A stretch of DNA of 64,000 nt from Billgrantia ethanolica (GTDB lineage Bacteria > Pseudomonadota > Gammaproteobacteria > Pseudomonadales > Halomonadaceae). The stretch spans positions 1-64,000 of the forward strand of contig NZ_JABFTX010000006.1 in NCBI RefSeq assembly GCF_021404305.1, given 5' to 3'. Position 1 is the first letter of the stretch, and every line of letters starts with the position of its first letter. A model generated the notes under the pieces. It was not told the DNA's origin and made no database searches. It worked only from the letters and a program-made list of their open reading frames with translations. Shown piece after piece: positions 1-64,000 of this stretch. Both the position numbers and the translations under genes were made by a program.

Positions 1-287
1 TCGTGCTGCTGAGCTTCCCGATCATGCTACCGATCGTCAATCAGATGGGCGTGGACGTGCTGTGGTTCGTGGTGATGGTGGCGGTGGTGCTGCAGACCTC
101 GTTCCTCACCCCACCGTTCGGCTATGCCTTGTTCTACTTGAAGGGGGTGGCACCCAAGGGGGTCGAGATCGTCGACCTGTACAAGGCAGTGGTGCCGTTC
201 GTGGCGCTGATCGTACTGGCCTGTGTGCTGATGGCTTTCTTCCCGGTGCTGGTGACGGGCCTGCCGTCGCTCATGCTCGGTTATTGA
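1..287 (+). CDS. TRAP transporter large permease (DctM-type), C-terminal fragment
   Basis: This is the last 94 or so residues of an inner-membrane protein whose start lies left of the window. It is almost entirely hydrophobic and contains the stretch TSFLTPPFGYALFYLKGVAP, which is typical of the C-terminal end of TRAP-type large permease subunits (DctM/SiaM-like), followed by a final membrane helix ending LPSLMLGY. TRAP large permeases carry out sodium-driven uptake of organic acids together with a small permease and a periplasmic binding protein. The substrate cannot be told from this fragment. A strong terminator follows directly, so this is the last gene of its operon. Confidence 0.85.
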   Translation, partial: VLLSFPIMLPIVNQMGVDVLWFVVMVAVVLQTSFLTPPFGYALFYLKGVAPKGVEIVDLYKAVVPFVALIVLACVLMAFFPVLVTGLPSLMLGY

Positions 288-309
288 ACCGCCAACCTGC
301 CTGACCTTG

Positions 310-339
310 GCGCCCGCATCCCAGGATGCGGGCGCTTTT
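310..339 (+). terminator. Rho-independent terminator after the TRAP permease
   Basis: A perfect 12-bp GC-rich stem (gcgcccgcatcc / ggatgcgggcgc) with a 2-base centre is followed by four T residues. It lies 22 bases after the permease stop codon. Confidence 0.9.
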
Positions 340-370
340 CATTGACATCGGTCAGCTGCAGGGGCATGCG

Positions 371-389
371 ACAACTGATATCATTTCCA
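371..389. promoter_or_regulatory. Possible Fur-type site upstream of the iron permease
   Basis: The AT-rich stretch tgatatcattt stands out in a GC-rich background about 60 bases before the iron permease start. It resembles part of the GATAAT/ATTATC hexamer arrangement of Fur boxes. A similar stretch precedes the iron-binding protein gene. The match is partial and functional assignment is inference. Confidence 0.3.
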
Positions 390-444
390 ATCGTGACCGC
401 CTCGCATTACCGCGCTGCCGAGCCAGCCAGCCAAGGAGCTCCGC

Positions 445-2121
445 TTGTTCCGTTCCACCGCTACCGGGCTTGCCTCGATCACTCGTCGCATGAGCCCCTG
501 GACACTCCTGATCCTCAGCGTTGCCTTCGTCGTCGCCCTGCCGGTGATGGTGGTGCTGGCCCACATCGTGATGCCCACCGAGGGGGTCTGGCAGCATTTG
601 GCCAGCACGGTGCTGGGACGTTACGTGGGCAATACCCTCTATCTCACCGTCACGGTGGGCCTGGGCACCATGATCATCGGTACCGGTACCGCCTGGCTGG
701 TGGTGATGTGCCGCTTCCCGGGGCGGCGGATCTTCGAATGGGCGCTGCTGCTGCCGCTGGCCGTGCCCACCTACGTGATCGCCTACGCCTATACCGATTT
801 CCTGCAGTATGCCGGCCCCTTGCAGACCTGGCTGCGCGAGGTGTTCGAGTGGGGCCGCGGCGACTACTACTTTCCCAACATTCGCTCGCTGGGCGGCGCC
901 GCTACGCTGATCACGCTGGTGCTCTATCCCTACGTCTACCTGCTGGCCCGGGCCGCTTTCCTCGAGCAGTCGGTGTGCGTACTCGACGTCGGCCGGACCC
1001 TGGGGCGCGGCCCGTGGAACCTGTTCGCCACCGTGGCCGTACCGCTGGCGCGCCCGGCCATCGTCGGCGGCGTCTCGCTGGTGTTGATGGAGACCCTGAA
1101 CGAGTTCGGCGCGGTGCAGTTCTTCGGCGTCGACACTTTCACCACCGGCATTTATCGCACCTGGTTCGGCCTCGGCGAACAAGTGGCTGCCGCCCAGTTG
1201 GCCGCCTGCCTGCTGCTGTTCGTGTTCCTGCTGATCCTGCTGGAGCGCTGGTCGCGGGGCAAACGCCAGTATTTCCACACCACCAATCGCTACCAGCAGC
1301 TGCCCGAGTACCGCCTGCACGGCTGGCGTGCCGCGGCGGCCTTCGCCGCCTGCGCGCTGCCGGTGCTGATTGGCTTTCTCATTCCCAGCGGCCTGCTGGC
1401 GCAGATGGCCATCACCACGGGCGACGCCCTGTGGGGCACGCGCTTCCTCGGCTTTGCCTGGAACAGCTTGAAGCTGGCGGTGATCGCCTCGTTGATCGCG
1501 GTGGGGCTGGCGGTGATACTCAGCTACGGCGTGCGCCTGCACGACAGCCCACTGACGCGCATCGCCACGCGCATCGCTTCGATGGGCTATGCCATCCCCG
1601 GCTCGGTGATCGCGGTGGGCATCCTGATTCCCTTCGCCTGGCTCGACAAGAGCGTCAACACCTGGCTGCACGCCCACTACGGCATGATCGTCGGCCTGAT
1701 CTTCAGCGGCACGGCGTTCATCCTGATCTACGCCTACGTGGTGCGCTTCCTGGCGGTCTCGTTCAACACCGTGGAGGCGAGCCTGGGCAAGGTGACACCG
1801 AGCATGGATGCCGCCTCACGCACCCTCGGCCAGACGCCGGCCGGCACACTCAAGCGGGTTCACACCCCGATCATGCGCGGCAGTCTGTTCGCGGCGGGCA
1901 TTCTGGTGTTCGTGGACATCATGAAGGAGCTGCCGGCCACCATCATCCTGCGCCCTTTCAACTTCGACACCCTGGCGGTGCGGGCCTACAGCCTGGCCTC
2001 GGACGAGAGGCTGGCCGAGGCCTCGACCGCCTCTCTGGCGATTGTGGCCGTCGGCATCATTCCGGTAGTGCTGTTGAGCATGGCCATGCGCCGCTCGCGC
2101 CCCGGCTCAGGCAAGCGTTGA
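445..2121 (+). CDS. fbpB: Ferric-iron ABC transporter permease (FbpB/SfuB-like)
   Basis: This 558-residue inner-membrane protein has many membrane helices arranged as two halves, each carrying a binding-protein-dependent transport permease region (EAA-loop-like segments near ETLNEFGAVQFFG and DIMKELPATIILRPFNFDTL). This is the double-length form usual for ferric-iron permeases of the FbpB/SfuB group. It would move Fe3+ across the inner membrane, powered by the ATPase encoded just downstream on the other strand. The start is a TTG with aaggag 6 bases before it (433-438); an internal ATG at 490 is the alternative. Its 3' end overlaps the end of the convergent ATPase gene by 15 bases. Family assignment is firm; the substrate is inferred from the adjacent FbpA-like gene. 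Confidence 0.88.
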   Translation: MFRSTATGLASITRRMSPWTLLILSVAFVVALPVMVVLAHIVMPTEGVWQHLASTVLGRYVGNTLYLTVTVGLGTMIIGTGTAWLVVMCRFPGRRIFEWALLLPLAVPTYVIAYAYTDFLQYAGPLQTWLREVFEWGRGDYYFPNIRSLGGAATLITLVLYPYVYLLARAAFLEQSVCVLDVGRTLGRGPWNLFATVAVPLARPAIVGGVSLVLMETLNEFGAVQFFGVDTFTTGIYRTWFGLGEQVAAAQLAACLLLFVFLLILLERWSRGKRQYFHTTNRYQQLPEYRLHGWRAAAAFAACALPVLIGFLIPSGLLAQMAITTGDALWGTRFLGFAWNSLKLAVIASLIAVGLAVILSYGVRLHDSPLTRIATRIASMGYAIPGSVIAVGILIPFAWLDKSVNTWLHAHYGMIVGLIFSGTAFILIYAYVVRFLAVSFNTVEASLGKVTPSMDAASRTLGQTPAGTLKRVHTPIMRGSLFAAGILVFVDIMKELPATIILRPFNFDTLAVRAYSLASDERLAEASTASLAIVAVGIIPVVLLSMAMRRSRPGSGKR

Positions 2122-3225
2122 GGGAAAGACGAAGACCTGCGACAGGTCGAGATGGATGTCCACCCGCTGCCCTTCGGCGGGCAGGAAGACGCCGGGAACC
2201 CGGGCGTGCAGGTGGGCTTCGCTGCCGTCCTCGCCGTGGGCGCAGATATGCAGCAGGCTGCTGCGACCCAGCAGCTTGGCCATGATTACATGGCTGTAGC
2301 GGTGTTCCGGGGCCGGCTCGAAGTGCTCGGTGATGCGCAGCGCCTCGGGGCGAATCATCACCTGGGCCTGGCTCCCTTCGGGCAGCCAGCCGGCTTCCAC
2401 CGGCCCTACCGGAGTCATCACGCGGCCGCCGCGCACTTCGCCCTGCAGCTCGTTCACCTCACCGAAGAACGCCACCACGAAAGGATCGCAGGGCGCACAG
2501 TAGAGCTCCCGCGGCGTTCCCACCTGGACGATGCGACCGTCGCGCATCAGCGCAATACGATCGGCCATGAACATGGCCTCCTCGGGGTCGTGGGTCACCA
2601 ACAGGGTGGCCGCGCCGACCTTCTTGAGCACGTGCAGGGTATCGTCGCGGATGCGGTCACGCAGGCGCGCGTCGAGACTGGAGAAAGGCTCGTCGAGCAG
2701 CATCAGCTGCGGTGAAGGCGCCAGAGCACGCGCCAGCGCCACACGCTGCTGCTGACCGCCGGAGAGCATGTGCGGATAGGATTCGGCGTAAGCGGCCATG
2801 CCCAGCTGTTCGAGCAGGCCAAGCGCACGCTCGCGACGCTGGCGCGGTGGCTCGCCCTTGAGCCCGAAGGTCACGTTCTCCAGCACCGTGAGATGGGGAA
2901 ACAGCGCCGAGTCCTGGAAGGCCAGGCCGACGTTGCGTTTCTCCGGCGGCACGTGCTTGCCCTTGGGCACCGCTATCTCGCCGTCGTTGAGCGTCACGCG
3001 CCCCTGCTGCAGAACCTCGAGGCCGGCGGCGATGCGCAGCAGCGTGGTCTTGCCGCATCCCGAGGGCCCCAGCAGACAGACGACTTCACCGGGCTCCACG
3101 ACGAGATCGACGCCGCGCACGGCGGCCAGACCGTCGAAAGTGTGTTGCACCGCCTCCATGGTCAGCGCAGTAGGCTGTCGGTAGGGGGCGTGGCCGACTT
3201 CCATTGGCTTCGATTGGCTAGTCAT
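2107..3225 (-). CDS. fbpC: Ferric-iron ABC transporter ATP-binding protein (FbpC-like)
   Basis: This 372-residue protein is a standard ABC ATPase. The Walker A motif GPSGCGKTT is at about residues 53-61, the signature LSGGQQQRVALARALAP follows, then Walker B LMLLDEPFSSLD and the switch histidine in VTHDPEEAMF. The C-terminal ~130 residues form a TOBE-type regulatory region, as in FbpC and other CUT1/iron ATPases. It is the cytoplasmic energy source for the permease at 445-2121 and the binding protein at 3476-4504. The gene is on the strand opposite to both partners: convergent with the permease and divergent from the binding protein. Iron as substrate is inferred from context. Confidence 0.9.
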   Translation of the reverse strand: MTSQSKPMEVGHAPYRQPTALTMEAVQHTFDGLAAVRGVDLVVEPGEVVCLLGPSGCGKTTLLRIAAGLEVLQQGRVTLNDGEIAVPKGKHVPPEKRNVGLAFQDSALFPHLTVLENVTFGLKGEPPRQRRERALGLLEQLGMAAYAESYPHMLSGGQQQRVALARALAPSPQLMLLDEPFSSLDARLRDRIRDDTLHVLKKVGAATLLVTHDPEEAMFMADRIALMRDGRIVQVGTPRELYCAPCDPFVVAFFGEVNELQGEVRGGRVMTPVGPVEAGWLPEGSQAQVMIRPEALRITEHFEPAPEHRYSHVIMAKLLGRSSLLHICAHGEDGSEAHLHARVPGVFLPAEGQRVDIHLDLSQVFVFPSTLA

Positions 3226-3416
3226 AGGTCAGGCGACTTGGTCAAGTGAAGGTATAGGGCTCATCGTACCCGAAATGTCTAGTAGATACGTTTGAAATCT
3301 ACTCGCATTTGTCAATTTTTCCATCGTTCCTTGCTCCCGGTCAGCTCTCCTTCGTCTCGTGGCTCAAGGGTCGCTTGACGGCATCAACGGAAAACGCTTC
3401 AATAGCGATCAACGTA

Positions 3417-3438
3417 ATGCAACGTATTATCATTAGTA
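3417..3438. promoter_or_regulatory. Possible Fur box in the divergent fbpC-fbpA region
   Basis: The segment around attatcatta (3426-3435) matches 9 of 10 bases of the right half of the consensus Fur box (ataatcatta). It lies 40-60 bases upstream of the binding-protein start, in a 250-bp intergenic region that must hold promoters for both divergent genes. The left half is poor, so this is a tentative call. Confidence 0.35.
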
Positions 3439-3475
3439 CTCAAGCAACCTGATCGTTCGTCCCTCGAGGTGAATC

Positions 3476-4504
3476 ATGTCCCAAGCCAAACGTCTCGTCG
3501 CTCCGCTTGCCGCCATGCTGGCCGGCTCGGCCTTTGCCACCACGGTAGCAGCAGATGAGGTCAACCTCTACTCGGCGCGTCATTACGACGTCGACGAGCA
3601 GCTCTATCAGGCCTTCACCGACGAGACCGGTATCAAGGTCAACCTGCTGGAGGGCGACTCCGACCAGCTCATCGACCGCATCAAGCGTGAGGGCATCGCC
3701 AGCCCCGCCGACGTGATGATCACCGTGGATGCCGGCCGTCTGTGGCGCGCCGAGCAGGAGGGCATCTTCCAGGCCATCGAGTCCGACGTGCTTGCCGAGC
3801 GCCTGCCGGATTCCATGCGCCACCCCGAAGGCAAGTGGTTCGGCTTCAGTCAACGCGTACGGGCGATCTTCTACAACCCGGCGAACGTCGACCCCAGCGA
3901 GATCACTTCCTACGAGGATCTGACCGATCCGCGCTGGGAGGGCGAGGTGTGCATTCGCTCGTCCAACAACATCTACAACCAGTCGCTGCTGGCGGCGATG
4001 ATCGACCATCACGGCGCTGAAGAAGCCGAGGCCTGGGCCCAGGGCATCGTCAACAACCTGGCGCGCCAGCCCGAGGGTGGCGACACCGACCAGATCCGCG
4101 CCGTCGCCGCCGGCGAGTGCGACCTGGCCGTGGCCAACCACTACTACTACGTGCGCCTGCTCAACTCCGACAGCGAAGCCGACCGTAACGTTGCCGAGAG
4201 CGTCGGCATCCTGTTCCCCAACCAGGACGACCGCGGCATTCACGTCAACGTCGGCGGCGCCGGCGTCGTGGCCACCTCGCCGAACCGCGAGAACGCCATT
4301 CGCTTCCTCGAGTTCCTCTCCTCCGATACCGCCCAGGAGATCTTCGCCGCCGGCAACTTCGAGTACCCGGTCGTCGACGGTGTGAACATGGACGAGACGC
4401 TGAAGTCCTGGGGCGAGCTGCACAAGGACGACCTGAACATCAGCGTGCTGGGTGAGAACAACCCGGAAGCGATTAGGATCTTCGATCGCGTCGGCTGGCG
4501 GTAA
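3476..4504 (+). CDS. fbpA: Periplasmic Fe(3+)-binding protein of ABC transporter (FbpA-like)
   Basis: This 342-residue protein starts with a cleavable signal peptide (MSQAKRLVAPLAAMLAGSAF, cleavage probably near ATTVAA-DE) and continues with the opening strand VNLYSARHYDVDEQLYQAFT found in FbpA/FutA ferric-binding proteins. The paired tyrosines in the stretch NHYYYVRLL fit the iron-ligand tyrosines of this family. The protein would capture ferric iron in the periplasm and deliver it to the permease at 445-2121. It stands alone with a strong terminator immediately after it, and is divergent from the ATPase gene. Confidence 0.92.
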   Translation: MSQAKRLVAPLAAMLAGSAFATTVAADEVNLYSARHYDVDEQLYQAFTDETGIKVNLLEGDSDQLIDRIKREGIASPADVMITVDAGRLWRAEQEGIFQAIESDVLAERLPDSMRHPEGKWFGFSQRVRAIFYNPANVDPSEITSYEDLTDPRWEGEVCIRSSNNIYNQSLLAAMIDHHGAEEAEAWAQGIVNNLARQPEGGDTDQIRAVAAGECDLAVANHYYYVRLLNSDSEADRNVAESVGILFPNQDDRGIHVNVGGAGVVATSPNRENAIRFLEFLSSDTAQEIFAAGNFEYPVVDGVNMDETLKSWGELHKDDLNISVLGENNPEAIRIFDRVGWR

Positions 4505-4513
4505 GAAGGGCTG

Positions 4514-4553
4514 AACCGAAAGGCCCGTGGCGGATGCCACGGGCCTTTCGGTT
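4514..4553. terminator. Bidirectional terminator between fbpA and polA
   Basis: A perfect 18-bp inverted repeat (aaccgaaaggcccgtggc and its complement) with a 4-base loop lies between the convergent fbpA and polA genes. The flanks are not strongly T-rich, but stem length and position argue for a shared terminator. Confidence 0.75.
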
Positions 4554-4570
4554 GCTGTGAGAAGCTGGCC

Positions 4571-7354
4571 TCAGTGGGCTTCGTCCCAATTCACCCCACT
4601 CTCCGCCTCGACGATCAGCGGCACGCTGAGCTCGGCGGCGGCCTGCATACGCGCCTTCACCTCGCCGATGAACTCGTCGACCTGCCCTTCGCCGACCTCG
4701 AACACCAGCTCGTCGTGGACCTGCATGACCATGCAGGCGTCGAAGGCGCTCTCCTGCAGCCAGGCGTCGACCTCGATCATGGCGCGCTTGATGATGTCCG
4801 CCGCGGTGCCCTGCATCGGCGCGTTGATCGCGGTGCGCTCGGCGGCCTGGCGTCGGGCGTGGTTCTGGGCGCGGATCTCGGGCAGATAGAGCCGCCGTCC
4901 GAACACGGTCTCGACGAAGCCATCCTCTGCGGCCTGGGCACGGATGCGCTCCATGTAGCGGGCCACGCCAGGGTAGCGGTCGAAGTAGCGATCGATGTAA
5001 GTCTGCGCCTGGCTGCGCTCGATGCGCAGCTGCTTGGAAAGCCCCCAAGCGCTCATGCCGTAGATCAGCCCGAAGTTGATCGCCTTGGCGCTGCGGCGCT
5101 GCTCGCCCGAGACCTTCCCCAGCGCCACGCCGAATACCTCGGCGGCGGTGGCGGTGTGGATGTCGCGCCCCTCGGCGAAGGCGGTGAGCAGCCCCTGATC
5201 CTCGGAGAGATGCGCCATGATGCGCAGCTCGATCTGCGAGTAATCGGCGGCGACGATGCGGTAGCCGGGCCGGGCGATGAAGGCCTGGCGGATCTTGCGC
5301 CCTTCCTCGGTGCGGATGGGGATGTTCTGTAGATTGGGGTCGCTCGAGGAGAGCCGGCCGGTAGCGGCGACCGCCTGATGGTAGCTGGTGTGCAGCCGCC
5401 CGGTGCGCTTGTTGACCAGCCGCGGCAGCTTGTCGGTATAGGTCGACTTGAGCTTGGCCAGGCCGCGATGCTCCATGATCACCTTGGGCAGCGGGTAGTC
5501 CAGCGCCAGCTCCTCGAGCACGGCCTCGGCGGTGGAGGGCGCGCCCTTGGGCGTCTTCTTGAGCACCGGGATCTTCTGCTCCTCGAACAGGATCTCGCCG
5601 AGCTGCTTGGGCGAACCGAGGTTGAACTCGCGCCCGGCCAGCTCGAAGGCGCGGGTTTCGAGCTCGGCAATGCGCGCTTCGAGTTCCTGGCTCTGGGCAT
5701 GCAGGCGCGCGGCGTCGATCGCCACCCCGGTGCGCTCGATGCGTGACAGCACCGGGATCAGCGGCCGCTCGATGGTGTCCAGCACCTCGGCCAGGCGCCC
5801 CTCGGCCTCGATGCGCGGCCTCAGTTCGCAGTGCAGGCGCAGGGTCACGTCGACGTCCTCGCAGGCGTAGGGCACGGCCTGCTCGAAGTCGATCTGGTTG
5901 AAGGTGAGCTGCTTGGCACCTTTGCCGGCGATCTCCTCGAAGCTCACCGTCTTCTGGCCTAGGTACTTCAGCGCCAGCGAATCCATGTCGTGTCGGGTGG
6001 CGGTGGAGTTGAGCACGTAGGACTCGAGCATGGTGTCGGTGAGCGGTCCGCGCACCTGGATGTCGTAGTTGGCCAGCACCGAGATGTCGTACTTGAGGTT
6101 CTGGCCGATCTTGCCGCGGCAGGGGTCCTCCAGCAGCGGCTTGAGCGCGGCGAGCACCGCGGCGCGGTCGAGCTGCTCGGGCACGTCGAGGTAATCGTGT
6201 GCCAGCGGCACGTAGGCCGCCTCGCCGGGCTCCAGCGCCAGCCCCACACCGACGATCTCGGCGTCCATGTAGTTGAGGCTGTTGGTCTCGAGATCGAAGC
6301 AGAAGGCCTCGCATTGGCCCAGCCGCGCCAGCCACTCGTCGAGCTCGGCCTGGGTCAGGATCAGGTGATTCTTGCACGCCGTCACGCTGGCCGGCGGCGC
6401 TTCCGGGTCGAGGTTGTCCGCCGCGGCGGTGCCGGCGACCCCGGCGCCACGCTGGACGTCGTCCACCCCTTCGTCCTTGCCGGAAAGCAGTTCGGAGAGC
6501 CAGGCCTTGAACTCGAGTTCGGTATAGAGCCGCTTTAGCGCTTCACGGTCGGGGTGGGCGATGTCGAGATCGTCGAGGCCCACCGGCAGCTCGCAGTCGG
6601 TCTTGATGGTGGCCAGTTGGTAGGAGAGATAGGCCATTTCGCGATGCTCTTCGAGCTTCTTGGGCAACGTCTTGGCCCCGCGAAAATCGAGAGTCTTGAC
6701 CCGATCCAGGTCGGCATAGATGGCATCGAGGCCACCGCCCATGCCCTGCAGCAATCCCAAAGCGGTCTTCTCGCCCACCCCCGGCACCCCGGGGATGTTG
6801 TCGACCTTGTCGCCCATCAGTGCCAGGAAGTCGATGATCAGCGCCGGCGGCAGGCCGAACTTGGCCTCGACCCCGGCCTCGTCGAGGGTCTCGTCCTTCA
6901 TGGTGTTGACCAGGGTGATGTGCGAGTTCACCAGCTGCGCCATGTCCTTGTCGCCGGTAGATATCACCGCATCGCGGCCGGCCTCGGTAGCGAGTCGGGC
7001 CAGGGTGCCGATGACGTCGTCGGCCTCGACGCCTTCGATGCACAGCAGCGGCAGGCCGAGGGCGCGAACGCACTCGTAGAGCGGCTCCACCTGACTGCGC
7101 AGGTCGTCGGGCATCGGCGGGCGCTGGGCCTTGTACTGCTCGAACAGCTCATCGCGAAAGGTCTTGCCCTTGGCGTCGAAGACCACCGCCATGGGGCTGT
7201 CCGGGTAATCCTTGATCAGCCGCTTGAGCATGTTGAGCACGCCCTTGACGGCACCGGTGGGCTGGCCCGTGGAGGTGGTCAGCGGCGGCAGGGCGTGGAA
7301 AGCGCGGTAGAGATAGGACGAACCGTCGACGAGAACGATGGGCGTGTCGGCCAT
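4571..7354 (-). CDS. polA: DNA polymerase I
   Basis: This 927-residue protein is a full-length Pol I. The N-terminal ~300 residues form the 5'-3' exonuclease (opening [31 protein letters not shown]). A 3'-5' exonuclease domain follows with an intact DxE motif ([11 protein letters not shown]), so proofreading is likely active. The polymerase domain carries motif A ([16 protein letters not shown]), motif B ([19 protein letters not shown]) and motif C ([13 protein letters not shown]). It fills gaps and removes RNA primers during replication and repair. I start it at the ATG at 7354, which gives the conserved N-terminus; an upstream in-frame extension of 38 codons has no family resemblance. It is divergent from the DUF2782-thrB-speA unit, a gene order also known from pseudomonads. 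Confidence 0.98.
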
Positions 7355-7540
7355 GTATCGGGCATCCGTTGAGTCTGTGCAAGAAAATGTGATCCTGATC
7401 AGCCATGATACGCATTGCGCGTCGCTTTTGCCGCCATCGTTGGGATCGTGCTGTCCAACGTCATACACTAGGGTTAGCCATTCGATAGGTTAGTCACCTC
7501 GATGGCAACGACTGTCGCAAGCGGTCTTTCGGAGGCCAAC

Positions 7541-7831
7541 ATGAACGCTCTTCGTTTCCTGGCGGTTGCACTGCTTTCCCTCGGCCTCGGTCTGGCAGCG
7601 GCTACGCCGAGCCTGGCCCAGTCCGCCAACCTCGAACCCGACATCACCATTCGCCAGGAAGCGGATCAGACCATTCGCGAATACCGGGTGAACGGCCAGC
7701 TCTACGCCATCGAGATCCGCCCCAGCCGGGGCCCCAGCTACTTCCTGGTCGACCACGACGGCGACGGCAACTTCGAGCGCCAGGAGGGCGACCGCATCGC
7801 CGTACCGCAGTGGGTGCTGCGTCGCTTCTAG
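7541..7831 (+). CDS. DUF2782 small secreted protein
   Basis: This 96-residue protein has a signal peptide (MNALRFLAVALLSLGLGLAA...SLAQ) followed by a short conserved domain (DITIRQEADQTIREYRVNGQ ... FLVDHDGDGNFERQEGD ... VPQWVLRRF) that I recognise as DUF2782. It probably resides in the periplasm. The function is unknown; the gene characteristically sits between polA and thrB in related gammaproteobacteria, as here. The start at 7541 is chosen because ggagg lies 6 bases before it; an upstream ATG at 7502 would put a charged leader before the signal peptide. Confidence 0.85.
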   Translation: MNALRFLAVALLSLGLGLAAATPSLAQSANLEPDITIRQEADQTIREYRVNGQLYAIEIRPSRGPSYFLVDHDGDGNFERQEGDRIAVPQWVLRRF

Positions 7832-7940
7832 CAGCCGAACCAATCCTTTCACCGGGTGAATGTCGGAACCTGTCCAGCAGACGTGCATCACAGTGCCAAG
7901 ACGCTACAATAGGCGGCTTGGCAACCTGGGCGAGAGACAC

Positions 7941-8903
7941 ATGGCCGTATTCACCCCGTTGAGCGACGCACAGGTCGCAGAGTTTCTCAGGCGTTTCGAT
8001 GTCGGCGAGTTGGTGTCCCTGGCGGGTGTCGCCGGCGGTACCGAGAACAGTACCTTCTTCGTCACCACCGACCGCCACGAGCTGGTGCTGACCCTGTTCG
8101 AGCAGGGCGAGCATGAGGAGCTGCCGTTCTTCGTCGAGCTGCTCGACTATCTGGACGAGCATCGCCTGCCGGTGCCGGGCCCAGTCCACGACCGCGAAGG
8201 GGTTGCCCTGCACAGCCTGGCCGGCAAGCCTTCGCTGCTGTTTCCGCGCCTGCCCGGCCGTCACCCGATGTCGCCCAATTTGACCCAGTGCCGCGCCCTG
8301 GGCGACGCGCTGGGGCGTATGCACACGGTATCCCAGCACTTTCCCGGCCATCGACCCAACCCACGCGACCTCAACTGGCTGACGGCCATGCACCACAAGG
8401 TGCTGGTCTACCTCTCGCCCGAGGATCAGACCCTGATGAAGGACGAGGTGGAGATCTACCAGGGCGTGTTCGGCGATGCCCCCGAACTGCCCCATGGGGC
8501 GCTGCACGGCGATCTGTTCCGCGACAACACCCTGTTCGAGGGCGACAGCCTCGGCGGCATCATCGATTTCTACAACGGCTGCACGGGCGATCTGCTGTTC
8601 GACCTGGCCATCGTCATCAACGACTGGGCCTCAGGCCCCGATGGCCGCCTGGACCGCGCCCGCCACGACGCCATCATCAGCGCCTATCAGACTCGCCGTC
8701 CCCTCACCGCCGCCGAGCGCGAGGTGTGGCCGACGATGCTGCGCATGACCGCGCTGCGCTACTGGCTGTCACGTCTGCTGGTGGTCTACGTCGATCCGCC
8801 GGCCCACGACCTGACGCCCCACGACCCGGCGCAGTTCCATACCATTCTCACGGCACGCCTGAACCACGGCGCTCTGCCCCTGCCTGAAGCGAGCGATACA
8901 TGA
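7941..8903 (+). CDS. thrB: Homoserine kinase (aminoglycoside phosphotransferase-like type)
   Basis: This 320-residue cytoplasmic enzyme phosphorylates homoserine on the way to threonine. It belongs to the kinase family with an APH fold (the ThrB of pseudomonads), not the GHMP-type ThrB of E. coli. The N-terminal glycine loop GVAGGTENSTFFVTT, the catalytic loop LPHGALHGDLFRDNTLFEG and the metal-binding IIDFYNG are all intact. The start at 7941 (MAVFTPLSD) matches the family N-terminus better than an extension to 7860. The stop overlaps the speA start in an ATGA, indicating translational coupling. Confidence 0.92.
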   Translation: MAVFTPLSDAQVAEFLRRFDVGELVSLAGVAGGTENSTFFVTTDRHELVLTLFEQGEHEELPFFVELLDYLDEHRLPVPGPVHDREGVALHSLAGKPSLLFPRLPGRHPMSPNLTQCRALGDALGRMHTVSQHFPGHRPNPRDLNWLTAMHHKVLVYLSPEDQTLMKDEVEIYQGVFGDAPELPHGALHGDLFRDNTLFEGDSLGGIIDFYNGCTGDLLFDLAIVINDWASGPDGRLDRARHDAIISAYQTRRPLTAAEREVWPTMLRMTALRYWLSRLLVVYVDPPAHDLTPHDPAQFHTILTARLNHGALPLPEASDT

Positions 8904-10822
8904 GCCTATCCATGGGAGCAGCCTCCGGTCCCGCCCAGCGCGCGCGCCGCACCTGGAACATCGACCAGTGGGGCAGCGGATACTTCGACGTCGACGACAA
9001 CGGTCATGCCCTGGTGCGCCCTCTCGGCAGCGAGGCCGAAGGCCCCGCCCTGCCGCTGGCACCGCTGGTGGACCAACTGCGCGAGGCCGACCTGCGCCTG
9101 CCGGTGCTGGTCCGCTTCAGCGACATCCTGCACGACCGTGTCGAGCAGCTGTGCGAAGCCTTCGACCTGGCCATGCGCGAGGAGGAGTATCAAGGCGGCT
9201 ACACTGCCGTCTATCCGATCAAGGTCAACCAGCAGCGGCGCGTGGTCGAGGAGATACTGGCCACCCGCGAGCGCGGCCACGGCCGGGTCGGCCTCGAGGC
9301 CGGCAGCAAGCCGGAACTGCTCGCCGTGCTGGCGCTCTCCGCCGACGGCCCCTCGCTGATCGTGTGCAACGGCTACAAGGATCGCGAGTACATCCGCCTG
9401 GCATTGATGGGCGAGAAGCTCGGCCATCGGGTCTACCTGGTGGTGGAGAAGTTCTCCGAGCTGCCGCTGATCCTGGAGGAGGCCGAACGCCTCGGCGTCA
9501 CCCCGCGCATCGGCCTGCGCGCGCGCCTGGCCTCGGTGGGCATGGGCAAGTGGCAGGACACCGGCGGCGAGAAATCCAAGTTCGGCCTCACCGCCGCCCA
9601 GATGCTGGCGGTGGTGGAGCGCCTGCGCGAAGCCGACTCGCTCGGCAGCCTGCAGCTGGTGCACTTCCACCTGGGCTCGCAGATCGCCAATATCCGCGAC
9701 ATCCAGGTCGGTCTGCGCGAGTGCGCGCGCTTCTACCAGAGCCTGCTGGCGCTGGGCGCACCGATCGACACCGTCGATGTCGGCGGCGGCCTGGGCATCG
9801 ACTACGAAGGCACCCGTTCGCGCAGCTTCTGCTCGATCAACTACTCCATGCGCGAGTATGCACGCAACGTAGTCAGCGCCTTCGCCCAGGCCTGCAACGA
9901 GGCGGAGATCCCCCATCCTCACCTGATCAGCGAATCGGGCCGCGCCCTCACCGCCCACCACGCGGTGCTGATCACCAATGTGATCGGCGAGGAGCGGGTC
10001 AATGACGAGGCGCCCGAACGACTGGCCGAGGATGACCCTCAGCTCGACGAGCTGTGGCGCGTGCACGATCTGCTCAACGGCTCGGTGGAGCCGCGCGAGC
10101 TAGTCGAGGCATGGCACGACCTGCTGCAGGCGATGAGCGAAATGCACGACCGCTTCCTCATGGGGCTGGCCGACATCACCGTGCGCGCCGAGGCCGAAGG
10201 GGTCTATTTCGCCGCCTGCGCGCGCCTGCGCGAACGACTCGACAGCCGCAACCGCGCCCACCGCGAGATCATCGACGAACTGGCCGAGAAGCTTGCCGAC
10301 AAGCTGTTCGTCAACTTCTCGCTGTTCCAGTCGGTGCCCGACGTGTGGGGCATCGATCAGATCTTCCCGGTGCTGCCGCTGACCGGGCTCAACCGCGAGC
10401 CCAGTCGCCGCGGCGTGATCCAGGACATCACCTGCGACAGCGACGGCCGCATCGATGGCTACGTCGACGGCCAGGGGGTGGAGACGACACTGCCGCTGCC
10501 CGAGTGGCGTGACGACGAGGAGCGCCTGCTAGGCTTCTTCCTGGTCGGTGCCTACCAGGAGATCCTCGGCGACCTGCACAATCTGTTCGGCGACACCGAC
10601 TCCGTCGACGCCGCCTTGGACGAGAACGGCGAGTGGGTGCTGAGCCACGCCCAGCAGGGCGACCGCGTCTCCGACGTGCTGGCCTACGTCAACTTCGATG
10701 CCAAGGTGCTGCGCGACCGCCTGGCCGGCCAGTTGGCCGACAGCGGGCTGCCGGCAGAGGAGCAGGAGCACTTCCTCGACGACCTCTCCGCCGGCCTGCA
10801 GGGCTATACCTATCTCGAGTAG
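8900..10822 (+). CDS. speA: Biosynthetic arginine decarboxylase
   Basis: This 640-residue PLP enzyme converts arginine to agmatine, the first step of an alternative route to putrescine. The PLP-lysine region YTAVYPIKVNQQRRVVEEI is intact, as are the glycine-rich phosphate loop VDVGGGLGIDYEG and the HFHLGSQI motif. The C-terminal half contains the long helical insertion typical of SpeA (length near the usual 630-660). It overlaps thrB by four bases (ATGA), so the two are co-transcribed; the pairing of a threonine enzyme with a polyamine enzyme is not an obvious pathway link. Confidence 0.96.
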   Translation: MSLSMGAASGPAQRARRTWNIDQWGSGYFDVDDNGHALVRPLGSEAEGPALPLAPLVDQLREADLRLPVLVRFSDILHDRVEQLCEAFDLAMREEEYQGGYTAVYPIKVNQQRRVVEEILATRERGHGRVGLEAGSKPELLAVLALSADGPSLIVCNGYKDREYIRLALMGEKLGHRVYLVVEKFSELPLILEEAERLGVTPRIGLRARLASVGMGKWQDTGGEKSKFGLTAAQMLAVVERLREADSLGSLQLVHFHLGSQIANIRDIQVGLRECARFYQSLLALGAPIDTVDVGGGLGIDYEGTRSRSFCSINYSMREYARNVVSAFAQACNEAEIPHPHLISESGRALTAHHAVLITNVIGEERVNDEAPERLAEDDPQLDELWRVHDLLNGSVEPRELVEAWHDLLQAMSEMHDRFLMGLADITVRAEAEGVYFAACARLRERLDSRNRAHREIIDELAEKLADKLFVNFSLFQSVPDVWGIDQIFPVLPLTGLNREPSRRGVIQDITCDSDGRIDGYVDGQGVETTLPLPEWRDDEERLLGFFLVGAYQEILGDLHNLFGDTDSVDAALDENGEWVLSHAQQGDRVSDVLAYVNFDAKVLRDRLAGQLADSGLPAEEQEHFLDDLSAGLQGYTYLE

Positions 10823-10854
10823 GTTGTTCAACCCTGCCGGCGCCACTCGAGCGC

Positions 10855-10900
10855 AAACGACCGACGCCCCGCGGCCAGACCGCCGGGCGTCGTCGTTTGG
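10855..10900. terminator. Hairpin between convergent speA and FAH-family gene
   Basis: A GC-rich inverted repeat (caaacgac-cgacgccc paired with gggcgtcgtcgtttg, one bulged base) lies between the ends of two convergent genes. There is no clear T run, so it is a probable rather than certain terminator. Confidence 0.6.
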
Positions 10901-10926
10901 AACCTGAGTACCGGTCGGGGCGGGCC

Positions 10927-11592
10927 TTACTCGACGACCTGAGCCGTGACCTCGAGGCCGCCGGTGAGGGTCATACGCAGCTTGGCGCCGCGCGGCAGCT
11001 CGCCGACGCCTTCGGGGGTGCCGGTGATGACCACGTCGCCCGGCTCAAGGGTGAAGTGACGGCTCATCTCGGCCACCAGCGTAGGCACTGGGAACAGCAT
11101 GTCGGAACCCTCGCCGTGCTGACGCAGCTCGCCGTCGATCTCCAGCTCGAAGGTCAGCGCATTCCAGTTCGGCGCACGGCTGAGCGGCAGGAAGGCCGAC
11201 AGCGGACAGGCACCGTCGAACGACTTGGCGATCTCCCAGGGGTGGCCCTTCTCCTTCAGGCGGGTCTGCACGTCGCGCAGGGTCAGATCCAGCGCCAGGC
11301 CGATGCCGACGATGGCACGCTCGGCCTCATCGGCGGTGGCATGGGACAGCGTCTCGCCGATCAGCAGTGCCAGCTCCGCCTCGTAGTGCACTTCGCCACG
11401 AGAGAAAGGCGGATCGAGGGGCTCGTCGAGGCTCACCGCACTGGTGGCCGGCTTGATGAACAACAGCGGCTCGGTGGGTATCGGGTTGTCCAGCTCCTTG
11501 GCGTGATCGGCATAGTTGCGGCCAATGCATACGATCTTGCCCAGCGAATGGGGAAACTCCTGGCCATCGGTAAAACGGGGAACAAAGCGCAT
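10927..11592 (-). CDS. Fumarylacetoacetate hydrolase-family protein
   Basis: This 221-residue enzyme belongs to the FAH superfamily of small (YcgM/FAHD1-like) hydrolases or decarboxylases acting on acylpyruvates, oxaloacetate or similar diketo acids. The fold's signature stretches are visible: the N-terminal KIVCIGRNYADHAKE, LFIKPATS, the metal-binding VHYEAELALLIG (glutamates of the E-x-E pattern), and the C-terminal GDVVITGTPEGVGEL. The exact substrate cannot be derived. It precedes no obvious pathway partner; ectD lies about 110 bases upstream on the same strand. Confidence 0.88.
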   Translation of the reverse strand: MRFVPRFTDGQEFPHSLGKIVCIGRNYADHAKELDNPIPTEPLLFIKPATSAVSLDEPLDPPFSRGEVHYEAELALLIGETLSHATADEAERAIVGIGLALDLTLRDVQTRLKEKGHPWEIAKSFDGACPLSAFLPLSRAPNWNALTFELEIDGELRQHGEGSDMLFPVPTLVAEMSRHFTLEPGDVVITGTPEGVGELPRGAKLRMTLTGGLEVTAQVVE

Positions 11593-11702
11593 GGCGGGTC
11601 TTCTCCTTCTCGTTATGCGTGCCGCTTCTCAACGACAAGCCTCACAGTCTACCGCACCATGCGCTCCGTTCCACCCTGATGACGCTATCGAAACGATAGG
11701 CG

Positions 11703-12695
11703 TCAGTCCTGGGGCGTCCACAGCTCGTCCAGCCCATGTGCCAGGAAGCTCGGCCGACGACGACGGGCGGCAAAAGGCTCGACGCAGGCGTTGTCGCGCC
11801 GGTTGTAGACGAAGAATACGTTACTGCGCGGGTCCGGCGACATGTTGGCGTTGGAGCCGTGCAGGGTGTTGCAGTCGAACAGCAGCAGGCCCCCGGCCGC
11901 GCCCTTGGGCGCCTCGATGCCGTGGCGGGCGACCAGCTCGCGCAGCGCCTCGCGGCCCGGCACACCGAACTCCTGGCGCTTCAACGACTGACGGTGATGA
12001 TCGTCCGGGGTCTCGCCCAGGCACGGCACGAACACCTTGTGCGAGCCCGGGATCAGCATCAGCGGGCCGTTGAACTCATGGTTGTCGGTCAGCACGATGG
12101 AAGCGCTCACCGCGTGCATCGCCGGCATGCCGTCCTCGGCGTGCCAGGTCTCGAAGTCGGAGTGCCAGCTGAAGCCCTTGCCCTCGAAGCCCGGCTTGTA
12201 GTTGATACGCGACTGGTGCACGTAGGCCTCGCCGCCGAGGATCTGACGCACCCGCCCGACGAGGCGCTCGTCGTGGGCCAGTCTGGCGAAGCGCTGCGAC
12301 AGGAAATGCACCGCGAACAGCGAGCGGATCTCCTGACTGTCGGGTTCGGTGATACTGAAGTCGCGGCCGCGGAAGTCGTCGCGGCTGAGCAGGGCATCCA
12401 GCTCCCGACGCAGCTCATCGAGCTCCTCCCCGCTGATGAAATTGGGCTCGAAAAGAAAGCCCTTGCGTTCGAACTCGTCGAGCTGCGCCCGACTCAGCGG
12501 CCCCTCGTCGGCGCTGCCGCGCACCACGCCCTCGCGGCGCTCCACCCAGAGGGTGTCGAGCGGCTTGTTCAGCCGGGTGGGATAGGCATCCTGCACCCGC
12601 TTCGCGGCGCTGCGAAGCGGTGCCGTCATGGTATCGGTGACGGCGTAGTCGGTGGTCTGCTTCAGCTTACGGTTGGACGAAGTGTGCACTGTCAT
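11703..12695 (-). CDS. ectD: Ectoine 5-hydroxylase
   Basis: This 330-residue non-haem iron, 2-oxoglutarate-dependent dioxygenase converts the compatible solute ectoine to 5-hydroxyectoine. The EctD signature is present: FSWHSDFETWHAEDGMP, with the iron ligands H and D of H-S-D and the distal histidine in NTLHGSNAN; the conserved RINYKPGFEGKGF and PLMLIPGSHK also match. The start at 12695 is set by an excellent ribosome binding site (aggaggtg, six bases upstream). The ectABC synthesis genes are not in this window, as is common for ectD in Halomonadaceae. This gene is the best taxonomic indicator for a halophile. Confidence 0.95.
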   Translation of the reverse strand: MTVHTSSNRKLKQTTDYAVTDTMTAPLRSAAKRVQDAYPTRLNKPLDTLWVERREGVVRGSADEGPLSRAQLDEFERKGFLFEPNFISGEELDELRRELDALLSRDDFRGRDFSITEPDSQEIRSLFAVHFLSQRFARLAHDERLVGRVRQILGGEAYVHQSRINYKPGFEGKGFSWHSDFETWHAEDGMPAMHAVSASIVLTDNHEFNGPLMLIPGSHKVFVPCLGETPDDHHRQSLKRQEFGVPGREALRELVARHGIEAPKGAAGGLLLFDCNTLHGSNANMSPDPRSNVFFVYNRRDNACVEPFAARRRRPSFLAHGLDELWTPQD

Positions 12696-12826
12696 CCAAT
12701 CACCTCCTGTGTATCCGTGATCAGTTTTCAGTCCCAGCTCGTGCAACGGCGTGCAGCCGTGGCGGGAGGTCCCGGCAGGACCTTGCAGCAGTGATGTGGT
12801 GGCGATGGAGCGGGCTTTCAAGCGCA

Positions 12827-12854
12827 ACGAAAAAACCGCCTCGATGGGCGGTTT
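12827..12854 (-). terminator. Terminator downstream of the tRNA-Thr locus
   Basis: Read on the minus strand, an 8-bp stem (aaaccgcc / ggcggttt) with a 6-base loop is followed by a run of T. It lies about 50 bases after the CCA end of the tRNA-Thr remnant and was presumably the terminator of the original tRNA gene. Confidence 0.8.
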
Positions 12855-12902
12855 CTGGTGTCTGCCAGTCGCTGCTTGTCCCGATTCTTCATCCGTTTCG
12901 GA

Positions 12903-12957
12903 TGGTGCCGGCACCAGGAGTCGAACCCGGGACCTACTGATTACAAGTCAGTTGCTC
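12903..12957 (-). other. ICE attachment site: 3' part of tRNA-Thr(TGT)
   Basis: On the minus strand the sequence runs from agagcaactgacttgtaatc (anticodon arm, anticodon TGT) through the T arm (gggttcgactcct) to the acceptor end with an encoded CCA. The 5' part (acceptor strand and D arm) is missing: the bases that precede it do not form a tRNA. This is the direct repeat left when an element integrates into the 3' end of a tRNA gene and regenerates the intact gene at its other end. The integrase gene beside it supports this. The partner site is outside the window. Confidence 0.88.
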
Positions 12958-13089
12958 TGATGCTGGCCGGTAACAACTGACAAACCAGACGATCATCAAG
13001 ACTGGGAATCAAGACCTTAGGGTGGTTCTGTTCACCAGTTGGCGTATAACAGTCAATACCAGCAACAGCATCATGTCAAGCTCGGCAGG

Positions 13090-14124
13090 CTAATTTGACC
13101 TGCCTACAGGGGCTGGTAACCCCTGACGGGGTGAACCCCTATCTGGCATCCCGTTGGCATCATCAAGGTGGCTTGCAGCATGCCGCTGCTCTAGGTATCT
13201 GCGCAGGGTGGCAAGGTCCGGGGCGACATAGCCTATCGTTGAGCGAATGTCCGTATGCCCGCATACCTGCTGGGTAAGGAAGATATCCCGACCAGGGCTT
13301 CGCATCAGGTCTGTAGCGAGTGAGTGCCGAAACCTATGGGGGGTAACACGGTTGCCGCAGTACCGTGACAGCCGGTTGAAGAATCCCTCTACCTGCCACA
13401 CGTTCATGGTCTCCCGCCGGTGACGCAGGCTGAATCGATTGACATTGAAAAGTTGATCATGACGCTTGAAGCCTGCTGCATGTGCTGCAGTCATCAGCTT
13501 GGCGAGATAAGGATACAAGTCCTCAGTAATCGGCAGGACGGCTTCACTCTTGTTCTTCGCGCCCTCGGCTGAGGCGATCAACCGACGCCTCTTTAAGTGG
13601 ATATCGTTAGGCGTCATATTCAGTAGCTGATTCAGGCGAATTCCAGTGTGATAAAATGTTTCTACAACGACCTGCCAGAACCATGCTGGGTGAAGCGGTG
13701 CTGGCTCGCACCTGACCACTTCGTAGCGACGGCAAATCTCGAGTGCCTCACGAGCATAGACGATGTCGGTTTCACGCAACGTCTTGTGGCCACGTTTTTT
13801 CTCCCTGAGGAAGACATTCTCGAACGGAGAACTGACGATAGGAATGAGCTCATGCGATATCCCAAATCTATAAAATGCCTTCAAATGGCGGGCATAGTTG
13901 TTCCATGAGCTCTCTTCAATTCCTGACGGGTTGCGAGGAGACGTTACGATAGCCGAACGCCACATCAGCACATCCTTACGGCTTACCTCGGATGGTAGGA
14001 CTTCCATGCCGATATGACGCCGAAAGAGAGCTATTGGCCCAGCATATGAGGTTTGAGTCTTGGGAGACAACCACCGCTCAGTGAACATCTCTTGCATCAC
14101 TTCCGGAAACGTCAAGTCGCGCAT
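13090..14124 (-). CDS. Tyrosine recombinase (ICE integrase)
   Basis: This 344-residue protein is a phage-type integrase. An N-terminal core-binding domain (residues ~1-110) is followed by the catalytic domain with the first arginine in HTGIRLNQLLNM, the H-x-x-R box TPHRFRHSLATDL, the conserved GHTDIRSTIGY and the nucleophilic tyrosine in GYVAPDL. It should recombine attP with the 3' end of tRNA-Thr. I start it at the ATG at 14124, one base after the TAG stop of the relaxase gene (TAGCATG), with ggag just before it; a GTG at 14139 is possible. Its position next to the tRNA remnant marks the left end of the ICE. Co-transcription with the relaxase is unusual and links integration/excision to transfer. 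Confidence 0.93.
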   Translation of the reverse strand: MRDLTFPEVMQEMFTERWLSPKTQTSYAGPIALFRRHIGMEVLPSEVSRKDVLMWRSAIVTSPRNPSGIEESSWNNYARHLKAFYRFGISHELIPIVSSPFENVFLREKKRGHKTLRETDIVYAREALEICRRYEVVRCEPAPLHPAWFWQVVVETFYHTGIRLNQLLNMTPNDIHLKRRRLIASAEGAKNKSEAVLPITEDLYPYLAKLMTAAHAAGFKRHDQLFNVNRFSLRHRRETMNVWQVEGFFNRLSRYCGNRVTPHRFRHSLATDLMRSPGRDIFLTQQVCGHTDIRSTIGYVAPDLATLRRYLEQRHAASHLDDANGMPDRGSPRQGLPAPVGRSN

Positions 14125-14125
14125 G

Positions 14126-15973
14126 CTACTCCGCCTCACCTTTCAACGAAAGAAATACATTGTTCTGTAAGTGGGGCGTGAGACCGCAATCCGGTTTCAG
14201 CATGTAGCCCTTCAGAACATTCCCTTTTCTGTTAGGACCTCTAACCTCTACTTCAACAATGTTTCGATCGCCGGATGGCTTCTGGTGAAGACCGAGGTTC
14301 TGAAATCGTTGCTGCACCTTATTCCAAGGTTTTTCTGAGCCATAAGCAAGAGTGCAAAATCGCTTAAAGATTCCTGGGCTCACTAAAAAATAAGCATCAT
14401 CAACAACATGCACTAGCGCCTTTGTATGATTGATAACAATTTGGTGCGATTCAATCCCTTCTTTCAACCACTGTAGGAACCGCTCCCCATAGTCCTCTGT
14501 GCCAACCGCCTCAGTTGTTCCTGTCGATTTCTCATCATGCAAAATCTCAACATGATACCCAACTTCTTCATTCCTATCTGTCAGATTTTCACCCTTCTCC
14601 TTGCCAGAAATCAGCGATATCATTTCGTCGACATCCACGACAGTCGATGAAGGATTTGGCTTACACTTAGCTGTGGGCTCCCCTACTAGATATGCGGTAG
14701 CGCCCTGTTCTTCTCCGCAAGGCAGCGACGAGTCAGCGTCACCCTTAGAGCTGGAAACCGGTGGAATGGCATCATCAATAGTTTCTGCTGCCTGTTCTTT
14801 TACATGAACTTCCGTGATGGATGACCTCGCTTCCGACTTAGCCTCTGTACCTATCACCACCAATGAACCAGCTAGTGTGGAAGGACGAGTCTCCCCCGGC
14901 CCCCATATCACCTCTGGCGGGACCCTAAGAAAACTGAGAGTGGCTTTCCACTCTCCAATGCTTACTTCTCCTCTCCACACCGACTTTCCGTCGTTGGCTT
15001 CAAGAATGAGGCCATGAGCTTGCATTTCGTCATACATGCGAGTGGTCTTTGAAGGCACCCCTGGCACTCCATGCTGCAATAAGCACGCCTTGAGCTGATT
15101 AGGCACGCTGGGCGCCACAACCCACAAGGCGTCTTCGGTCAAGTACGCCGGAGCTCGGGGGGTGTTCAGTACCAGTTGCTCTTTCACCAGATACCTGAGT
15201 GCATCCACCAGCTTGCGCTGCAGCGACTCGACAGGTGCCTTAAGTGCCTTAGCAGGATCACCGCCAAGGGCACTTGCGACACTTGCACGATCCGCCTGAG
15301 CAACGATCTCACCGATGATGCCCGACTCTGCTCCGTACCCCGTGATGGTATACATGAGCTGGCTGAACACTACTGGGTCCTCGTACAGCCAACCCAGCAC
15401 CTGGCTACCGAGAATCGGCTCACACAACAGGCCGTTGGTGACCTGGTGCAGTTGGTAATCGCGCCCCTTCCGATATTGCACGCGATAAGGCCCTGGAATC
15501 CTACCCTGCCATAGTCGCCAGATTCTCCCACCTTCTAAACAAATATCTAAATCAACCAACACCTTAGCAGCGTCGTGCAGCAGCGCCCCGTAGGCCACGG
15601 CGATCGTCCAGCGTTCACCAGAAGCCAGCTGGTCTTCTGGAGCTGCACCGGGAGGCAGCAGGTGCTGCTGGCGGATCCGCAGTGCGTAGTTCATCACCTC
15701 GAGGCCGTGATCGAGCATGCCGCCGGCATAGGCATGGTGATGGTTCTCAGAGGCCGGCAGCTGCTGGACGAGCTCGGCATAGCGTTCCAGCGGGCGCTGC
15801 AGGTATTCGACGAAGACCGGGCGCGTTAACGACGTCAGGTCCCACAGCGACTTGATCACCTCCTGCCGGTAGGGTGTTCTGAGGAGTTCACCCCCTGAGC
15901 GGGGCATCAACCAGCCATCCCCTTGCTGGTCCTGTAGGTCATTTTTCTTTCGTGAAAACAGTCGATTAAGCAT
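14126..15973 (-). CDS. traI: MobH-family conjugative relaxase (TraI)
   Basis: This 615-residue protein belongs to the MobH relaxases of PFGI-1/clc-type ICEs. The N-terminal TraI_2 domain (residues ~30-330) carries the HD-hydrolase-like metal motifs HHHAYAGGMLDHGLEV and YGALLHDAAKVLVDLD, which replace the catalytic tyrosine chemistry of other relaxases. A hydrophilic, low-complexity linker (about residues 380-500) precedes a C-terminal DNA-binding-like domain (ESHQIVINHTKALVHVVDDAYFLVSP...). It would nick the ICE at oriT and lead the strand into the recipient. The integrase gene follows after one base. Confidence 0.92.
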   Translation of the reverse strand: MLNRLFSRKKNDLQDQQGDGWLMPRSGGELLRTPYRQEVIKSLWDLTSLTRPVFVEYLQRPLERYAELVQQLPASENHHHAYAGGMLDHGLEVMNYALRIRQQHLLPPGAAPEDQLASGERWTIAVAYGALLHDAAKVLVDLDICLEGGRIWRLWQGRIPGPYRVQYRKGRDYQLHQVTNGLLCEPILGSQVLGWLYEDPVVFSQLMYTITGYGAESGIIGEIVAQADRASVASALGGDPAKALKAPVESLQRKLVDALRYLVKEQLVLNTPRAPAYLTEDALWVVAPSVPNQLKACLLQHGVPGVPSKTTRMYDEMQAHGLILEANDGKSVWRGEVSIGEWKATLSFLRVPPEVIWGPGETRPSTLAGSLVVIGTEAKSEARSSITEVHVKEQAAETIDDAIPPVSSSKGDADSSLPCGEEQGATAYLVGEPTAKCKPNPSSTVVDVDEMISLISGKEKGENLTDRNEEVGYHVEILHDEKSTGTTEAVGTEDYGERFLQWLKEGIESHQIVINHTKALVHVVDDAYFLVSPGIFKRFCTLAYGSEKPWNKVQQRFQNLGLHQKPSGDRNIVEVEVRGPNRKGNVLKGYMLKPDCGLTPHLQNNVFLSLKGEAE

Positions 15974-16195
15974 CAGTGGCTCTCGTCAGCCGGTCGTTCA
16001 CCCCTATCTGACGATGTCCTACTGCTCTGCGGAAGGGAGAATGCTAATGCCGAAGTCCGATCATTCTCCTATTGCTGCCAGCTGCCGCTGGGTCCGGAAG
16101 TCTTGCTCCTGTGTGGAAATGCCACACTATTGACAGAGCCAGAGAAATGCGTGAACTAAGCCAATAAGCCCCAAACTCCTTGATGCTAGTTCAAG

Positions 16196-16229
16196 ATAAA
16201 AAGCCCTCCTTTCGCAAGAAAGGAGGGCT
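16196..16229 (-). terminator. Terminator of the radC unit
   Basis: On the minus strand an 11-bp perfect stem (agccctccttt / aaaggagggct, 6-base loop) is followed by five T. It lies 40 bases after the radC stop and separates the radC unit from traI. The rest of the gap between traI and radC (15974-16195) shows no gene. Confidence 0.9.
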
Positions 16230-16270
16230 GAGAGAACATCCGAAAGTATCGAGAAGGAGCGCCAGAAGAA

Positions 16271-16813
16271 TCAGAGATAGCCCCGCTCAGCGAAGGACAC
16301 CGATTCCGCCCCTCCAACAACGATGTGGTCAAGAACTCGCACCTCAATCAGACCAAGCGCCTCTTGTAGACGCTGAGTGATACGTCGGTCTGCATCGCTG
16401 GGATCGGGCTCCCCGCTGGGATGGTTGTGGGTGAATATCACCGCACCTGCGTTGTGGCGCAGCGCCGCTTTCACCACCTCCCTTGGATAAACCGAGGCGG
16501 AGTCAAGCGTACCGTGGAACAGTTCGCTGAATTCGATCACACGGTGCTGAGTGTCAAGGAAGATGGCGCCGAAGACCTCATGGTCGTAGCCTGCCAGCTT
16601 GAGCCACAGAAATTCCCGCACCCGATTGGGCGTGGTGAGCTTCGCGCCTCTGGAGACGGAGCGCTCCACCGCCAGTCGGGCCACCTCAATGATGTGATCA
16701 TCCGGAGCCGCCAGATATCTGCCATCACTATCACGTACAAATAGCAGGGGCTCCTGCTGAGAGGTGTATGCCGAGCTTTCCTGAAGAGAGATTGCAAGAT
16801 TGGAATGCATCAT
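16271..16813 (-). CDS. radC: RadC-family JAB/MPN protein
   Basis: This 180-residue protein has the RadC metal-binding signature: the HNAGAVIFTHNHPSGEPDPS stretch (HxH...S followed by D of the JAMM motif) and the preceding VFGAIFLDTQHRVIEFSELFHGTLDSASVYPREVV. It is the short, mobile-element form lacking the N-terminal helix-hairpin-helix part of chromosomal RadC. Such genes are very common in ICEs and islands; the biochemical role remains unsettled. Its leader contains a G-rich hairpin (16843-16884) on the minus-strand transcript. Confidence 0.92.
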   Translation of the reverse strand: MMHSNLAISLQESSAYTSQQEPLLFVRDSDGRYLAAPDDHIIEVARLAVERSVSRGAKLTTPNRVREFLWLKLAGYDHEVFGAIFLDTQHRVIEFSELFHGTLDSASVYPREVVKAALRHNAGAVIFTHNHPSGEPDPSDADRRITQRLQEALGLIEVRVLDHIVVGGAESVSFAERGYL

Positions 16814-16842
16814 GTCCCTGTTCTCTTGAGCATGACCAAGAC

Positions 16843-16884
16843 CCCACCCCCTGACGGGAGTGAGGTCCCGGTCAGGGTGGGTGG
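16843..16884 (-). promoter_or_regulatory. GC-rich hairpin in the radC leader
   Basis: An imperfect inverted repeat (ccccctgacgggag paired with tcccggtcagggtgg) sits between the 124-residue gene and radC. A similar structure precedes the former gene. It could be an attenuator, a transcript-stabilising hairpin or a weak internal terminator; it lacks a T run. Confidence 0.45.
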
Positions 16885-16894
16885 TAAAGAGGAG

Positions 16895-17269
16895 TTACGC
16901 GACAGCGCTCAGCAGCACCTTGGCGTGGTTTAGCTCGTCGAGCTGGGCGAGCAGAAGGTATTCACCATGCTCACTGTCGCCCTGGACGACGATGGCTTCG
17001 ATTTCCAGGGCAAGAGGCTCACACTCGCTTCCGCCTGGTGGGATGCGGTAATGGGTCAACCGCGCCGCCTGGGTTCCCTTGGGATACTGGCTTAGTTGGC
17101 GAGCTGCATCCTTGAGCATCAACTCAAGGCGCCCTACCGCCCGCACACCGAAACGATCGACACATTCTTCGCTAGCGAACATGCTGTCGCAGATCAGGTT
17201 ATTACTCAGACGGACCTGGCCTGTGAAGCCAGAGTCCTCTGCAAGCATCGTCATATCAAAGGTGCGCAT
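16895..17269 (-). CDS. Unknown ICE protein
   Basis: This 124-residue protein (MRTFDMTMLAEDSGFTGQVR ... AKVLLSAVA) is not recognised. It looks soluble, acidic and mixed alpha/beta, without a signal peptide or membrane helix. Its start is preceded by the leader CAAGGAGAAACACC, identical to that of the DUF3577 gene further upstream, which supports the start and suggests a duplicated expression module. It lies between radC and the DUF3577 replication-associated gene, so a house-keeping role in the ICE is likely but unproven. Confidence 0.8.
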   Translation of the reverse strand: MRTFDMTMLAEDSGFTGQVRLSNNLICDSMFASEECVDRFGVRAVGRLELMLKDAARQLSQYPKGTQAARLTHYRIPPGGSECEPLALEIEAIVVQGDSEHGEYLLLAQLDELNHAKVLLSAVA

Positions 17270-17301
17270 GGTGTTTCTCCTTGATCAAGTGACAAGGAGA
17301 A

Positions 17302-17342
17302 CCCCACCCCGGGGGGAGAGGTTCTCCCCGGCTGGGTTGGGT
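17302..17342 (-). promoter_or_regulatory. GC-rich hairpin between DUF3577 gene and the 124-residue gene
   Basis: The segment pairs aaccccacccc with ggggttgggtt-like sequence around an inner ggggagag/ctctcccc stem. It resembles the hairpin before radC in position and in the ccccaccc/gggtgggg motif. Confidence 0.45.
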
Positions 17343-17365
17343 TATCAGAGCTTAAATAGCTCAGA

Positions 17366-17890
17366 TCAGTGCATGGCAGGCGAGTCGAACGAACCGGCCG
17401 CTTCTCCTGGGTGAGTAGCGGCATAGCCATTGCTTGCTTCAGGCTGCTCAGCTGTGCCAGCAGGGCTATCGTTATCGACGCCTTGCTCATCGTGCCGAGG
17501 TGCCTGATAAACCATCTCGGCGTCGATCTTGATCCAACTTATGAAGAGCAGGCGCGCCTTCAAGCTGACACCTGTCTGGCCGGCTTTCTCTCCCCTTGAG
17601 TATATAAAGGTATCCGTCCAGAGGTCGCCGAGCTTGAAGCCAATCAGAACCTTGCGCTTCATATCCACTGCCTGCTGGCAGCGTTTTACGAGCTTCTCTG
17701 CTTCTCGACCGCTGACGCGGCAGTCGAAGCGCGTGTAACTGACATCATCTGTTGGGCCATTTAGGGCCGCGATGTCACAAGCCCAGAAGGCGTCACCGCG
17801 CTTCGGGGTCACCTCCCTGATTCGATTGAGGTAGCCCAGGCCAGTGATATGAAGATCGAAGAAGCTGTTGGCAACTTTTTGAGTAGTCAT
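17366..17890 (-). CDS. STY4534-family ICE replication protein (DUF3577)
   Basis: This 174-residue protein opens with NSFFDLHITGLGYLNRIREV and contains FWACDIAALNGPTDDVSYTRFDCRVSGREAEKLV and SWIKIDAEMVYQAP, which I recognise as the DUF3577 / STY4534 family found in PFGI-1- and SPI-7-type elements and annotated as replication-associated. The core resembles an OB-fold-like single-strand DNA-binding arrangement, but that is inference. The last ~45 residues are a low-complexity acidic tail. The start is supported by the leader CAAGGAGAAACACCATG. Confidence 0.82.
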   Translation of the reverse strand: MTTQKVANSFFDLHITGLGYLNRIREVTPKRGDAFWACDIAALNGPTDDVSYTRFDCRVSGREAEKLVKRCQQAVDMKRKVLIGFKLGDLWTDTFIYSRGEKAGQTGVSLKARLLFISWIKIDAEMVYQAPRHDEQGVDNDSPAGTAEQPEASNGYAATHPGEAAGSFDSPAMH

Positions 17891-17939
17891 GGTGTTTCTC
17901 CTTGGGGTTCAGACGAACGAATCCACGGGAAACACCAAT

Positions 17940-17969
17940 CCCACATGGGAAGGCAATTCCCATGGTGGG
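17940..17969. promoter_or_regulatory. Inverted repeat upstream of the DUF3577 gene
   Basis: A perfect 8-bp palindromic pair (catgggaa / ttcccatg, 5-base centre) extends outward to a 12-bp stem with one bulge (cccacatgggaa / ttcccatggtggg). It lies 50-80 bases upstream of the DUF3577 start and could be an operator for this leftward unit. Confidence 0.4.
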
Positions 17970-18510
17970 TATATGGCCAAGAGGCCGGGGGTGTAGGAGC
18001 ATCCGACCGCATGCTGCGGCGACCGCTTACAGGATGCGTAGCGGACTTGGGTAGGTGTCTCGGTTGGAGCCGGTCGAGACCACCGGGCTGCCATCGACAG
18101 CATATGCAGTCTCTATGCTAGCGAAGCCGGGCGGAGTGTCAAGGGTGGCCAAGCGTAGCTGTATTGATAGCCACAGGGAAATCTCCCATCACGGTACAGA
18201 TTGTGAGTGGTGCACAATCGTCGGTACCACATGAAAAAAGACTCAAATTGGATTGGGCAGGACTGAGCAAATTTTAGTAGCCTGAGTGTTATTGTATGTG
18301 ACACGGCGGACTTGCTATGGAAGTCATCTGCGACCCAAGCTGCTCGCCCATCAAGGACGCGCCCCTCACGGGACCCGCCGGGCGGTAGCAGTCGATAGCC
18401 CCTTGCGGCCGACACGGCTCCTGCTGCCAGCACGTTGCCTCAATGATGAGGCGTGGAATCTAAGTGCTGTTGAACAGAATGAGCGTTAATTAGAGCCGCT
18501 CACGAAGCAG
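17970..18510. other. Gene-poor stretch at the left edge of the cargo region
   Basis: I see no convincing gene. Base composition shifts here from GC-rich to mixed, with AT-rich spots near 18225-18300 that may hold promoters for the large plus-strand gene. Short open frames on both strands lack family features and ribosome binding sites. Confidence 0.6.
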
Positions 18511-21500
18511 ATGAGAACAAATAACATGATCGGGCTAATTCGAGCAGATGACCTTGACCGCTGGGCGTCGCGCATTACGGCAGCACCTGAGTTTCCGCGG
18601 CTCGTTCGGCTTCTGGTGCACGCGACAGCGCGAGGGCTCAAGCGGGTCGACTTTCCGGCTGAGGAAGCAGTGCGACTGGGCGGGTGGGATGGGCAGGTTC
18701 TTGCGGAAGATGCCTCTCCTTTTGTCGTATCCGGCTTTTCGGTCTGGGAACTCGGCACGGGACACGATCCGCGTGCTAAAGCTAACGACGATTACAACAA
18801 GCGCACCCAAAATCCGCTCGACGTCGATCCACGTCAGGCGACCTTCGTCTTTGCAACGCCACGTCGCTGGCCTGGCAGGGACGCCTGGGTGGAAGAGAAA
18901 CGTGCGGAAGGTAACTGGAAGGATGTCTTAGCTTTCGACGCGGAAAGTCTCGTGCAGTGGCTAGAAATGTCGCCAGCAGTCGCAGCGTGGCTTGCGCCAG
19001 TGGTGGGAGCTCTGCCAGCTGATGCACATGCACTGGAAGCGGTATGTGACGCTTTCAGGGCCGCCACCAAGCCCGCGCTCGACCTGCCAGGGCTTCTCAT
19101 CGGGCGTGATGCTGAGCGGACAAAGTTGCTCGCTCTCTTGCAAGGCCCACCGCTCGTAATTGAGATGTCGGCGACGACTGCCGTCGAGGCCGCCGCTTTT
19201 GTCGGCGCATGCATCGGGTCATTACCCGAGCACGAGCGTGACGCTCTCTGGTCGCGCGCGATCTGGGTCGATTCGAGCGCCGGTCTTCGCTCCATCGCAG
19301 TTTCGGATCACCCATTGCTCGTTGTTGCATCCGGCGAACTTCCAAGTACCGTCACCCAACATCATTTCGTGAAAGTATGCGCAAGCTTCAGCACGGGGGG
19401 AGAGAATGCTATAGAGCTGGGCGCACAGCCCATTTCTGCGCTTATCGAGTATTTCGCCAAGCAGGGACTAACTCACAATGACGCTTATGAGTTGTGCCGG
19501 GAAGCAGGCGGGTACTTTGAGCGCGTGCGACACAGGTTGCTTGCCGTCGCTCCAGCTATGCCGGAGTGGGCAGTCCCTGCGGTAGGAGTAACAGTAGCTG
19601 CAGCGATTCTCATTGGAGAATGGGATGAGTCGCACGAGACTGACAACGAGATAGTTTCGGCAGTTACCGGTATCCCATACGAACAGTTCGTTCGCGCGAT
19701 AATACCTTTCCAGTCTGGTCCGTCGCCGTTGATCAGTCGTGCCGGGTCGGTGTGGAAGGCTTATGCGCGGCCGACTGCATGGAAGCTGCTGGAGCCAGCA
19801 CTGACTACGCGTCAACTTGAGGTATTCCTGCAGTCTGCACAAGACGTTCTACTAGAGCCTGATCCGCGTTTCGACCTTGCACCCGAGGAGCGTTGGATGG
19901 CCAATATGCACGGCAAACGCCGTGCGCACTCGAGCCACCTGCGCAGTGGTCTTTCGCGCGGATTACTGCATGCCGCTTCGCTCGGACGAGACGATGCAGC
20001 TTGTTACGCTGGGCGACGAGCTCAGAGCTGGGTTGATGCCGCCTGCCGTCGGCTATTTGAGAAGCGCAGTGAACCCGGCTTCTGGCGTCGGATTCATGGT
20101 GAGCTGCGAGAGCTCGCCGAAGCGGCTCCTGTTCAGTTTTTAACCGCACTAGAAGCTGATTTGGCGCAGGAGCAACCTCAGGTATTAGATTTATTCGAGG
20201 AAGAAGGCGAGCACGGCGCCTGCCTTCATGCAGATCTCCTGCGTGCCTTGGAACTTCTTGCCTGGGCGCCGGAACATGTCGGTCGTGCAGTACTCGCCCT
20301 CGCGTCGCTTGCCGAACATGATCCAGGTGGTCGCTGGAGCAACCGCCCCCTTCATTCTCTAACAGAAATTCTTCTGCCTTGGCAGCCCCAATGCAGCACC
20401 ACGGCTCCTGATCGCAAGCGCCTCTTCATGCTGATCACACAGCGTTTTCCGGAAGTCGGATGGGAACTCGGAAAATCGCTGATGCCCGACCAGACGAGTA
20501 TAAGCACTCCGACCGCTCGGCCCAAGCTGCGTTCGTGGTCACCAGAAAAAGAACGCAGGCCGGTACTCATCGCGGATTACTGGGCTGAGATCAAGGACAT
20601 CTCGGAGCGGCTGGTTGAGCTCGCCGACAAAAACCCTGAGCGATGGTACTTCTTAGTATCCTCCCTGAATTCTTTTATGCCGCCTCTCAAAGAGCACGTG
20701 TTGCGTGGAGCCGAAGAACTCCTCCCTGAGATCCAGGGTGATGATCGGTTCTTGTTCTGGACGATGCTCCGCAAGCTCTTGCATCACCACAACCAGTTCA
20801 GCGCGAAGGAAGCCGTCGAATGGGTGTATTCGAGAGAACTCCTCGATCGTCTGGAGTCATTGTACGCGAGACTCACCCCCGATGACCCGATCAGTCAGCT
20901 GGCTTGGCTTTTCGACTTCCACGTCGAGCGGCCGACTGATGTTGCGCTGGATTGGCGTGAAGAGCGGGAGAAGAGCAAGGAGGCACAGGCTTCAGCCTCA
21001 GAAATACTCGCGAGCTTAGACTTGAATGTTCTGATTGCTGCGATGCCTCGTTTTGAAAACCATCGCTTGCTCGGCTACTGCCTCGGGCACAGTTCTCGTG
21101 CTGAAGCAATCGAGAATGCCTTACTCCGGAGCTGTGCCACGAGCGCGGACGAGAGAGAGCGGGAACTCGCACGCGGTTTTTCCAATGCACGTTACGAAAC
21201 CGAACCCGTAAGATTCATGGCCCGATGGAGTTCGAAGGAAAGCCAGGACTTCATAACCGAACAAGCTGTGGCAACAATGCTTCAAGGGCTTCCAGCATGT
21301 CCGGTGGTCTGGGATGCAGTCGAGGCTGCTGGCCCGATCTGCCGCGAGTTGTACTGGAAGGAAGTCCACATTCACCTTTTCGACCAACCGAGCGAAGCTG
21401 AGCAGGTGGCAAGGAATCTCCTATCGGTAGGTCGGGCCTTAGCGGCAATTGATCTCCTAGCAGCGAATGTCAAAAACGACTGGCTAGCAGGCACCGGTGA

Positions 21501-22293
21501 CGTGCGGCTCATCGTCGAAGTGCTCAATGCTGGAGTCGCGGAGGCGAATGCTAACCCTGCTCACGGCCAGCGTATCGCGTACGACATTGCCCGTCTCATC
21601 AAGGCGCTCGCAGATTCTAGACGCCTTGAAGTCAGCGAGCTGATGCATCTGGAGTGGATCTATTTTGGGGTCTTGGAACGTCAGGCACAGCATGAACTCG
21701 TCATCTACGAGCGACTGATTTCCGACCCCAAACTGCTACTGGAACTCATTGCGCTCATCTACATTCCAGAAGGCGAATCCCGTGAGGGACGGCCAGAGCC
21801 CTCAGAGGGCGAACGTGCAGCGGCGACACAGGCATCGCGTATTCTGAACGAGTGGAAACCATTCGCAGGCACTTCGTCACACGAGATTCCGTCGGCCAAA
21901 GAGCTTGCGAGTATCATCGAACGGGTGCGTAAGCTGGCTGCGGAAAAACGTTACACCGACATCGTTGACGACCTCCTCGGAAAAGCTCTAGCAAGTTCGC
22001 CACTCGGCACGGATGGTGTCTGGCCCCACGAGTCCGTGCGTGATGCTCTTGAATTCTATAGCTCCGAGGCGCTAGCGGATGGATTCGTGGTTGGGAAGCG
22101 GAATCTGCGAGGTGTTACGTTGCGGTCACCAAGTGATGGCGGCGAACAAGAAAGAGAGCTAGCGGCACAATACGAGGCATGGCAGCGCACGCTTGCGGTA
22201 ACCCATCCACACACCTCGGCTCTGCTTGGTCGATTGGCTGAGGGATACCGCACGGAGGCAGTATGGGAAGATACGGAATCGCTAAAAAGGTAG
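18511..22293 (+). CDS. Large unrecognised protein, possible defence NTPase-like protein
   Basis: This 1260-residue protein is not assigned to a family. Three zones can be seen. Residues ~1-165 form a compact domain with W59-D60-G61, the stretch SVWELGTG (W79, E80), K90 in RAKANDDYNKRT and TFVFATPRRW; D60/E80/K90 loosely recall a PD-(D/E)xK nuclease arrangement but the spacing is not canonical. Residues ~195-330 (LIGRDAERTKLLALLQGPPLVIE...) are placed like a STAND-type ATPase, yet no GKT/S P-loop is present. Residues ~400-1240 are helical and leucine-rich, suggesting a repeat scaffold. No membrane helix or signal peptide is seen. Codon bias is weaker than in the ICE backbone, so it is likely acquired cargo. 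It stands alone between DUF3577 and small unknown genes, a typical ICE cargo slot. A defence role is inference. Confidence 0.85.
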   Translation: MRTNNMIGLIRADDLDRWASRITAAPEFPRLVRLLVHATARGLKRVDFPAEEAVRLGGWDGQVLAEDASPFVVSGFSVWELGTGHDPRAKANDDYNKRTQNPLDVDPRQATFVFATPRRWPGRDAWVEEKRAEGNWKDVLAFDAESLVQWLEMSPAVAAWLAPVVGALPADAHALEAVCDAFRAATKPALDLPGLLIGRDAERTKLLALLQGPPLVIEMSATTAVEAAAFVGACIGSLPEHERDALWSRAIWVDSSAGLRSIAVSDHPLLVVASGELPSTVTQHHFVKVCASFSTGGENAIELGAQPISALIEYFAKQGLTHNDAYELCREAGGYFERVRHRLLAVAPAMPEWAVPAVGVTVAAAILIGEWDESHETDNEIVSAVTGIPYEQFVRAIIPFQSGPSPLISRAGSVWKAYARPTAWKLLEPALTTRQLEVFLQSAQDVLLEPDPRFDLAPEERWMANMHGKRRAHSSHLRSGLSRGLLHAASLGRDDAACYAGRRAQSWVDAACRRLFEKRSEPGFWRRIHGELRELAEAAPVQFLTALEADLAQEQPQVLDLFEEEGEHGACLHADLLRALELLAWAPEHVGRAVLALASLAEHDPGGRWSNRPLHSLTEILLPWQPQCSTTAPDRKRLFMLITQRFPEVGWELGKSLMPDQTSISTPTARPKLRSWSPEKERRPVLIADYWAEIKDISERLVELADKNPERWYFLVSSLNSFMPPLKEHVLRGAEELLPEIQGDDRFLFWTMLRKLLHHHNQFSAKEAVEWVYSRELLDRLESLYARLTPDDPISQLAWLFDFHVERPTDVALDWREEREKSKEAQASASEILASLDLNVLIAAMPRFENHRLLGYCLGHSSRAEAIENALLRSCATSADERERELARGFSNARYETEPVRFMARWSSKESQDFITEQAVATMLQGLPACPVVWDAVEAAGPICRELYWKEVHIHLFDQPSEAEQVARNLLSVGRALAAIDLLAANVKNDWLAGTGDVRLIVEVLNAGVAEANANPAHGQRIAYDIARLIKALADSRRLEVSELMHLEWIYFGVLERQAQHELVIYERLISDPKLLLELIALIYIPEGESREGRPEPSEGERAAATQASRILNEWKPFAGTSSHEIPSAKELASIIERVRKLAAEKRYTDIVDDLLGKALASSPLGTDGVWPHESVRDALEFYSSEALADGFVVGKRNLRGVTLRSPSDGGEQERELAAQYEAWQRTLAVTHPHTSALLGRLAEGYRTEAVWEDTESLKR

Positions 22294-22756
22294 GCGTCGG
22301 ACTCACATGCCCTTAATTCCCATGGAATGATAGGGCGATGCAGATAGCGTTGAAAGAAAGTTTTTTCACAGCTTTGTTAGAAGCTGCGTCTATTAAGCTC
22401 CTGGTGACCGGCCAGTGAGAAGCCAACCGGCACTGGGTCTGGTGAGATCAGTGAGGTTGAGCGCGTGACGAGGAGCCGTTTTTGGGCTCAACTGCATGGC
22501 TTGGAAACCTGCTATCCCGGCTAAAGATGCTTACTGCTGCATTCGCTGTTGCGCCAGGTGGGCTTGGTAATCGATCACAAACACACCTATCGGCTACAGG
22601 CCGCCGCTCGATTTTTTAGCAGCCAGGCGTCATGTGCCCAGTTGCCAAAAGGCTATCAGGTACCTGTAAGCTTCCCAAAAACGTTCCTTCAGGTGCCGAC
22701 GCAGCTACTCTTTTGCCATATATTTCGATCAGGTACAGTCACCCGAGAAATGTCAT
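22294..22756. other. Intergenic stretch with a possible transposase remnant
   Basis: No intact gene is visible. In one plus-strand frame, 22531-22620 reads LLHSLLRQVGLVIDHKHTYR, which resembles the helix-turn-helix segment of IS3-family OrfB transposases (usually 'LL...G...N.KRVYRL'). The frame is closed by a stop just upstream and loses resemblance downstream, so at most a decayed fragment remains. Confidence 0.35.
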
Positions 22757-23560
22757 ATGAAGCAACGTCAGCCTAGTCCAAGTGATATTTGCGAGCTCAT
22801 CTTGATTGAGGAAAAGCGATACAATACCGAAGAGGGCATCTATCCAAGTGAAACTGCAGTCGCGGAACGGCTGCTCGCCCGCAGTGTTGAGCTGAGAGAA
22901 GCCTATGATGAGATTTACATTAAATTGCACCAAAATTCCCGCTCTATTAAGCTATTCTTAGGGATTATTTTGAGCACGGCTGCGTTCTGGAATCCGGAGC
23001 AGATCGCTGCGGCACGGCGGGCTCGCGCCGAGCTAGTGACTCTCAATAAAAAGGTTGCAGATATGGCTTACGAGCTGGCATCGCTCCTTGAGATCCGATC
23101 CGAACTTCATAACTCTTCCGGCTTCACAAGCGGCACATTCGTCCACATTCTGGACCCAGTAGCCAATGCGGGTGAAGAGAATTATCTCTTTGAAAGCTAT
23201 GTTTCAGAATCACTTGATCGGCTTCGCTATCAATACGATCTTAAATATTGGCCGACCTTGCCAGGTTTTCTAGAAGCTTTAGCTGATGATGCTGAACAGG
23301 CTACCATCGAAGCCACTGACCCCCTCACTGCTGCTGCCACTACAGGAGCAAGATCATCATTAGCTGACTTTTTCAAAGCTTTGTTTGCAGGTATTGAGGA
23401 GCATCAAGAAAGCATCCATGGGCTTCTTCCTACAGCCTTTCGGCTGACTGACAATACACTTGCCACTATAGCAAATTGTGCATTGGATCTTAGTCCTGAA
23501 GACATGGTGGACGGCCCATACGTAAAGCGCCTGAGGCAGAGGCTTCGTGTCAGCAAGTAG
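22757..23560 (+). CDS. Unknown cargo protein
   Basis: This 267-residue protein is unrecognised. The first ~135 residues are helical and charged, with a short hydrophobic segment at ~64-78 (IKLFLGIILSTAAFW) that is too polar-flanked to be called a membrane helix with certainty, followed by a likely coiled-coil (IAAARRARAELVTLNKKVADMAYELASLLEIRSEL). The C-terminal half is acidic. Codon use is AT-richer than the ICE backbone. It follows the 1260-residue gene on the same strand, but 460 bases separate them, so a shared operon is unlikely. No strong ribosome binding site is seen. Confidence 0.75.
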   Translation: MKQRQPSPSDICELILIEEKRYNTEEGIYPSETAVAERLLARSVELREAYDEIYIKLHQNSRSIKLFLGIILSTAAFWNPEQIAAARRARAELVTLNKKVADMAYELASLLEIRSELHNSSGFTSGTFVHILDPVANAGEENYLFESYVSESLDRLRYQYDLKYWPTLPGFLEALADDAEQATIEATDPLTAAATTGARSSLADFFKALFAGIEEHQESIHGLLPTAFRLTDNTLATIANCALDLSPEDMVDGPYVKRLRQRLRVSK

Positions 23561-23735
23561 AAGCTGCTCGAAGTCTATCAACAAAACTGGATGCCTGCGC
23601 TCGCCTAACCTTTGCCGCACAAGCGACACCCACCCTTACAACTGGAAGCGTATACAGTTCTAAGCTAATGTGGCTACTGGCGCTCCGGCGAGATTTTGCG
23701 GCATGATTGGGATCTGCCAGTCGGGAGGGACTGCC

Positions 23736-23930
23736 ATGTTCAATATCGTCGAAAGCCCCGATGAGATCACCATTACGTGTCCATGTGGCGCTTCCGAAAC
23801 CGTGCGCGATGAAAGCCATCTCTCCGAGTTCGAGCGCGGCCGTGGCCTGGATGGATCTACCAATGTTGCATACCGTTGCTCTAGGTGTGGCCACATCGGC
23901 CAAGCCTCGCGGATGAACTCGGAACCATAG
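23736..23930 (+). CDS. Small CxC/CxxC zinc-ribbon-like protein
   Basis: This 64-residue protein has two cysteine pairs, CPCG (C15, C17) and CSRCG (C48, C51), which could bind zinc as in a ribbon, although the first pair has CxC rather than CxxC spacing. The start at 23736 is fixed by gggagg nine bases before it. A conserved tail GHIGQAS follows. The next small gene starts 12 bases after its stop, so the two are probably co-expressed. Function unknown. Confidence 0.65.
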   Translation: MFNIVESPDEITITCPCGASETVRDESHLSEFERGRGLDGSTNVAYRCSRCGHIGQASRMNSEP

Positions 23931-23942
23931 GGGATCTTGCGC

Positions 23943-24107
23943 ATGGATTTGCTTGCCTGGGCTATTCTACTTCTCTTCATCATGCCACCGATCTGGTACG
24001 CATGGAGCGAAAACAACAAGAGGCTTAAGCAGGAAATTGTTGATCTGCAAAACGAGATCAGAGCCAAGGACCGCATCATAGAGCGTCTGCAAAATCCCAA
24101 GCCTTGA
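23943..24107 (+). CDS. Small membrane-anchored coiled-coil protein
   Basis: This 54-codon frame encodes an N-terminal membrane helix (MDLLAWAILLLFIMPPIWYA) followed by a charged, heptad-like tail (LKQEIVDLQNEIRAKDRII). The design (one helix plus short cytoplasmic coiled coil) is typical of small membrane regulators or of assembly factors. It lies 12 bases after the zinc-ribbon-like gene. The coherent composition supports it being real despite its length; function unknown. Confidence 0.55.
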   Translation: MDLLAWAILLLFIMPPIWYAWSENNKRLKQEIVDLQNEIRAKDRIIERLQNPKP

Positions 24108-24115
24108 CGCACTCG

Positions 24116-24150
24116 AGGGTGTAGCTCAATGGTAGAGCTGCACCATCGCC
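24116..24150 (+). other. tRNA-like 5' half
   Basis: The sequence gggtgtagctcaatggtaga forms a textbook D arm (gctc / gagc) after a possible acceptor strand gagggtg. The anticodon arm and T arm do not follow within the next 100 bases, so it is a fragment, not a working tRNA. It could be a scar of an earlier integration event. Confidence 0.5.
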
Positions 24151-24472
24151 GTTTCCCTTCCGCATCAGCGCACTACGCCCCTCACTGTCTGACAAATCGG
24201 CGATTGTCTAACGGATCCCAGCCCCAGCCGTTGAGTATCCCGCGCCAGCAGCCGCCCAGACACGCAAAAGGCCCGGCCGCTCCTCGGCCGGGCCCATCCC
24301 GTTGCGCATCGATCCCTGACACATCACTCAGCGTGGCATCTGGGCTCACTCCCGTCAGGTGGATTTCTGTAAGCGTTTTTCCATCAGTTTTGTACGATAT
24401 GACTTACACCGCTGGCGAATCTTCCCGGCAATGCTGTATAAATATCAGTATCGGGAAAACAGGAGACCCATC
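24151..24472. other. Intergenic stretch with minus-strand terminator-like hairpin
   Basis: A strong hairpin (gcccggccg / cggccgggc around 24271-24293) is flanked on its left by aaaa, which on the minus strand reads as a terminator with a short T run. No minus-strand gene lies upstream of it, so it looks out of place. The rest of this stretch shows no gene, only the region before the umu operon. Confidence 0.5.
24432..24450. promoter_or_regulatory. SOS-box-like site before the umu operon
   Basis: The sequence gctgtataaatatcagta resembles a LexA box (CTG-N10-CAG) but has only nine bases between CTG and CAG. It lies 25-40 bases before the first gene of the operon, where a LexA site is expected. 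Confidence 0.45.
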
Positions 24473-24664
24473 ATGGCCAAGAAACCCAAGGCGGTGACAC
24501 CTCCAGCTAGATCGAAGCATCTCATACTTGAACGGCAGCCCGGCGAGAGCGCTGTGGAATGGGAGAAAACCCTGACGTCGATTACGCAGGGTGGCGCAGC
24601 CACGGTGACACGTCAGTCCGACGGAAGCGCCCTTGTGGAGTGGCGGGCAAGGACGACGCTATGA
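24473..24664 (+). CDS. Small unknown protein leading the umuDC operon
   Basis: This 63-residue basic protein (MAKKPKAVTPPARSKHLILE ... VEWRARTTL) is not recognised. It has a good ribosome binding site (aggag, 8 bases upstream) and its stop overlaps the umuD start (ATGA), so it is translated with the mutagenesis genes. The length, the coupling and the SOS-like site ahead suggest a regulator or accessory protein of the polymerase, which is inference. Confidence 0.7.
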   Translation: MAKKPKAVTPPARSKHLILERQPGESAVEWEKTLTSITQGGAATVTRQSDGSALVEWRARTTL

Positions 24665-25107
24665 CCGTCCAATTGCAAATCCTAGGTCGTGCCGTTGATG
24701 CTGCACCGGCACTTGCCTTGCCGTACCCGCTGGTCCTTGGCCGTGCCGGTCTCTCGGGCTTCCCATCACCGGCACAGGACTATGAGGGACGAACGCTTGA
24801 CCTCAACGAGCGATTCGTAAAGCGCCCGGCCGCCACCTTCTTCCTGGCGGTGATCGGAGATTCAATGATCAAGCTGGGTATCCAAGGTGGCGACTTGTTG
24901 GTGGTCGATCGCTCCATCGATCCTCGGCCGGGCCATATCCTGGTTGCGCTCGTGGACGGCGAGATCACGGTCAAGCGCTACGAGATACGCAGTGGCCAGC
25001 CTTGTCTGTGCTCGGGCAACCCTCGCTATGCCCCGATCCCCCTCGAGAACCTCGACTGTCAGGTCTGGGGCGTTGTCCGCTCTGTGATTCACGAGTACGC
25101 CGTATGA
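24661..25107 (+). CDS. umuD: SOS mutagenesis protein UmuD (LexA/S24-type)
   Basis: This 148-residue protein is a UmuD homologue. A probable self-cleavage site is A-G in LVLGRAGLSGFPSP; the catalytic serine is in VIGDSMIKLGI and the lysine in VDGEITVKRYE. After RecA-stimulated self-cleavage it would form the accessory subunits of polymerase V. It overlaps umuC by four bases (ATGA). A start at 24661 gives the usual length; an upstream out-of-family extension was ignored. Such operons are common ICE/plasmid cargo. Confidence 0.93.
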   Translation: MTVQLQILGRAVDAAPALALPYPLVLGRAGLSGFPSPAQDYEGRTLDLNERFVKRPAATFFLAVIGDSMIKLGIQGGDLLVVDRSIDPRPGHILVALVDGEITVKRYEIRSGQPCLCSGNPRYAPIPLENLDCQVWGVVRSVIHEYAV

Positions 25108-26384
25108 TCGGCCTAGTGGACTGCAATTCGTTCTACGTCAGCTGCGAGCGTGTCTTTCAGCCGCGGCTACGCGGGCTGCCTGTGGGCGTGATGTCTAACA
25201 ATGATGGCTGCGTCATCGCACTTTCTACGGAACTCAAAGCCCTCGGTGTCAAAATGGGCACGCCCGCATTTGAGCTTCAGCACCTGGTACGCCGCAGGCA
25301 GATCCACCTACTGTCCTCGAACTATGAGTTGTACGGTGACATGTCTGCCCGTGTGCAAGAGGTGCTCCAGGAGTTCTCCGCAGGCGTCGAGCCCTACAGC
25401 ATTGACGAGATGTTCGTCAGGTTCGACGGTTTCGAGTCGGCGCAGCTACTCGAGCACGCCCGGCAGCTGCACCACAAGGTGCGTCAGTTCACTGGCATTC
25501 CGGTCTGCGTCGGTGTCGCGCCCACGCGAACACTCGCAAAACTGGCGAACCGTGCGGCCAAGAAGATCGCCACCTACCAGGGCGTATGTGTGCTGCAGCC
25601 CAACAGCAGGGAAACCCAGGTATTGCTGAAGAAGATCGAGCTGGGCGACGTCTGGGGCGTCGGCCGCCGGCTCGTCGAGCGCCTGGCCGTGATGGGCATC
25701 AAAAGCGCCTGGGACCTTGCCCAGGCGAACCCGAAGGAGATCCGCCGCCGCTTCTCGGTCACCTTGGAGCGCACCGCCCTGGAGCTGCGCGGCGTGTCCT
25801 GCATCGAAATGAACGACTTCGACGAAGCCCGCCAGCGCATCATGACCAGCCGCAGCTTCGGCAAACTCACCGACGACATCAACGAGATACGCGAGGCGAT
25901 CCGACAGCACGGCCAGCGTGGCGCCGAGAAACTGCGCCGGCAGAATGGATTGGCCAAGGCAGTGCTGGTGTTTCTGAAGACCAATCCGTTCCGCGAGGAT
26001 TTGCAACAGTACTCACCGAGCCTGGTGCTCGAACTGCCCTGCCCCACGGCCGACAGCCGCGAAATCTTGCACACTGCCGGCCAGGCCTTGAAGCGGATCT
26101 ACCGCAAAGGCTATTTGTATCAGAAAGGTGGCGTGATGCTGCTGGACCTGATCGACGCTGATCGGCAGCAGCTCTCGCTGCTGGATACGCCCCAAACCGA
26201 CGCCGAACGGCAGCGCAGCGCCAAACTAATGAGCGTGATGGATGAACTGAACAGCAGGATGGGCCGTGGAACGATTAAATTGGGCACCCCCAGCCCAGGA
26301 GCGGCGTGGCATCTGCGCTGTGCTAACCTCACTCAGCGCTACTCGACGCGCTGGGATGAGCTGCCTGCGGCAAGGGCGCTTTAA
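25104..26384 (+). CDS. umuC: Error-prone DNA polymerase V catalytic subunit UmuC
   Basis: This 426-residue Y-family polymerase begins with the catalytic MIGLVDCNSFYVSCERVFQP (metal-binding D) and carries the second acidic motif YSIDEMFVRFDGF and the steric YGDMSARV region. The thumb/HhH part (IELGDVWGVGRRLVERLAVM) and the C-terminal UmuC-specific region are complete, so it should be active in translesion synthesis and SOS mutagenesis. It is translationally coupled to umuD. Confidence 0.95.
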   Translation: MIGLVDCNSFYVSCERVFQPRLRGLPVGVMSNNDGCVIALSTELKALGVKMGTPAFELQHLVRRRQIHLLSSNYELYGDMSARVQEVLQEFSAGVEPYSIDEMFVRFDGFESAQLLEHARQLHHKVRQFTGIPVCVGVAPTRTLAKLANRAAKKIATYQGVCVLQPNSRETQVLLKKIELGDVWGVGRRLVERLAVMGIKSAWDLAQANPKEIRRRFSVTLERTALELRGVSCIEMNDFDEARQRIMTSRSFGKLTDDINEIREAIRQHGQRGAEKLRRQNGLAKAVLVFLKTNPFREDLQQYSPSLVLELPCPTADSREILHTAGQALKRIYRKGYLYQKGGVMLLDLIDADRQQLSLLDTPQTDAERQRSAKLMSVMDELNSRMGRGTIKLGTPSPGAAWHLRCANLTQRYSTRWDELPAARAL

Positions 26385-26391
26385 CAAGCGA

Positions 26392-26411
26392 GCCCGGCCG
26401 TGCGGCCGGGC
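26392..26411 (+). terminator. Hairpin after umuC
   Basis: A perfect stem (gcccggcc / ggccgggc) begins 8 bases after the umuC stop. It has no following T run, so termination strength is uncertain. Confidence 0.5.
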
Positions 26412-27069
26412 CGAGCACTAGCAAACTCGCTACCAGTACACAAACCGTGCTCGAGAACAAACTGATGCTAGGGCAGGGTCACGAGCTTTGGCTCCAAAAG
26501 CTTTTTGTCCACTTGAAGGACCCTGTTTTTCAATTTCTTGTTGCTGAACATAGATTGTCCACAGCTTATCCCCACCCGTTGTTTCTCTTCGCTCCATCAC
26601 TGGCTGCCAGCACCGTGCTCGCGTTGACTGGTGCTGATAAGGGGGGGGCATTGCATGGTGTCCGTCTCACCTGTAGCCACCATCCACAACCTCGGTCATC
26701 CCCTAGCTCCACCGTCTGCTCCGGCTGGGCTCACTGCCGGTCGTCTTGCGTCCCGCCATGAAATGGCGCTTGATCTCAAGCAGTGGCCAGGGCTTGTCGG
26801 CTGCGAAGGTCGACTAGCCGATGCCGGCGTGGTTGAGCGCCAGGGGATAAGACAGTGGCTTCCTTTCCCGGGTGGTCTGCTAAATTGAGCAAGTGGGTGT
26901 CTGTGCCTATGCACGGTAGAGAGGTGTCGAAAAGATCGTGACATGGCAACCTTAGCGTAAGGGCCGGTGCTCAAAGAGCCTACAAGCGAGAGCCGGCGAG
27001 CAGGGGCGCGGCAGTGCGTGCGCTAACCTTCAACGGGGCGCGTCATGCCCCAGGGTAAGGAGGCAGAGC
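26412..27069. other. Gene-free stretch between umuC and the Vsr region
   Basis: No gene with family features is visible. It contains DnaA-box-like words (ttgtccaca at 26555 and ttatcccca at 26566) and a homopolymer of nine G at 26640-26649. Short open frames here have no ribosome binding site or recognisable product. Confidence 0.5.
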
Positions 27070-27351
27070 ATGAATCCAGGGCTAAAGGGCACAATTACCT
27101 TGCAGGTGCCGGGGCAGCCGGAACATACATTTAACCTCGAGGGTGAGGCCTTTTCATGGGAGGATGGTGGAGAAACAGATGCCAGCTTCCTCTTCAAGGA
27201 TCTCGAAAACGATATCGAGGTGACTCTCAGTGTTGAGGATGGAAACGCGGTTTTTGGCGACTTTTGGCTTGATGATATCCGACTGGAGGTGGTCGAAGGC
27301 GATCTTGAGGCCAACGACGCCATAATGAGCTACGATCACGAGGATTATTGA
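27070..27351 (+). CDS. Unknown small acidic protein
   Basis: This 93-residue protein (MNPGLKGTITLQVPGQPEHT ... ANDAIMSYDHEDY) is strongly acidic and probably all-beta. A perfect ribosome binding site (aaggagg, 7-8 bases upstream) supports it. Strong negative charge is also seen in DNA-mimic proteins such as anti-restriction factors, and the gene lies beside a restriction-modification cluster, but this is only an analogy. Unrecognised family. Confidence 0.7.
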   Translation: MNPGLKGTITLQVPGQPEHTFNLEGEAFSWEDGGETDASFLFKDLENDIEVTLSVEDGNAVFGDFWLDDIRLEVVEGDLEANDAIMSYDHEDY

Positions 27352-27465
27352 GCTGTCGGAAGGGCTGCCGGACAGGCGTGCTTAGCTTCAAAGTATCAGC
27401 AGAAGCTACCCTGTGGCTGGCGCTTGAGGCGCCGGCCGCTTCTGTCGCCGACAGCTGGAGCTTCT

Positions 27466-27885
27466 ATGGTCGACTCAGTTGATCGAGAGACTCGCAGCAA
27501 AATTATGGGCAAGGTGCGGAACAAGGACACCGGCCCTGAGATGACGGTAAGGCGACTCGTCCATGGGGCGGGCTATCGGTATCGCTTACACGGAAAGAAG
27601 CTGCCAGGGAAACCTGACTTGGTGTTCAAGGGGCGCAGGAAGGTCATCTTCGTGCATGGCTGCTTTTGGCATCGCCATGAGGGGTGCCCTCTGGCTAGAC
27701 TACCGAAGTCCCGGTTGGATTTCTGGCTGCCCAAGCTTGAAGCCAACCGAGAGAGGGACAAGAGGAACGAGGAGCGCCTACAAGAGATGGGCTGGGCCGT
27801 GCTCGTCATTTGGGAATGTGAATTGAAGAGCCCCAATAGCTTGCTGTTAAAAATTTCGGAGTTTTTGGATGAAGTGAAGGGCTAG
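27466..27885 (+). CDS. vsr: Very short patch repair endonuclease
   Basis: This 139-residue protein is a Vsr mismatch endonuclease that nicks at T:G mismatches produced by deamination of 5-methylcytosine. The opening DRETRSKIMGKVRNKDTGPE, the active-site region PGKPDLVF (catalytic D), VIFVHGCFWHRHEGC (histidines and zinc ligands) and VIWECEL are all present. It is convergent with the endonuclease gene, their stop codons overlapping by four bases, and pairs functionally with the cytosine methyltransferase at 28726-29892. Confidence 0.95.
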   Translation: MVDSVDRETRSKIMGKVRNKDTGPEMTVRRLVHGAGYRYRLHGKKLPGKPDLVFKGRRKVIFVHGCFWHRHEGCPLARLPKSRLDFWLPKLEANRERDKRNEERLQEMGWAVLVIWECELKSPNSLLLKISEFLDEVKG

Positions 27886-28667
27886 TCCGCTTCCACTATT
27901 GTACCAGATGGAATCTTCCTTCTATCATTTTTATATATGATAACATAGCCAGGCAGGGTCATAATTCTCCAGCTATCTCCAAGTGCCCGCTTTGCTCTTT
28001 GGAGGTACTGGAAAGTGGTTCCTTCAAGCGAGTCGACAGTTACTTCCTTTTCTTTCAGTTCTGGGTGTGGATTTCTGCTCCTGGGCGGCTCGGTCTGGAA
28101 TCGAATGTTGTAATGAAGCTGATTCTTCATCTGTGTCAAAAGGTCTGCCACTTTCATTGTATTACTATCAGACTCCAGGATTACCACTTCATCTAAGTTA
28201 ATTGGGTATAGGGCGTCGAAGCTATCGTCCTTAACTTCTGTAGAGTCACGTTCTCTGCCTGGATCATTTGAGCCGAATCCGCTATGTTGCCAACCTGGGC
28301 GAATGCCTTTTTCTCTGTAGTGCTTGATAAGCAAGCCTTCCAAGTCCATGGCTGTGAAAACGTAGACGCGTATTGCTTTGAAGCCAACTTGTTCGACATC
28401 TAGATTATTGCGAGACTGGATTTTCTTAGAGTGACGTAGCAAGCGCCTTTTTAGGCCAGCATCAGAGTCAGTTTTGCCGATATAGACAAGCTCACCATCC
28501 TTGAACAATTGGTAAACACCCTGCTCTTCTTTTACGCTAGACGATATGGTGGAGGTGTCGAGGGGACCCTCTGTCATTTCATCAAAAAGCTTCACCAATT
28601 CTTCTAGGAGTTTGGTAGGGAGATCGAACTCTAACTCTTCGATATAACCGCGCGATGGCATAGACAA
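27882..28667 (-). CDS. GIY-YIG type II restriction endonuclease (Eco29kI-like)
   Basis: This 261-residue protein contains a GIY-YIG nuclease core: G50-V51-Y52 in GVYQLFKDG, Y62-I63-G64 in LVYIGKTDS, arginine R74/R75 in LKRRLLRH and glutamate E110 in DLEGLLIKHY. The downstream motif SGFGSNDPGRERDST matches the GFG..DPG..R element I associate with the Eco29kI/NgoMIII restriction enzymes (CCGCGG). With the C5-methyltransferase and Vsr around it, a type II restriction role is likely. The C-terminal ~90 residues are not assigned. Recognition of CCGCGG is a guess from the family. Confidence 0.8.
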   Translation of the reverse strand: MSMPSRGYIEELEFDLPTKLLEELVKLFDEMTEGPLDTSTISSSVKEEQGVYQLFKDGELVYIGKTDSDAGLKRRLLRHSKKIQSRNNLDVEQVGFKAIRVYVFTAMDLEGLLIKHYREKGIRPGWQHSGFGSNDPGRERDSTEVKDDSFDALYPINLDEVVILESDSNTMKVADLLTQMKNQLHYNIRFQTEPPRSRNPHPELKEKEVTVDSLEGTTFQYLQRAKRALGDSWRIMTLPGYVIIYKNDRRKIPSGTIVEAD

Positions 28668-28725
28668 CCTCTCTAGAAAAAAGGTAACTATGCCACTCCC
28701 TTTACGTTTTTGAAACCGGCTTGGG

Positions 28726-29892
28726 TCAGTTCACCTCATGCAGCACCTTGGCGACTGAGTTGGCCACAACCTCAGCGAGCTTCACTGGGACGGCATTACC
28801 AAGCTGGCGCATGGTCTCGCCCCAGGCGCCGTGGAAGATGTACTCGTCTGGGAAGGTCTGGAGCCTTGCGGCCTCACGGACGGTGAAGTACCGCACGGAG
28901 CCATCATCGCGGACTAGCATGTTCTCTCCGCCTGGCACGCCATGCGCACCAGCCTTGAGAGTCTTCGAGGGCTCGTCGTATGGGCTCCCGGTGTGGCCCT
29001 TGTAGATCCTGGCCCCAGGGGTAAACACATGGTTTGGAATCGTGAAGAGAGATGGCTTCTCGGGGTCGGGAAGGTCGCTGATAGCATCCCTCACGGTCAT
29101 CCAAGGCAAACGGTTGGTAACCTCTCGTTCCTCTGTGGCGAGGCGCTTGATGCGGTTCCTCATCCTCTCCGGAATCGCTGGGCGGTTCTTTTTGGCGATT
29201 CGATGACGCTCCCAATACTCCCCGGTGACCCACTTTGCGCGGAGCAGCTCCACATCGGAGTGAGTGGGCTCTGGAAATGACCACTCAATGCCCAGGTCTG
29301 AGCGGAAGCCGACGAGGAACACCCGTTCACGCTTCTGGGGAACGCCGTAGTCGGCAGCGTTCAAGAGCCGGAAGACGACATTGTAGGTCGGCTGCTTGCC
29401 AGACGTGTGGAGGCCTTCGAGGCGGGCAAGGTGTTCTTCCCAGGACTCGCCCTGACGCTTCACTACCTCGGGATGGCTGAGCTGGAGATACGTGTACTCG
29501 AAGTAGCTGGCGAAGCTCTGACGGAGCAACCCTTTGACGTTCTCGAAGATGAAGGCGCGAGGCATCGTCTTGTGGACGGCTTGCACCGCTGTGGGGAACA
29601 TGTCCCGCTCATCTAGGTTGCCTCTGTGCTTGCCGCCCAAGGAGAACGGCTGACACGGCGGGCCGCCTGAGATAACTTCCACCCTTCCGGCGTACGGTGT
29701 CAGGTCGAATTGCCTTGCGTCACCCTCGAAGAGAACGAAATCCTCTCCATGAGAATCGTAGTGGGTCCGGTTCTCTCGGATGGTCTGACAGGCATCGTCG
29801 TCCCACTCAACCACTGCTGAGTGTTGGAACCCTGCGCGGGCCATGCCCATCGCGAGGCCACCAGCCCCGGCGAAAAGCTCGATGCTACTCAT
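28726..29892 (-). CDS. DNA (cytosine-5)-methyltransferase
   Basis: This 388-residue enzyme shows the ordered motifs of C5 methyltransferases: I (IELFAGAGGLAMGMARAGF, SAM binding), IV with the catalytic cysteine (GGPPCQPFSLGG), VI (FENVKGLL), VIII (QKRERVFLVG) and X (LGNAVPVKLAEVVANS). It would protect the host from the adjacent endonuclease. The ATG at 29892 is chosen over an upstream GTG at 29901. Its start overlaps the end of the XRE regulator gene, so regulator and methylase are co-translated. Confidence 0.95.
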   Translation of the reverse strand: MSSIELFAGAGGLAMGMARAGFQHSAVVEWDDDACQTIRENRTHYDSHGEDFVLFEGDARQFDLTPYAGRVEVISGGPPCQPFSLGGKHRGNLDERDMFPTAVQAVHKTMPRAFIFENVKGLLRQSFASYFEYTYLQLSHPEVVKRQGESWEEHLARLEGLHTSGKQPTYNVVFRLLNAADYGVPQKRERVFLVGFRSDLGIEWSFPEPTHSDVELLRAKWVTGEYWERHRIAKKNRPAIPERMRNRIKRLATEEREVTNRLPWMTVRDAISDLPDPEKPSLFTIPNHVFTPGARIYKGHTGSPYDEPSKTLKAGAHGVPGGENMLVRDDGSVRYFTVREAARLQTFPDEYIFHGAWGETMRQLGNAVPVKLAEVVANSVAKVLHEVN

Positions 29893-30199
29893 CCTGATCA
29901 CCTTTCGTCCTGCTCACTGTTCCATCACCTCTGTCTTGCATTTCGGCCAAACGGCGGTTCCTGCTTGCGCCTCTTGGCTTCTTCGGGACTGCTTCCAGCC
30001 CCGCGAGTGTCTTTCTGAAGTCGATGCCCTGCTCCGCCATCTCGCCCATCAGCTTTGAAATGACCGCCAGATGGGTCGGAACCGAGGTCCGCCCAGCGTA
30101 GTTGGAGACTGAATTGCGGTTCATTCCAACCAGCTCGCTGAACTCCTTCACCGTGAGTCCCGCCTTGCCGAGTTGCCGCAGGAACTCTTGATAGGTCAT
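29885..30199 (-). CDS. XRE-family helix-turn-helix regulator (restriction controller candidate)
   Basis: This 104-residue protein has an N-terminal Cro/C1-type helix-turn-helix (LTVKEFSELVGMNRNSVSNY) followed by a charged tail (RGASRNRRLAEMQD...). It is the first gene of the leftward methylase unit and overlaps it. Position and size suggest a controller that times methylase and nuclease expression, like C proteins, although those are usually shorter and precede the nuclease. A palindrome cluster lies just upstream of it. Confidence 0.82.
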   Translation of the reverse strand: MTYQEFLRQLGKAGLTVKEFSELVGMNRNSVSNYAGRTSVPTHLAVISKLMGEMAEQGIDFRKTLAGLEAVPKKPRGASRNRRLAEMQDRGDGTVSRTKGDQDE

Positions 30200-30230
30200 G
30201 AAAATACCATAACAGAAACCGGAAGTATGC

Positions 30231-30265
30231 ACACAAAAAAATGTGTTTTACACATAAATTTATGT
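30231..30265. promoter_or_regulatory. Operator-like palindromes before the XRE-methylase unit
   Basis: Two inverted repeats lie 30-65 bases upstream of the XRE start: acaca-N6-tgtgt (30231-30246) and the perfect 14-bp palindrome acataaatttatgt (30252-30265). This is the usual layout for an XRE autoregulatory operator. Confidence 0.6.
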
Positions 30266-30676
30266 ACATCACTCATGAAGCTAGGTAACCGATGGGTGAC
30301 GAAGGGATCCTCAAGGAAGGGTTCATGAGAGCGATGGCGACTGAATCGAGTCACGTTCGTTAAGAATGTGGTTCATGGATGCACCAATTTCGGGCAGCAG
30401 CAGCACGAGGGATATGGACGGGAGCAGCCCTTTGTCCTTTCAGCCTTTGTGGTACCCCGCACAACCCCGTCTTTCTCGGGTAAGCCCCTTCCCCTTGTCC
30501 TACCCATTCCATTACCCCCTTTGGGCCTTTTCCCCTTTCCCTCTGGGTTTCCCATTCCTTCATCAGCGCCTTCCAGGGGTGCCCTCGCGATTGCCACAAG
30601 AGTGACTGACTCTGTAACCTACAGGTACCGCTGATACCGTCCGGGAGCCCAGGTCATCTATGGTGAGTCGTGTTTC
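30266..30676. other. Intergenic stretch with a pyrimidine-rich tract
   Basis: No gene is supported. From about 30470 to 30580 the plus strand is almost all C and T (ccccttccccttgtcctacc and following), which leaves all six frames superficially open. A promoter for the rightward HU gene should lie in its last part. Confidence 0.6.
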
Positions 30677-30952
30677 ATGAACAAGAAGGATCTTGTAAAG
30701 CAGGTTGCGGCCTTCGCGGACCTGTCGCATGCTCAAGCCAACCGCTGTCTCAACGCGTTCATCGCTACCGTTACGGACACCCTGTCGCAAGGGGATAAGG
30801 TGACCCTGCCAGGATTCCAGACGTTCGAAGCCCGTCAGCGTGCCGGGTGGACCGGGCGTAACCCGCAAACAGGGGCTGATATCGAGATTCCAGCGACGAC
30901 CTCCCCAGCATTCAAAGCTGGGCAGACCCTCAAGAAAGCCGTGAATGCCTGA
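30677..30952 (+). CDS. HU-family DNA-binding protein
   Basis: This 91-residue protein is a complete HU/IHF-type histone-like protein: MNKKDLVKQVAAFADLSHAQ dimerisation helices, the GFQTFEARQRAGWTGRNPQTG turn before the arms, and the PAFKAGQTLKKAVN ending. It bends DNA and may shape ICE or cargo promoters. The next gene starts two bases after its stop, so they form an operon. Confidence 0.95.
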   Translation: MNKKDLVKQVAAFADLSHAQANRCLNAFIATVTDTLSQGDKVTLPGFQTFEARQRAGWTGRNPQTGADIEIPATTSPAFKAGQTLKKAVNA

Positions 30953-30954
30953 AC

Positions 30955-31716
30955 ATGAGCCTGATTCCGTCCCTAGATATCGAATGGGGTGCTCGCCGGC
31001 CAGCCAAACCCTCCATTCAAGTGCTCGAGGTCGGCCGGAAAGATCAGGGTCCCGTCTTTCTTCTGGTTGAGCGAACCGAGAAGGCTGAAAGGTACGAGGG
31101 GAAGGTTTGCGAGGCCTCGATTTCGCTGACGTACCAGGTCATCCATGAAGACCCGACTTTGCATCACGTAGAGGGTGGCGAGTTCAGCGCCTGTTACCAC
31201 CGTGACTGGGGAAGCAATGAAGAGTTGGTTAGGCTGTCCAGCACCTCCGTCCATGAGGGCGGCTATGTCGTTGTCGATCCAAGTTGGCTAGCGGGCCACA
31301 AGCTGGGAACCTACCTGCAGAATGAGATCATCGCCTGGGCACAGCAGTGGCCCGAGGCTGAAGTCTGTCAGATCAAGTTGCTTGCAGGACAGGCCTCGGC
31401 TGACAACCGAAAGCGACGGAATCGCTTCTACGAGCAGTTCGGTATACGGTTCGACTACGAGACGAGCGAACACGAGGCGGGCGTCTCGCAACCCATGAAG
31501 GTGCGGGAGCTTAATACCGTCGACCGCTGGCAGCAAAACATCCAGGAGATCCCCCTGGAGCGGTTCCTGGCCAAGGCATTGGGACAGATCCGGGACCAAC
31601 GCTGGGAGCTCAAGGCGCGCGAAAAGAACCTGCAGGAGATTCGCAGGGACTGGGAGTTTGCCGTCTCGAGGCCAGTGAGATGGACACTGAAGCGTTGGAT
31701 CGAACGAATAACGTAG
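30955..31716 (+). CDS. Unknown protein with GNAT-like segment, coupled to HU
   Basis: This 253-residue protein is not firmly assigned. The middle section (VVVDPSWLAGHKLGTYLQNE, then ASADNRKRRNRFYEQFGIRF) resembles the acetyl-CoA-binding loop and the 'N...R..FY...G' end of GNAT acetyltransferases. The C-terminal ~70 residues are a helical, charged extension. It starts two bases after the HU stop, implying joint expression; a DNA- or protein-modifying role with HU is only a guess. Confidence 0.75.
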   Translation: MSLIPSLDIEWGARRPAKPSIQVLEVGRKDQGPVFLLVERTEKAERYEGKVCEASISLTYQVIHEDPTLHHVEGGEFSACYHRDWGSNEELVRLSSTSVHEGGYVVVDPSWLAGHKLGTYLQNEIIAWAQQWPEAEVCQIKLLAGQASADNRKRRNRFYEQFGIRFDYETSEHEAGVSQPMKVRELNTVDRWQQNIQEIPLERFLAKALGQIRDQRWELKAREKNLQEIRRDWEFAVSRPVRWTLKRWIERIT

Positions 31717-31905
31717 TTGAACCCGCCAGGTGCAGGTCACGCCGGGGGATAACACAAGATCTGGTAGTAGATCTGAGTTGACTAATCACCACATATAGTG
31801 TCAGCCACCTCGTCCCCCCGCGTGAACCGTGCTACGCTCTTTGCAAACCCCTTTGCACTCTTACGCTCACTGGGGACGCCATTGAGAACACCATGGGAGG
31901 ATGCC

Positions 31906-32211
31906 ATGGCCAACGGGAACAATCAGAACGACACCCTTCAGTCCACCAAGCGGTTACTCAAAGGTTCTGCTGCCTTCACCTCTGCTCTATTGTTTGGGAA
32001 TCGCGACACTGGGTCCAAGGGGCTGCTGTGGACGCTTGGTGCCGCCGCCGGGGCGGCAGTTGCAGGGGCATCGAAGACGCTGGCATCCCCCCCGCCAGAT
32101 GCTGCCTCAAAAGAGGAAGTGGATGAAGAGTGGGAAGGGTGGAGTTGCCGAAACGGTATTGATGGCCCCGGTTACTACCATGGGCCCTTCCGAGTAGATG
32201 ACGATGAATAA
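31906..32211 (+). CDS. Unknown small protein with hydrophobic Gly/Ala segment
   Basis: This 101-residue protein has an Ala/Gly-rich hydrophobic stretch (WTLGAAAGAAVAGASKTL) that could insert in a membrane, and an acidic tail ending GPFRVDDDE. The start at 31906 has gggagg six to nine bases upstream; earlier ATG codons lack this. It is convergent with the transfer genes and separated from them by a hairpin. Function unknown. Confidence 0.65.
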   Translation: MANGNNQNDTLQSTKRLLKGSAAFTSALLFGNRDTGSKGLLWTLGAAAGAAVAGASKTLASPPPDAASKEEVDEEWEGWSCRNGIDGPGYYHGPFRVDDDE

Positions 32212-32229
32212 GGCCAGAAAACTCTGGCC
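32212..32229. terminator. Hairpin between convergent cargo and transfer genes
   Basis: A perfect 6-bp stem (ggccag / ctggcc) with loop aaaact sits between two convergent stops. Only a weak T stretch follows on either strand. Confidence 0.4.
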
Positions 32230-32248
32230 CTATCTCTCCATCGCCTCG

Positions 32249-33790
32249 TTATACTTTTCCACCAGTCGCCTTTGACTGCGTTTGTCTCCCCCCTTGCTCA
32301 CCAGCCGCTTGAGACTTCTTACTGCCGGTATCAAGGCTGCTGCCTACGGCCTGTCCAGCGCGTATTCCTGCCCAGCCCAGCACACCCATCCAAATCGCCG
32401 GCAGCACCAAGAACATCATCGCCTGAACGAACTGCAGCACAAGCCAGTCATAAGCATTGTTGACTGCTGCCAGCCAGCTGATCTTGGCCGCATCGCTGCT
32501 ATAGAGTAGGTCGATAGCTCTGGAATCGATCCATCGAGCCAGTTCCCACCAGAATGTCAGGAACCAGGTGGCGAACAGACCAAAGGTTGCCATGCCCGCT
32601 GCCTTGTAGGAGTAGCCAGAGATCACCAGGATGAACGGTAGGCAGATCACCATGGCCATGATTAGGATCGCCTGCACCATCGGCAGGGACTGCTTAACCA
32701 TGTCCATCCCCGCTGCCATCGGCAGCATGGCGGTAGCGCCCCCTACAGCGCCACCGGCAGTGGTGAGGGTCTGAAAGATCCAATCCCAGTTTCCATCCCC
32801 GCCAAGATCACGATAGCCCACAACGGTCTGATCCAGGTTTCCATTCGCCGCTCCGGATCTGGGGCTTACCAACCGACGGATCACATAGTCCTGAGCTTCG
32901 TTGCTAGTGAACACACTGCGGAAGCTGTCCCAGAACCTTGGATCGACCTGGTCGTACAATCTCGCACGAAGGCCGACATCAGCGGTTGACCACCACTCCC
33001 GGCACGTTGGATAGCCTGGTTGACCAGGCCCCGTATTCGGTCGTGACATGTCGCGGTTGGCATCGTAAGGGAAGCCAGACACCGGCCGGTTGGCGTAGAA
33101 ACTGTCGTAGTAGCCAGGTGTGTCTTGGAAATAGCGACTACCAATCCAATCGACATCCTGGGCACGGCTGCTATCGACGCTCCCAGTCTGCTGGTAGAGC
33201 CGATTGCGTGCGGGGCCAAAGCAAGCCAGTTGGAACTCTCCAACTTCCCGCTGCAGGACCGAATCCTCAATACTGTTTAGGTCAAGCTCGGTGCGGATCG
33301 AATGATAGTCTGTGCTGCATGGAATAGCGGCGATGGCGGCCCCGGTCATGCCGTGGGACACCGCATGGACAAAGGCCCACCAGACAGGAATTCGTGGGAT
33401 TTGGCCATCGATCGTGTTGAGCGTCGATTCACCCCATTGCCCGCTCGCAAACTGCCGAGTTCCACATTCCTGGCTGCGTCGCGCATCCAAGTCGGACGTA
33501 GTTAGCTGCAGTTGCAGGAGCGGCTGACAGGTGAACAGGAAGATAAGGGCCATGGCGTAGAGCCGCGTCTCAATACGATTGATGGTAAGGACCCCCTTAG
33601 ACCCTGCCTCATCACCTTCCTGCCTTGCCCTGTACCATTCCGAAGCGATCAGAGCGATGAACGGCACCGCAGCAAGCCCAGTACCATTCATGACGCTCCA
33701 GATTGCATTGTTCACCAACCAGCCGAGCATGAGCATCGCGTTGGAGAAATAATCAAAGGCCACCAATGGCGCAGTAAGCATGCCTTCCAT
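32249..33790 (-). CDS. TraG N-terminal-like mating-pair protein
   Basis: This 513-residue inner-membrane protein has membrane helices near both ends (FDYFSNAMLMLGWLVNNAIW; AALIFLFTCQPLLQ; AILIMAMVICLPFILVISGY) and a large periplasmic central part with several cysteines. It fits the TraG N-terminal-domain family of ICE mating-pair stabilisation proteins. The start at 33790 overlaps the previous stop (ATGA). It is the last gene of the leftward block TIGR03757-03756-03755-small protein-TraG. Confidence 0.85.
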   Translation of the reverse strand: MEGMLTAPLVAFDYFSNAMLMLGWLVNNAIWSVMNGTGLAAVPFIALIASEWYRARQEGDEAGSKGVLTINRIETRLYAMALIFLFTCQPLLQLQLTTSDLDARRSQECGTRQFASGQWGESTLNTIDGQIPRIPVWWAFVHAVSHGMTGAAIAAIPCSTDYHSIRTELDLNSIEDSVLQREVGEFQLACFGPARNRLYQQTGSVDSSRAQDVDWIGSRYFQDTPGYYDSFYANRPVSGFPYDANRDMSRPNTGPGQPGYPTCREWWSTADVGLRARLYDQVDPRFWDSFRSVFTSNEAQDYVIRRLVSPRSGAANGNLDQTVVGYRDLGGDGNWDWIFQTLTTAGGAVGGATAMLPMAAGMDMVKQSLPMVQAILIMAMVICLPFILVISGYSYKAAGMATFGLFATWFLTFWWELARWIDSRAIDLLYSSDAAKISWLAAVNNAYDWLVLQFVQAMMFLVLPAIWMGVLGWAGIRAGQAVGSSLDTGSKKSQAAGEQGGRQTQSKATGGKV

Positions 33791-34170
33791 CAGATTCCTC
33801 CCAGCCACTTGGTGACGCTGATTAGCTCGAGCACCAAAATGAAACCAGCAGACGCGAACTCAAGGCGCTTGAGTTTGTGGCGGGCCATCAACCCGCCATC
33901 CTTGTCGTTTGCGATGCGGGTCATGACACGGGGTTTCCAACGGTGGAGCCAAAGCCAGGTGATCGCCCCATAGAGCACTACTCGCCACCCCAGTAGTAAG
34001 GGGGCGGCACTATCCATGACTGACTGCCACGCCCGCAAACTGCCGGCCATGCGCAGCCCAATTGACGCAATCAACCCGCTGAGCATGTACACGACCAGCA
34101 AGACGAACACGAACACGACCAGTGGTGGCCATCTCCTGGGGTCGTACCATGCGTGACGTGAGCGGCTCAT
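33790..34170 (-). CDS. Small ICE inner-membrane protein
   Basis: This 126-residue protein contains about three membrane helices (WPPLVVFVFVLLVVYMLSGL; LLLGWRVVLYGAITWLWLH; EFASAGFILVLELISVTKWL). It overlaps both neighbours by four bases, so it belongs to the transfer operon and is probably part of the mating channel. I do not have a firm family name for it. Confidence 0.8.
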   Translation of the reverse strand: MSRSRHAWYDPRRWPPLVVFVFVLLVVYMLSGLIASIGLRMAGSLRAWQSVMDSAAPLLLGWRVVLYGAITWLWLHRWKPRVMTRIANDKDGGLMARHKLKRLEFASAGFILVLELISVTKWLGGI

Positions 34171-35594
34171 TCGCCCTCTCCATTCGTCGGGCGGCCGCGG
34201 CTATCCAGGATCCCGCCAGGCCGTGTCGTCTCACTCCGACTGGAGGACGCCGCACGGTTAGATGCCCGCTCCAGAGCGGTGCCGGCAGCACTGGCTGCCA
34301 AGGCGCGACGGACCTCCATTTCTGATTGAAGGGTGTCGATATCACGATCCAAGGACGCAAGTCGCCGATCCAGCGCTGACATTCCCTCGTCATTGCCAGC
34401 GATACCTGGATCACTAGCGCCAGCGAGCAGCGCACGCCTAGCCCATAGAGCCTTGGTCAACGTGCGCGCCAGCGCCATCTCACTCGCCAAGCGGTGCGTA
34501 AGAAGCTGCGCCTCGGGATCGGTCCGCAGAGACTCGATCACCCCACGAGAGACGACCAAGCCTTCACCTGCGGATACGGCCCGCAGGTTCTCGGGAGAAG
34601 GTGGTTCGTTGCCGGCCACCAGAGCAACCAACCTTTCGTACACTTCCTGTTGCTCACTCTCGAGCTCACGCATCAAGCCTGTACCAGCTTGGGCCTGATG
34701 CACCTCACAGCCATCACACGTCTGGAGCTCGTCCTCGCCAACAACGGTACGGGTCCACTCGGCTGCCTCGGCAGGACTGCCCCAGACAGTACACATGCCA
34801 CCGAAACACTCTCCGCCGCCACTCCCGCCGTTCCCTCCACCACCGATCCAATTACCATCATTGGTGGTAACCGAGCCCCATCCCCCGCCGCCGCCGGCGA
34901 CAGGCTCGTTGCTCGTGGTATTGCTGCGCCCATGCAGTAGGTTGTAACCCGCTCGAGCAGTATCCTCGATGACCCTCATGGGTGGCTGGTTGCGCCCACC
35001 GCGCTTCTCACCACCCACCCAGGTAAAGCCGTTGTCGCCCCCGGTCTGCTCAACTTGCCGTTGTGCGGCGACTACATCGTTGGTGGATTGAGCGGAATCC
35101 TTCCAACTCTCGGCCTGAGCCCTATCAAAGAGTCCCTGTCCCATCGCCATGTCAGCCAAGCGCTCGGACATGTTCTCGCATGAGAGTTTCGCGGAATTGA
35201 AGTCGGCGCGTCCTTGGAGCACGCCGTTACTCAGCAGGTCGTAAAGCCCGGGGTTAGCGCGCTGGATAATCATGGCTGGAAGAGATGCCACAGCACCCTG
35301 GGCATTTTGAACAACCTGGCCCATGAGGTTCTGAAAGCCATCGGTCACACCATTGAGTTGGTTGCTGACGGTAGCTCCGATATCGAAGTTCCCGCATGTG
35401 GCATTCATGTTCCAGCGCACTCCAATCCCTCTGGCATAGGGGTTGTAGCCCCTGCCAGCCGAGATCGAGAATGGTGACGCACCACCAATCTGGTAGTAGA
35501 GGTTGTCGGCGGACTGAGCAACAGCATCATCACCAACCGCCACGACCATCACCGCCGCCATAGGCAGTATGGAACGCAAGAAGAGCCGCTTCAT
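34167..35594 (-). CDS. Integrating conjugative element protein, TIGR03755 (PFL_4711-like)
   Basis: This 475-residue exported protein opens with a signal peptide (MKRLFLRSILPMAAVMVVAV...AVAQSA) and the family's conserved start of the mature chain (NLYYQIGGASPFSISAGRGY). A glycine-rich section and four cysteines (ECFGGMC, CDGC) lie in the middle and a coiled-coil-like tail at the end. The start at 35594 has ggaggg nine bases upstream. It acts in the periplasm or outer membrane in mating-pair formation. Confidence 0.87.
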   Translation of the reverse strand: MKRLFLRSILPMAAVMVVAVGDDAVAQSADNLYYQIGGASPFSISAGRGYNPYARGIGVRWNMNATCGNFDIGATVSNQLNGVTDGFQNLMGQVVQNAQGAVASLPAMIIQRANPGLYDLLSNGVLQGRADFNSAKLSCENMSERLADMAMGQGLFDRAQAESWKDSAQSTNDVVAAQRQVEQTGGDNGFTWVGGEKRGGRNQPPMRVIEDTARAGYNLLHGRSNTTSNEPVAGGGGGWGSVTTNDGNWIGGGGNGGSGGGECFGGMCTVWGSPAEAAEWTRTVVGEDELQTCDGCEVHQAQAGTGLMRELESEQQEVYERLVALVAGNEPPSPENLRAVSAGEGLVVSRGVIESLRTDPEAQLLTHRLASEMALARTLTKALWARRALLAGASDPGIAGNDEGMSALDRRLASLDRDIDTLQSEMEVRRALAASAAGTALERASNRAASSSRSETTRPGGILDSRGRPTNGEGE

Positions 35595-35608
35595 GTGGGT
35601 CTCCCTCC

Positions 35609-36571
35609 CTATGAGCCGGTATGAGATAGCAGGGTCTGTCCGCGGCGTTGGCAGCAGCGGTAGCGCTGCCACAACGCGAAGACATAATCGCCCCCACTAT
35701 CCAACCGGTCGGCGTAGGTATCACCGGCACCGCGGTCAGGCCAAACGACGCACGATTGGCTTAGCTTCGGTGACAGGTGCTGCCACTTGTGGTTTGAATT
35801 CCCCTCCACGACAGGCCCTGGCGGCCAATGGCCGTCCCTGGCCCGGCTAACCAGCGGCTGGTAGACGTGAGGCTGCCCCGTCCGGGTCACGATGTCGGCC
35901 GATCGCTGCGCCATGAGCGCCGCTGCCTTGTAATCGTGCACCTGAGTGATGAACCCGCTACGGGGGTAGATATTCCCCCATAGGTCCGCTCCCATCTGGC
36001 CCAGCTCTCGACGTCCAGGGATCAGTGCCTCGGGATAGGCCGATTCAGGAATGCCCGAACGCCATGCAAAAGCATCGAGTGTGGAGACAAAGTACGGCTG
36101 GAACGGCTGTGCCGCTCCAGAGCAGGTGAAACCCAAGGCACTGGCGAAATGGTTGAAGAGTTCTGTGCCGGGATGGCCAATGGCGTCGACATTCTTGAAA
36201 CGCAGATGCTCGTGGAAATTCGGCTCAGCATCCGAAGTACTCTGACCGCCGCCCATGGCATTACCCAGCGGCGGCGAGACCATCGCGATTTCGGTCCAGG
36301 GGTTTTCCCCGGTGTTCTCATAGCTGGAGACCACCAGCTCAGGGATGTAGTGACGGACCTTGAGCGACGTGCGGATACTGCACCCGAATGCGGTGCAACG
36401 CAGCCATACGCATATGCCAACAACGCGATAGTCCAGGCACTCCGTTGACAGCGCGGATTGCACTATCATCGGGGTGGTAATCGCCTTGGTCGGCTGTGAA
36501 ACGAGCACTCCTCCCAGGCTCAATAGCCCGACCAGCAAGGCCCACCTCAAGCGAGAGACTCGGATTGTCAT
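35609..36571 (-). CDS. TraU-like ICE protein, TIGR03756 (PFL_4710-like)
   Basis: This 320-residue exported protein has a signal peptide (ALLVGLLSLGGVLVSQPTKA), the CLDYRVVGICVWLRC cysteine motif and the ending WRYRCCQRRGQTL. These match TraU-related TIGR03756 proteins, periplasmic disulfide-bonded components needed for DNA transfer. It overlaps the upstream gene by four bases. Confidence 0.88.
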   Translation of the reverse strand: MTIRVSRLRWALLVGLLSLGGVLVSQPTKAITTPMIVQSALSTECLDYRVVGICVWLRCTAFGCSIRTSLKVRHYIPELVVSSYENTGENPWTEIAMVSPPLGNAMGGGQSTSDAEPNFHEHLRFKNVDAIGHPGTELFNHFASALGFTCSGAAQPFQPYFVSTLDAFAWRSGIPESAYPEALIPGRRELGQMGADLWGNIYPRSGFITQVHDYKAAALMAQRSADIVTRTGQPHVYQPLVSRARDGHWPPGPVVEGNSNHKWQHLSPKLSQSCVVWPDRGAGDTYADRLDSGGDYVFALWQRYRCCQRRGQTLLSHTGS

Positions 36572-37050
36572 CGTGTCACCTCCCCTCGAGTATCGAGAAT
36601 CTCGGCGACTGCTGCGGAGACGTCAGGTTGGCCATAGACTACGAATTCACCATCCACGACCACTGCGGGCACCTTCTCCACCCTCAGCATCCAGGCCCGA
36701 GCCACACCGACATGCAGCTCGCCATAGCGTCGTATGGCGTCATTCCATTCCGGGGACTGCATCCGATCGCGCATGACCGCCTCTGCCGCGGACAGATCGG
36801 CCGGCAGCCCTTCCGACAGCTCGGCATCGAGACGAGCCGGCGCATCGAGCTCAATGACTGCTGTGCCAGGTGGCACATTGGTCACTGGGATGCCGGCGAT
36901 GGTGAACACCTCAACGGTGTCGCTGAATTGCGGGGCAGGTTCCAGGGCAAGGGAGATGCCCTGTCCCAGCCCGGTAATAGGGGCCAGGACGGACGCACTG
37001 ACTGCTAGGAGGGCCAGCCAGCGGCGGTAAATGTGGAGATGTCTCTGCAT
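36568..37050 (-). CDS. ICE protein TIGR03757 (PFL_4709-like, DUF1525)
   Basis: This 160-residue exported protein has a signal peptide (WLALLAVSASVLAPITGLGQ) and a thioredoxin-like core (VEVFTIAGIPVTN...VPAVVVDGEFVVYGQPDV) lacking a CxxC pair. It is the first gene of this leftward block, with a divergent nuclease gene behind it; start at 37050 is chosen over 37083 because it begins closer to the signal peptide. It probably helps fold or assemble the neighbouring cysteine-rich TraU-like protein. Confidence 0.85.
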   Translation of the reverse strand: MQRHLHIYRRWLALLAVSASVLAPITGLGQGISLALEPAPQFSDTVEVFTIAGIPVTNVPPGTAVIELDAPARLDAELSEGLPADLSAAEAVMRDRMQSPEWNDAIRRYGELHVGVARAWMLRVEKVPAVVVDGEFVVYGQPDVSAAVAEILDTRGEVTR

Positions 37051-37219
37051 GGATGCCACTCCAGACAATCGATGGACTGTCACAGGAATACCTGTGTACT
37101 GGAGCTGGCTCAGTAGAAAACATTAATTCCGTATCTAGGGTTTGCCCACTGTCCCCTTGACGTAATGCACAGTTCGCTCTTCCCTATGGCCACTATCCAA
37201 ACAACGAGACAAGACCGTC

Positions 37220-38305
37220 ATGCACCGCCTCACACACCTTCTTGCTATGGTGCTGCTGCTCCTGCCAGGTTTAGCCGTAGCCGACGTCCTGCTGGGTAGC
37301 TGGAACATCCAGAACCTTGGCTGGAACAATGACAAGCGGTTTGACAAGGTGGCCCATATTGCTGGCCACTTCGACTTCCTGGCCATCCAGGAGCTGATGA
37401 ACGAGCAAGCGCTGGAACAGCTCGAACGAGAGGTTGAAACCGCCTCGGGCGAATCCTGGTCATCAATGGCCAGTCATGCCCTGGGTCGAGGTAGCTATCG
37501 TGAGCACTACGCCTTCCTGTGGCGCGACAGCGCCGTGGAGTATCTGGACGGGGCAGTCGTCTACATCGATGACCGGGATGCCTTTGCCCGGGAGCCGTAC
37601 TCGGCGCGGTTCCGGAGCCTTCGCACCGGACAAGAGTTCGCCGTGGGCAACGTCCATATTCTCTACGGCAATAGCGTTGGCGACAGGCTTCCCGAGATCC
37701 AGGCCCTGGCAAACTACTGGGAATGGCTTGGTGAGGTTTACGAGGGCACCCCCCGTCTGCTCATGGGGGACTTCAACCTGGCTCCACACCACGCTGGCTG
37801 GGAGCCGCTGAGGGCGATGGGGGCAATACCTGCCATCACCCAGGGCGCCACGACGCTGAGCCCAGTGGATGGCAGGTTTGCCAACCTCTACGACAACATC
37901 TGGAAGATTGAGGGTAAGCTCGAGATCGGCCAGCGTGGCATCCTGACATTCCCACAGGTGTTCGGCATTGATCATGTCAGGGCCCGGGACGTCATCTCCG
38001 ACCATGCTCCGGTCTACGTAGCGCTCGGCAGCGCAGAGCTCGTACTGCGTCCATTTTCTTCCCAGAACCTGGATGCACTCTCAGCGGCCAACGATTCCCC
38101 CTATTGCATCGATCTTAACTCCGCGACGAGTGAGGCACTGCTGGAGATCCCCCATATCGGCCCGACAAGGGCTGACGCCATCATCGAAGGACGACCCTGG
38201 GAGCACCCTGAGCAGCTGGTGAGGATTTCTGGAATCGGTGATAACAGGCTGGAAGAGATATTGACGAGCAAAATGTTGTGTGAAGGCATCGCGCCCGGGC
38301 ATTGA
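37220..38305 (+). CDS. Secreted EEP-family nuclease fused to helix-hairpin-helix domain
   Basis: This 361-residue protein has a signal peptide (MHRLTHLLAMVLLLLPGLAVA) and an endonuclease/exonuclease/phosphatase (DNase I-like) domain with LLGSWNIQNLGW (N), FLAIQELMN (catalytic E), LLMGDFNLAPHH (D, N) and the C-terminal ISDHAPVYVA (SDH). The last ~65 residues are a ComEA-like helix-hairpin-helix DNA-binding unit (IDLNSATSEALLEIPHIGPT; ISGIGDNRLEEIL). It should cut DNA outside the cytoplasm. It is the only plus-strand gene inside the transfer region, divergent from the TIGR03757 unit. Confidence 0.88.
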   Translation: MHRLTHLLAMVLLLLPGLAVADVLLGSWNIQNLGWNNDKRFDKVAHIAGHFDFLAIQELMNEQALEQLEREVETASGESWSSMASHALGRGSYREHYAFLWRDSAVEYLDGAVVYIDDRDAFAREPYSARFRSLRTGQEFAVGNVHILYGNSVGDRLPEIQALANYWEWLGEVYEGTPRLLMGDFNLAPHHAGWEPLRAMGAIPAITQGATTLSPVDGRFANLYDNIWKIEGKLEIGQRGILTFPQVFGIDHVRARDVISDHAPVYVALGSAELVLRPFSSQNLDALSAANDSPYCIDLNSATSEALLEIPHIGPTRADAIIEGRPWEHPEQLVRISGIGDNRLEEILTSKMLCEGIAPGH

Positions 38306-38424
38306 TGGTAACAAGGCCCCAGCGGCCTCACGACCAGAGCTGACAATTGCCGTAATCCTGCGTTAAAGCCGAGGAGCTTGGTACCGCGACTATGCCACTT
38401 GAACCTTCTAAAGGTGCCGTTGGG

Positions 38425-41340
38425 TCATGAGCCAATCCCCCTGGCCTCATCCAGCCTCCTGGCGATCTCAATTGCCGCGTCAAGCTCGGAGCAGTTAAGC
38501 TCTCGCATCACCCGGTCCCGCTCGGCCTTCTCGTCACCCTCAGTACCCGCCAAGGCGAGGTATAGACTCGGCGGCACTACCCTAAACAGCGCCTCAAGAC
38601 GCCCGCCCAGCACCACCCCCTCGGTGTACTTATGGTTGGCTTTGGTGGCCGACTGCATCAGTTGACGTTGCGCCGGCGTAAGCTCCTTGAAGCGAGAAAC
38701 CTTGTCGATCTCATCCTTGGGCATGGTCAGACAGACCCACCACTCGACCATATTCAGCAGCTTCGCCGCCGCATCGGGGAAATCATCCAGATTCTGGGTC
38801 GCAAACCAAAGCCAGTGCGACAGCTTCCGCCCCATTTTCCCGACTTTCACCAGAAAGGGCGACAGTAACGGGTTTACGGTGAGAATGTGGCTCTCATCGA
38901 TCACTTGGACGATAGGCCGACCCGAATATTGGTCTCGCTCGGCCATGTTCGCGATCATGTTGGTGATTGAGATCACCGCCAGGGCCAATTGGGCCTCATA
39001 TCCTTCGCGCGCATAGTGGGCCAGGTCGATGATTGTCACATCGCACTCTGGCCAAGGGTCTCCTACCGAGTTGAACACCTCGCCATCAAAGCCGTCGGTG
39101 AATAGGCCCAACGCTTCCCCCATGTCGTAAGCACGCTCCCGCGACTGTTCAGGGATCCCTTGGTCCTCCGAGATGTCGCGGAAAGCACGGCGCACGTCCT
39201 CGGTACGGCACTGCCTTCCCTCGGCATGGGAAGCGCGGGCCGCACGATAGATCGCATCACGCACCATACGCCGGTCTGAGCGTCGGAACTGCGCCTCCTC
39301 CTTGGGCTCACCTCCGGTGATCATCAGGCGAGCCGCAATCTCCATTTCGCCAATCAGGTCCCGCTCATCATCATCCTGCTCATCAACCGCCTCAACAAGA
39401 GACTCCACTGAAGCCGACTCGTAGGGGTTGTGATCCTCAGCATCGCGCAGGCGGCGTGCCGCCTCCATCTCAGCGTCCAGCAGGCGGTGGGCTTCAGTGA
39501 AGGGCGGGAGCCTGGCCCCACATCCCGGGGCTAAGCGAACCTTGTTGACCTTCAAGCCCTTGCGCTGGAAATAATCCGCGAGCAAGCCGAAGGAATTGCC
39601 GACCTCAATGATAAACAGCCGTGGCCGGTGCAGCGCCATGACCTGGCTGGTGACCGAATTCAGCGTGGCGGATTTACCCGCTCCGGTCGGGCCAAAGAAG
39701 AACATATGGGCATTGGCCGCACGGTCGGCGCGATTCAAGGGATCGAAGCTGAAGGTACCACCACCACGATTGAAGAAGCTGATTCCTGGGTTGCCGGTAC
39801 CCCTGGCCCGGCCATACAAAGGTGCCAGGTTAGCGATGTGCTGCACGAAGTTGATCTGGGTGTACCAGCGGCTGCGATCCAGCTCCGGATCAAAGGCCAT
39901 AGGTAGCCAGCGCAGGTAGCTATTCAGTGACGCCACCTCGTCCTCGGGGTCCACCGGCTTGAGGTTGGCGTTGATCAATTGAGTCGTCAGCTGCATCAGG
40001 CGATGCTGCAGCTGCCGGTCATCCTCGCCGTGCACGTAAAACACCAGCGACGACTGGTACAGCTTGTGATCCTCACCCAGGAAGCCTCTCACTTGATCGC
40101 AATCGCGCCGGACCCTCTCAGCCACCACGCTGTCACCAACCGCCTTCTCTCGCAGCCGATTGATGTGATCCTCAAGAGGCTCCTGGGGCATGGCCACCAT
40201 AGTCAGGCAGTATTCAGTCCCCTCCGGCAGCAGATCCATCAGAGCATTGGAGACCGAACTCCCACCACGGCCATTGCCCCTGGTCACCTCGCCAGTGATA
40301 TGTCCGACCTTGGGCGCGTGACGCAGCTCTTCCACGGGTACCACGGCATGGGGCATGTCATCGAAGAACCACACACCCTTCTCGACATCGCCGAACGGGG
40401 AGCTCGCCAGCATCCCCTCGGCCAGGTCGTACTGGGGTAGCCGCTCTCCATCCTCCGGGTAGTCGAAGACATCGTAGAAGCGCTGTGGATCATCAGGCGA
40501 GTAGCGCGGCCGTGGATTGAAGCGCTGCATCATCCAGCGATGGAAGTCGCGGCCGTCATATCGGCGCAACTCCAGCCCAGCGGACCTGAGTGCAGACTCT
40601 AGACGATCATAGGTGTGGTTGACGGCATCCTCCGGGTGGAGATCGCGAGCTGACTGACGTTCGCCAAGCCGGGCCCTGCTGTTGCCTATCCGGCGATACA
40701 GCACCAGGCGTGTGCGGCGAGTCTGTCCTCGCCACTGCGTCTGGGTTACCTGGTCGTCCTCGAAAAGCCCGCCAGGCTTGGCGATCGCACGGAGATGTGC
40801 CTCCATGCTGGCTAACCACGCTTGGGTATACTCGGTATCCAGCAGGCCGGGACGGGCATAAGCGCGTAGCCGTTCGAGATCCTGACGAGGATCGGTATCG
40901 TCCCGGCCATAAAACTGAACTACCCAGGGGTGGTGATCATTCTCCGGAAGACTGTCCTGGAGCGCGGCGGTTATCGTATCGCGCACCTCCTCCAAGGCCT
41001 CGGAGGAGCGCCCCTCCGTTGGGACCGGGATGACCTCGGCCACCACCCCCACCGACACCCCGTCCTCGAGTAGGAAACACCCAGACGTTGGCAGGTACTC
41101 GACCCAAGGCAGGCGCGATGCAAAGCTCGGCGCCCGGCGGTAAGCCAAACGCAAGGATTCCTCGGTAATCGGCTTGCCTCGCGGCAACGAGAGAGGTCGA
41201 CCTCGCTCATCGGTCACCAGCACCTGAACTTGTGCAGGAACTCCCTCCGCCTGATCGGAAGCTTCTGAGAGAGCCCCTTGTTCTCCCCCCGCACCCGTGG
41301 GTGGGAAGAGTCGACTCATCATGCGATCAAAAACGCTCAT
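38425..41340 (-). CDS. traC: VirB4/TraC-type conjugative ATPase, TIGR03744 (PFL_4706-like)
   Basis: This 971-residue cytoplasmic ATPase energises assembly of the conjugation channel. Walker A (FFGPTGAGKSATLN, around residue 550) and Walker B (PIVQVIDESHILTV) are intact, and the C-terminal half has the VirB4 core (LSHWLWFATQNLDDFP). The length is usual for the family. It overlaps the lipoprotein gene by four bases and is the last gene of the 46.1-38.4 kb block. Confidence 0.94.
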   Translation of the reverse strand: MSVFDRMMSRLFPPTGAGGEQGALSEASDQAEGVPAQVQVLVTDERGRPLSLPRGKPITEESLRLAYRRAPSFASRLPWVEYLPTSGCFLLEDGVSVGVVAEVIPVPTEGRSSEALEEVRDTITAALQDSLPENDHHPWVVQFYGRDDTDPRQDLERLRAYARPGLLDTEYTQAWLASMEAHLRAIAKPGGLFEDDQVTQTQWRGQTRRTRLVLYRRIGNSRARLGERQSARDLHPEDAVNHTYDRLESALRSAGLELRRYDGRDFHRWMMQRFNPRPRYSPDDPQRFYDVFDYPEDGERLPQYDLAEGMLASSPFGDVEKGVWFFDDMPHAVVPVEELRHAPKVGHITGEVTRGNGRGGSSVSNALMDLLPEGTEYCLTMVAMPQEPLEDHINRLREKAVGDSVVAERVRRDCDQVRGFLGEDHKLYQSSLVFYVHGEDDRQLQHRLMQLTTQLINANLKPVDPEDEVASLNSYLRWLPMAFDPELDRSRWYTQINFVQHIANLAPLYGRARGTGNPGISFFNRGGGTFSFDPLNRADRAANAHMFFFGPTGAGKSATLNSVTSQVMALHRPRLFIIEVGNSFGLLADYFQRKGLKVNKVRLAPGCGARLPPFTEAHRLLDAEMEAARRLRDAEDHNPYESASVESLVEAVDEQDDDERDLIGEMEIAARLMITGGEPKEEAQFRRSDRRMVRDAIYRAARASHAEGRQCRTEDVRRAFRDISEDQGIPEQSRERAYDMGEALGLFTDGFDGEVFNSVGDPWPECDVTIIDLAHYAREGYEAQLALAVISITNMIANMAERDQYSGRPIVQVIDESHILTVNPLLSPFLVKVGKMGRKLSHWLWFATQNLDDFPDAAAKLLNMVEWWVCLTMPKDEIDKVSRFKELTPAQRQLMQSATKANHKYTEGVVLGGRLEALFRVVPPSLYLALAGTEGDEKAERDRVMRELNCSELDAAIEIARRLDEARGIGS

Positions 41341-41837
41341 TGTCCGCCATCCCCCGAACGCTCGAGCGTTACCAGGCCAGGCCGGCGCTCGGGCTCGGGA
41401 GCCCGAGGACGAGACGTCTCCCCTGGCATGGCGTATTGCGGTCGCGTATAGAGGGAGAACACCGTGGAATAACCCGGGATTGGGACCTCAGCACCGGCCA
41501 GATGCGGGAAGACATACATGACCAGGTCGGGGTTGGGCAGCCGCGTGAACTGGCTGTAGATCTCGTTGGTGGCGTCTCGGGTGTAGGCAAGCCGCTGATC
41601 CAACAACTCTCCATCGCTGAGGGCCCGGCGCAACTCGCCACGGGCATCGAGCAGCCCGCGTTGGCTGAGGCTGTCGCCCCCGCCGCCGGCACCACCCTGG
41701 CGCCACAGTTCTTGCATCGACACCCCATCGTGCTGCCACATCTCGTCCTTGGACGTCGCACAGCCGGACAGCAGGCCCAACCCCACGACCCCGACGGCAA
41801 GCACCATTGCCTTCGATAGCCGCTTACGGCATTTCAT
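41337..41837 (-). CDS. ICE lipoprotein TIGR03751
   Basis: This 166-residue protein starts with a lipoprotein signal (MVLAVGVVGLGLLSGC, lipobox LSGC) and contains the family stretch YSQFTRLPNPDLVMYVFPHL and VPIPGYSTVFSLY. It is the outer-membrane-anchored lipoprotein of the channel, in VirB7-like position. The start at 41837 lies inside the end of the upstream gene (14-base overlap). Confidence 0.88.
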   Translation of the reverse strand: MKCRKRLSKAMVLAVGVVGLGLLSGCATSKDEMWQHDGVSMQELWRQGGAGGGGDSLSQRGLLDARGELRRALSDGELLDQRLAYTRDATNEIYSQFTRLPNPDLVMYVFPHLAGAEVPIPGYSTVFSLYTRPQYAMPGETSRPRAPEPERRPGLVTLERSGDGGQ

Positions 41838-43275
41838 AGCGGAGCGATTGGTCACGCCCATAGTGCACCCTCCTGCCCTGGGTTTCGTAGTCGATATGCA
41901 ATTCGCGGTCGATATGAATGGCCACCTCTTTACCGGGTGGTACGAAGACTGCGGCGAATGCTTCCCCATACAGCCGGTTGACCCAGCGCGACATATCGTT
42001 GACCCCGGATGCCATGATCTGATTGACGGCCTGATTGCCACTCATGGCGGTAGAGACGGAGCCATCCGTGTTCATCGTCGAGACAATGTCACCGTCATCA
42101 CTGAGTAGCGAAGCCACGCCGGCACCAGCAGCGGTGAGTAGGGACTGGGTGCCCAGGTATTGCTTGGCATTACTGCTGCGTTCACCACTGACGCAGGGGA
42201 TACCAAACCCATCCGAGATCCAGCCAATCTTGGTCCGGGAATCACCCGATCCACTGTTCACATCCTCGGGCGTCGGCAAGGTGCGGACGGTACCGTCCTC
42301 GAATACGAAGGTCACCGAATGCACGTCGCCGCGGACACACGACAGTGTCCAGTCTCCAGTCGCGGTGCCACTCATGATCGCCGACTGGACCTCGGGCAAC
42401 TCGATGCCATTGGCGGTCAAGTTGTCTTTGCCGACGACGATTTTGAATGGATATGGATCTGTAACCGTGCCATCCACGGGCACACGCCCGATGAGCGCGG
42501 TCATGGCCAGCGAGCCCATCAGCGTGGCGTTCTCCGGCACGGTATAGACGGGCTCAACGGTGGAAGCATCGGGCTGACCCGTCACACGACTCTCCACCGC
42601 GCTGGCCGTGCGCTGCCCGACACTCTTGGCGGTACCCGCGGCCTCGCCGAAAGACGTGGGGAAATTCAGCGCCTCCTCAGAGCTGCCACGGCGGGAACCC
42701 TCCAGGGCATCCATCGGCTCGATCCAGGCCAAACCTGATGCAGCTGCGCCGCCACCTTCAGAATCCCTTGAGGGAGATCCCCCACCCTCAAGGCCAAGAC
42801 CGATGGGAAGGTCGTTCTGTTCGCCTCGGCTCTCGACGCGACGTTGCAGCTGATTGAGCTGCTGTTGCAGAGTACTCAGCATACTCTGGTCCTCTCGCCC
42901 TCTCTGACGCGCTGCGGTCTCCTGTCGCTGCCGCTCGGCTCGCAGAGCCGACTCGATCTGTTGATCGACGTTTCGCGCCTGCTCGCCGAGACGTTCATTT
43001 TGTTGGCGTAGCGCTTCGCTCTCGGCCCGTGAGCGTTCCAGGTCGTCACGCATCGACTGAACCTGGCCCACCAGGGTGGCTACGGTGTCCTGGGGGGTAT
43101 CCCCCTCGACACCTAGTGCCAGCAGCTCATCCTGGGTCAGTTCAAGGGTGGGATCGGCCTTAGCATCGCTCGCTTCTCGGCTGCCCCCTCCCCCGCTGCA
43201 AGCTCTCATCATCACCATGATCACCACGACAACCAGCATAGGCACCAGGATCTTCAGCAATCCATTACTCTTCAT
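41824..43275 (-). CDS. TraB/VirB10-like ICE protein TIGR03752 (PFL_4705-like)
   Basis: This 483-residue protein has one N-terminal membrane helix (LLKILVPMLVVVVIMVMMRA), a long coiled coil (LVGQVQSMRDDLERSRAESE...) and a C-terminal beta-rich domain (VPENATLMGSLAMTALIGRV onward) of the VirB10/TraB kind. It should bridge inner and outer membranes. It overlaps its neighbours on both sides. Confidence 0.9.
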   Translation of the reverse strand: MKSNGLLKILVPMLVVVVIMVMMRACSGGGGSREASDAKADPTLELTQDELLALGVEGDTPQDTVATLVGQVQSMRDDLERSRAESEALRQQNERLGEQARNVDQQIESALRAERQRQETAARQRGREDQSMLSTLQQQLNQLQRRVESRGEQNDLPIGLGLEGGGSPSRDSEGGGAAASGLAWIEPMDALEGSRRGSSEEALNFPTSFGEAAGTAKSVGQRTASAVESRVTGQPDASTVEPVYTVPENATLMGSLAMTALIGRVPVDGTVTDPYPFKIVVGKDNLTANGIELPEVQSAIMSGTATGDWTLSCVRGDVHSVTFVFEDGTVRTLPTPEDVNSGSGDSRTKIGWISDGFGIPCVSGERSSNAKQYLGTQSLLTAAGAGVASLLSDDGDIVSTMNTDGSVSTAMSGNQAVNQIMASGVNDMSRWVNRLYGEAFAAVFVPPGKEVAIHIDRELHIDYETQGRRVHYGRDQSLRYEMP

Positions 43276-44105
43276 GCGTCATCCCCCTCCTCACCGGTAT
43301 CGGGGCGCAGAAGGATTGCCTGGGCGAGACTTCCGCCACGGGTCACGATGAACACCGCAGTGGTGTCCTCCGCGCTACCCTTGGGACCGATACTCGGATG
43401 CATGAACGTGGCGCTGTACAGGTCTCCCTGGAGCCAACGTGGATCAAGCTCGAAAGCACGACGGCGATCCTGGTTGGTAAGGCGTACGGCTGTCACCGTA
43501 TAACCGTCTAGAGCCCATGCTGCGAGAGGGGTTGCGATCACCGGCAAAGATGGCAGCAAGGTCGGTAACGACTCTGGCAGACGCATCGGCACCCGCCGTA
43601 CGCCGGGCAGAGGCTCTATGGTACGCAGCGGCGAATAGAGGGACTGAGCCGCGTGACGAGTCAGCGCAACTGGCGTCGGTGAACGGGGCCCGGGATTGGC
43701 TTCACGGCTGCCCGTCGAGCGCTCATCGTCTTTCGCCTCGGTCGGTGGCCGCGCCTCAACGATGCGGATATCTTCATCGCTCGCTCCTTGCCGGGCCGAC
43801 AGGTCAACCAGCAGGATCTCGCCGCTCTCGACGTCCTGAAGCTGCACCCGCTGGGTATCGAAATCCTCGTGAGCCAGCAGGTAGAGCACCCCACCGGTGC
43901 TCTGTACCCGCAGGATGTCGGGATCGGCAATCGCCGCCGGCAGCCCGACCCGGACGTTGCGATCCAGCACCACGATCCTCTCACTGCCCGTGGGCAACGG
44001 GATGGACAGCGGTCGACGATTCCACTCCATAATCTCCACCCCCCAGGCAGGCAGAGCCATCAGCACCCCGGCCACAAGCAGCGTCCCACGACGAATCAGG
44101 CTCAT
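43272..44105 (-). CDS. TraK/VirB9-like ICE protein TIGR03749 (DUF3438)
   Basis: This 277-residue exported protein has a signal peptide (LLVAGVLMALPAWG) and the family opening IMEWNRRPLSIPLPTGSERI. The beta-rich organisation, with a helical proline-rich linker in the middle, fits the VirB9/TraK role in the outer-membrane core. Overlaps are four bases on both sides. Confidence 0.9.
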   Translation of the reverse strand: MSLIRRGTLLVAGVLMALPAWGVEIMEWNRRPLSIPLPTGSERIVVLDRNVRVGLPAAIADPDILRVQSTGGVLYLLAHEDFDTQRVQLQDVESGEILLVDLSARQGASDEDIRIVEARPPTEAKDDERSTGSREANPGPRSPTPVALTRHAAQSLYSPLRTIEPLPGVRRVPMRLPESLPTLLPSLPVIATPLAAWALDGYTVTAVRLTNQDRRRAFELDPRWLQGDLYSATFMHPSIGPKGSAEDTTAVFIVTRGGSLAQAILLRPDTGEEGDDA

Positions 44106-44749
44106 GCGTCATCTCCTTCCCGGCTGGGGGTAGGTACCTCCAGGCGCTGCGGCACACCATCGAAGCAATCGATCTTCAGGCCCCAAGGATTGTTGGCGGG
44201 ATCGACATCGGCACGAACGACTCGCAAGGGGTAGCGGATGTACACGTCTCGAACAGGCGTACCGGCGTACCGCTCATCGATTGCCAGATCGAGGGTCACC
44301 ACCCACGAGTCACGGCTCAGGATCTCAACGGACTCGGGACGGTAGCCCCGACCGGGGATCTCGTAGATACCCCGTACACGATTAGTGAGCTCGTTGCGTT
44401 CACGCCGTCGCTCGTATTGACGATTGAGCTCAATCTGGCATGACGGCGTTAGGAAGTGCTGGTAGGCATACAGGTTTCGCCGATAATCCGTCTCGCCGTT
44501 TTTTGGCCAACGGTTAAGCTGCTGCCAGACATACCAGCTGAAGGCATAAACGCTTGAGGGTGGGACCTCCCACCAGGCTCGGGTGCTGCCGCTTCGCAGG
44601 TCAGGGGGATTGTGGATAGTCAGGTCCTGGGGAGCGGTTTTCCAGCCCCACCACAAGGCACCACAGGCGATCACCAGGACCACAAGAATCCCGCGCAAGG
44701 TCAGAATATGAGCGTCACGGGCAGACAATGCATGGCGATATCGGCTCAT
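44102..44749 (-). CDS. TraE/VirB8-like ICE protein TIGR03746 (DUF2895)
   Basis: This 215-residue protein has an N-terminal membrane helix (LRGILVVLVIACGALWWGWK) and a periplasmic domain with FLTPSCQIELNRQYERRRER, matching the DUF2895/TIGR03746 family, a VirB8-like component of the inner-membrane complex. Four-base overlap with TIGR03749. Confidence 0.9.
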   Translation of the reverse strand: MSRYRHALSARDAHILTLRGILVVLVIACGALWWGWKTAPQDLTIHNPPDLRSGSTRAWWEVPPSSVYAFSWYVWQQLNRWPKNGETDYRRNLYAYQHFLTPSCQIELNRQYERRRERNELTNRVRGIYEIPGRGYRPESVEILSRDSWVVTLDLAIDERYAGTPVRDVYIRYPLRVVRADVDPANNPWGLKIDCFDGVPQRLEVPTPSREGDDA

Positions 44750-45126
44750 CAGCGGCCTCCCTTCAGAGGCCTATCACGCCGGATCCGATAAACGGTCGAG
44801 CTTGTGATGAGTGCCGCGCCCTCCCCAAGAGGAAAGCCGGCACTCGCCAACTGCCAATGAAGATTGCGATAGAGCCAGGTGGTGGAGCGACCCCGGCGAA
44901 GCCGGCGCATAATCGTCCCACCGAACCAGATCGCTCCCCCAGCAGTGGCGAATGCCACAGTAGGCACCATGGCGACAATCCCCAACAGCCAGGCAACCAC
45001 GATGCCTACCGGCAGCCCCGTGGCGAATCCGAAGGCAGCCATCAGGACAACTTCACGCCCCGTCATGCCGCGAAACACCACCGGCGGCTCGTTCAATCGC
45101 TTCGGGATGAAGGCAATGTTCGTCAT
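44749..45126 (-). CDS. ICE membrane protein TIGR03750 (DUF3487)
   Basis: This 125-residue protein carries the conserved N-terminus FIPKRLNEPPVVFRGMTGRE and two membrane helices (LMAAFGFATGLPVGIVVAWL; MVPTVAFATAGGAIWFGGTI), typical of TIGR03750. It is TraL/VirB3-like in position. Its stop overlaps the start of the following gene by one base. Confidence 0.9.
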   Translation of the reverse strand: MTNIAFIPKRLNEPPVVFRGMTGREVVLMAAFGFATGLPVGIVVAWLLGIVAMVPTVAFATAGGAIWFGGTIMRRLRRGRSTTWLYRNLHWQLASAGFPLGEGAALITSSTVYRIRRDRPLKGGR

Positions 45127-45137
45127 GATGCCTACTC

Positions 45138-45506
45138 TTACTGAGACAGGATCGGCGCGGCTTCTGTCGCCAGCCAGATGATGGCGAGGATCAGCACGAC
45201 ACCCACCAGAACGGTGACGGCGAACTTACTCCAGGTCTCCCGCTCTCGCGCTTCCTTAAAGGAGGCCACAGAGGCAGATCCCACAACCATGATTGCCACC
45301 ACAGCCAGCACTAAGCCCAAGAGGATGGCGCCATCGTAGAGATAGCCCTGCGCCATCGACATGAAGCCCCCACCCCCTTGAGAGGGCGCTTCAAGCTCCG
45401 GCAACCCTTGCTGAGCCAGGGCAGTGGCAGGCAGAACTAGCGCTGCTATGGCCGTAGTGAAGCTCTTGGCCATACGTGCCGAGCGAGAGAGAATTGCGTC
45501 TTTCAT
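45138..45506 (-). CDS. ICE membrane protein TIGR03745 (DUF2976)
   Basis: This 122-residue protein has a signal peptide (FTTAIAALVLPATALA), a glycine-rich spacer and two membrane helices (GAILLGLVLAVVAIMVVGSA; FAVTVLVGVVLILAIIWLAT). It matches the TIGR03745 family and has pilin-like (VirB2/TraA) size and layout. A start at residue 12 (MAKSFTTAI) is also possible. Confidence 0.9.
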   Translation of the reverse strand: MKDAILSRSARMAKSFTTAIAALVLPATALAQQGLPELEAPSQGGGGFMSMAQGYLYDGAILLGLVLAVVAIMVVGSASVASFKEARERETWSKFAVTVLVGVVLILAIIWLATEAAPILSQ

Positions 45507-45551
45507 CTAGTGACTCCTTTGGTTACACGTCGTTGCTGCGTTGCCAGCCGT

Positions 45552-45776
45552 TCACACGAACAGCCAGATGAAAATCAGGATGAGCAGTAGCAGGCGCACG
45601 GCAGCAAAGCTCATCACGTCCCCATCGACGTTGCCTTTTGCCCAGCCGCGGTACGTCGAGATGAGTGCCCATGCCGCCCACAGGATGGCCGCCACGCAAC
45701 CCGCCGCAGCCAGGACAAGGAAGATCGTGTTGGTGTCGAACCCCGCAGCTGCTTCGAAGGCCTCGGCGCTATCCAT
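45552..45776 (-). CDS. ICE membrane protein TIGR03758 (DUF3262)
   Basis: This 74-residue protein has two membrane helices (IFLVLAAAGCVAAILWAAWA; LLLLILIFIWLFV) around the motif RGWAKGNVDGDVM, typical of DUF3262 / PFL_4701-like proteins next to TIGR03745. It overlaps the RAQPRD gene by one base. Confidence 0.9.
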   Translation of the reverse strand: MDSAEAFEAAAGFDTNTIFLVLAAAGCVAAILWAAWALISTYRGWAKGNVDGDVMSFAAVRLLLLILIFIWLFV

Positions 45777-46120
45777 CAGCGAGCCTCCCCGAGGTAATCA
45801 CCGGAGAGAGGCAATGGCTGTCGTGGCGGTAAGCGAGGTGGGGCCAGGTATTCGTCGATGCCGTCAATGATGCTTTCGAGGTCAGCACGGAGTTGCCGGG
45901 TGTCGAGATAGTTGCGGTGAGTTGCTGGGTCGGCATTGGCCTGCCGGGCTTCCAAGCGCTCAACCACAATCCCGATCTGCTGCAGTTGTTCCTGCACTAC
46001 GGCTAAGTCACGTCGCAAGATCTCGTCGTGCACCTCGCCCATGGCGGATAAAGGCGCTGTAAGTGCTAAAGCAAGCACGCTGGAAGTTGTGGCAAGACAT
46101 AGGCGAGAACGGGATAACAT
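45776..46120 (-). CDS. RAQPRD-family ICE protein
   Basis: This 114-residue exported protein has a signal peptide (LCLATTSSVLALALTAPLSA) and the family ending LRADLESIIDGIDEYLAPPR. The eponymous RAQPRD motif is changed to ARQANAD here. The start at 46120 fits the signal peptide; an upstream TTG at 46171 is unlikely. It is the first gene of the block 46.1-38.4 kb and lies 100 bases after a terminator. Confidence 0.85.
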   Translation of the reverse strand: MLSRSRLCLATTSSVLALALTAPLSAMGEVHDEILRRDLAVVQEQLQQIGIVVERLEARQANADPATHRNYLDTRQLRADLESIIDGIDEYLAPPRLPPRQPLPLSGDYLGEAR

Positions 46121-46219
46121 TGGCTCGGCCCTGCGATGAATAGATATGAGCATCGTCAGGGGAACTGGCAACCAGTTCAGCCATAAATGTTAAGCAATGA
46201 AGTGAGGTATTCCGGCCAT

Positions 46220-46243
46220 AAAAAAGACGCCCCGCAGAGCGTC
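46220..46243 (-). terminator. Terminator splitting the transfer genes
   Basis: On the minus strand a short stem (gacgc / gcgtc with inner pairing) is followed by six T. It separates the PilL-to-TIGR03747 block from the RAQPRD-to-TraC block. Confidence 0.8.
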
Positions 46244-46266
46244 AAGGGTCTCAGGGAGAAAGCAAC

Positions 46267-46965
46267 CTAGAGATACTTTTTGAAGCTGCCGCTGGCGATA
46301 CTGATCATCAACCCGAACAGTGCCGCACAGGGTAAGAGAAATACGTTGGGGTGGATCGCAAAGGGAACACTTAGATAGATGATCCAGCCCACCACGAAAA
46401 TCGGACCGACAGCCCGCTTCGCATGATGGTAGATAAATGCAGATTCGCGTCCCGCGCCGAAGCGGCGCAAGTCGCGACGAACCAGGCCATCGACGAAGCC
46501 AACGAGCCCCGCCAGGGCGAACAGTGGCGACGTCAGGACCAGGATAACCACCCGGGTCAGCGTCATCAGCGTGACGTAGATAGCTGCCTGCAGATATTCA
46601 TGTAGGGTACCGACCCAGCCCCCTACGTCAGCATTCGCCTCAAGGAAGGTAGAAATTCCCGTCCACACGAATAGCCAGTGGTATGCCTGGCCGATGAACC
46701 AAGTCGCCGACTCTACCGGGCGAGACAGTACCAGTGAGCGAGAAAACTCAGTGTCTAGCCAGCTCATCTCGCGCATCATCGTCGACCTCGCATGCTCTGC
46801 TCCCGGTTGCTCCCACCAATGCCAGTAGATGCCCGCCCACTCGATGATGATCGAGCACATCAATGACACCAGCAGAATGCCCAGAAGCCGCATGGGGATT
46901 CCCAGCGATCGCGAAAAGAGCCCTGCACGGCGCTGCTGAGTCTGCTCAGCTGTCCTGGTCGCCAT
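46267..46965 (-). CDS. ICE membrane protein TIGR03747 (PFL_4697-like)
   Basis: This 232-residue inner-membrane protein (helices LLGILLVSLMCSIIIEWAGI, YVTLMTLTRVVILVLTSPLF, FVVGWIIYLSVPFAIH) carries the conserved GIYWHWWEQPGAEHAR and LVRRDLRRFGAGRESAFIYH typical of TIGR03747. It follows TraD and probably works with the coupling protein. It is the last gene before the terminator. Confidence 0.9.
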   Translation of the reverse strand: MATRTAEQTQQRRAGLFSRSLGIPMRLLGILLVSLMCSIIIEWAGIYWHWWEQPGAEHARSTMMREMSWLDTEFSRSLVLSRPVESATWFIGQAYHWLFVWTGISTFLEANADVGGWVGTLHEYLQAAIYVTLMTLTRVVILVLTSPLFALAGLVGFVDGLVRRDLRRFGAGRESAFIYHHAKRAVGPIFVVGWIIYLSVPFAIHPNVFLLPCAALFGLMISIASGSFKKYL

Positions 46966-47016
46966 GAGACGCTCCCGCTTTCACCGGCTTCTGATTCATC
47001 GACCAGCTGATAATCG

Positions 47017-49209
47017 TCAATTGCTCCACGACGAAGCCCCCTCATCTTGCTCCCCCGCCATGACCACGGCACTTGGGGCTTGATAGATTGCCTGGCGAGT
47101 TCCTTCCCGAAACTCGGCCGGGGGTTCAAACCTGATTGGCGCCGGCATGACCTCTTCCCACCATCTTTCGCCAGTGCTGTACCGCGAGCGCATGCCTTCA
47201 GCAATGTCCTGAATGCCTTTGGGTATGTTCTTTCCCTTGTCGGGTAATGGCAGCGGCATGCGGATCTTCCATAGCTGCCCGCCCTCGAGCAGGGCAAAGG
47301 CCTGCCCCTTCGGCAAGCTCACCACATCCGCCGGCTCGAGCATGGGCACCGGAACGGCGCTAATCCGGTCACCGCCAGAACTAGTGAAATCGACGGCGCT
47401 GTCCACGTCCGAGTTGTCCCCCGCCATGGACACCTGCATGCGGGTCGCCACGTTGACACGGCGCAGCTGATCGGTCAGCAACCGGGCGGTGCGCTCCTCC
47501 CGCACACGAAGCATGACCAGGTTGTTGAAGTTACCGATGACCTGACCAGCCTTGGCAGCGCTCCCAATGCGCGCCTCGATGTCACTCATGGTTTGGGTGT
47601 AGGCCGTCACCTGAATACCAGCGCCGCCACCCTTGTTGATCAGCGGGATGAACTCATCACCCATCAGCTCATTGAATTCGTCGCAGTGAAGGTTGATCGA
47701 CACCTTGCCGGACTTGTGACCAGAGACTTTGGGCAGCCCATCGTCGACACCATGCTTGTAAATATGGCCCGCCACCGACACCAGGTCGGCAAACATGCTG
47801 TTGCCCACCGCCTGGGCAACCTCGAAGTCGGAGAGGGCATCGAGCCCGACATAGACGATGCCGCGCTTACGAATGATCTGCTGCCAATCGAAGATCGGTC
47901 GCGGGTCCTCCAAGTCCTGATAGTCGGGCGACAGAAGCTCGGCGATACGCCCGGTAGTCAGCTTCTCCAGCAGAGGCAGAAGCGAGGCCACAATCTTGTC
48001 GAAGTAGGTCTTGTCGTAGCGCACAGCCGACCTCAGACCCTCAAGGACGGAGTCGCGTACCTTGACCTGCTGCAGGTACTGCTCAATGGCCACCACTCGC
48101 TTGTCGCGGCCTTTCATCGCCATAGGGATGTTCTTGTCGTTGAGCTTGCCCTCGATCTCGCTGATCGTCTCCCAAGCGTTGGGGTGATGCTTGGTCAGCG
48201 TTTGCTGGGCGTACTCGATGAGCAGGGCATCAATGTTCACCACGTCGGCGAGGATTTGCTCATAGGAAGGCCGCTGGCCCAAGGCATGCCGGGCTCGGGA
48301 CACTATGTTGACGAACCGCCAGGCAAACTCGCGGAATGCCGCGCTGTTACCCTCGCCGGAAAGCTGGCCGGCAATACGAGTGGCCACCTCGGAGATGCGG
48401 CCGAACCTACCCACTGCGTTGTAGCGGGCGCTGATACCCGTATAGCCAAGGTGGAAGACATAGAACTCATCACCCCGCCCAGCCCGCAGCGCTTCGATGT
48501 ACATACGGATCATCAAGTCCGCATCCCCCTTGGGATCGAAGCAGATCACCACATCATGCGTCTCTCGATGGATGTCCTGGGTAATCATCACCTCGGCCAG
48601 ACGTGTCTTGCCGACCCGGGTGGTTCCCTCCACCAAGGTATGACCGACTCGCTCCCCCAAGGGCAGGTAGACATCAATCTCCCGCCATTCCACGGCATGC
48701 AGAGCGGGAATCCCTCCCACCGGCGGAAGTGGACGGACAGGGTTGAGCGCGCTATCTGCGCTCAGCAGTCGAATCACGATGTACAGCGACCGAACACGCT
48801 CCAGGCGATTCTCCAACGTTCGAGCCAAGCGGTAGATTCGCGATGGCCTGACATATTGCTCGGTATCCGGCTGTTGGCTCTCGTGCAAGCGCTGAGTATG
48901 CCTGGCCTCCCACTTGAAGCCCTTACCCAGCCACAGGTTGCGTTTGCTGACGGGGATTTGATCACTGCGAAGGGCGAAGCGCGGCAGGCGACGCATATTT
49001 CGGCGGTAACGCAACACGATCCACCCCTGCCGAGCCCGCCACAGCCCGAAAGCCCCGAACCCGGCCGCCATGCCGATCCCCACGCTGGGCGTTAATGCCA
49101 GAGCCCAGGGAGCGAACAGGCACAGCACCGCGCAAGCGATACACACCACAGCCGTGTTGAGCTCCACCGCCGGCCGAAGGAGTGACTCAAGAGGATGCAC
49201 TTGCTTCAT
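47017..49209 (-). CDS. traD: Type IV coupling protein TraD (TIGR03743-like)
   Basis: This 730-residue protein links the relaxosome to the channel. Two N-terminal membrane helices are followed by the ATPase domain with the P-loop VEGTTRVGKTRLAEVM (degenerate compared to GxxxxGKS but complete), Walker B-like LHCDEFNELMGDEF and the ITAYTQTMSDIEAR box (here VTAYTQTMSDIEARI). The C-terminal tail is short. It overlaps the preceding gene by four bases. Confidence 0.94.
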   Translation of the reverse strand: MKQVHPLESLLRPAVELNTAVVCIACAVLCLFAPWALALTPSVGIGMAAGFGAFGLWRARQGWIVLRYRRNMRRLPRFALRSDQIPVSKRNLWLGKGFKWEARHTQRLHESQQPDTEQYVRPSRIYRLARTLENRLERVRSLYIVIRLLSADSALNPVRPLPPVGGIPALHAVEWREIDVYLPLGERVGHTLVEGTTRVGKTRLAEVMITQDIHRETHDVVICFDPKGDADLMIRMYIEALRAGRGDEFYVFHLGYTGISARYNAVGRFGRISEVATRIAGQLSGEGNSAAFREFAWRFVNIVSRARHALGQRPSYEQILADVVNIDALLIEYAQQTLTKHHPNAWETISEIEGKLNDKNIPMAMKGRDKRVVAIEQYLQQVKVRDSVLEGLRSAVRYDKTYFDKIVASLLPLLEKLTTGRIAELLSPDYQDLEDPRPIFDWQQIIRKRGIVYVGLDALSDFEVAQAVGNSMFADLVSVAGHIYKHGVDDGLPKVSGHKSGKVSINLHCDEFNELMGDEFIPLINKGGGAGIQVTAYTQTMSDIEARIGSAAKAGQVIGNFNNLVMLRVREERTARLLTDQLRRVNVATRMQVSMAGDNSDVDSAVDFTSSGGDRISAVPVPMLEPADVVSLPKGQAFALLEGGQLWKIRMPLPLPDKGKNIPKGIQDIAEGMRSRYSTGERWWEEVMPAPIRFEPPAEFREGTRQAIYQAPSAVVMAGEQDEGASSWSN

Positions 49210-49754
49210 GGCTCACTCTCTTCGCTATGGGTGACTTCAACGGGTCTGTTCGATTCAAGATGTTCGAGTACATGGATAGCCAGATCGGTGAGCGCTCCAT
49301 CGCCCCCCAGGCTGGCCAAAGTGGTGCGGTAGAGGTGGTCATCGCATCGACTTGCCTTGGTAAAGCCGTTGAGCAAGCGCATCAACTCAGCATCCTGGCA
49401 ATGGGATGACTGAAGAAAGACCACCAGGGCACACAGGCGCGGATCCCGCCCCTGGTACACACGGGGAAGAGCATGCTCACCGAAGCCGGCCTGGATTGTC
49501 GCTATCTGTTCCCATGCCTCGGGCGGGAGCTCCTCATTGGCCAATTCCAGGAACAGGTTGTCCAACGCCTCAAGGCACCCGACCTGGGAGACAACCCGTT
49601 CAGCTTCCAGAGGCCTACCAAGTCGAAGTGAGGTGAGAGCACTGATCCTGAGCAGACGAGAAGCGAAGAGTCGAAGTTGATGCGAATCTGCATCGGCAGG
49701 CACAGGGCTGAGCTTAGGTACATTCAGATCGTCGAAAGCAGTGTCAGGAAGCAT
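49206..49754 (-). CDS. Unknown protein in the coupling-protein operon
   Basis: This 182-residue, probably cytoplasmic, helical protein (MLPDTAFDDLNVPKLSPVPA ... NRPVEVTHSEESEP) is not recognised. It overlaps traD by four bases and follows the TIGR03765 gene by nine, so it is a real operon member. It has no signal or membrane helix, unusual for this cluster; a chaperone or regulator for TraD is conceivable but unproven. Confidence 0.75.
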   Translation of the reverse strand: MLPDTAFDDLNVPKLSPVPADADSHQLRLFASRLLRISALTSLRLGRPLEAERVVSQVGCLEALDNLFLELANEELPPEAWEQIATIQAGFGEHALPRVYQGRDPRLCALVVFLQSSHCQDAELMRLLNGFTKASRCDDHLYRTTLASLGGDGALTDLAIHVLEHLESNRPVEVTHSEESEP

Positions 49755-49763
49755 CTATGTCCC

Positions 49764-50330
49764 TCACTGCTCGATGCCGGTGGCAGTAATCAGAGCCGGA
49801 TAATGGGAAAGTCCCAGACGCCCAGCCAGGTCATCCCCTGAGACCGGCCGCATCTCGAGCCCCTGTGCCAAGACCCTCAGCTGTTCCAGCCCCTCCAGGT
49901 CTTGCACCTGGACCACCAACCCCACAGCGTTAAGCTCACGTAGGAACTCCCCGCGCTCCGCCAGCCAGGCCTCGGACAGGTCATCATCACCAACCAGAAA
50001 GAAAGGCGTCGTACCGGCAGGCAAATCCAGCGAGCGGGCCTGGACTAGCCCCGGCGACATCCGCTCGCTCACCACCGGCAACATGTCCCGCTCGCTGATA
50101 GGCACCGGAGCCCCCGCATCGGGCACATAACCCTGCTCCTCTGACACCCCAGCCATGCCGATGGCCACGTAGTAGGGGCGAGCGGGCTCACCACCATGGT
50201 CAGCCACCACCGTTAGTGGGGGGAGAAGATCGGCCGCAAGATCTCCCGATTGCTCAGGTAACGATTGAGCCAGCACCGGCTGCAGGGCGACTGCGGCCAG
50301 TCCGACAACAGAGATTAGGACTCGATTCAT
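49764..50330 (-). CDS. ICE protein TIGR03765 (PFL_4695-like)
   Basis: This 188-residue exported protein (signal MNRVLISVVGLAAVALQPVL AQ) contains the family segments LTVVADHGGEPARPYYVAIG, TPFFLVGDDDLSEAWLAER and the ending LGLSHYPALITATGIEQ. It is a periplasmic member of the PilL-TraD block; its precise role is unknown. Confidence 0.9.
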   Translation of the reverse strand: MNRVLISVVGLAAVALQPVLAQSLPEQSGDLAADLLPPLTVVADHGGEPARPYYVAIGMAGVSEEQGYVPDAGAPVPISERDMLPVVSERMSPGLVQARSLDLPAGTTPFFLVGDDDLSEAWLAERGEFLRELNAVGLVVQVQDLEGLEQLRVLAQGLEMRPVSGDDLAGRLGLSHYPALITATGIEQ

Positions 50331-50345
50331 ACGAGATTCCTTATG

Positions 50346-51125
50346 CTAGTGTGCCGCCACGAGACGATCCCATCGAACCTCCGGATCGATCCATGACACC
50401 GGCTCCATGGGGACCACCCAGACCAGGGAACGATCGATGGTAATCGGCACTTCGGCGGGCACATGAACGCGAGTTGGATTGCTTTGGGGCGCTGTCACGG
50501 AAGGGACTTGTAGTTCCTCCACCGTGGAGAATTGGGTAGTTGCCGTCGTCAGCACCTGATCGGGCTGGTACTCCAGTCGAGCCAGATTGGCCGCTACCTC
50601 ACGGCGGTAGCGGGCCGCAGGCGCTCCGCCGGCAGGGCGGTGATACCTTCCCGCAGCTACTAGCCAGTCTCCGCTGGCATCGAAGTGCGAACGCAACAGC
50701 CTCGCGGCCTCATCAAGATTGGCGTAGGGATCCAGGGCGTCACACGGATCGACAAAGCGGGTCCCAGCCCCGAAGAGCTGGGGTTGCCAGCGATAGTTGA
50801 GCTGTGCGATCCCCACATCGATGACAGTGGTCTCGAAGAGTGAACGGGTCAGAGCCTCACAGGCCTCGTCTCGCGTGGCAAAGTAGTAACCTCTCCCGGC
50901 CACATTCAGCGTCCAGGGCCACGGCCGCCGCCCATGCTCGAGCGTGACAGCAGATTCGGTGGTTGCCACAGCATAGAGGACCTCAGGCGGCACCCCATGA
51001 CTCTGCGCAGCCAACACATAAGCCCTGGGCACATCTGTACCAGCCACTGAACTGGCACTCATCAACCAGAGCCAAAGCGAAACCGCCCAAGACACGAACA
51101 GGGTGAGGGAGCGTCGCGTACACAT
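50346..51125 (-). CDS. Lytic transglycosylase (SLT domain)
   Basis: This 259-residue exported protein has a signal peptide and a lysozyme-like SLT domain: VPPEVLYAVATTESAVTLEH (catalytic glutamate in ATTES) and VIDVGIAQLNYRWQPQLFG. It would open the cell wall locally so the channel can be built. I chose the ATG at 51125, with gggag seven bases upstream, over the TTG at 51131. Confidence 0.88.
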   Translation of the reverse strand: MCTRRSLTLFVSWAVSLWLWLMSASSVAGTDVPRAYVLAAQSHGVPPEVLYAVATTESAVTLEHGRRPWPWTLNVAGRGYYFATRDEACEALTRSLFETTVIDVGIAQLNYRWQPQLFGAGTRFVDPCDALDPYANLDEAARLLRSHFDASGDWLVAAGRYHRPAGGAPAARYRREVAANLARLEYQPDQVLTTATTQFSTVEELQVPSVTAPQSNPTRVHVPAEVPITIDRSLVWVVPMEPVSWIDPEVRWDRLVAAH

Positions 51126-51139
51126 GGGCAACTCCCGGC

Positions 51140-51880
51140 CTACCTGCTGAAGATCTGGGGCACGCTCTCCTGGGTCACCCCCAGTGAGGCATCGATCTGC
51201 CCATGGTTGAGAGTGATCTCACGGGCCTGGACCCGAGAGACGGGGATCGAACGCTCCCGTGCCCATTGTCTGATGACGCCATCATCACCCTCGGAATCGA
51301 TGACGAACACATCCATGGGTACGCCGCTATCGAGCAACTGAGCCACTGTGGCGTCACACTCGGCGCAATCCCGTGCTGCTACATGGAGACTCAGGCGGGA
51401 AGCTTGTGACTGGTTGGCCGTGGCCGGGAAGACGCCGACCTGGCCCTGTGCCGACGTCAGGAAGGAATCGACCGGCAATTCGTTGGGATAGAGCCGTTGC
51501 CAGGCCTCGTCATAGGCTCGCTGGAAGGCTAGCTCGCTCTCGACTCGGGCCTTCTCCACCTCCACCAACAACTCAGCATAGCGCCGTCGCTCCTGGTCGC
51601 TGCGAGCCTCGACACCAAGTGCCGTCAGCGGATCGAGATCCGGCGACCAGATACCACGGGAGCCTTCCATCAATGTCTCGTAGCGCTCCCACTCCTGATC
51701 GGTCAGGCCCCATTCGCGAGCTTCGGCACGCAGAGTTTCGCGAACACTCGACGCTTCCACCTCAAGCGATGCCTCAGTCACCGCCTGCTGGGCCAAGGCA
51801 GTGCCAGCCGCTGCCGTGAGGCCCAAGCCAAGGGTTAGGCCTCTCGTCCACCACAGTCTCAGAGTTGATTCCTGCTTCAT
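51140..51880 (-). CDS. ICE protein TIGR03759 (PFL_4693-like)
   Basis: This 246-residue exported protein has a signal peptide (GLTLGLGLTAAAGTALAQ), a helical section with WGLTDQEWERYETLMEGSRG and a thioredoxin-like C-terminal part with CAECDATVAQLLDSGVPMDV (a CxxC pair). It matches TIGR03759. A start at 51880 fits the signal peptide; an earlier in-frame ATG at 51979 does not. Confidence 0.9.
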   Translation of the reverse strand: MKQESTLRLWWTRGLTLGLGLTAAAGTALAQQAVTEASLEVEASSVRETLRAEAREWGLTDQEWERYETLMEGSRGIWSPDLDPLTALGVEARSDQERRRYAELLVEVEKARVESELAFQRAYDEAWQRLYPNELPVDSFLTSAQGQVGVFPATANQSQASRLSLHVAARDCAECDATVAQLLDSGVPMDVFVIDSEGDDGVIRQWARERSIPVSRVQAREITLNHGQIDASLGVTQESVPQIFSR

Positions 51881-51900
51881 GCTTGCTTCTCCCCCTCTCC

Positions 51901-52716
51901 CTAAGGCAGCGGCACCGTCACGGACCGACCGCGGTAATTGAATTCCGCAGTCACTCCTCCGATCGATACAAGTTGCCAATCCCCCTGGGCTTCACGCTCT
52001 CCCAGCAGCCGCACTTGTCCCAGTGAGTTCACCGGACCACTGCCAGTCGCGATGCTCAGGTAGGGCCGTCCACCGCGATGCTCGACTCCAGAGATACGGA
52101 ACGGCGGTCGCGGTGGTGCTGCAGATTGGACGGGGGATGATTGACGGGCTGCCTGAGCTTTCCGAGCCTCCTCTGCTTCTTGCTTGGCCGCCTCTACAGC
52201 GGCCTCAGTCTTCTCAAGTTCTGTATCCAGTCGCTCCGAGAGGGCCTCGATTCTGACTTCGATCTGAGACATGAATCGTCCAACACCCTCCTCTAGGGCA
52301 TCTATGCGTGCGTCAGGGCTATCTCCCCCAACCAACTGCTGAACCCGCTGACGAAGTTCGGTATCGCTGTCCTCGAGGAGCTGCGTTATCTCAGCCAAGG
52401 CGCCGATGCGTTCCTCCATTGAGGCGAGTACCTGCAGACGTTCCTCGATGAGCAGCACATCCGCCTGTGTGCCGGCCAGGTCCAGTCTCAGCTCCTGGAG
52501 AGGATCCTCGCCGCCACGCTCTCCACCACCGAAGACAGCCAAAGCACCGGCAAACACCATCAACAGCACGACTGAGGCACTCACCACGAGCAGAAGACGC
52601 TTGAGCAGGGGCTTGCGAGGCGACGGATTCTCATGATCCTCCGGCTCCGCGAACAACGACGGCGTCTCTGAAGATGTCATCGGCTCCTCACATGGCTTCG
52701 AGGTGAGATCACTCAT
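51901..52716 (-). CDS. Coiled-coil inner-membrane protein of the pil/transfer block
   Basis: This 271-residue protein has one membrane helix (LLLVVSASVVLLMVFAGALA) after a 45-residue cytoplasmic part, then a long periplasmic coiled coil (ALAEITQLLEDSDTELRQRV ... EKTEAAVEAAKQEAEEARKA) and a small beta domain (FRISGVEHRGGRPYLSIATG). Such proteins follow pilL in PFGI-1-type ICEs and may span the periplasm like a PilO/PilP element. It overlaps pilL by eight bases. Confidence 0.8.
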   Translation of the reverse strand: MSDLTSKPCEEPMTSSETPSLFAEPEDHENPSPRKPLLKRLLLVVSASVVLLMVFAGALAVFGGGERGGEDPLQELRLDLAGTQADVLLIEERLQVLASMEERIGALAEITQLLEDSDTELRQRVQQLVGGDSPDARIDALEEGVGRFMSQIEVRIEALSERLDTELEKTEAAVEAAKQEAEEARKAQAARQSSPVQSAAPPRPPFRISGVEHRGGRPYLSIATGSGPVNSLGQVRLLGEREAQGDWQLVSIGGVTAEFNYRGRSVTVPLP

Positions 52717-53368
52717 CGCGCACCTCCACGGATACCGTTCCAGTAGCGGCGACGGGCGCAATCGTCTCGGCGGTCTCCACAGTGCGGATATCGCGCTGCT
52801 CGTAGCAGACCTGACGCCTGACCGGATCCGCTTCCAGTTCCCAGGCATCGCCGGCTAGCACCTGCAGAGCCTCGCGCAGCGGCATCGGCCCCAGACGGTA
52901 ATGAGTGGCGGGAAGCGGACGGCTGAACAGCCACCGCTGGTGGACATGGATCGGCTCGCACAGGGTGAAGCCAGTGTGTTGCAGGGTATAGCGGATCCCA
53001 TCACCCACGGTGGTCGAGACACTCGGCGGAACCTGAACATTCACGACTTGCTCGAGCAAATGACGTTGCCCCAATGGCGCTCGCGTGGTTACCAACTGGT
53101 AACGCCCAGTGCGCAACACTTCGACCGGAATCAGATCGTCCTCATAGACATCAGGGATAACGATTCCACGCTGAGGCGGGTTAGGCCCGGTCACTACGCG
53201 ACGCTCTCGTGTCACTGTCTGGGGCTCTTTGAGAGGTGATATCTCGAGGGGTGAGGCTGCATCCACTGCCCGGGTCTCGGTACCGGCCCGGTCAGGATGC
53301 TGCGCACATCCAGCCAACAGTGCCAAGACCAGACCAGAGGTCAAAAGACGGGGAAAGGAAACAATCAT
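52709..53368 (-). CDS. PilL N-terminal-domain lipoprotein, TIGR03748
   Basis: This 219-residue lipoprotein (lipobox LLAGC at residues ~17-21) carries the TIGR03748 domain (GRYQLVTTRAPLGQRHLLEQ, VGDGIRYTLQHTGFTLCEP, LPLREALQVLAGDAWEL-like). It is the N-terminal part of PilL-type proteins and begins the 53.4-46.3 kb transfer block. Its outer-membrane location suits pilus or channel assembly. Confidence 0.88.
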   Translation of the reverse strand: MIVSFPRLLTSGLVLALLAGCAQHPDRAGTETRAVDAASPLEISPLKEPQTVTRERRVVTGPNPPQRGIVIPDVYEDDLIPVEVLRTGRYQLVTTRAPLGQRHLLEQVVNVQVPPSVSTTVGDGIRYTLQHTGFTLCEPIHVHQRWLFSRPLPATHYRLGPMPLREALQVLAGDAWELEADPVRRQVCYEQRDIRTVETAETIAPVAATGTVSVEVRDE

Positions 53369-54093
53369 GTCGGCCTCGCGAAGCTCTGATCGGAATGAGG
53401 TTCACGGTGCCGTTAGGGGATGGGTGGGTCGACAGGGAATGTTAAGTTGGAACAAAGGACATTTCACAAACCGGAGTGCTCCATTGGAGCACCCGGCCTG
53501 GAATATGGTGAATGAAGCGAAGAAACGTCTACCTGCCGGAAAGGGTAGATCGAAATAGCAGGCCACAATGTGCGTGTCAGTCATGTCCCTCCAAGCCATG
53601 AACTGATCCAACTCACACCCGATCCGATGGTGGCATACGATCGGCAATCGCTAACTGCGACTATGCACGGCCTCTCCCGCACAAAGGGATCCCATTGGTT
53701 AAGCGGCGGGCACCGCCTAGGTGAAGCCAACGACAATCCGGCCAGCGAATCACCCACGAGAGGAGATTCGCTGGCCGGACTGGCGAAAGGTATGGGGTGG
53801 CCAACACACCAGGTCGGCCGAAGTGGACAATGCCTCAAACCCTCCAGCGCCAACTGGTTCTCACCTAGGTCTTGAGTGAGGGTGAGGGCGTTTCCTCTCG
53901 TGAGGCTTGGGAAACTTCGGGACGTGAGCCTCTCGGACTCAAAGGGCGTCACTGATGACCGACAGTGACCAACGGGGTACGCCGTCATTATGGCATCCTC
54001 ATCGTGGCGGTCAACACAGCGACAACGTCAGTACCACGGACTTTCAACAAGATATGGCGACCAGAGGGCCAACCGGCCTCTCCTCTATCACCC
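53369..54093. other. Hairpin-rich non-coding region between pilL and topB (oriT candidate)
   Basis: No gene is supported in these 725 bases. It holds a perfect 15-bp inverted repeat (53737-53751 with 53765-53779, loop 13 bases) and a perfect 7-bp pair (gtcactg / cagtgac, 53948-53969). The promoter of the leftward pilL block must lie in its left part. Long hairpins in a spacer of a conjugative element raise the possibility of an origin of transfer. Confidence 0.5.
53737..53779. repeat. Perfect 15-bp inverted repeat
   Basis: The arms are tccggccagcgaatc and gattcgctggccgga, separated by 13 bases. There is no T run on either side, so a terminator is unlikely. Confidence 0.9.
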
Positions 54094-56106
54094 CTATTTG
54101 CCTCGCGTCCCACTTCCTTTTTGCCTCCCACGGCGCTGGACGATATTCACGATCCCCTTGCAGTCTGGGTAGCGTGTGCAGCCCCAGAAGGGCCCCTTCT
54201 CACCCTTACGCTTCCGCATGGGCGACCCGCATTCCGGACACTTCTGGGTGGGTTGCTGTGGCAGTGTCATTGGCACTCCTGCCGCGTGCTGAACCAGTTT
54301 GCCGATTAGGATGGCCTGGCGATCCATGAACTCCTCTAGGCTCAAGCGGCGTTCAGCGATCTCGTCCAGAGACTGCTCCCACAATGCCGTCATCCCCGGG
54401 GCGGTCAAAAGCGTCGGCAGTGCGCCGATCAGCTGTTGCCCCGTTGGGGTCGACACTAGAGCACGTCCCTTGCGCTGCAGGAAGCCCCGCTTGAGCAGCG
54501 TGTCGATGATGCCCGCCCGGGTCGCCTCGGTGCCGATCCCGGCTGTCTCCCTGAGTAGCGCCTTGAGCTTCTCATCCTGCTCGAACCGGGCGACGTTCTT
54601 CATCGCCGCGATAAGCGTTCCCTCGGTGAATGGCTTGGGCGGCGTGGTCTGCTTGGTCAGCACATCCAAGGACGACACCCCGCACACCTCCCCCTGGGCC
54701 AGCACCGGCAAGGCCTGGGCACCGTCGTCCTCCTTGTTGCCACCTGCATCACCCTCATCGCAGTCCTTCCCATTCGAGAACAGCTCCCGCCACCCATCGA
54801 CCCGAACCTGGCGCCCGTTGGCCACGAAATCCTGTCCCTCCAACTTCACCACCACATCGGTCTGGTCGTACTCGTGGGGCGGCAGGAACTGGGCAAGGTA
54901 GTGGCGACGAATTAGATCGTAGAGGTTGCGGTCGGGCTCGCTCATCCTCGAGAGATCGCAACGTGAGGTCGTGGGAATGATCCCATGGTGAGCAGTGATC
55001 TTGCTGTCGTTCCAGATGCGGCTCTTGCGCGTCAGATCCAGGCGATCACGAAGAGAAGCAAGCTCCGGATCCGATTGCAGAAGCGCCGTCACCACCACCT
55101 CAGCTTCATCCAGCATCGAGACCGGCAGGTAGCGGCAGTCAGTCCTGGGGTAAGTGGTGGCCTTATGGGTCTCATAGAGCGTCTGAGCGATGTCCAATAC
55201 CTGCTGCGCCCCATAACCGAAGCGCCGTGACCCCTCCTGCTGTAGTGTCGCCAGGTCCATTGCCAGCGGCGGTGCTTCCTTCTTGCGCGCTGTCTCAATT
55301 TGGGTGATCCGGCCTTGGCCGCCCGAAGCACGCTGCACCAGTGCCCGGGCGGCAGTCTCGCTGATACAGCGGCCCGCCTCATCGAGCAGCGACTCGTCAC
55401 GCGGTTTCCACTTCGCTTTGAAGACACCGCCCTGGGCCTGAAACAGCCCCACAACCTCCCAGAAGGGCTTGGGCACGAAGTTGGCGATCTCACGATCCCG
55501 GTCGACCACCAGTCTCAGGGTCGGCGTCTGCACCCGCCCCACCGACAACACGCCGTCATGGCCCTGTTGACGAGCAATCACGGTATAGGCGCGGGTCAAA
55601 TTCATTCCCACCAGCCAGTCGGCACGGCTGCGACCGAGCCCGGCCAGATAGAGGGGATAGGTCGAGTCACCCGGCCGAATGTCGGCCAGCGCCTTGCGGA
55701 TCGAAGCATCGTCCAACGCCGATAGCCACAGCCGGGTCACCTGCCCCCGGTAGCCGCAGTAGTCCAGGATCTCGCGGGCGATGGTCTCACCCTCGCGATC
55801 GGCATCGGTAGCAACCACCACCTCGGTGGCCTCGCGCAGCAGCTTACGAATCACGCCGAACTGCTTGCGACCGTCCTTCTTGATCTCCAACTTCCAGGAC
55901 TGCGGCAGGATCGGCAGTGTCTCCAGAGCCCAGCGCTTCAGCGCTGGATCGTATGACTCTGGTGGAGCCTGCTCGAGCAGATGCCCGAAGCCCCAAGTCA
56001 CCACTGTGCCGTTGCCTTGCAGGCAGCCGTCACTCTTCTGACCGGCTCCCAGCACCTTGGCAATGTCTCGAGCCTGGGACGGCTTCTCGCAAAGGAATAC
56101 TCGCAT
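54094..56106 (-). CDS. topB: DNA topoisomerase III
   Basis: This 670-residue type IA topoisomerase begins MRVFLCEKPSQARDIAKVLG (Toprim) with the metal motif VVVATDADREGETIAREIL. The catalytic tyrosine lies in TTYPRTDCRYLP. The C-terminus has a zinc-finger-like segment (CPECGSPMRKRKGEKGPFWG, then CTRYPDC). TopB genes of this size are standard in PFGI-1-type ICEs, where they probably resolve replicating or transferring DNA. The start at 56106 gives the conserved N-terminus; the ATG at 56109 is too close to the ribosome binding site. Confidence 0.95.
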   Translation of the reverse strand: MRVFLCEKPSQARDIAKVLGAGQKSDGCLQGNGTVVTWGFGHLLEQAPPESYDPALKRWALETLPILPQSWKLEIKKDGRKQFGVIRKLLREATEVVVATDADREGETIAREILDYCGYRGQVTRLWLSALDDASIRKALADIRPGDSTYPLYLAGLGRSRADWLVGMNLTRAYTVIARQQGHDGVLSVGRVQTPTLRLVVDRDREIANFVPKPFWEVVGLFQAQGGVFKAKWKPRDESLLDEAGRCISETAARALVQRASGGQGRITQIETARKKEAPPLAMDLATLQQEGSRRFGYGAQQVLDIAQTLYETHKATTYPRTDCRYLPVSMLDEAEVVVTALLQSDPELASLRDRLDLTRKSRIWNDSKITAHHGIIPTTSRCDLSRMSEPDRNLYDLIRRHYLAQFLPPHEYDQTDVVVKLEGQDFVANGRQVRVDGWRELFSNGKDCDEGDAGGNKEDDGAQALPVLAQGEVCGVSSLDVLTKQTTPPKPFTEGTLIAAMKNVARFEQDEKLKALLRETAGIGTEATRAGIIDTLLKRGFLQRKGRALVSTPTGQQLIGALPTLLTAPGMTALWEQSLDEIAERRLSLEEFMDRQAILIGKLVQHAAGVPMTLPQQPTQKCPECGSPMRKRKGEKGPFWGCTRYPDCKGIVNIVQRRGRQKGSGTRGK

Positions 56107-56109
56107 CAT

Positions 56110-56135
56110 CTTCTCCCATCACATCATGGGAGAAG
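56110..56135 (-). promoter_or_regulatory. Hairpin masking the topB ribosome binding site
   Basis: Perfect 9-bp arms (cttctccca and tgggagaag) surround an 8-base loop. On the mRNA the second arm contains the ggag ribosome binding site and ends directly at the ATG ATG pair, so folding would block translation. The same palindrome could instead be a DNA operator. Confidence 0.65.
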
Positions 56136-56224
56136 CATTCGGTTATCTCAGATCATGAAGAAGGGCAAACCATAACGCTGAATTTAATGGTTTCTCCTGC
56201 GGTGGCATCGCCTCTGAGGACGTA

Positions 56225-56446
56225 TCATCCCTTACCGATCTTCTCGGCAGCTGCCATGACATCGCTGAGACGGAATAGCATTTGGGTGCCAGTTGAGCCA
56301 GCCCCTCTGATAATAGGCTGAGGTGGTGGATGTCCCTTCAAGTCCGTGCCCTGCCGCAGCGCGCCCTTGAGCTCGGATACCCTCACCCCAAGCAACCTAG
56401 CTGCGGACTGAATGCCAACACGCTCACTACTCAGATCTTTTGCCAT
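56225..56446 (-). CDS. Small helix-turn-helix-like ICE protein
   Basis: This 73-residue protein (VGIQSAARLLGVRVSELKGA) has a helix-turn-helix-like N-terminus and a hydrophobic ending (LFRLSDVMAAAEKIGKG), similar in layout to small excisionase/MerR-type DNA-binding proteins. The start at 56446 has aggag seven bases upstream. It precedes topB on the same strand. Function unknown; excision or regulation is a guess. Confidence 0.65.
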   Translation of the reverse strand: MAKDLSSERVGIQSAARLLGVRVSELKGALRQGTDLKGHPPPQPIIRGAGSTGTQMLFRLSDVMAAAEKIGKG

Positions 56447-56467
56447 GATCTCCTCTTCCCGTATCAA

Positions 56468-56731
56468 TCACCCTCCTCCCTGTGTTCCTTCACGAACACA
56501 ATAGCCTATCCGCACCCTCCCCTTATCGAAAGCTTCCAGGGCTTGCTCGGGTGTAACGCCCTGGAAAACATGTCCGTGAACGATATCCCGCACAATCCAG
56601 CCCTCACCTTCATACACAGGCAGACATGCCAAACGCAGGTACCCGACCTCCTTGGCCGGGTACCCGGGACGGCGCTCGTTGAGGACATGCCCTTCACTCG
56701 CACGCTGTGGAACAAGGCAATAGATCGTCAC
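56468..56731 (-). CDS. Unknown small ICE protein
   Basis: This 87-residue protein (MTIYCLVPQRASEGHVLNER ... GYCVREGTQGGG) is unrecognised. It overlaps the lipoprotein gene upstream by four bases (ATGA), so it belongs to the same operon. The sequence suggests a small mixed alpha/beta fold without membrane parts. Confidence 0.7.
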   Translation of the reverse strand: MTIYCLVPQRASEGHVLNERRPGYPAKEVGYLRLACLPVYEGEGWIVRDIVHGHVFQGVTPEQALEAFDKGRVRIGYCVREGTQGGG

Positions 56732-57315
56732 CGCAGCACAGCCTCAGCCCTCTGCCGCAGGGCCGCCGCCATGAGATCGCTAGAGAAGCGGTCATTCCCC
56801 GAGGGAGCAAACTCGAAGATGACATGCGAGCCACCGCCACTGCGCTGAATCTTCGCTTTGAGCACGATGCTGTGTTGCACTCCACCCAGGGACTGATCGG
56901 TGTAATCGCTCAGCTCATAGAAAGTCCCAGGAGTGGCATTGAAGTGCCAGGCGCTATCCATCATAGCGAGTCGATGTTGCCGATACCCCGGGTTGAAATC
57001 GTCATGAGAACGGAAGCCAAATTCCTGCCGCAGCCTGGCGTAGACCAGATCAACGTCCAAATCTGTCTCGATGCCGAAGCGCCCACGACTACCATCCCTT
57101 GCAGTAGCCCTCGTCCCACCTTGATTCTCTGCCACAGCCACCTGTGCGCTAGGCTCCCGCTGCGGTTCGTAGTTGATCGGCTCACCAGTAATGGGATTGT
57201 TGACGCAGGTCAGGCACCGCCCCTGCGAGTAGAGGTGGTCAGATGTGGTGCATCCAGAGATAGCAACCGCTACCACACCAGCCCCCACCAGAGCACGTAG
57301 CTTATGCAGTGTCAT
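56728..57315 (-). CDS. Predicted lipoprotein in the ssb-topB operon
   Basis: This 195-residue protein has a lipoprotein signal (GAGVVAVAISGC, lipobox ISGC) and a globular part (VDLVYARLRQEFGFRSHDDF ... QHSIVLKAKIQRSGGGSHV). The start at 57315 has ggagg five bases before it. It overlaps ssb by 14 bases. An envelope lipoprotein within a replication operon is odd but such genes occur in these ICEs. Family not recognised. Confidence 0.78.
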   Translation of the reverse strand: MTLHKLRALVGAGVVAVAISGCTTSDHLYSQGRCLTCVNNPITGEPINYEPQREPSAQVAVAENQGGTRATARDGSRGRFGIETDLDVDLVYARLRQEFGFRSHDDFNPGYRQHRLAMMDSAWHFNATPGTFYELSDYTDQSLGGVQHSIVLKAKIQRSGGGSHVIFEFAPSGNDRFSSDLMAAALRQRAEAVLR

Positions 57316-57757
57316 CATGCCCTCCGGTGTCCATGTCCGCAGGTTGTTCGTAGCGGCTCTGCTGATGTGGCTGGTGTTGGTCCTGGCCATACCCAGGCTC
57401 CATCTCTACCCGCGCAACGCGGTAGGGCAAGATGCCGACCCGAGCCCCCGTCACTTTGAAAGCTGACCGATCTTGGCCGCTTTCATCCTTCCAGGTGTCC
57501 TGTACCATCTGGCCCATGACCAGAATCCGCTGGCCCCGCTGATAAAGCGAGGCCCACTGATCCACGTCACGCCCCCAGATTTCCACGTTGGCCCAGAACC
57601 CACCACGGTCCACCAAACCTTCATCAGTGGGTACCGGGTTATCGAATCGGACGTTGAGTCGAAGAACACCTCGTGGGGGCTGGTTACCATTACCGGGGAA
57701 CATTTTAAGGGTGGGATCCGAGCCAACATTCCCCTCACCGATAAATCGCGTACTCAT
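57302..57757 (-). CDS. ssb: Single-stranded DNA-binding protein
   Basis: This 151-residue protein has an OB fold of the SSB type: MSTRFIGEGNVGSDPTLKMF, then NVRFDNPVPTDEG, FWANVEIWGRDVDQWASLYQ, GQRILVMGQMVQDTWKD. The C-terminus is Gln/Asp-rich and ends GGHDDTA, not the usual DDDIPF tip, so interaction with host SSB partners may be altered. It serves ICE replication or transfer. Confidence 0.92.
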   Translation of the reverse strand: MSTRFIGEGNVGSDPTLKMFPGNGNQPPRGVLRLNVRFDNPVPTDEGLVDRGGFWANVEIWGRDVDQWASLYQRGQRILVMGQMVQDTWKDESGQDRSAFKVTGARVGILPYRVARVEMEPGYGQDQHQPHQQSRYEQPADMDTGGHDDTA

Positions 57758-57858
57758 CACAAACTCTCTGTAGAGGACTTGAGAAGCCACTGTCGCTTCT
57801 GGTGCCCCCCTGGCCCAGAGAAAATGTTAAGCGCACCCGACTGTATTTCAGCTGGGCA

Positions 57859-58356
57859 CTATTGGCCGTTCATCACCTGCTCAGCACGCTCGAAGTTCGC
57901 TATCACAGAGCGCAACTGCTTCAGCTCTGCATTGATTGCTCCAGCCCTGGCATTGAATAGAATGCGCTTTACCTCCAGGTCATAGAGCTTCTGTCGCATC
58001 GCCTCCGTGATGTCCTTCCGAGCCATGGCACCTTCCCAGAAGGCACTCCCCATTTTTGACGCCCTCCGGTCCCGCCAACGCAGGTAGGGAGCTCGCTTCC
58101 CACGATCGCCATGCAGGCGAATCGAGATTCCAAGCTTGAACAGCAATCCTGAGTTGTATTCCTGCTCAAGGTTCGTCCCCTCCTGAGCCAACGCATCAGC
58201 CTCCTGCTCCAGCTCATCCCGTAAACGGAGCACCCCTCCCTTACCCTTATAAAAGGGTTTTAAAAACCCCTTTGCGTAGGGATTTGGTGAAAAGCCACCG
58301 TAGCCATCTGGTGCGGGGTTCTGAAGGCGATGTGGTGCGGCAGGGTCAAGTGCCAT
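57859..58356 (-). CDS. DUF3158-family ICE protein
   Basis: This 165-residue protein (FLKPFYKGKGGVLRLRDELE ... YLRWRDRRASKMGSAFW) matches the DUF3158 family located next to ssb in such ICEs. It is helical and basic; function unknown. I start at 58356 (MALDPAAPHRL, preceded by agga); an in-frame ATG at 58419 would add 21 residues. Confidence 0.85.
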   Translation of the reverse strand: MALDPAAPHRLQNPAPDGYGGFSPNPYAKGFLKPFYKGKGGVLRLRDELEQEADALAQEGTNLEQEYNSGLLFKLGISIRLHGDRGKRAPYLRWRDRRASKMGSAFWEGAMARKDITEAMRQKLYDLEVKRILFNARAGAINAELKQLRSVIANFERAEQVMNGQ

Positions 58357-58455
58357 GTCTGTGATTCCTGTGTCGTTCAGTCGTCGAATCTGGCCCGGCT
58401 TCCCTGAACGGGCTCCCATGTTGTCAATTATTCCCCCAGTACCTCATCGTCCAGG

Positions 58456-58770
58456 CGCTGGCACCACCAACACTCCCCAAACCAGCCAATCCTAAGTTGG
58501 CTTGATGGTACTACCATCACCCCCGAGGCTTTCCTGGGCGTTGGCGCTACCATCACCCCCCAAACCAGCCAATCCTAAGTTGGCTTGATGGTACTACCAT
58601 CACCCCCGAGGCTTTCCTGGGCGCTGGCACCACCAACACTCCCCAAGCCAACCAATCCTAAGTTGGCTTGATGGTACTACCATCACCCCCGAGGCTTTCC
58701 TGGGCGTTGGCGCTACCATCGCCCCCCAAACCAGCCAATCCTAAGTTGGCTTGATGGCACTACCATCCCC
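58456..58770. repeat. Four 83-bp tandem repeats in ABAB order
   Basis: The word cctaagttggc recurs at 58491, 58574, 58657 and 58740, giving an exact 83-bp period with three full units and a partial fourth. Units 1 and 3 share the variant ctggcaccaccaacactccc; units 2 and 4 share gttggcgctaccatc, so the array alternates. Each unit has two small hairpins: gccaa-N7-ttggc and gatggt-act-accatc. The last copy runs into the 3' end of the TIGR03761 gene. Confidence 0.95.
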
Positions 58771-59530
58771 CATTGGCAGGTTCTTCGCCCTCGGTAGGTT
58801 CGGCCACGTCCAGAGATTTGTCCTCCGACTCAGTCGCAGGTCCTGGCGTGGCAGCGGTTTGGTGCGGCTTCTGGATTTCAGGGGCATACGGGCTGCGACG
58901 GGTTCCCTTGAGAACATCGTCGGGAAGCTCCCCGAACTTCTCTCGTGCCTCACGCGCCTTGGCATTGTTGGCGGCAAAGTCATCGCGAGTAACACCGCTA
59001 TAACCTGGGTAGCGCTGCGGGAAGGCGCATAGACTGCGGATCTCATGGTTCACTGCATCAAGAAACCGGATGGAATCCTTCCGAGTCATCAGCGCCACAT
59101 GTGTGGCCAAGAGAATATTGCGGGCCAGACGGTCGAAATCGATCAGCAGGCGCAGGGCCAACCAGCCTTGCTGCCCCCCGGTATAGACCGGGGTAGTGAA
59201 CGGCTGCTGGTTAACGTTCTCTTCAATAGCCAATTCGCTCGGGATCTGCTCGAGCAGAGCTTCAGCATCGGCCATGGCCGCATCCAGCTTGGCCCTAACA
59301 TCCGCCAGTTTCTCATCGATGAGCAGCATCCAGTAATCAGCATATGGGTCATCACGGGTCACGTTACGCTGCACGGCGCCGGCCAGAAACAGAAACTGTC
59401 GCATCCCGATGATAGGTGGCTTCCCGCTTTCGGCATTACGGCCCCACCACGCTTTGGTGGCATGATAGGTGTGAAGGCTGAGATTGATCTTGGAGCGCAG
59501 GGCGCCCATCGAGCTGGTATCTGCTGCCAT
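58760..59530 (-). CDS. ICE protein TIGR03761 (PFL_4669-like, DUF1845)
   Basis: This 256-residue protein contains the family start LRSKINLSLHTYHATKAWWG and the segments IIGMRQFLFLAGAVQRN and WLALRLLIDFDRLARNILLA. It belongs to the replication/partition module. The acidic, low-complexity tail ends inside the last tandem repeat unit, so the C-terminal residues are dictated by the repeat. Confidence 0.9.
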   Translation of the reverse strand: MAADTSSMGALRSKINLSLHTYHATKAWWGRNAESGKPPIIGMRQFLFLAGAVQRNVTRDDPYADYWMLLIDEKLADVRAKLDAAMADAEALLEQIPSELAIEENVNQQPFTTPVYTGGQQGWLALRLLIDFDRLARNILLATHVALMTRKDSIRFLDAVNHEIRSLCAFPQRYPGYSGVTRDDFAANNAKAREAREKFGELPDDVLKGTRRSPYAPEIQKPHQTAATPGPATESEDKSLDVAEPTEGEEPANGGW

Positions 59531-59641
59531 ACTGGCCTCACTGTCCGTAGGGGTGCCAAAACTCTCACCCGATCGTGCTGTGATGGGCCAGCAGAATTCA
59601 TAAATTCACCAAAGGCATTTCTTTGCCCTGGCTGCCCGTGA

Positions 59642-60994
59642 TCATCTCCGAATTCCCAGGCTGGCCAGTAACTCCTGGCGCGCAGCCTGTCCATCAACCT
59701 TCTGGCCTTTGGCCGCCTCACTCGCAGGCTCATCAGGTGTGTGCGATGCGAAAGGCCCAAGTGATAGCGGCCCTGGCCCGGTGGGATGTCTGAAGGTGTC
59801 CTGAACATAGCGCTCGCCACGACGCTCCGCCTGCTGCTGGGCATGCTGCGTGACACGAAATTCACCTGCGGTCGCCCGCTTGATCAGTCCATAGAGCAGG
59901 CCGCGCGGGTTGTCGCTTTTACCCGATGCCACCTTCCCTGCCGTCTCGTCCAGCACGGCCTGCTGAAGTTCAACAGGCAGGACCGACATCGCGTCGATGA
60001 TGGTGTCCCGATCTCCGGGTTGAAGCTCCAGGAGGTCCGACCAGAACAGCTGACGTGAGTACGCCATGTCCTGTGAACGGCCCTCCTTACCAGTACGTAA
60101 GTAATGATTACTACTACGTACTGTAGTAAGGGCAGAGTTCGCCAGGGGAACTAAGCGATAACTTTTTGATTTTAGGCTTAGTTCGCTCTGAGAACTCGGA
60201 ACGGTTCTCTCGTGCCTTTCTCTGAGTTCGCTCTGAGAACTAGCAGCTAATCCATTGATTTCAGACTTGGTTCGCACCGAGAACTGGGGATTGTCACTAC
60301 TGAACCGCCTTAGTTCGCTCTGAGAACTGGGCTGCATCTCCTCGAACCTCCGCGCCCGCTGATTCAGGCGTGCTATCGGCGATGGAACGGGCTTTCGTGC
60401 TTTCCCGGGCGAATCAGGTATCAGCGCGCCCTCATCCTCGAGCTCGGATCGAATCAGCAATGCCACATCACGCACTGCCCGATTCTTGTGACGACAACTC
60501 TGTTCAACGAAGGCGAAATACTCTCTGTCGAGCATGCTGGCTTCGGTGGGAGATACGGGCTCATCGTGCAGCGCATAAACGTTACCGATGACCCGGCCAT
60601 TGGACTCGTTACGTGAGCGATGACAGAGGCTCATCCAGCGGGTCAATCGAAGCACCGCCATCACCCGGGCGACCGTGCCACGGGACGCCTGGCTTCCGAC
60701 GCCGCTCCTCAATAGCGGCTGTAGCTGATCGTAGGTGGGAAACGCCGTGGTTCTATCCGAATTGGCTAGCATGTGAATGACCTGCCAACCCAGTACATCC
60801 ACCGCCCCTAGGCGTTTATCGATCAAAAGCGCCCTTGGCACCGTCTCATGAGGGTTGCCCAAGAAGAGAAGACCATCGGCTCCTTGATCCTCAGCTTGAT
60901 CCGCCAACGCCGAGGCAGTATTGCCTCGGCGTTGCGTGATGGCGGATGCAGCACGGCCGACCAGGACCTCAACATCAGCTACATTGCGACCCAT
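59642..60994 (-). CDS. STY4528-family island replication protein
   Basis: This 450-residue protein has the STY4528-type N-terminal winged-helix region (GLLFLGNPHETVPRALLIDK, VLGWQVIHMLANSDRTTAFP, WMSLCHRSRNESNGRVIGNV) as in the replication proteins of SPI-7/PFGI-1-like islands. The centre (residues ~210-310) contains three copies of SSQSEL and is encoded by iteron-like DNA repeats. The C-terminal part (FWSDLLELQPGDRDTIIDAM) is conserved. It overlaps the DUF2857 gene by 16 bases. It is likely the replication initiator or its helper, acting on its own coding sequence. Confidence 0.88.
   Translation of the reverse strand: MGRNVADVEVLVGRAASAITQRRGNTASALADQAEDQGADGLLFLGNPHETVPRALLIDKRLGAVDVLGWQVIHMLANSDRTTAFPTYDQLQPLLRSGVGSQASRGTVARVMAVLRLTRWMSLCHRSRNESNGRVIGNVYALHDEPVSPTEASMLDREYFAFVEQSCRHKNRAVRDVALLIRSELEDEGALIPDSPGKARKPVPSPIARLNQRARRFEEMQPSSQSELRRFSSDNPQFSVRTKSEINGLAASSQSELRERHERTVPSSQSELSLKSKSYRLVPLANSALTTVRSSNHYLRTGKEGRSQDMAYSRQLFWSDLLELQPGDRDTIIDAMSVLPVELQQAVLDETAGKVASGKSDNPRGLLYGLIKRATAGEFRVTQHAQQQAERRGERYVQDTFRHPTGPGPLSLGPFASHTPDEPASEAAKGQKVDGQAARQELLASLGIRR
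60091..60123. repeat. AT-rich palindrome inside the replication gene
   Basis: The outer arms cagtacgta and tacgtactg pair perfectly and the inner part (agtaatgattact) is nearly self-complementary. It is much AT-richer than its surroundings and borders the iterons. Confidence 0.75.
60136..60328. repeat. Five iterons (17-bp palindromes), origin candidate
   Basis: Copies of the pattern agttcgctctgagaact start at 60136, 60180, 60225, 60269 and 60312. Copies 2, 3 and 5 are identical; copies 1 and 4 keep the arms agttc/gttc and gaact. Spacing is 44, 45, 44 and 43 bp, about four helical turns. Copies 2, 3 and 5 are in one reading frame (SSQSEL) but copies 1 and 4 are in others, so the DNA, not the protein, is conserved. 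Confidence 0.9.
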
Positions 60995-61605
60995 GTTGGC
61001 CCTCCTGCCGCATCCTCCTCCTGCTCATCTTGTGGTATCTCGCTTCTGGGCTGATCCGGCGCTGCCCAGTTCTTAACCAAGTGCCAGATGACCGCCAGGG
61101 GAAGTCGTGTTTCTTCCGCCAACGTCATCATGCCCTGAAGATCTAACGATGCACGCTGCGGATCACTAGGGTGAGGACAGATCGCCTGCCAACGATGCCA
61201 AGCAGCATGCTCTGCCTCTTCTGGAGGCTGTGCCAGGCGGCCTTGCCGTGACTCGAGCCCCAGTAGAGCTCGTCGCGTCGAGCAGTCGTTACCGGTGAGC
61301 CCGAAAAAGTCGGCCATCATCTGGACGCTTGCCCCCAACTCCAGACAACGATCGATTTGCATCTCGCGATCCTGGTCCTGAGTCAGTCGGTAAATCCTGG
61401 CCATCAGCATCGAATGGTCTACTGCAAGCCGACAGATGACCGCCCCTTCGCTTGCCAGCGCATCCAATTCTGTCGCAGACATCCTGCGCAGCTCGCGAAG
61501 CTCATCGTCGTTGAAACCGAGTGACCTCGCTCGCCGCATATTCCCCTCCCGCACATACCCCAGGGCCTGGTTCAGCAATGCGTGATTCAATGTTCTCGAG
61601 CTCAT
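60979..61605 (-). CDS. DUF2857-family ICE protein
   Basis: This 208-residue protein (LNHALLNQALGYVREGNMRR ... ARSLGFNDDELRELRRMSA, DFFGLTGNDCSTRRALLGLE) matches DUF2857, found between parB and the STY4528 gene in this ICE group. The helix-turn-helix-like segment around MMADFFGLTGNDCSTRRALL suggests DNA binding. It overlaps parB by four bases and STY4528 by 16. Confidence 0.88.
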   Translation of the reverse strand: MSSRTLNHALLNQALGYVREGNMRRARSLGFNDDELRELRRMSATELDALASEGAVICRLAVDHSMLMARIYRLTQDQDREMQIDRCLELGASVQMMADFFGLTGNDCSTRRALLGLESRQGRLAQPPEEAEHAAWHRWQAICPHPSDPQRASLDLQGMMTLAEETRLPLAVIWHLVKNWAAPDQPRSEIPQDEQEEDAAGGPTWVAM

Positions 61606-63551
61606 GATGCACTCCCCTCCCTCAACTGTTCCTTGAGGACTCGCATCAGCCGCACCATGCGGAAGACACGAACCAGGATCTCGTCGGGCATACCCTCGTC
61701 ATCGGAGACAGTGCCGAGCAGCTCACCAATCAAACCCACATCGGTGGGATACATGGGATGCAGCGGCTCACCAATCAGTCCGGCCAGAAACTGCCATACC
61801 CACTGTGCACGCCGGTTCTGGGCTTGCTCTTCATTGAGCGGCTCCAAGGTGTAACCCAGGCCTTCGCCAGCCTCGTGAGTGGGAATGATGGGCTTATACT
61901 GGTCTCCGGGCATGTTGATGCCTGCCCAGCGTCCGAGGTACTGGGCGAAGAGGCTGATCTCCAAGCGCAGCTCCCGAGTGCCCTGGAAGTGAGCTTCGAT
62001 CGCCCAAATGTCGGTGACAGGGTGCATCGGGCCACCAGCCATGAGGGGTATCGAGCGCAGTGCATTATTCTCGAAGTCAATGGGCTCACCACCATGCTCG
62101 CGAGCCATCATCTCGCGCATGCGACGATGGCTGTCCGCCTCGCGATGCGGCGTCACCGTGAGAGCATCGAGGCGCTGTTGACGCGCTTCCTCAGTCCACT
62201 GCTCTTCAAGATTTTCATCCGATGCAGGCGGCATCAGGCCATCGAGATCAAGATCACTATCCGATTCCGTATGGGAAGTAGATGCGATGGGGGCACGCTG
62301 AAGCAACGCACTCTCTTCCTGCAAGCGTTCAAGTTCGCGCCACAACACCGCCTGCTCACGCCGCAAAGCTTCTTGCTTGGAGTCCTGCCTGTTGGATCCA
62401 GCATTGGTCTCCATGGATTCCCTGGAAGTAGGTAAAAGACCGGGCGCCTCCTTGGCATATGCTGGCTCGCCAGTCTTGCCCTGGACCAGAGATAGCGGGT
62501 CGCCCGCACCATTGGATAAGGATGAGGCCTTGCCTCCCTGGCTATTCTTGGTCAGTGACGCAGGTTGGTAGTCAAGGGGCGGTGCATCGGGATTGCGTAG
62601 CCGTTCCATCTCGGCATCCAGCGGCCCCCAAACCTGTTCGGCATGCTCTTCAAGTGACCAGCGACGCTTGCGGTACTCCAGAATGGTTTGCAGCGCATGC
62701 TCGATCGGGCTCAGGTGGGCGCCGGTCTCGTCGGAAAGCATGCCCAAGAGGCGATCCTCGACCAGTGACCAGGGCAACACCGTCTGCCCCTCATGATCGA
62801 AGTACGCCAGGGTCTCATGCCAGGCAGGGCCAAAGTCGTCCTCCGGCTTGGCATCGCAGCGCTGCCAGATCAGCAAGCTGGCCTCACGATAGGCGATCAG
62901 TTGCTTGATCTGAGGCTGTCCCATGCCGCTTTCCAGGGTCATCGGCAGCGTCGGCCAGATATGCTCAACGGTGTGGAGCATGCGGCTGATATGGCTCTGG
63001 TCCAGGGCAAAGCCCAATACTTTTGCACGGCGTGCCAGCTCCCGCTGGGGGAGTGTCTCACCCGCCTCCGCTTCCAGTTGTTCCTTCAGAGCCTGCACCC
63101 CGAGCGACTTCTCGATCCAGGTCAGGTCTCCGCGGGTTTCGTTCTCGGAAAGATGGCCGGCCAGTGCCGCTGCTTCGGAGATCCAGGGGCGATAGATGCA
63201 GTAGAACTCATAGAACCGCTTGTCACCGGTCTCTTCGTAGAGCTCCTGAAGGATCTGCAACCTAGTGTTGCCACCATCGGAGATCATGTACTTGTCGTCA
63301 CCGGGGCGCTGGGTGATCACCGGCGGGTTCTTCAGACCGACGGCACGGATCGACTCCTTGATCTCGTCGTACTTCGGGTTGCGGAGCTTCCTCGGATTGC
63401 GGTCGTAGGCACGCAGCTTGTCGAGCGTCACCTGGATGCCCAGCTCGACCATGGGCGCCCCCAGCGAATTCACCGGCTGAGTGTTGAGGGTGGGGCCCGG
63501 CATCTGCAGTTTCACCAACAATTCGTCTTGTGAAGGGTGTTTCTTACTCAT
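61602..63551 (-). CDS. ParB-family partition protein of PFGI-1-type ICE (TIGR03764)
   Basis: This 649-residue protein has an N-terminal ParB/Srx nuclease-like domain (QVTLDKLRAYDRNPRKLRNP, KNPPVITQRPGDDKYMISDG, GNTRLQILQELYEETGD) and a helix-turn-helix (LPQRELARRAKVLGFALDQS HISRML). The C-terminal half is long and charged with a conserved end. It is the ICE version of ParB and should act with a ParA encoded beyond the window. The start has aaggagg nine bases upstream. Confidence 0.92.
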   Translation of the reverse strand: MSKKHPSQDELLVKLQMPGPTLNTQPVNSLGAPMVELGIQVTLDKLRAYDRNPRKLRNPKYDEIKESIRAVGLKNPPVITQRPGDDKYMISDGGNTRLQILQELYEETGDKRFYEFYCIYRPWISEAAALAGHLSENETRGDLTWIEKSLGVQALKEQLEAEAGETLPQRELARRAKVLGFALDQSHISRMLHTVEHIWPTLPMTLESGMGQPQIKQLIAYREASLLIWQRCDAKPEDDFGPAWHETLAYFDHEGQTVLPWSLVEDRLLGMLSDETGAHLSPIEHALQTILEYRKRRWSLEEHAEQVWGPLDAEMERLRNPDAPPLDYQPASLTKNSQGGKASSLSNGAGDPLSLVQGKTGEPAYAKEAPGLLPTSRESMETNAGSNRQDSKQEALRREQAVLWRELERLQEESALLQRAPIASTSHTESDSDLDLDGLMPPASDENLEEQWTEEARQQRLDALTVTPHREADSHRRMREMMAREHGGEPIDFENNALRSIPLMAGGPMHPVTDIWAIEAHFQGTRELRLEISLFAQYLGRWAGINMPGDQYKPIIPTHEAGEGLGYTLEPLNEEQAQNRRAQWVWQFLAGLIGEPLHPMYPTDVGLIGELLGTVSDDEGMPDEILVRVFRMVRLMRVLKEQLREGSAS

Positions 63552-63617
63552 GAGCGGTCTCCTCCTTGAGAGGCAACATCAGTACCCGGAAACGGCCGAT
63601 CATGGAGGCGCATCAGC

Positions 63618-64000
63618 TTAGCCATGGGTCAACTCCTTCCGATGCGTTGTCGCCACCCCTGGGGAGAGCCGTGCGGCCTGGCCTGCGGCGTATCCGGCAT
63701 CCAGGGCCGTCTCGTCATGATGCCGGAGCGGTTGTCGCTCCCGTGTCGTCAGCTTCTTGAGTTCTCCATAGCGGCGCTGCGCATACTCCCGGTGCAGTGC
63801 TCGCACCTCGTCGGTCATGGACATAGGGGACACAAGATTCTTAGCACCGAGCACCCAGGCTTCCGCGAACGCATCCCCGCGGCGGATCTTGGTTGTCCGC
63901 TTGAGTCTCTTGCTCTGGGTGGCAAGGAAGCTGCGGCGATCGCGAATCAGCTGACGCTGGAGGACCTCGAAGGCATAGGTGGCGACCTGAACCGCATCCC
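63618..64000 (-). CDS. DUF2786-like protein, C-terminal part (cut by window end)
   Basis: The frame stays open to the window edge, so the 5' end is outside. The visible part reads DAVQVATYAFEVLQRQLIRD, then TTKIRRGDAFAEAWVLGAKN and a tail LRHHDETALDAGYAAGQAAR. This resembles the C-terminal region of DUF2786-containing ICE/phage proteins ('fe.L.rql...kr..k....f..GW'). It lies 66 bases before parB on the same strand. Confidence 0.75.
   Translation of the reverse strand, partial: DAVQVATYAFEVLQRQLIRDRRSFLATQSKRLKRTTKIRRGDAFAEAWVLGAKNLVSPMSMTDEVRALHREYAQRRYGELKKLTTRERQPLRHHDETALDAGYAAGQAARLSPGVATTHRKELTHG

Follow-up and report, generated by a model that had tools for sequence, protein, structure and literature searches.

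Phased palindromic iterons and a GTAC-rich AT element within STY4528 genes: a probable ICE replication origin embedded in its own initiator gene

ICEs of the pKLC102, SPI-7 and ICEHin1056 kind carry genes for resistance, virulence and catabolism, and the mode by which their excised forms replicate has so far been unclear. In lambda O, iterons are written into the codons of the initiator gene and are followed by an AT-rich stretch. A related arrangement is found in the repABC plasmid p42d of R. etli, whose oriV lies within repC and where silent changes in the A+T-rich region abolish replication (PMC3155836). Among the ICEs themselves, palindromic oriVs have been proposed earlier, without a Rep. 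The putative oriV of PFGI-1, compared with that of pKLC102, comprises palindromes and a G+C-rich array, and the island is said to encode no Rep (PMC2647930). For ICEHin1056, a putative oriV made up of iteron-like direct repeats and inverted repeats was assigned to an AT-rich part of the replication module (PMC2258188). The relative pKLC102 is described at up to 30 copies per chromosome (PMC7685784), and ICEclc replicates transiently, with a copy number that drops in the absence of oriT1 or the relaxase (PMC6561031). Among the papers compared by title and abstract opening, none describes an origin inside a STY4528 gene.

The locus described here lies in a stretch of 64,000 nucleotides from Billgrantia ethanolica (the window). 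At 59642..60994, on the minus strand, it carries a gene for a 450-residue protein that belongs to the NCBI family STY4528 pathogenicity island replication protein (NF040582, 284.6 bits against a cut-off of 130), as an earlier note on this DNA had proposed from its letters. The closest sequence relatives of the gene are in Halomonas and other Halomonadaceae, and STY4528 matches occur in 31 of 201 genomes of the host family and 29 of 369 of the host class, the window genome being counted.

Five 17-bp palindromes lie inside this gene at 60136-60328, with start-to-start distances of 44, 45, 44 and 43 bp and with all three reading frames occupied. Three of the five are identical: the iteron nearest the gene start (60312..60328) and those at 60225..60241 and 60180..60196, each with the sequence AGTTCGCTCTGAGAACT in gene phase 0, encoding SSQSEL. 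The degenerate copy at 60269..60285 (GGTTCGCACCGAGAACT, gene phase 1) has three mismatches to these, and the final copy ahead of the hairpin described below, at 60136..60152 (AGTTCGCCAGGGGAACT, gene phase 2), retains AGTTC-N7-GAACT around a different centre. In gene coordinates the copies start at nt 666, 709, 753, 798 and 842, in phases 0, 1, 0, 0 and 2; it is therefore the DNA that the copies have in common, and not the frame. The number, spacing and positions of the palindromes, and the different residues read from 60269 and 60136, agree with what the earlier note had reported. The strict dyad AGTTCNCNNNGNGAACT occurs at four sites in the whole 4.57-Mb assembly, all of them within the array, and the 17-mer with up to three mismatches has four matches in the window (the copy at 60136 not among them), compared with 0.13 expected from shuffles.

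Adjoining the array, and also inside the gene, is an AT-rich, GTAC-containing inverted repeat at 60085..60131 that is capable of forming a hairpin as DNA (fold z -5.7 and -6.2, a stability that none of 200 shuffles reached on either strand) and is a candidate unwinding or strand-entry site. The GC content in 50-base windows is 40-46% at 60075-60199 and 44-46% at 60225-60299; over most of the gene it is 52-72%. Several similar repeats beside an AT-rich region are characteristic of an iteron-type origin, and to this extent the arrangement is origin-like, as the earlier note had argued, although that note overlooked the hairpin, a second, non-coding array and the previous oriV proposals. The exact DnaA box TTATNCACA, a common but not universal feature of origins, is absent from the window, where the nearest one-mismatch match is at 60772 and such matches number 13, against 19.6 by chance.

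The AlphaFold2 model of the protein (mean pLDDT 68, pTM 0.44) suggests an N-terminal winged-helix part at about residues 50-240 (60275..60847, minus strand) and a C-terminal helical domain at about residues 315-400 (59795..60052, minus strand), separated by a low-confidence linker, residues 237-312. Means of pLDDT over 10 residues are 67-96 for residues 51-200 and 50-68 for residues 201-240, and the predicted winged helix comprises a helix at 105-117 and strands at 121-128 and 135-142. The iterons correspond to residues ∼223-287 and the hairpin to ∼288-304, so that the first iteron falls just ahead of the linker and the other four, with the hairpin, within it. Profile comparison points to a RepC-like motif of the GYLxxLxxxAxxGEF type in the C-terminal domain; the match to a profile of 20 RepC proteins, from 26 extracted, has an E-value of 1.1e-5 and a probability of 82 with only 26 columns aligned. 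Among 40 family members, 10 have weak matches to the Pfam domain RP-C_C (best E 0.014); no RP-C Pfam domain exceeds its curated cut-off, and the window protein has no RP-C_C match. A fold search against the PDB gave nothing significant (best 1f4k, E 0.12), and the best BFVD match is a phage HTH protein, with an E-value of 2.8e-4 but a TM score of 0.17.

Comparison with other STY4528 genes shows that the palindromes are a feature of most of the family. The set comprised 104 genes (15 class loci, 8 plasmid loci, 80 relatives and the window), the 15 class loci being those used from 29 newly retrieved, after exclusion of weak or partial ones; removal of near-copies left 78 representatives. Generic 16-mer repeat counting is too blunt for GC-rich genes, and in its place we counted dyads of the form NNTTCN7GAANN with at least six of eight pairs, taking the expectation from genes in which codons were shuffled and the protein kept. 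The representatives contain 179 such dyads compared with 10.4 expected, 54 of the 78 genes have more than any of the 100 shuffles made from them, and 397 kb of flanking DNA holds six. At least three dyads are present in 30 genes, two in 29 and one in 10; the strict pattern is absent from nine (L008, L010, L012, L013, L015, L017, L018, L034 and L055). A looser pattern recovers three sites in L055, and degenerate QNSK-coding repeats can be seen by eye in the L011-like clade. In a Halomonadaceae set of 45 loci, six of them exact copies of others, the looser pattern gives 148 sites compared with 42.8 expected, counted in the non-identical genes; it finds none in L154, L155 and L156, nor in L116, where the dyads are of the CTTCGG class. 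When dyads were sought independently of any one sequence, 113 of 119 loci had a cluster, that of L183, with copies 378 bp apart, being clearly spurious; L212, L046, L211, L189, L056 and L122 had none. In a further dyad-cluster scan the iterons were the best cluster in L248 and the second array, described below, was the best in the window and L035. The scan was negative for the very diverged STY4528 gene of L249, and L250, with a clear STY4528, has the second array and lacks TTC dyads; the array is thus not fitted by every family member. Four in-gene iterons are present in a locus of Pseudomonas bharatica CSV86 (L064), a strain whose three ICEs were published without a predicted oriC (PMC9298801).

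The half-sites are clade-specific. Pseudomonas-type elements have AGTTCGG, a class to which beta- and alphaproteobacterial loci also belong has xCTTCGG, the Halomonadaceae have AGTTTCC, AGTTCTC, AGTTCGC and AGTACTC, and ICEhin1056 has AGTTCCA. In L209 (G812), which has five copies, the core TTC..GAA has become TAC..GTA on both arms of four copies and on part of the remaining one, a natural specificity switch. The spacing between copies was followed in 60 representatives, retained from 110 comparable loci; of these 60, 26 have two copies and 34 have three to six. Phasing is evident from the adjacent distances, 131 of 132 of which, in 18 distinct spacing patterns, deviate by at most 1 bp from a multiple of 11, the 132 coming from related genes and hence amounting to fewer independent events. 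The earlier suggestion that all copies face one side of the helix holds approximately, 44 bp being 4.2 turns at 10.5 bp per turn. In 59 of the 60 genes the copies occupy more than one codon phase.

Codon usage provides a separate view of what is being conserved. As a measure we took the frequency of the same codon among sequence pairs that share a residue. In 22 Pseudomonas-type genes this is 0.94 in the iterons and 0.93 in the hairpin, compared with 0.70 in the spacers and 0.47 in the rest of the gene; the corresponding values are 0.79, 0.82, 0.64 and 0.45 in five Halomonadaceae genes including that of the window, 0.95, 0.83, 0.76 and 0.55 in 33 genes of the CTTCGG class, and 0.85, 0.77, 0.74 and 0.50 in 15 Halomonadaceae genes of the AGTTTCC/AGTTCCC class (a group that excludes L196, L197 and L203, which overlap with another group). 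Amino-acid identity in the spacers is only 0.41-0.47, compared with 0.65-0.75 in the rest of the gene (0.43 and 0.65 in the 22 Pseudomonas-type genes), so that the repeats are kept where the intervening protein varies. This combination of low protein identity and high codon identity is accounted for neither by selection on the protein nor by recent recombination, and the repeats are selected as DNA, not as protein, as the earlier note had held. The spacer codons are also somewhat conserved, and the constraint may therefore extend past the 17-bp cores.

In most relatives an AT- and GTAC-rich stretch likewise comes after the final copy. Of 59 genes, 58 are richer in AT over the 80 nt past the last dyad than over the gene as a whole, and GTAC words there number 173 compared with 45.4 expected, with at least two in 48 of the genes. 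The inverted repeat outscores all 25 synonymous shuffles in only 10 of the 59, and the AT and GTAC enrichment is for this reason better supported than the hairpin. By eye, L009, L011 and L016 have words of the GTAGTAG..CTAC type in place of GTAC.

In minus-strand order the gene neighbourhood consists of an ICE-type ParB gene (61602..63551, TIGR03764, 296.2 bits), a DUF2857 gene (60979..61605, PF11198, 158.8 bits), STY4528, a PFL_4669/AcaB-like gene (58760..59530, TIGR03761, 221 bits; PF08900, 203.9 bits), an array of 83-bp repeats, a gene without family match and SSB, with topoisomerase III encoded farther along the same strand. The match of the PFL_4669 protein to the Pfam family 'Transcriptional regulator AcaB' is far above cut-off, and the DUF2857 protein has a weak match to FlhD (E 0.016), below cut-off. 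Among the 88 loci with at least 1.8 kb of upstream DNA, tblastn places ParB upstream of STY4528 in 87, and an HMM search detects it in the 88th; this last was the sole candidate for a STY4528 element lacking ParB, and none was found. DUF2857 is present in all 88 loci with sufficient upstream DNA, and DnaB is encoded upstream of ParB in annotated relatives. One locus, L247 (G346), has ParB, DUF2857 and PFL_4669 with no STY4528 match between them, a natural deletion that resembles a described gonococcal island. Of a reported eight-gene cluster, one DUF-less protein could not be identified in the gonococcal island (PMC3334931); from its place, we infer that this protein is STY4528.

The second array (58454..58771) consists of 83-bp units with TGATGGTACTACCATCA palindromes and is intergenic except for 12 bases at its end, which are shared with the 3' end of the PFL_4669 gene. 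It may correspond to the G+C-rich half of the oriV in PFGI-1 (PMC2647930). Arrays of this second type are also seen downstream of STY4528 in L035, L044, L045, L058, L059, L062, L068, L192 and L209; their palindromes are 17 bp long, start with TG and end with CA, and have arms that vary among copies yet remain complementary. At least three TG..CA dyads lie downstream in 26 of the 60 representatives, and 23 of these 26 have more than one arm sequence; the complementarity is partly selected for, because the filter required seven of eight pairs, but the arm diversity is not. Tandem arrays with a period of at least 20 lie downstream of STY4528 in 31 of the 60. The palindromes of the second array are perhaps a site recognised by structure.

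These features both match and depart from the described systems. The core AGTTCGG-N3-CCGAACT of the PFGI-1 oriV also occurs in the Pseudomonas loci of the present set; in the account of that oriV, however, it is placed immediately upstream of PFL_4669, the palindromes are not described as lying within a coding gene, and codon-level selection, phasing, a GTAC element and a family-wide range do not figure (PMC2647930). The ICEhin1056 locus (L036) has four AGTTCCAAAAGGGAACT-type dyads in STY4528, whereas the oriV as described for ICEHin1056 is not placed inside that gene (PMC2258188). With repABC the likeness lies in the linkage of the putative initiator gene to partition genes, in a probable A+T-rich oriV inside the initiator ORF, as described for repC (PMC3155836), and in the C-terminal motif similar to that of RepC, a similarity that covers 26 aligned columns; the anatomy and codon selection of STY4528 agree with such an origin-in-initiator layout. 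The difference is that repC is reported without iterons (PMC3155836), while most STY4528 genes have phased palindromes. The order of iterons and then an AT-rich stretch inside the gene is shared with lambda O; the iterons themselves differ, and the O-like PHROG is matched weakly in only 6 of 40 STY4528 proteins (best E 0.047) and by the window protein not at all.

Besides STY4528, both ParB and DUF2857 are candidate binders of the array. Iteron class correlates with divergence in STY4528, DUF2857 and ParB alike (Spearman 0.62-0.72 in the 60 representatives). The partial correlation with iteron class is 0.36 for DUF2857, 0.17 for the DNA-binding region of ParB and, for the STY4528 N-domain, -0.007 given ParB and DUF2857 (HTH -0.014) or 0.10 when its own C-domain and ParB are controlled for. 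Co-variation thus fails to favour STY4528 over the other two and was rejected as a pointer to the binder. No dyad cluster was found in four stretches that have ParB and no STY4528, namely L247 (with DUF2857 and PFL_4669), L244 and L245 (with DUF2857) and L243 (ParB only), which argues that the array accompanies STY4528, although the sample is small, L244 and L245 being one contig and L246 (which ends at ParB) and the weak matches G107 and G165 being excluded. Between L043 and L209 the iteron core changes while the DUF2857 domain is 98% identical; the STY4528 HTH (88%) and the ParB domain (89%) have diverged alike, and the pair leaves the choice between these two undecided. Of the STY4528 positions that are constant across the other 59 representatives, only one has changed in L209, by A103S in the predicted HTH; this is a hint only, because the L009 and L011 clades likewise have a residue other than A there. 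An unlikely reading is that the palindromes are parS sites for the ICE ParB encoded two genes away, serving partition and not replication. The presence of ParB upstream of STY4528 and its partial correlation favour it, and repeats of 43 bp that contain inverted repeats are known from sopC of plasmid F; the four stretches without STY4528, and the origin-like order of array and AT-rich, GTAC-rich element in one gene, do not. Slightly harder to credit is an origin or control site read by a different protein of the ICE, for which DUF2857 is the likeliest choice, STY4528 then coming in at a later step, for example as a helicase loader; DUF2857 has the best partial correlation, the presence in all 88 loci and the weak FlhD match in its favour, but its near-identity between L043 and L209, and the lack of a dyad cluster in L244, L245 and L247, tell against it.

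The size of the palindromes would fit a dimeric regulator, and the array could in principle represent in-gene operators, but two to six copies phased at multiples of 11 bp in the same linker and followed by an AT-rich stretch, as in the 60 genes, would be unusual for operators, and we consider this very improbable. That the DNA merely reflects the SSQSEL protein repeat, or chance, is scarcely credible. Three of the five copies do share one frame, but two lie in other frames, and the window gene has four strict dyads where synonymous shuffles average 0.16 with a maximum of two; the shuffle excess, codon conservation and 11-bp phasing led us to reject this explanation. Two further observations bear against a STY4528 origin. 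The dependence of ICEclc copy number on oriT1 and relaxase shows that relaxase-dependent replication takes place in related ICEs as well, and the STY4528 plasmid pPant4 encodes a separate replication initiation protein, for which reason it was rejected as a STY4528-only plasmid. An 88-kb circular plasmid record, by contrast, lists STY4528 and a 'STY4534 family ICE replication protein' and no classical Rep, in a PLSDB gene table that is incomplete.

We conclude that the STY4528 gene probably carries its own replication origin, embedded in the gene for its initiator. The winged-helix N-terminal part of STY4528 would bind the phased palindromes as a dimer, and several bound copies at ∼11-bp multiples could assemble into a nucleoprotein complex and open the AT-rich DNA next to them. 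A helicase may then be recruited with the help of the C-terminal domain, and the excised circular element would then replicate like a plasmid. Initiator and origin would travel together, the origin being probably written in the codons of a disordered linker. With somewhat less assurance, we favour the broader view that STY4528 is the missing Rep of the pKLC102/SPI-7/ICEHin1056-type ICEs of alpha-, beta- and gammaproteobacteria. It would then be an initiator family of its own with a distant link to RepC, and its origin of phased palindromic iterons and GTAC-rich AT element would lie in the linker codons of most members.

The principle of an origin inside an initiator gene is not new, repC and lambda O being precedents; what would be new is the combination of phased palindromic iterons and a GTAC-rich AT element, and an initiator family that extends across a large group of ICEs. 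The array is also a clear example of codon selection and DNA-site selection acting on the same bases. If the proposal is correct, a defined origin and initiator would make the copy number, incompatibility and loss of these ICEs directly testable, and would provide a sequence signature for ICEs that are competent to replicate.
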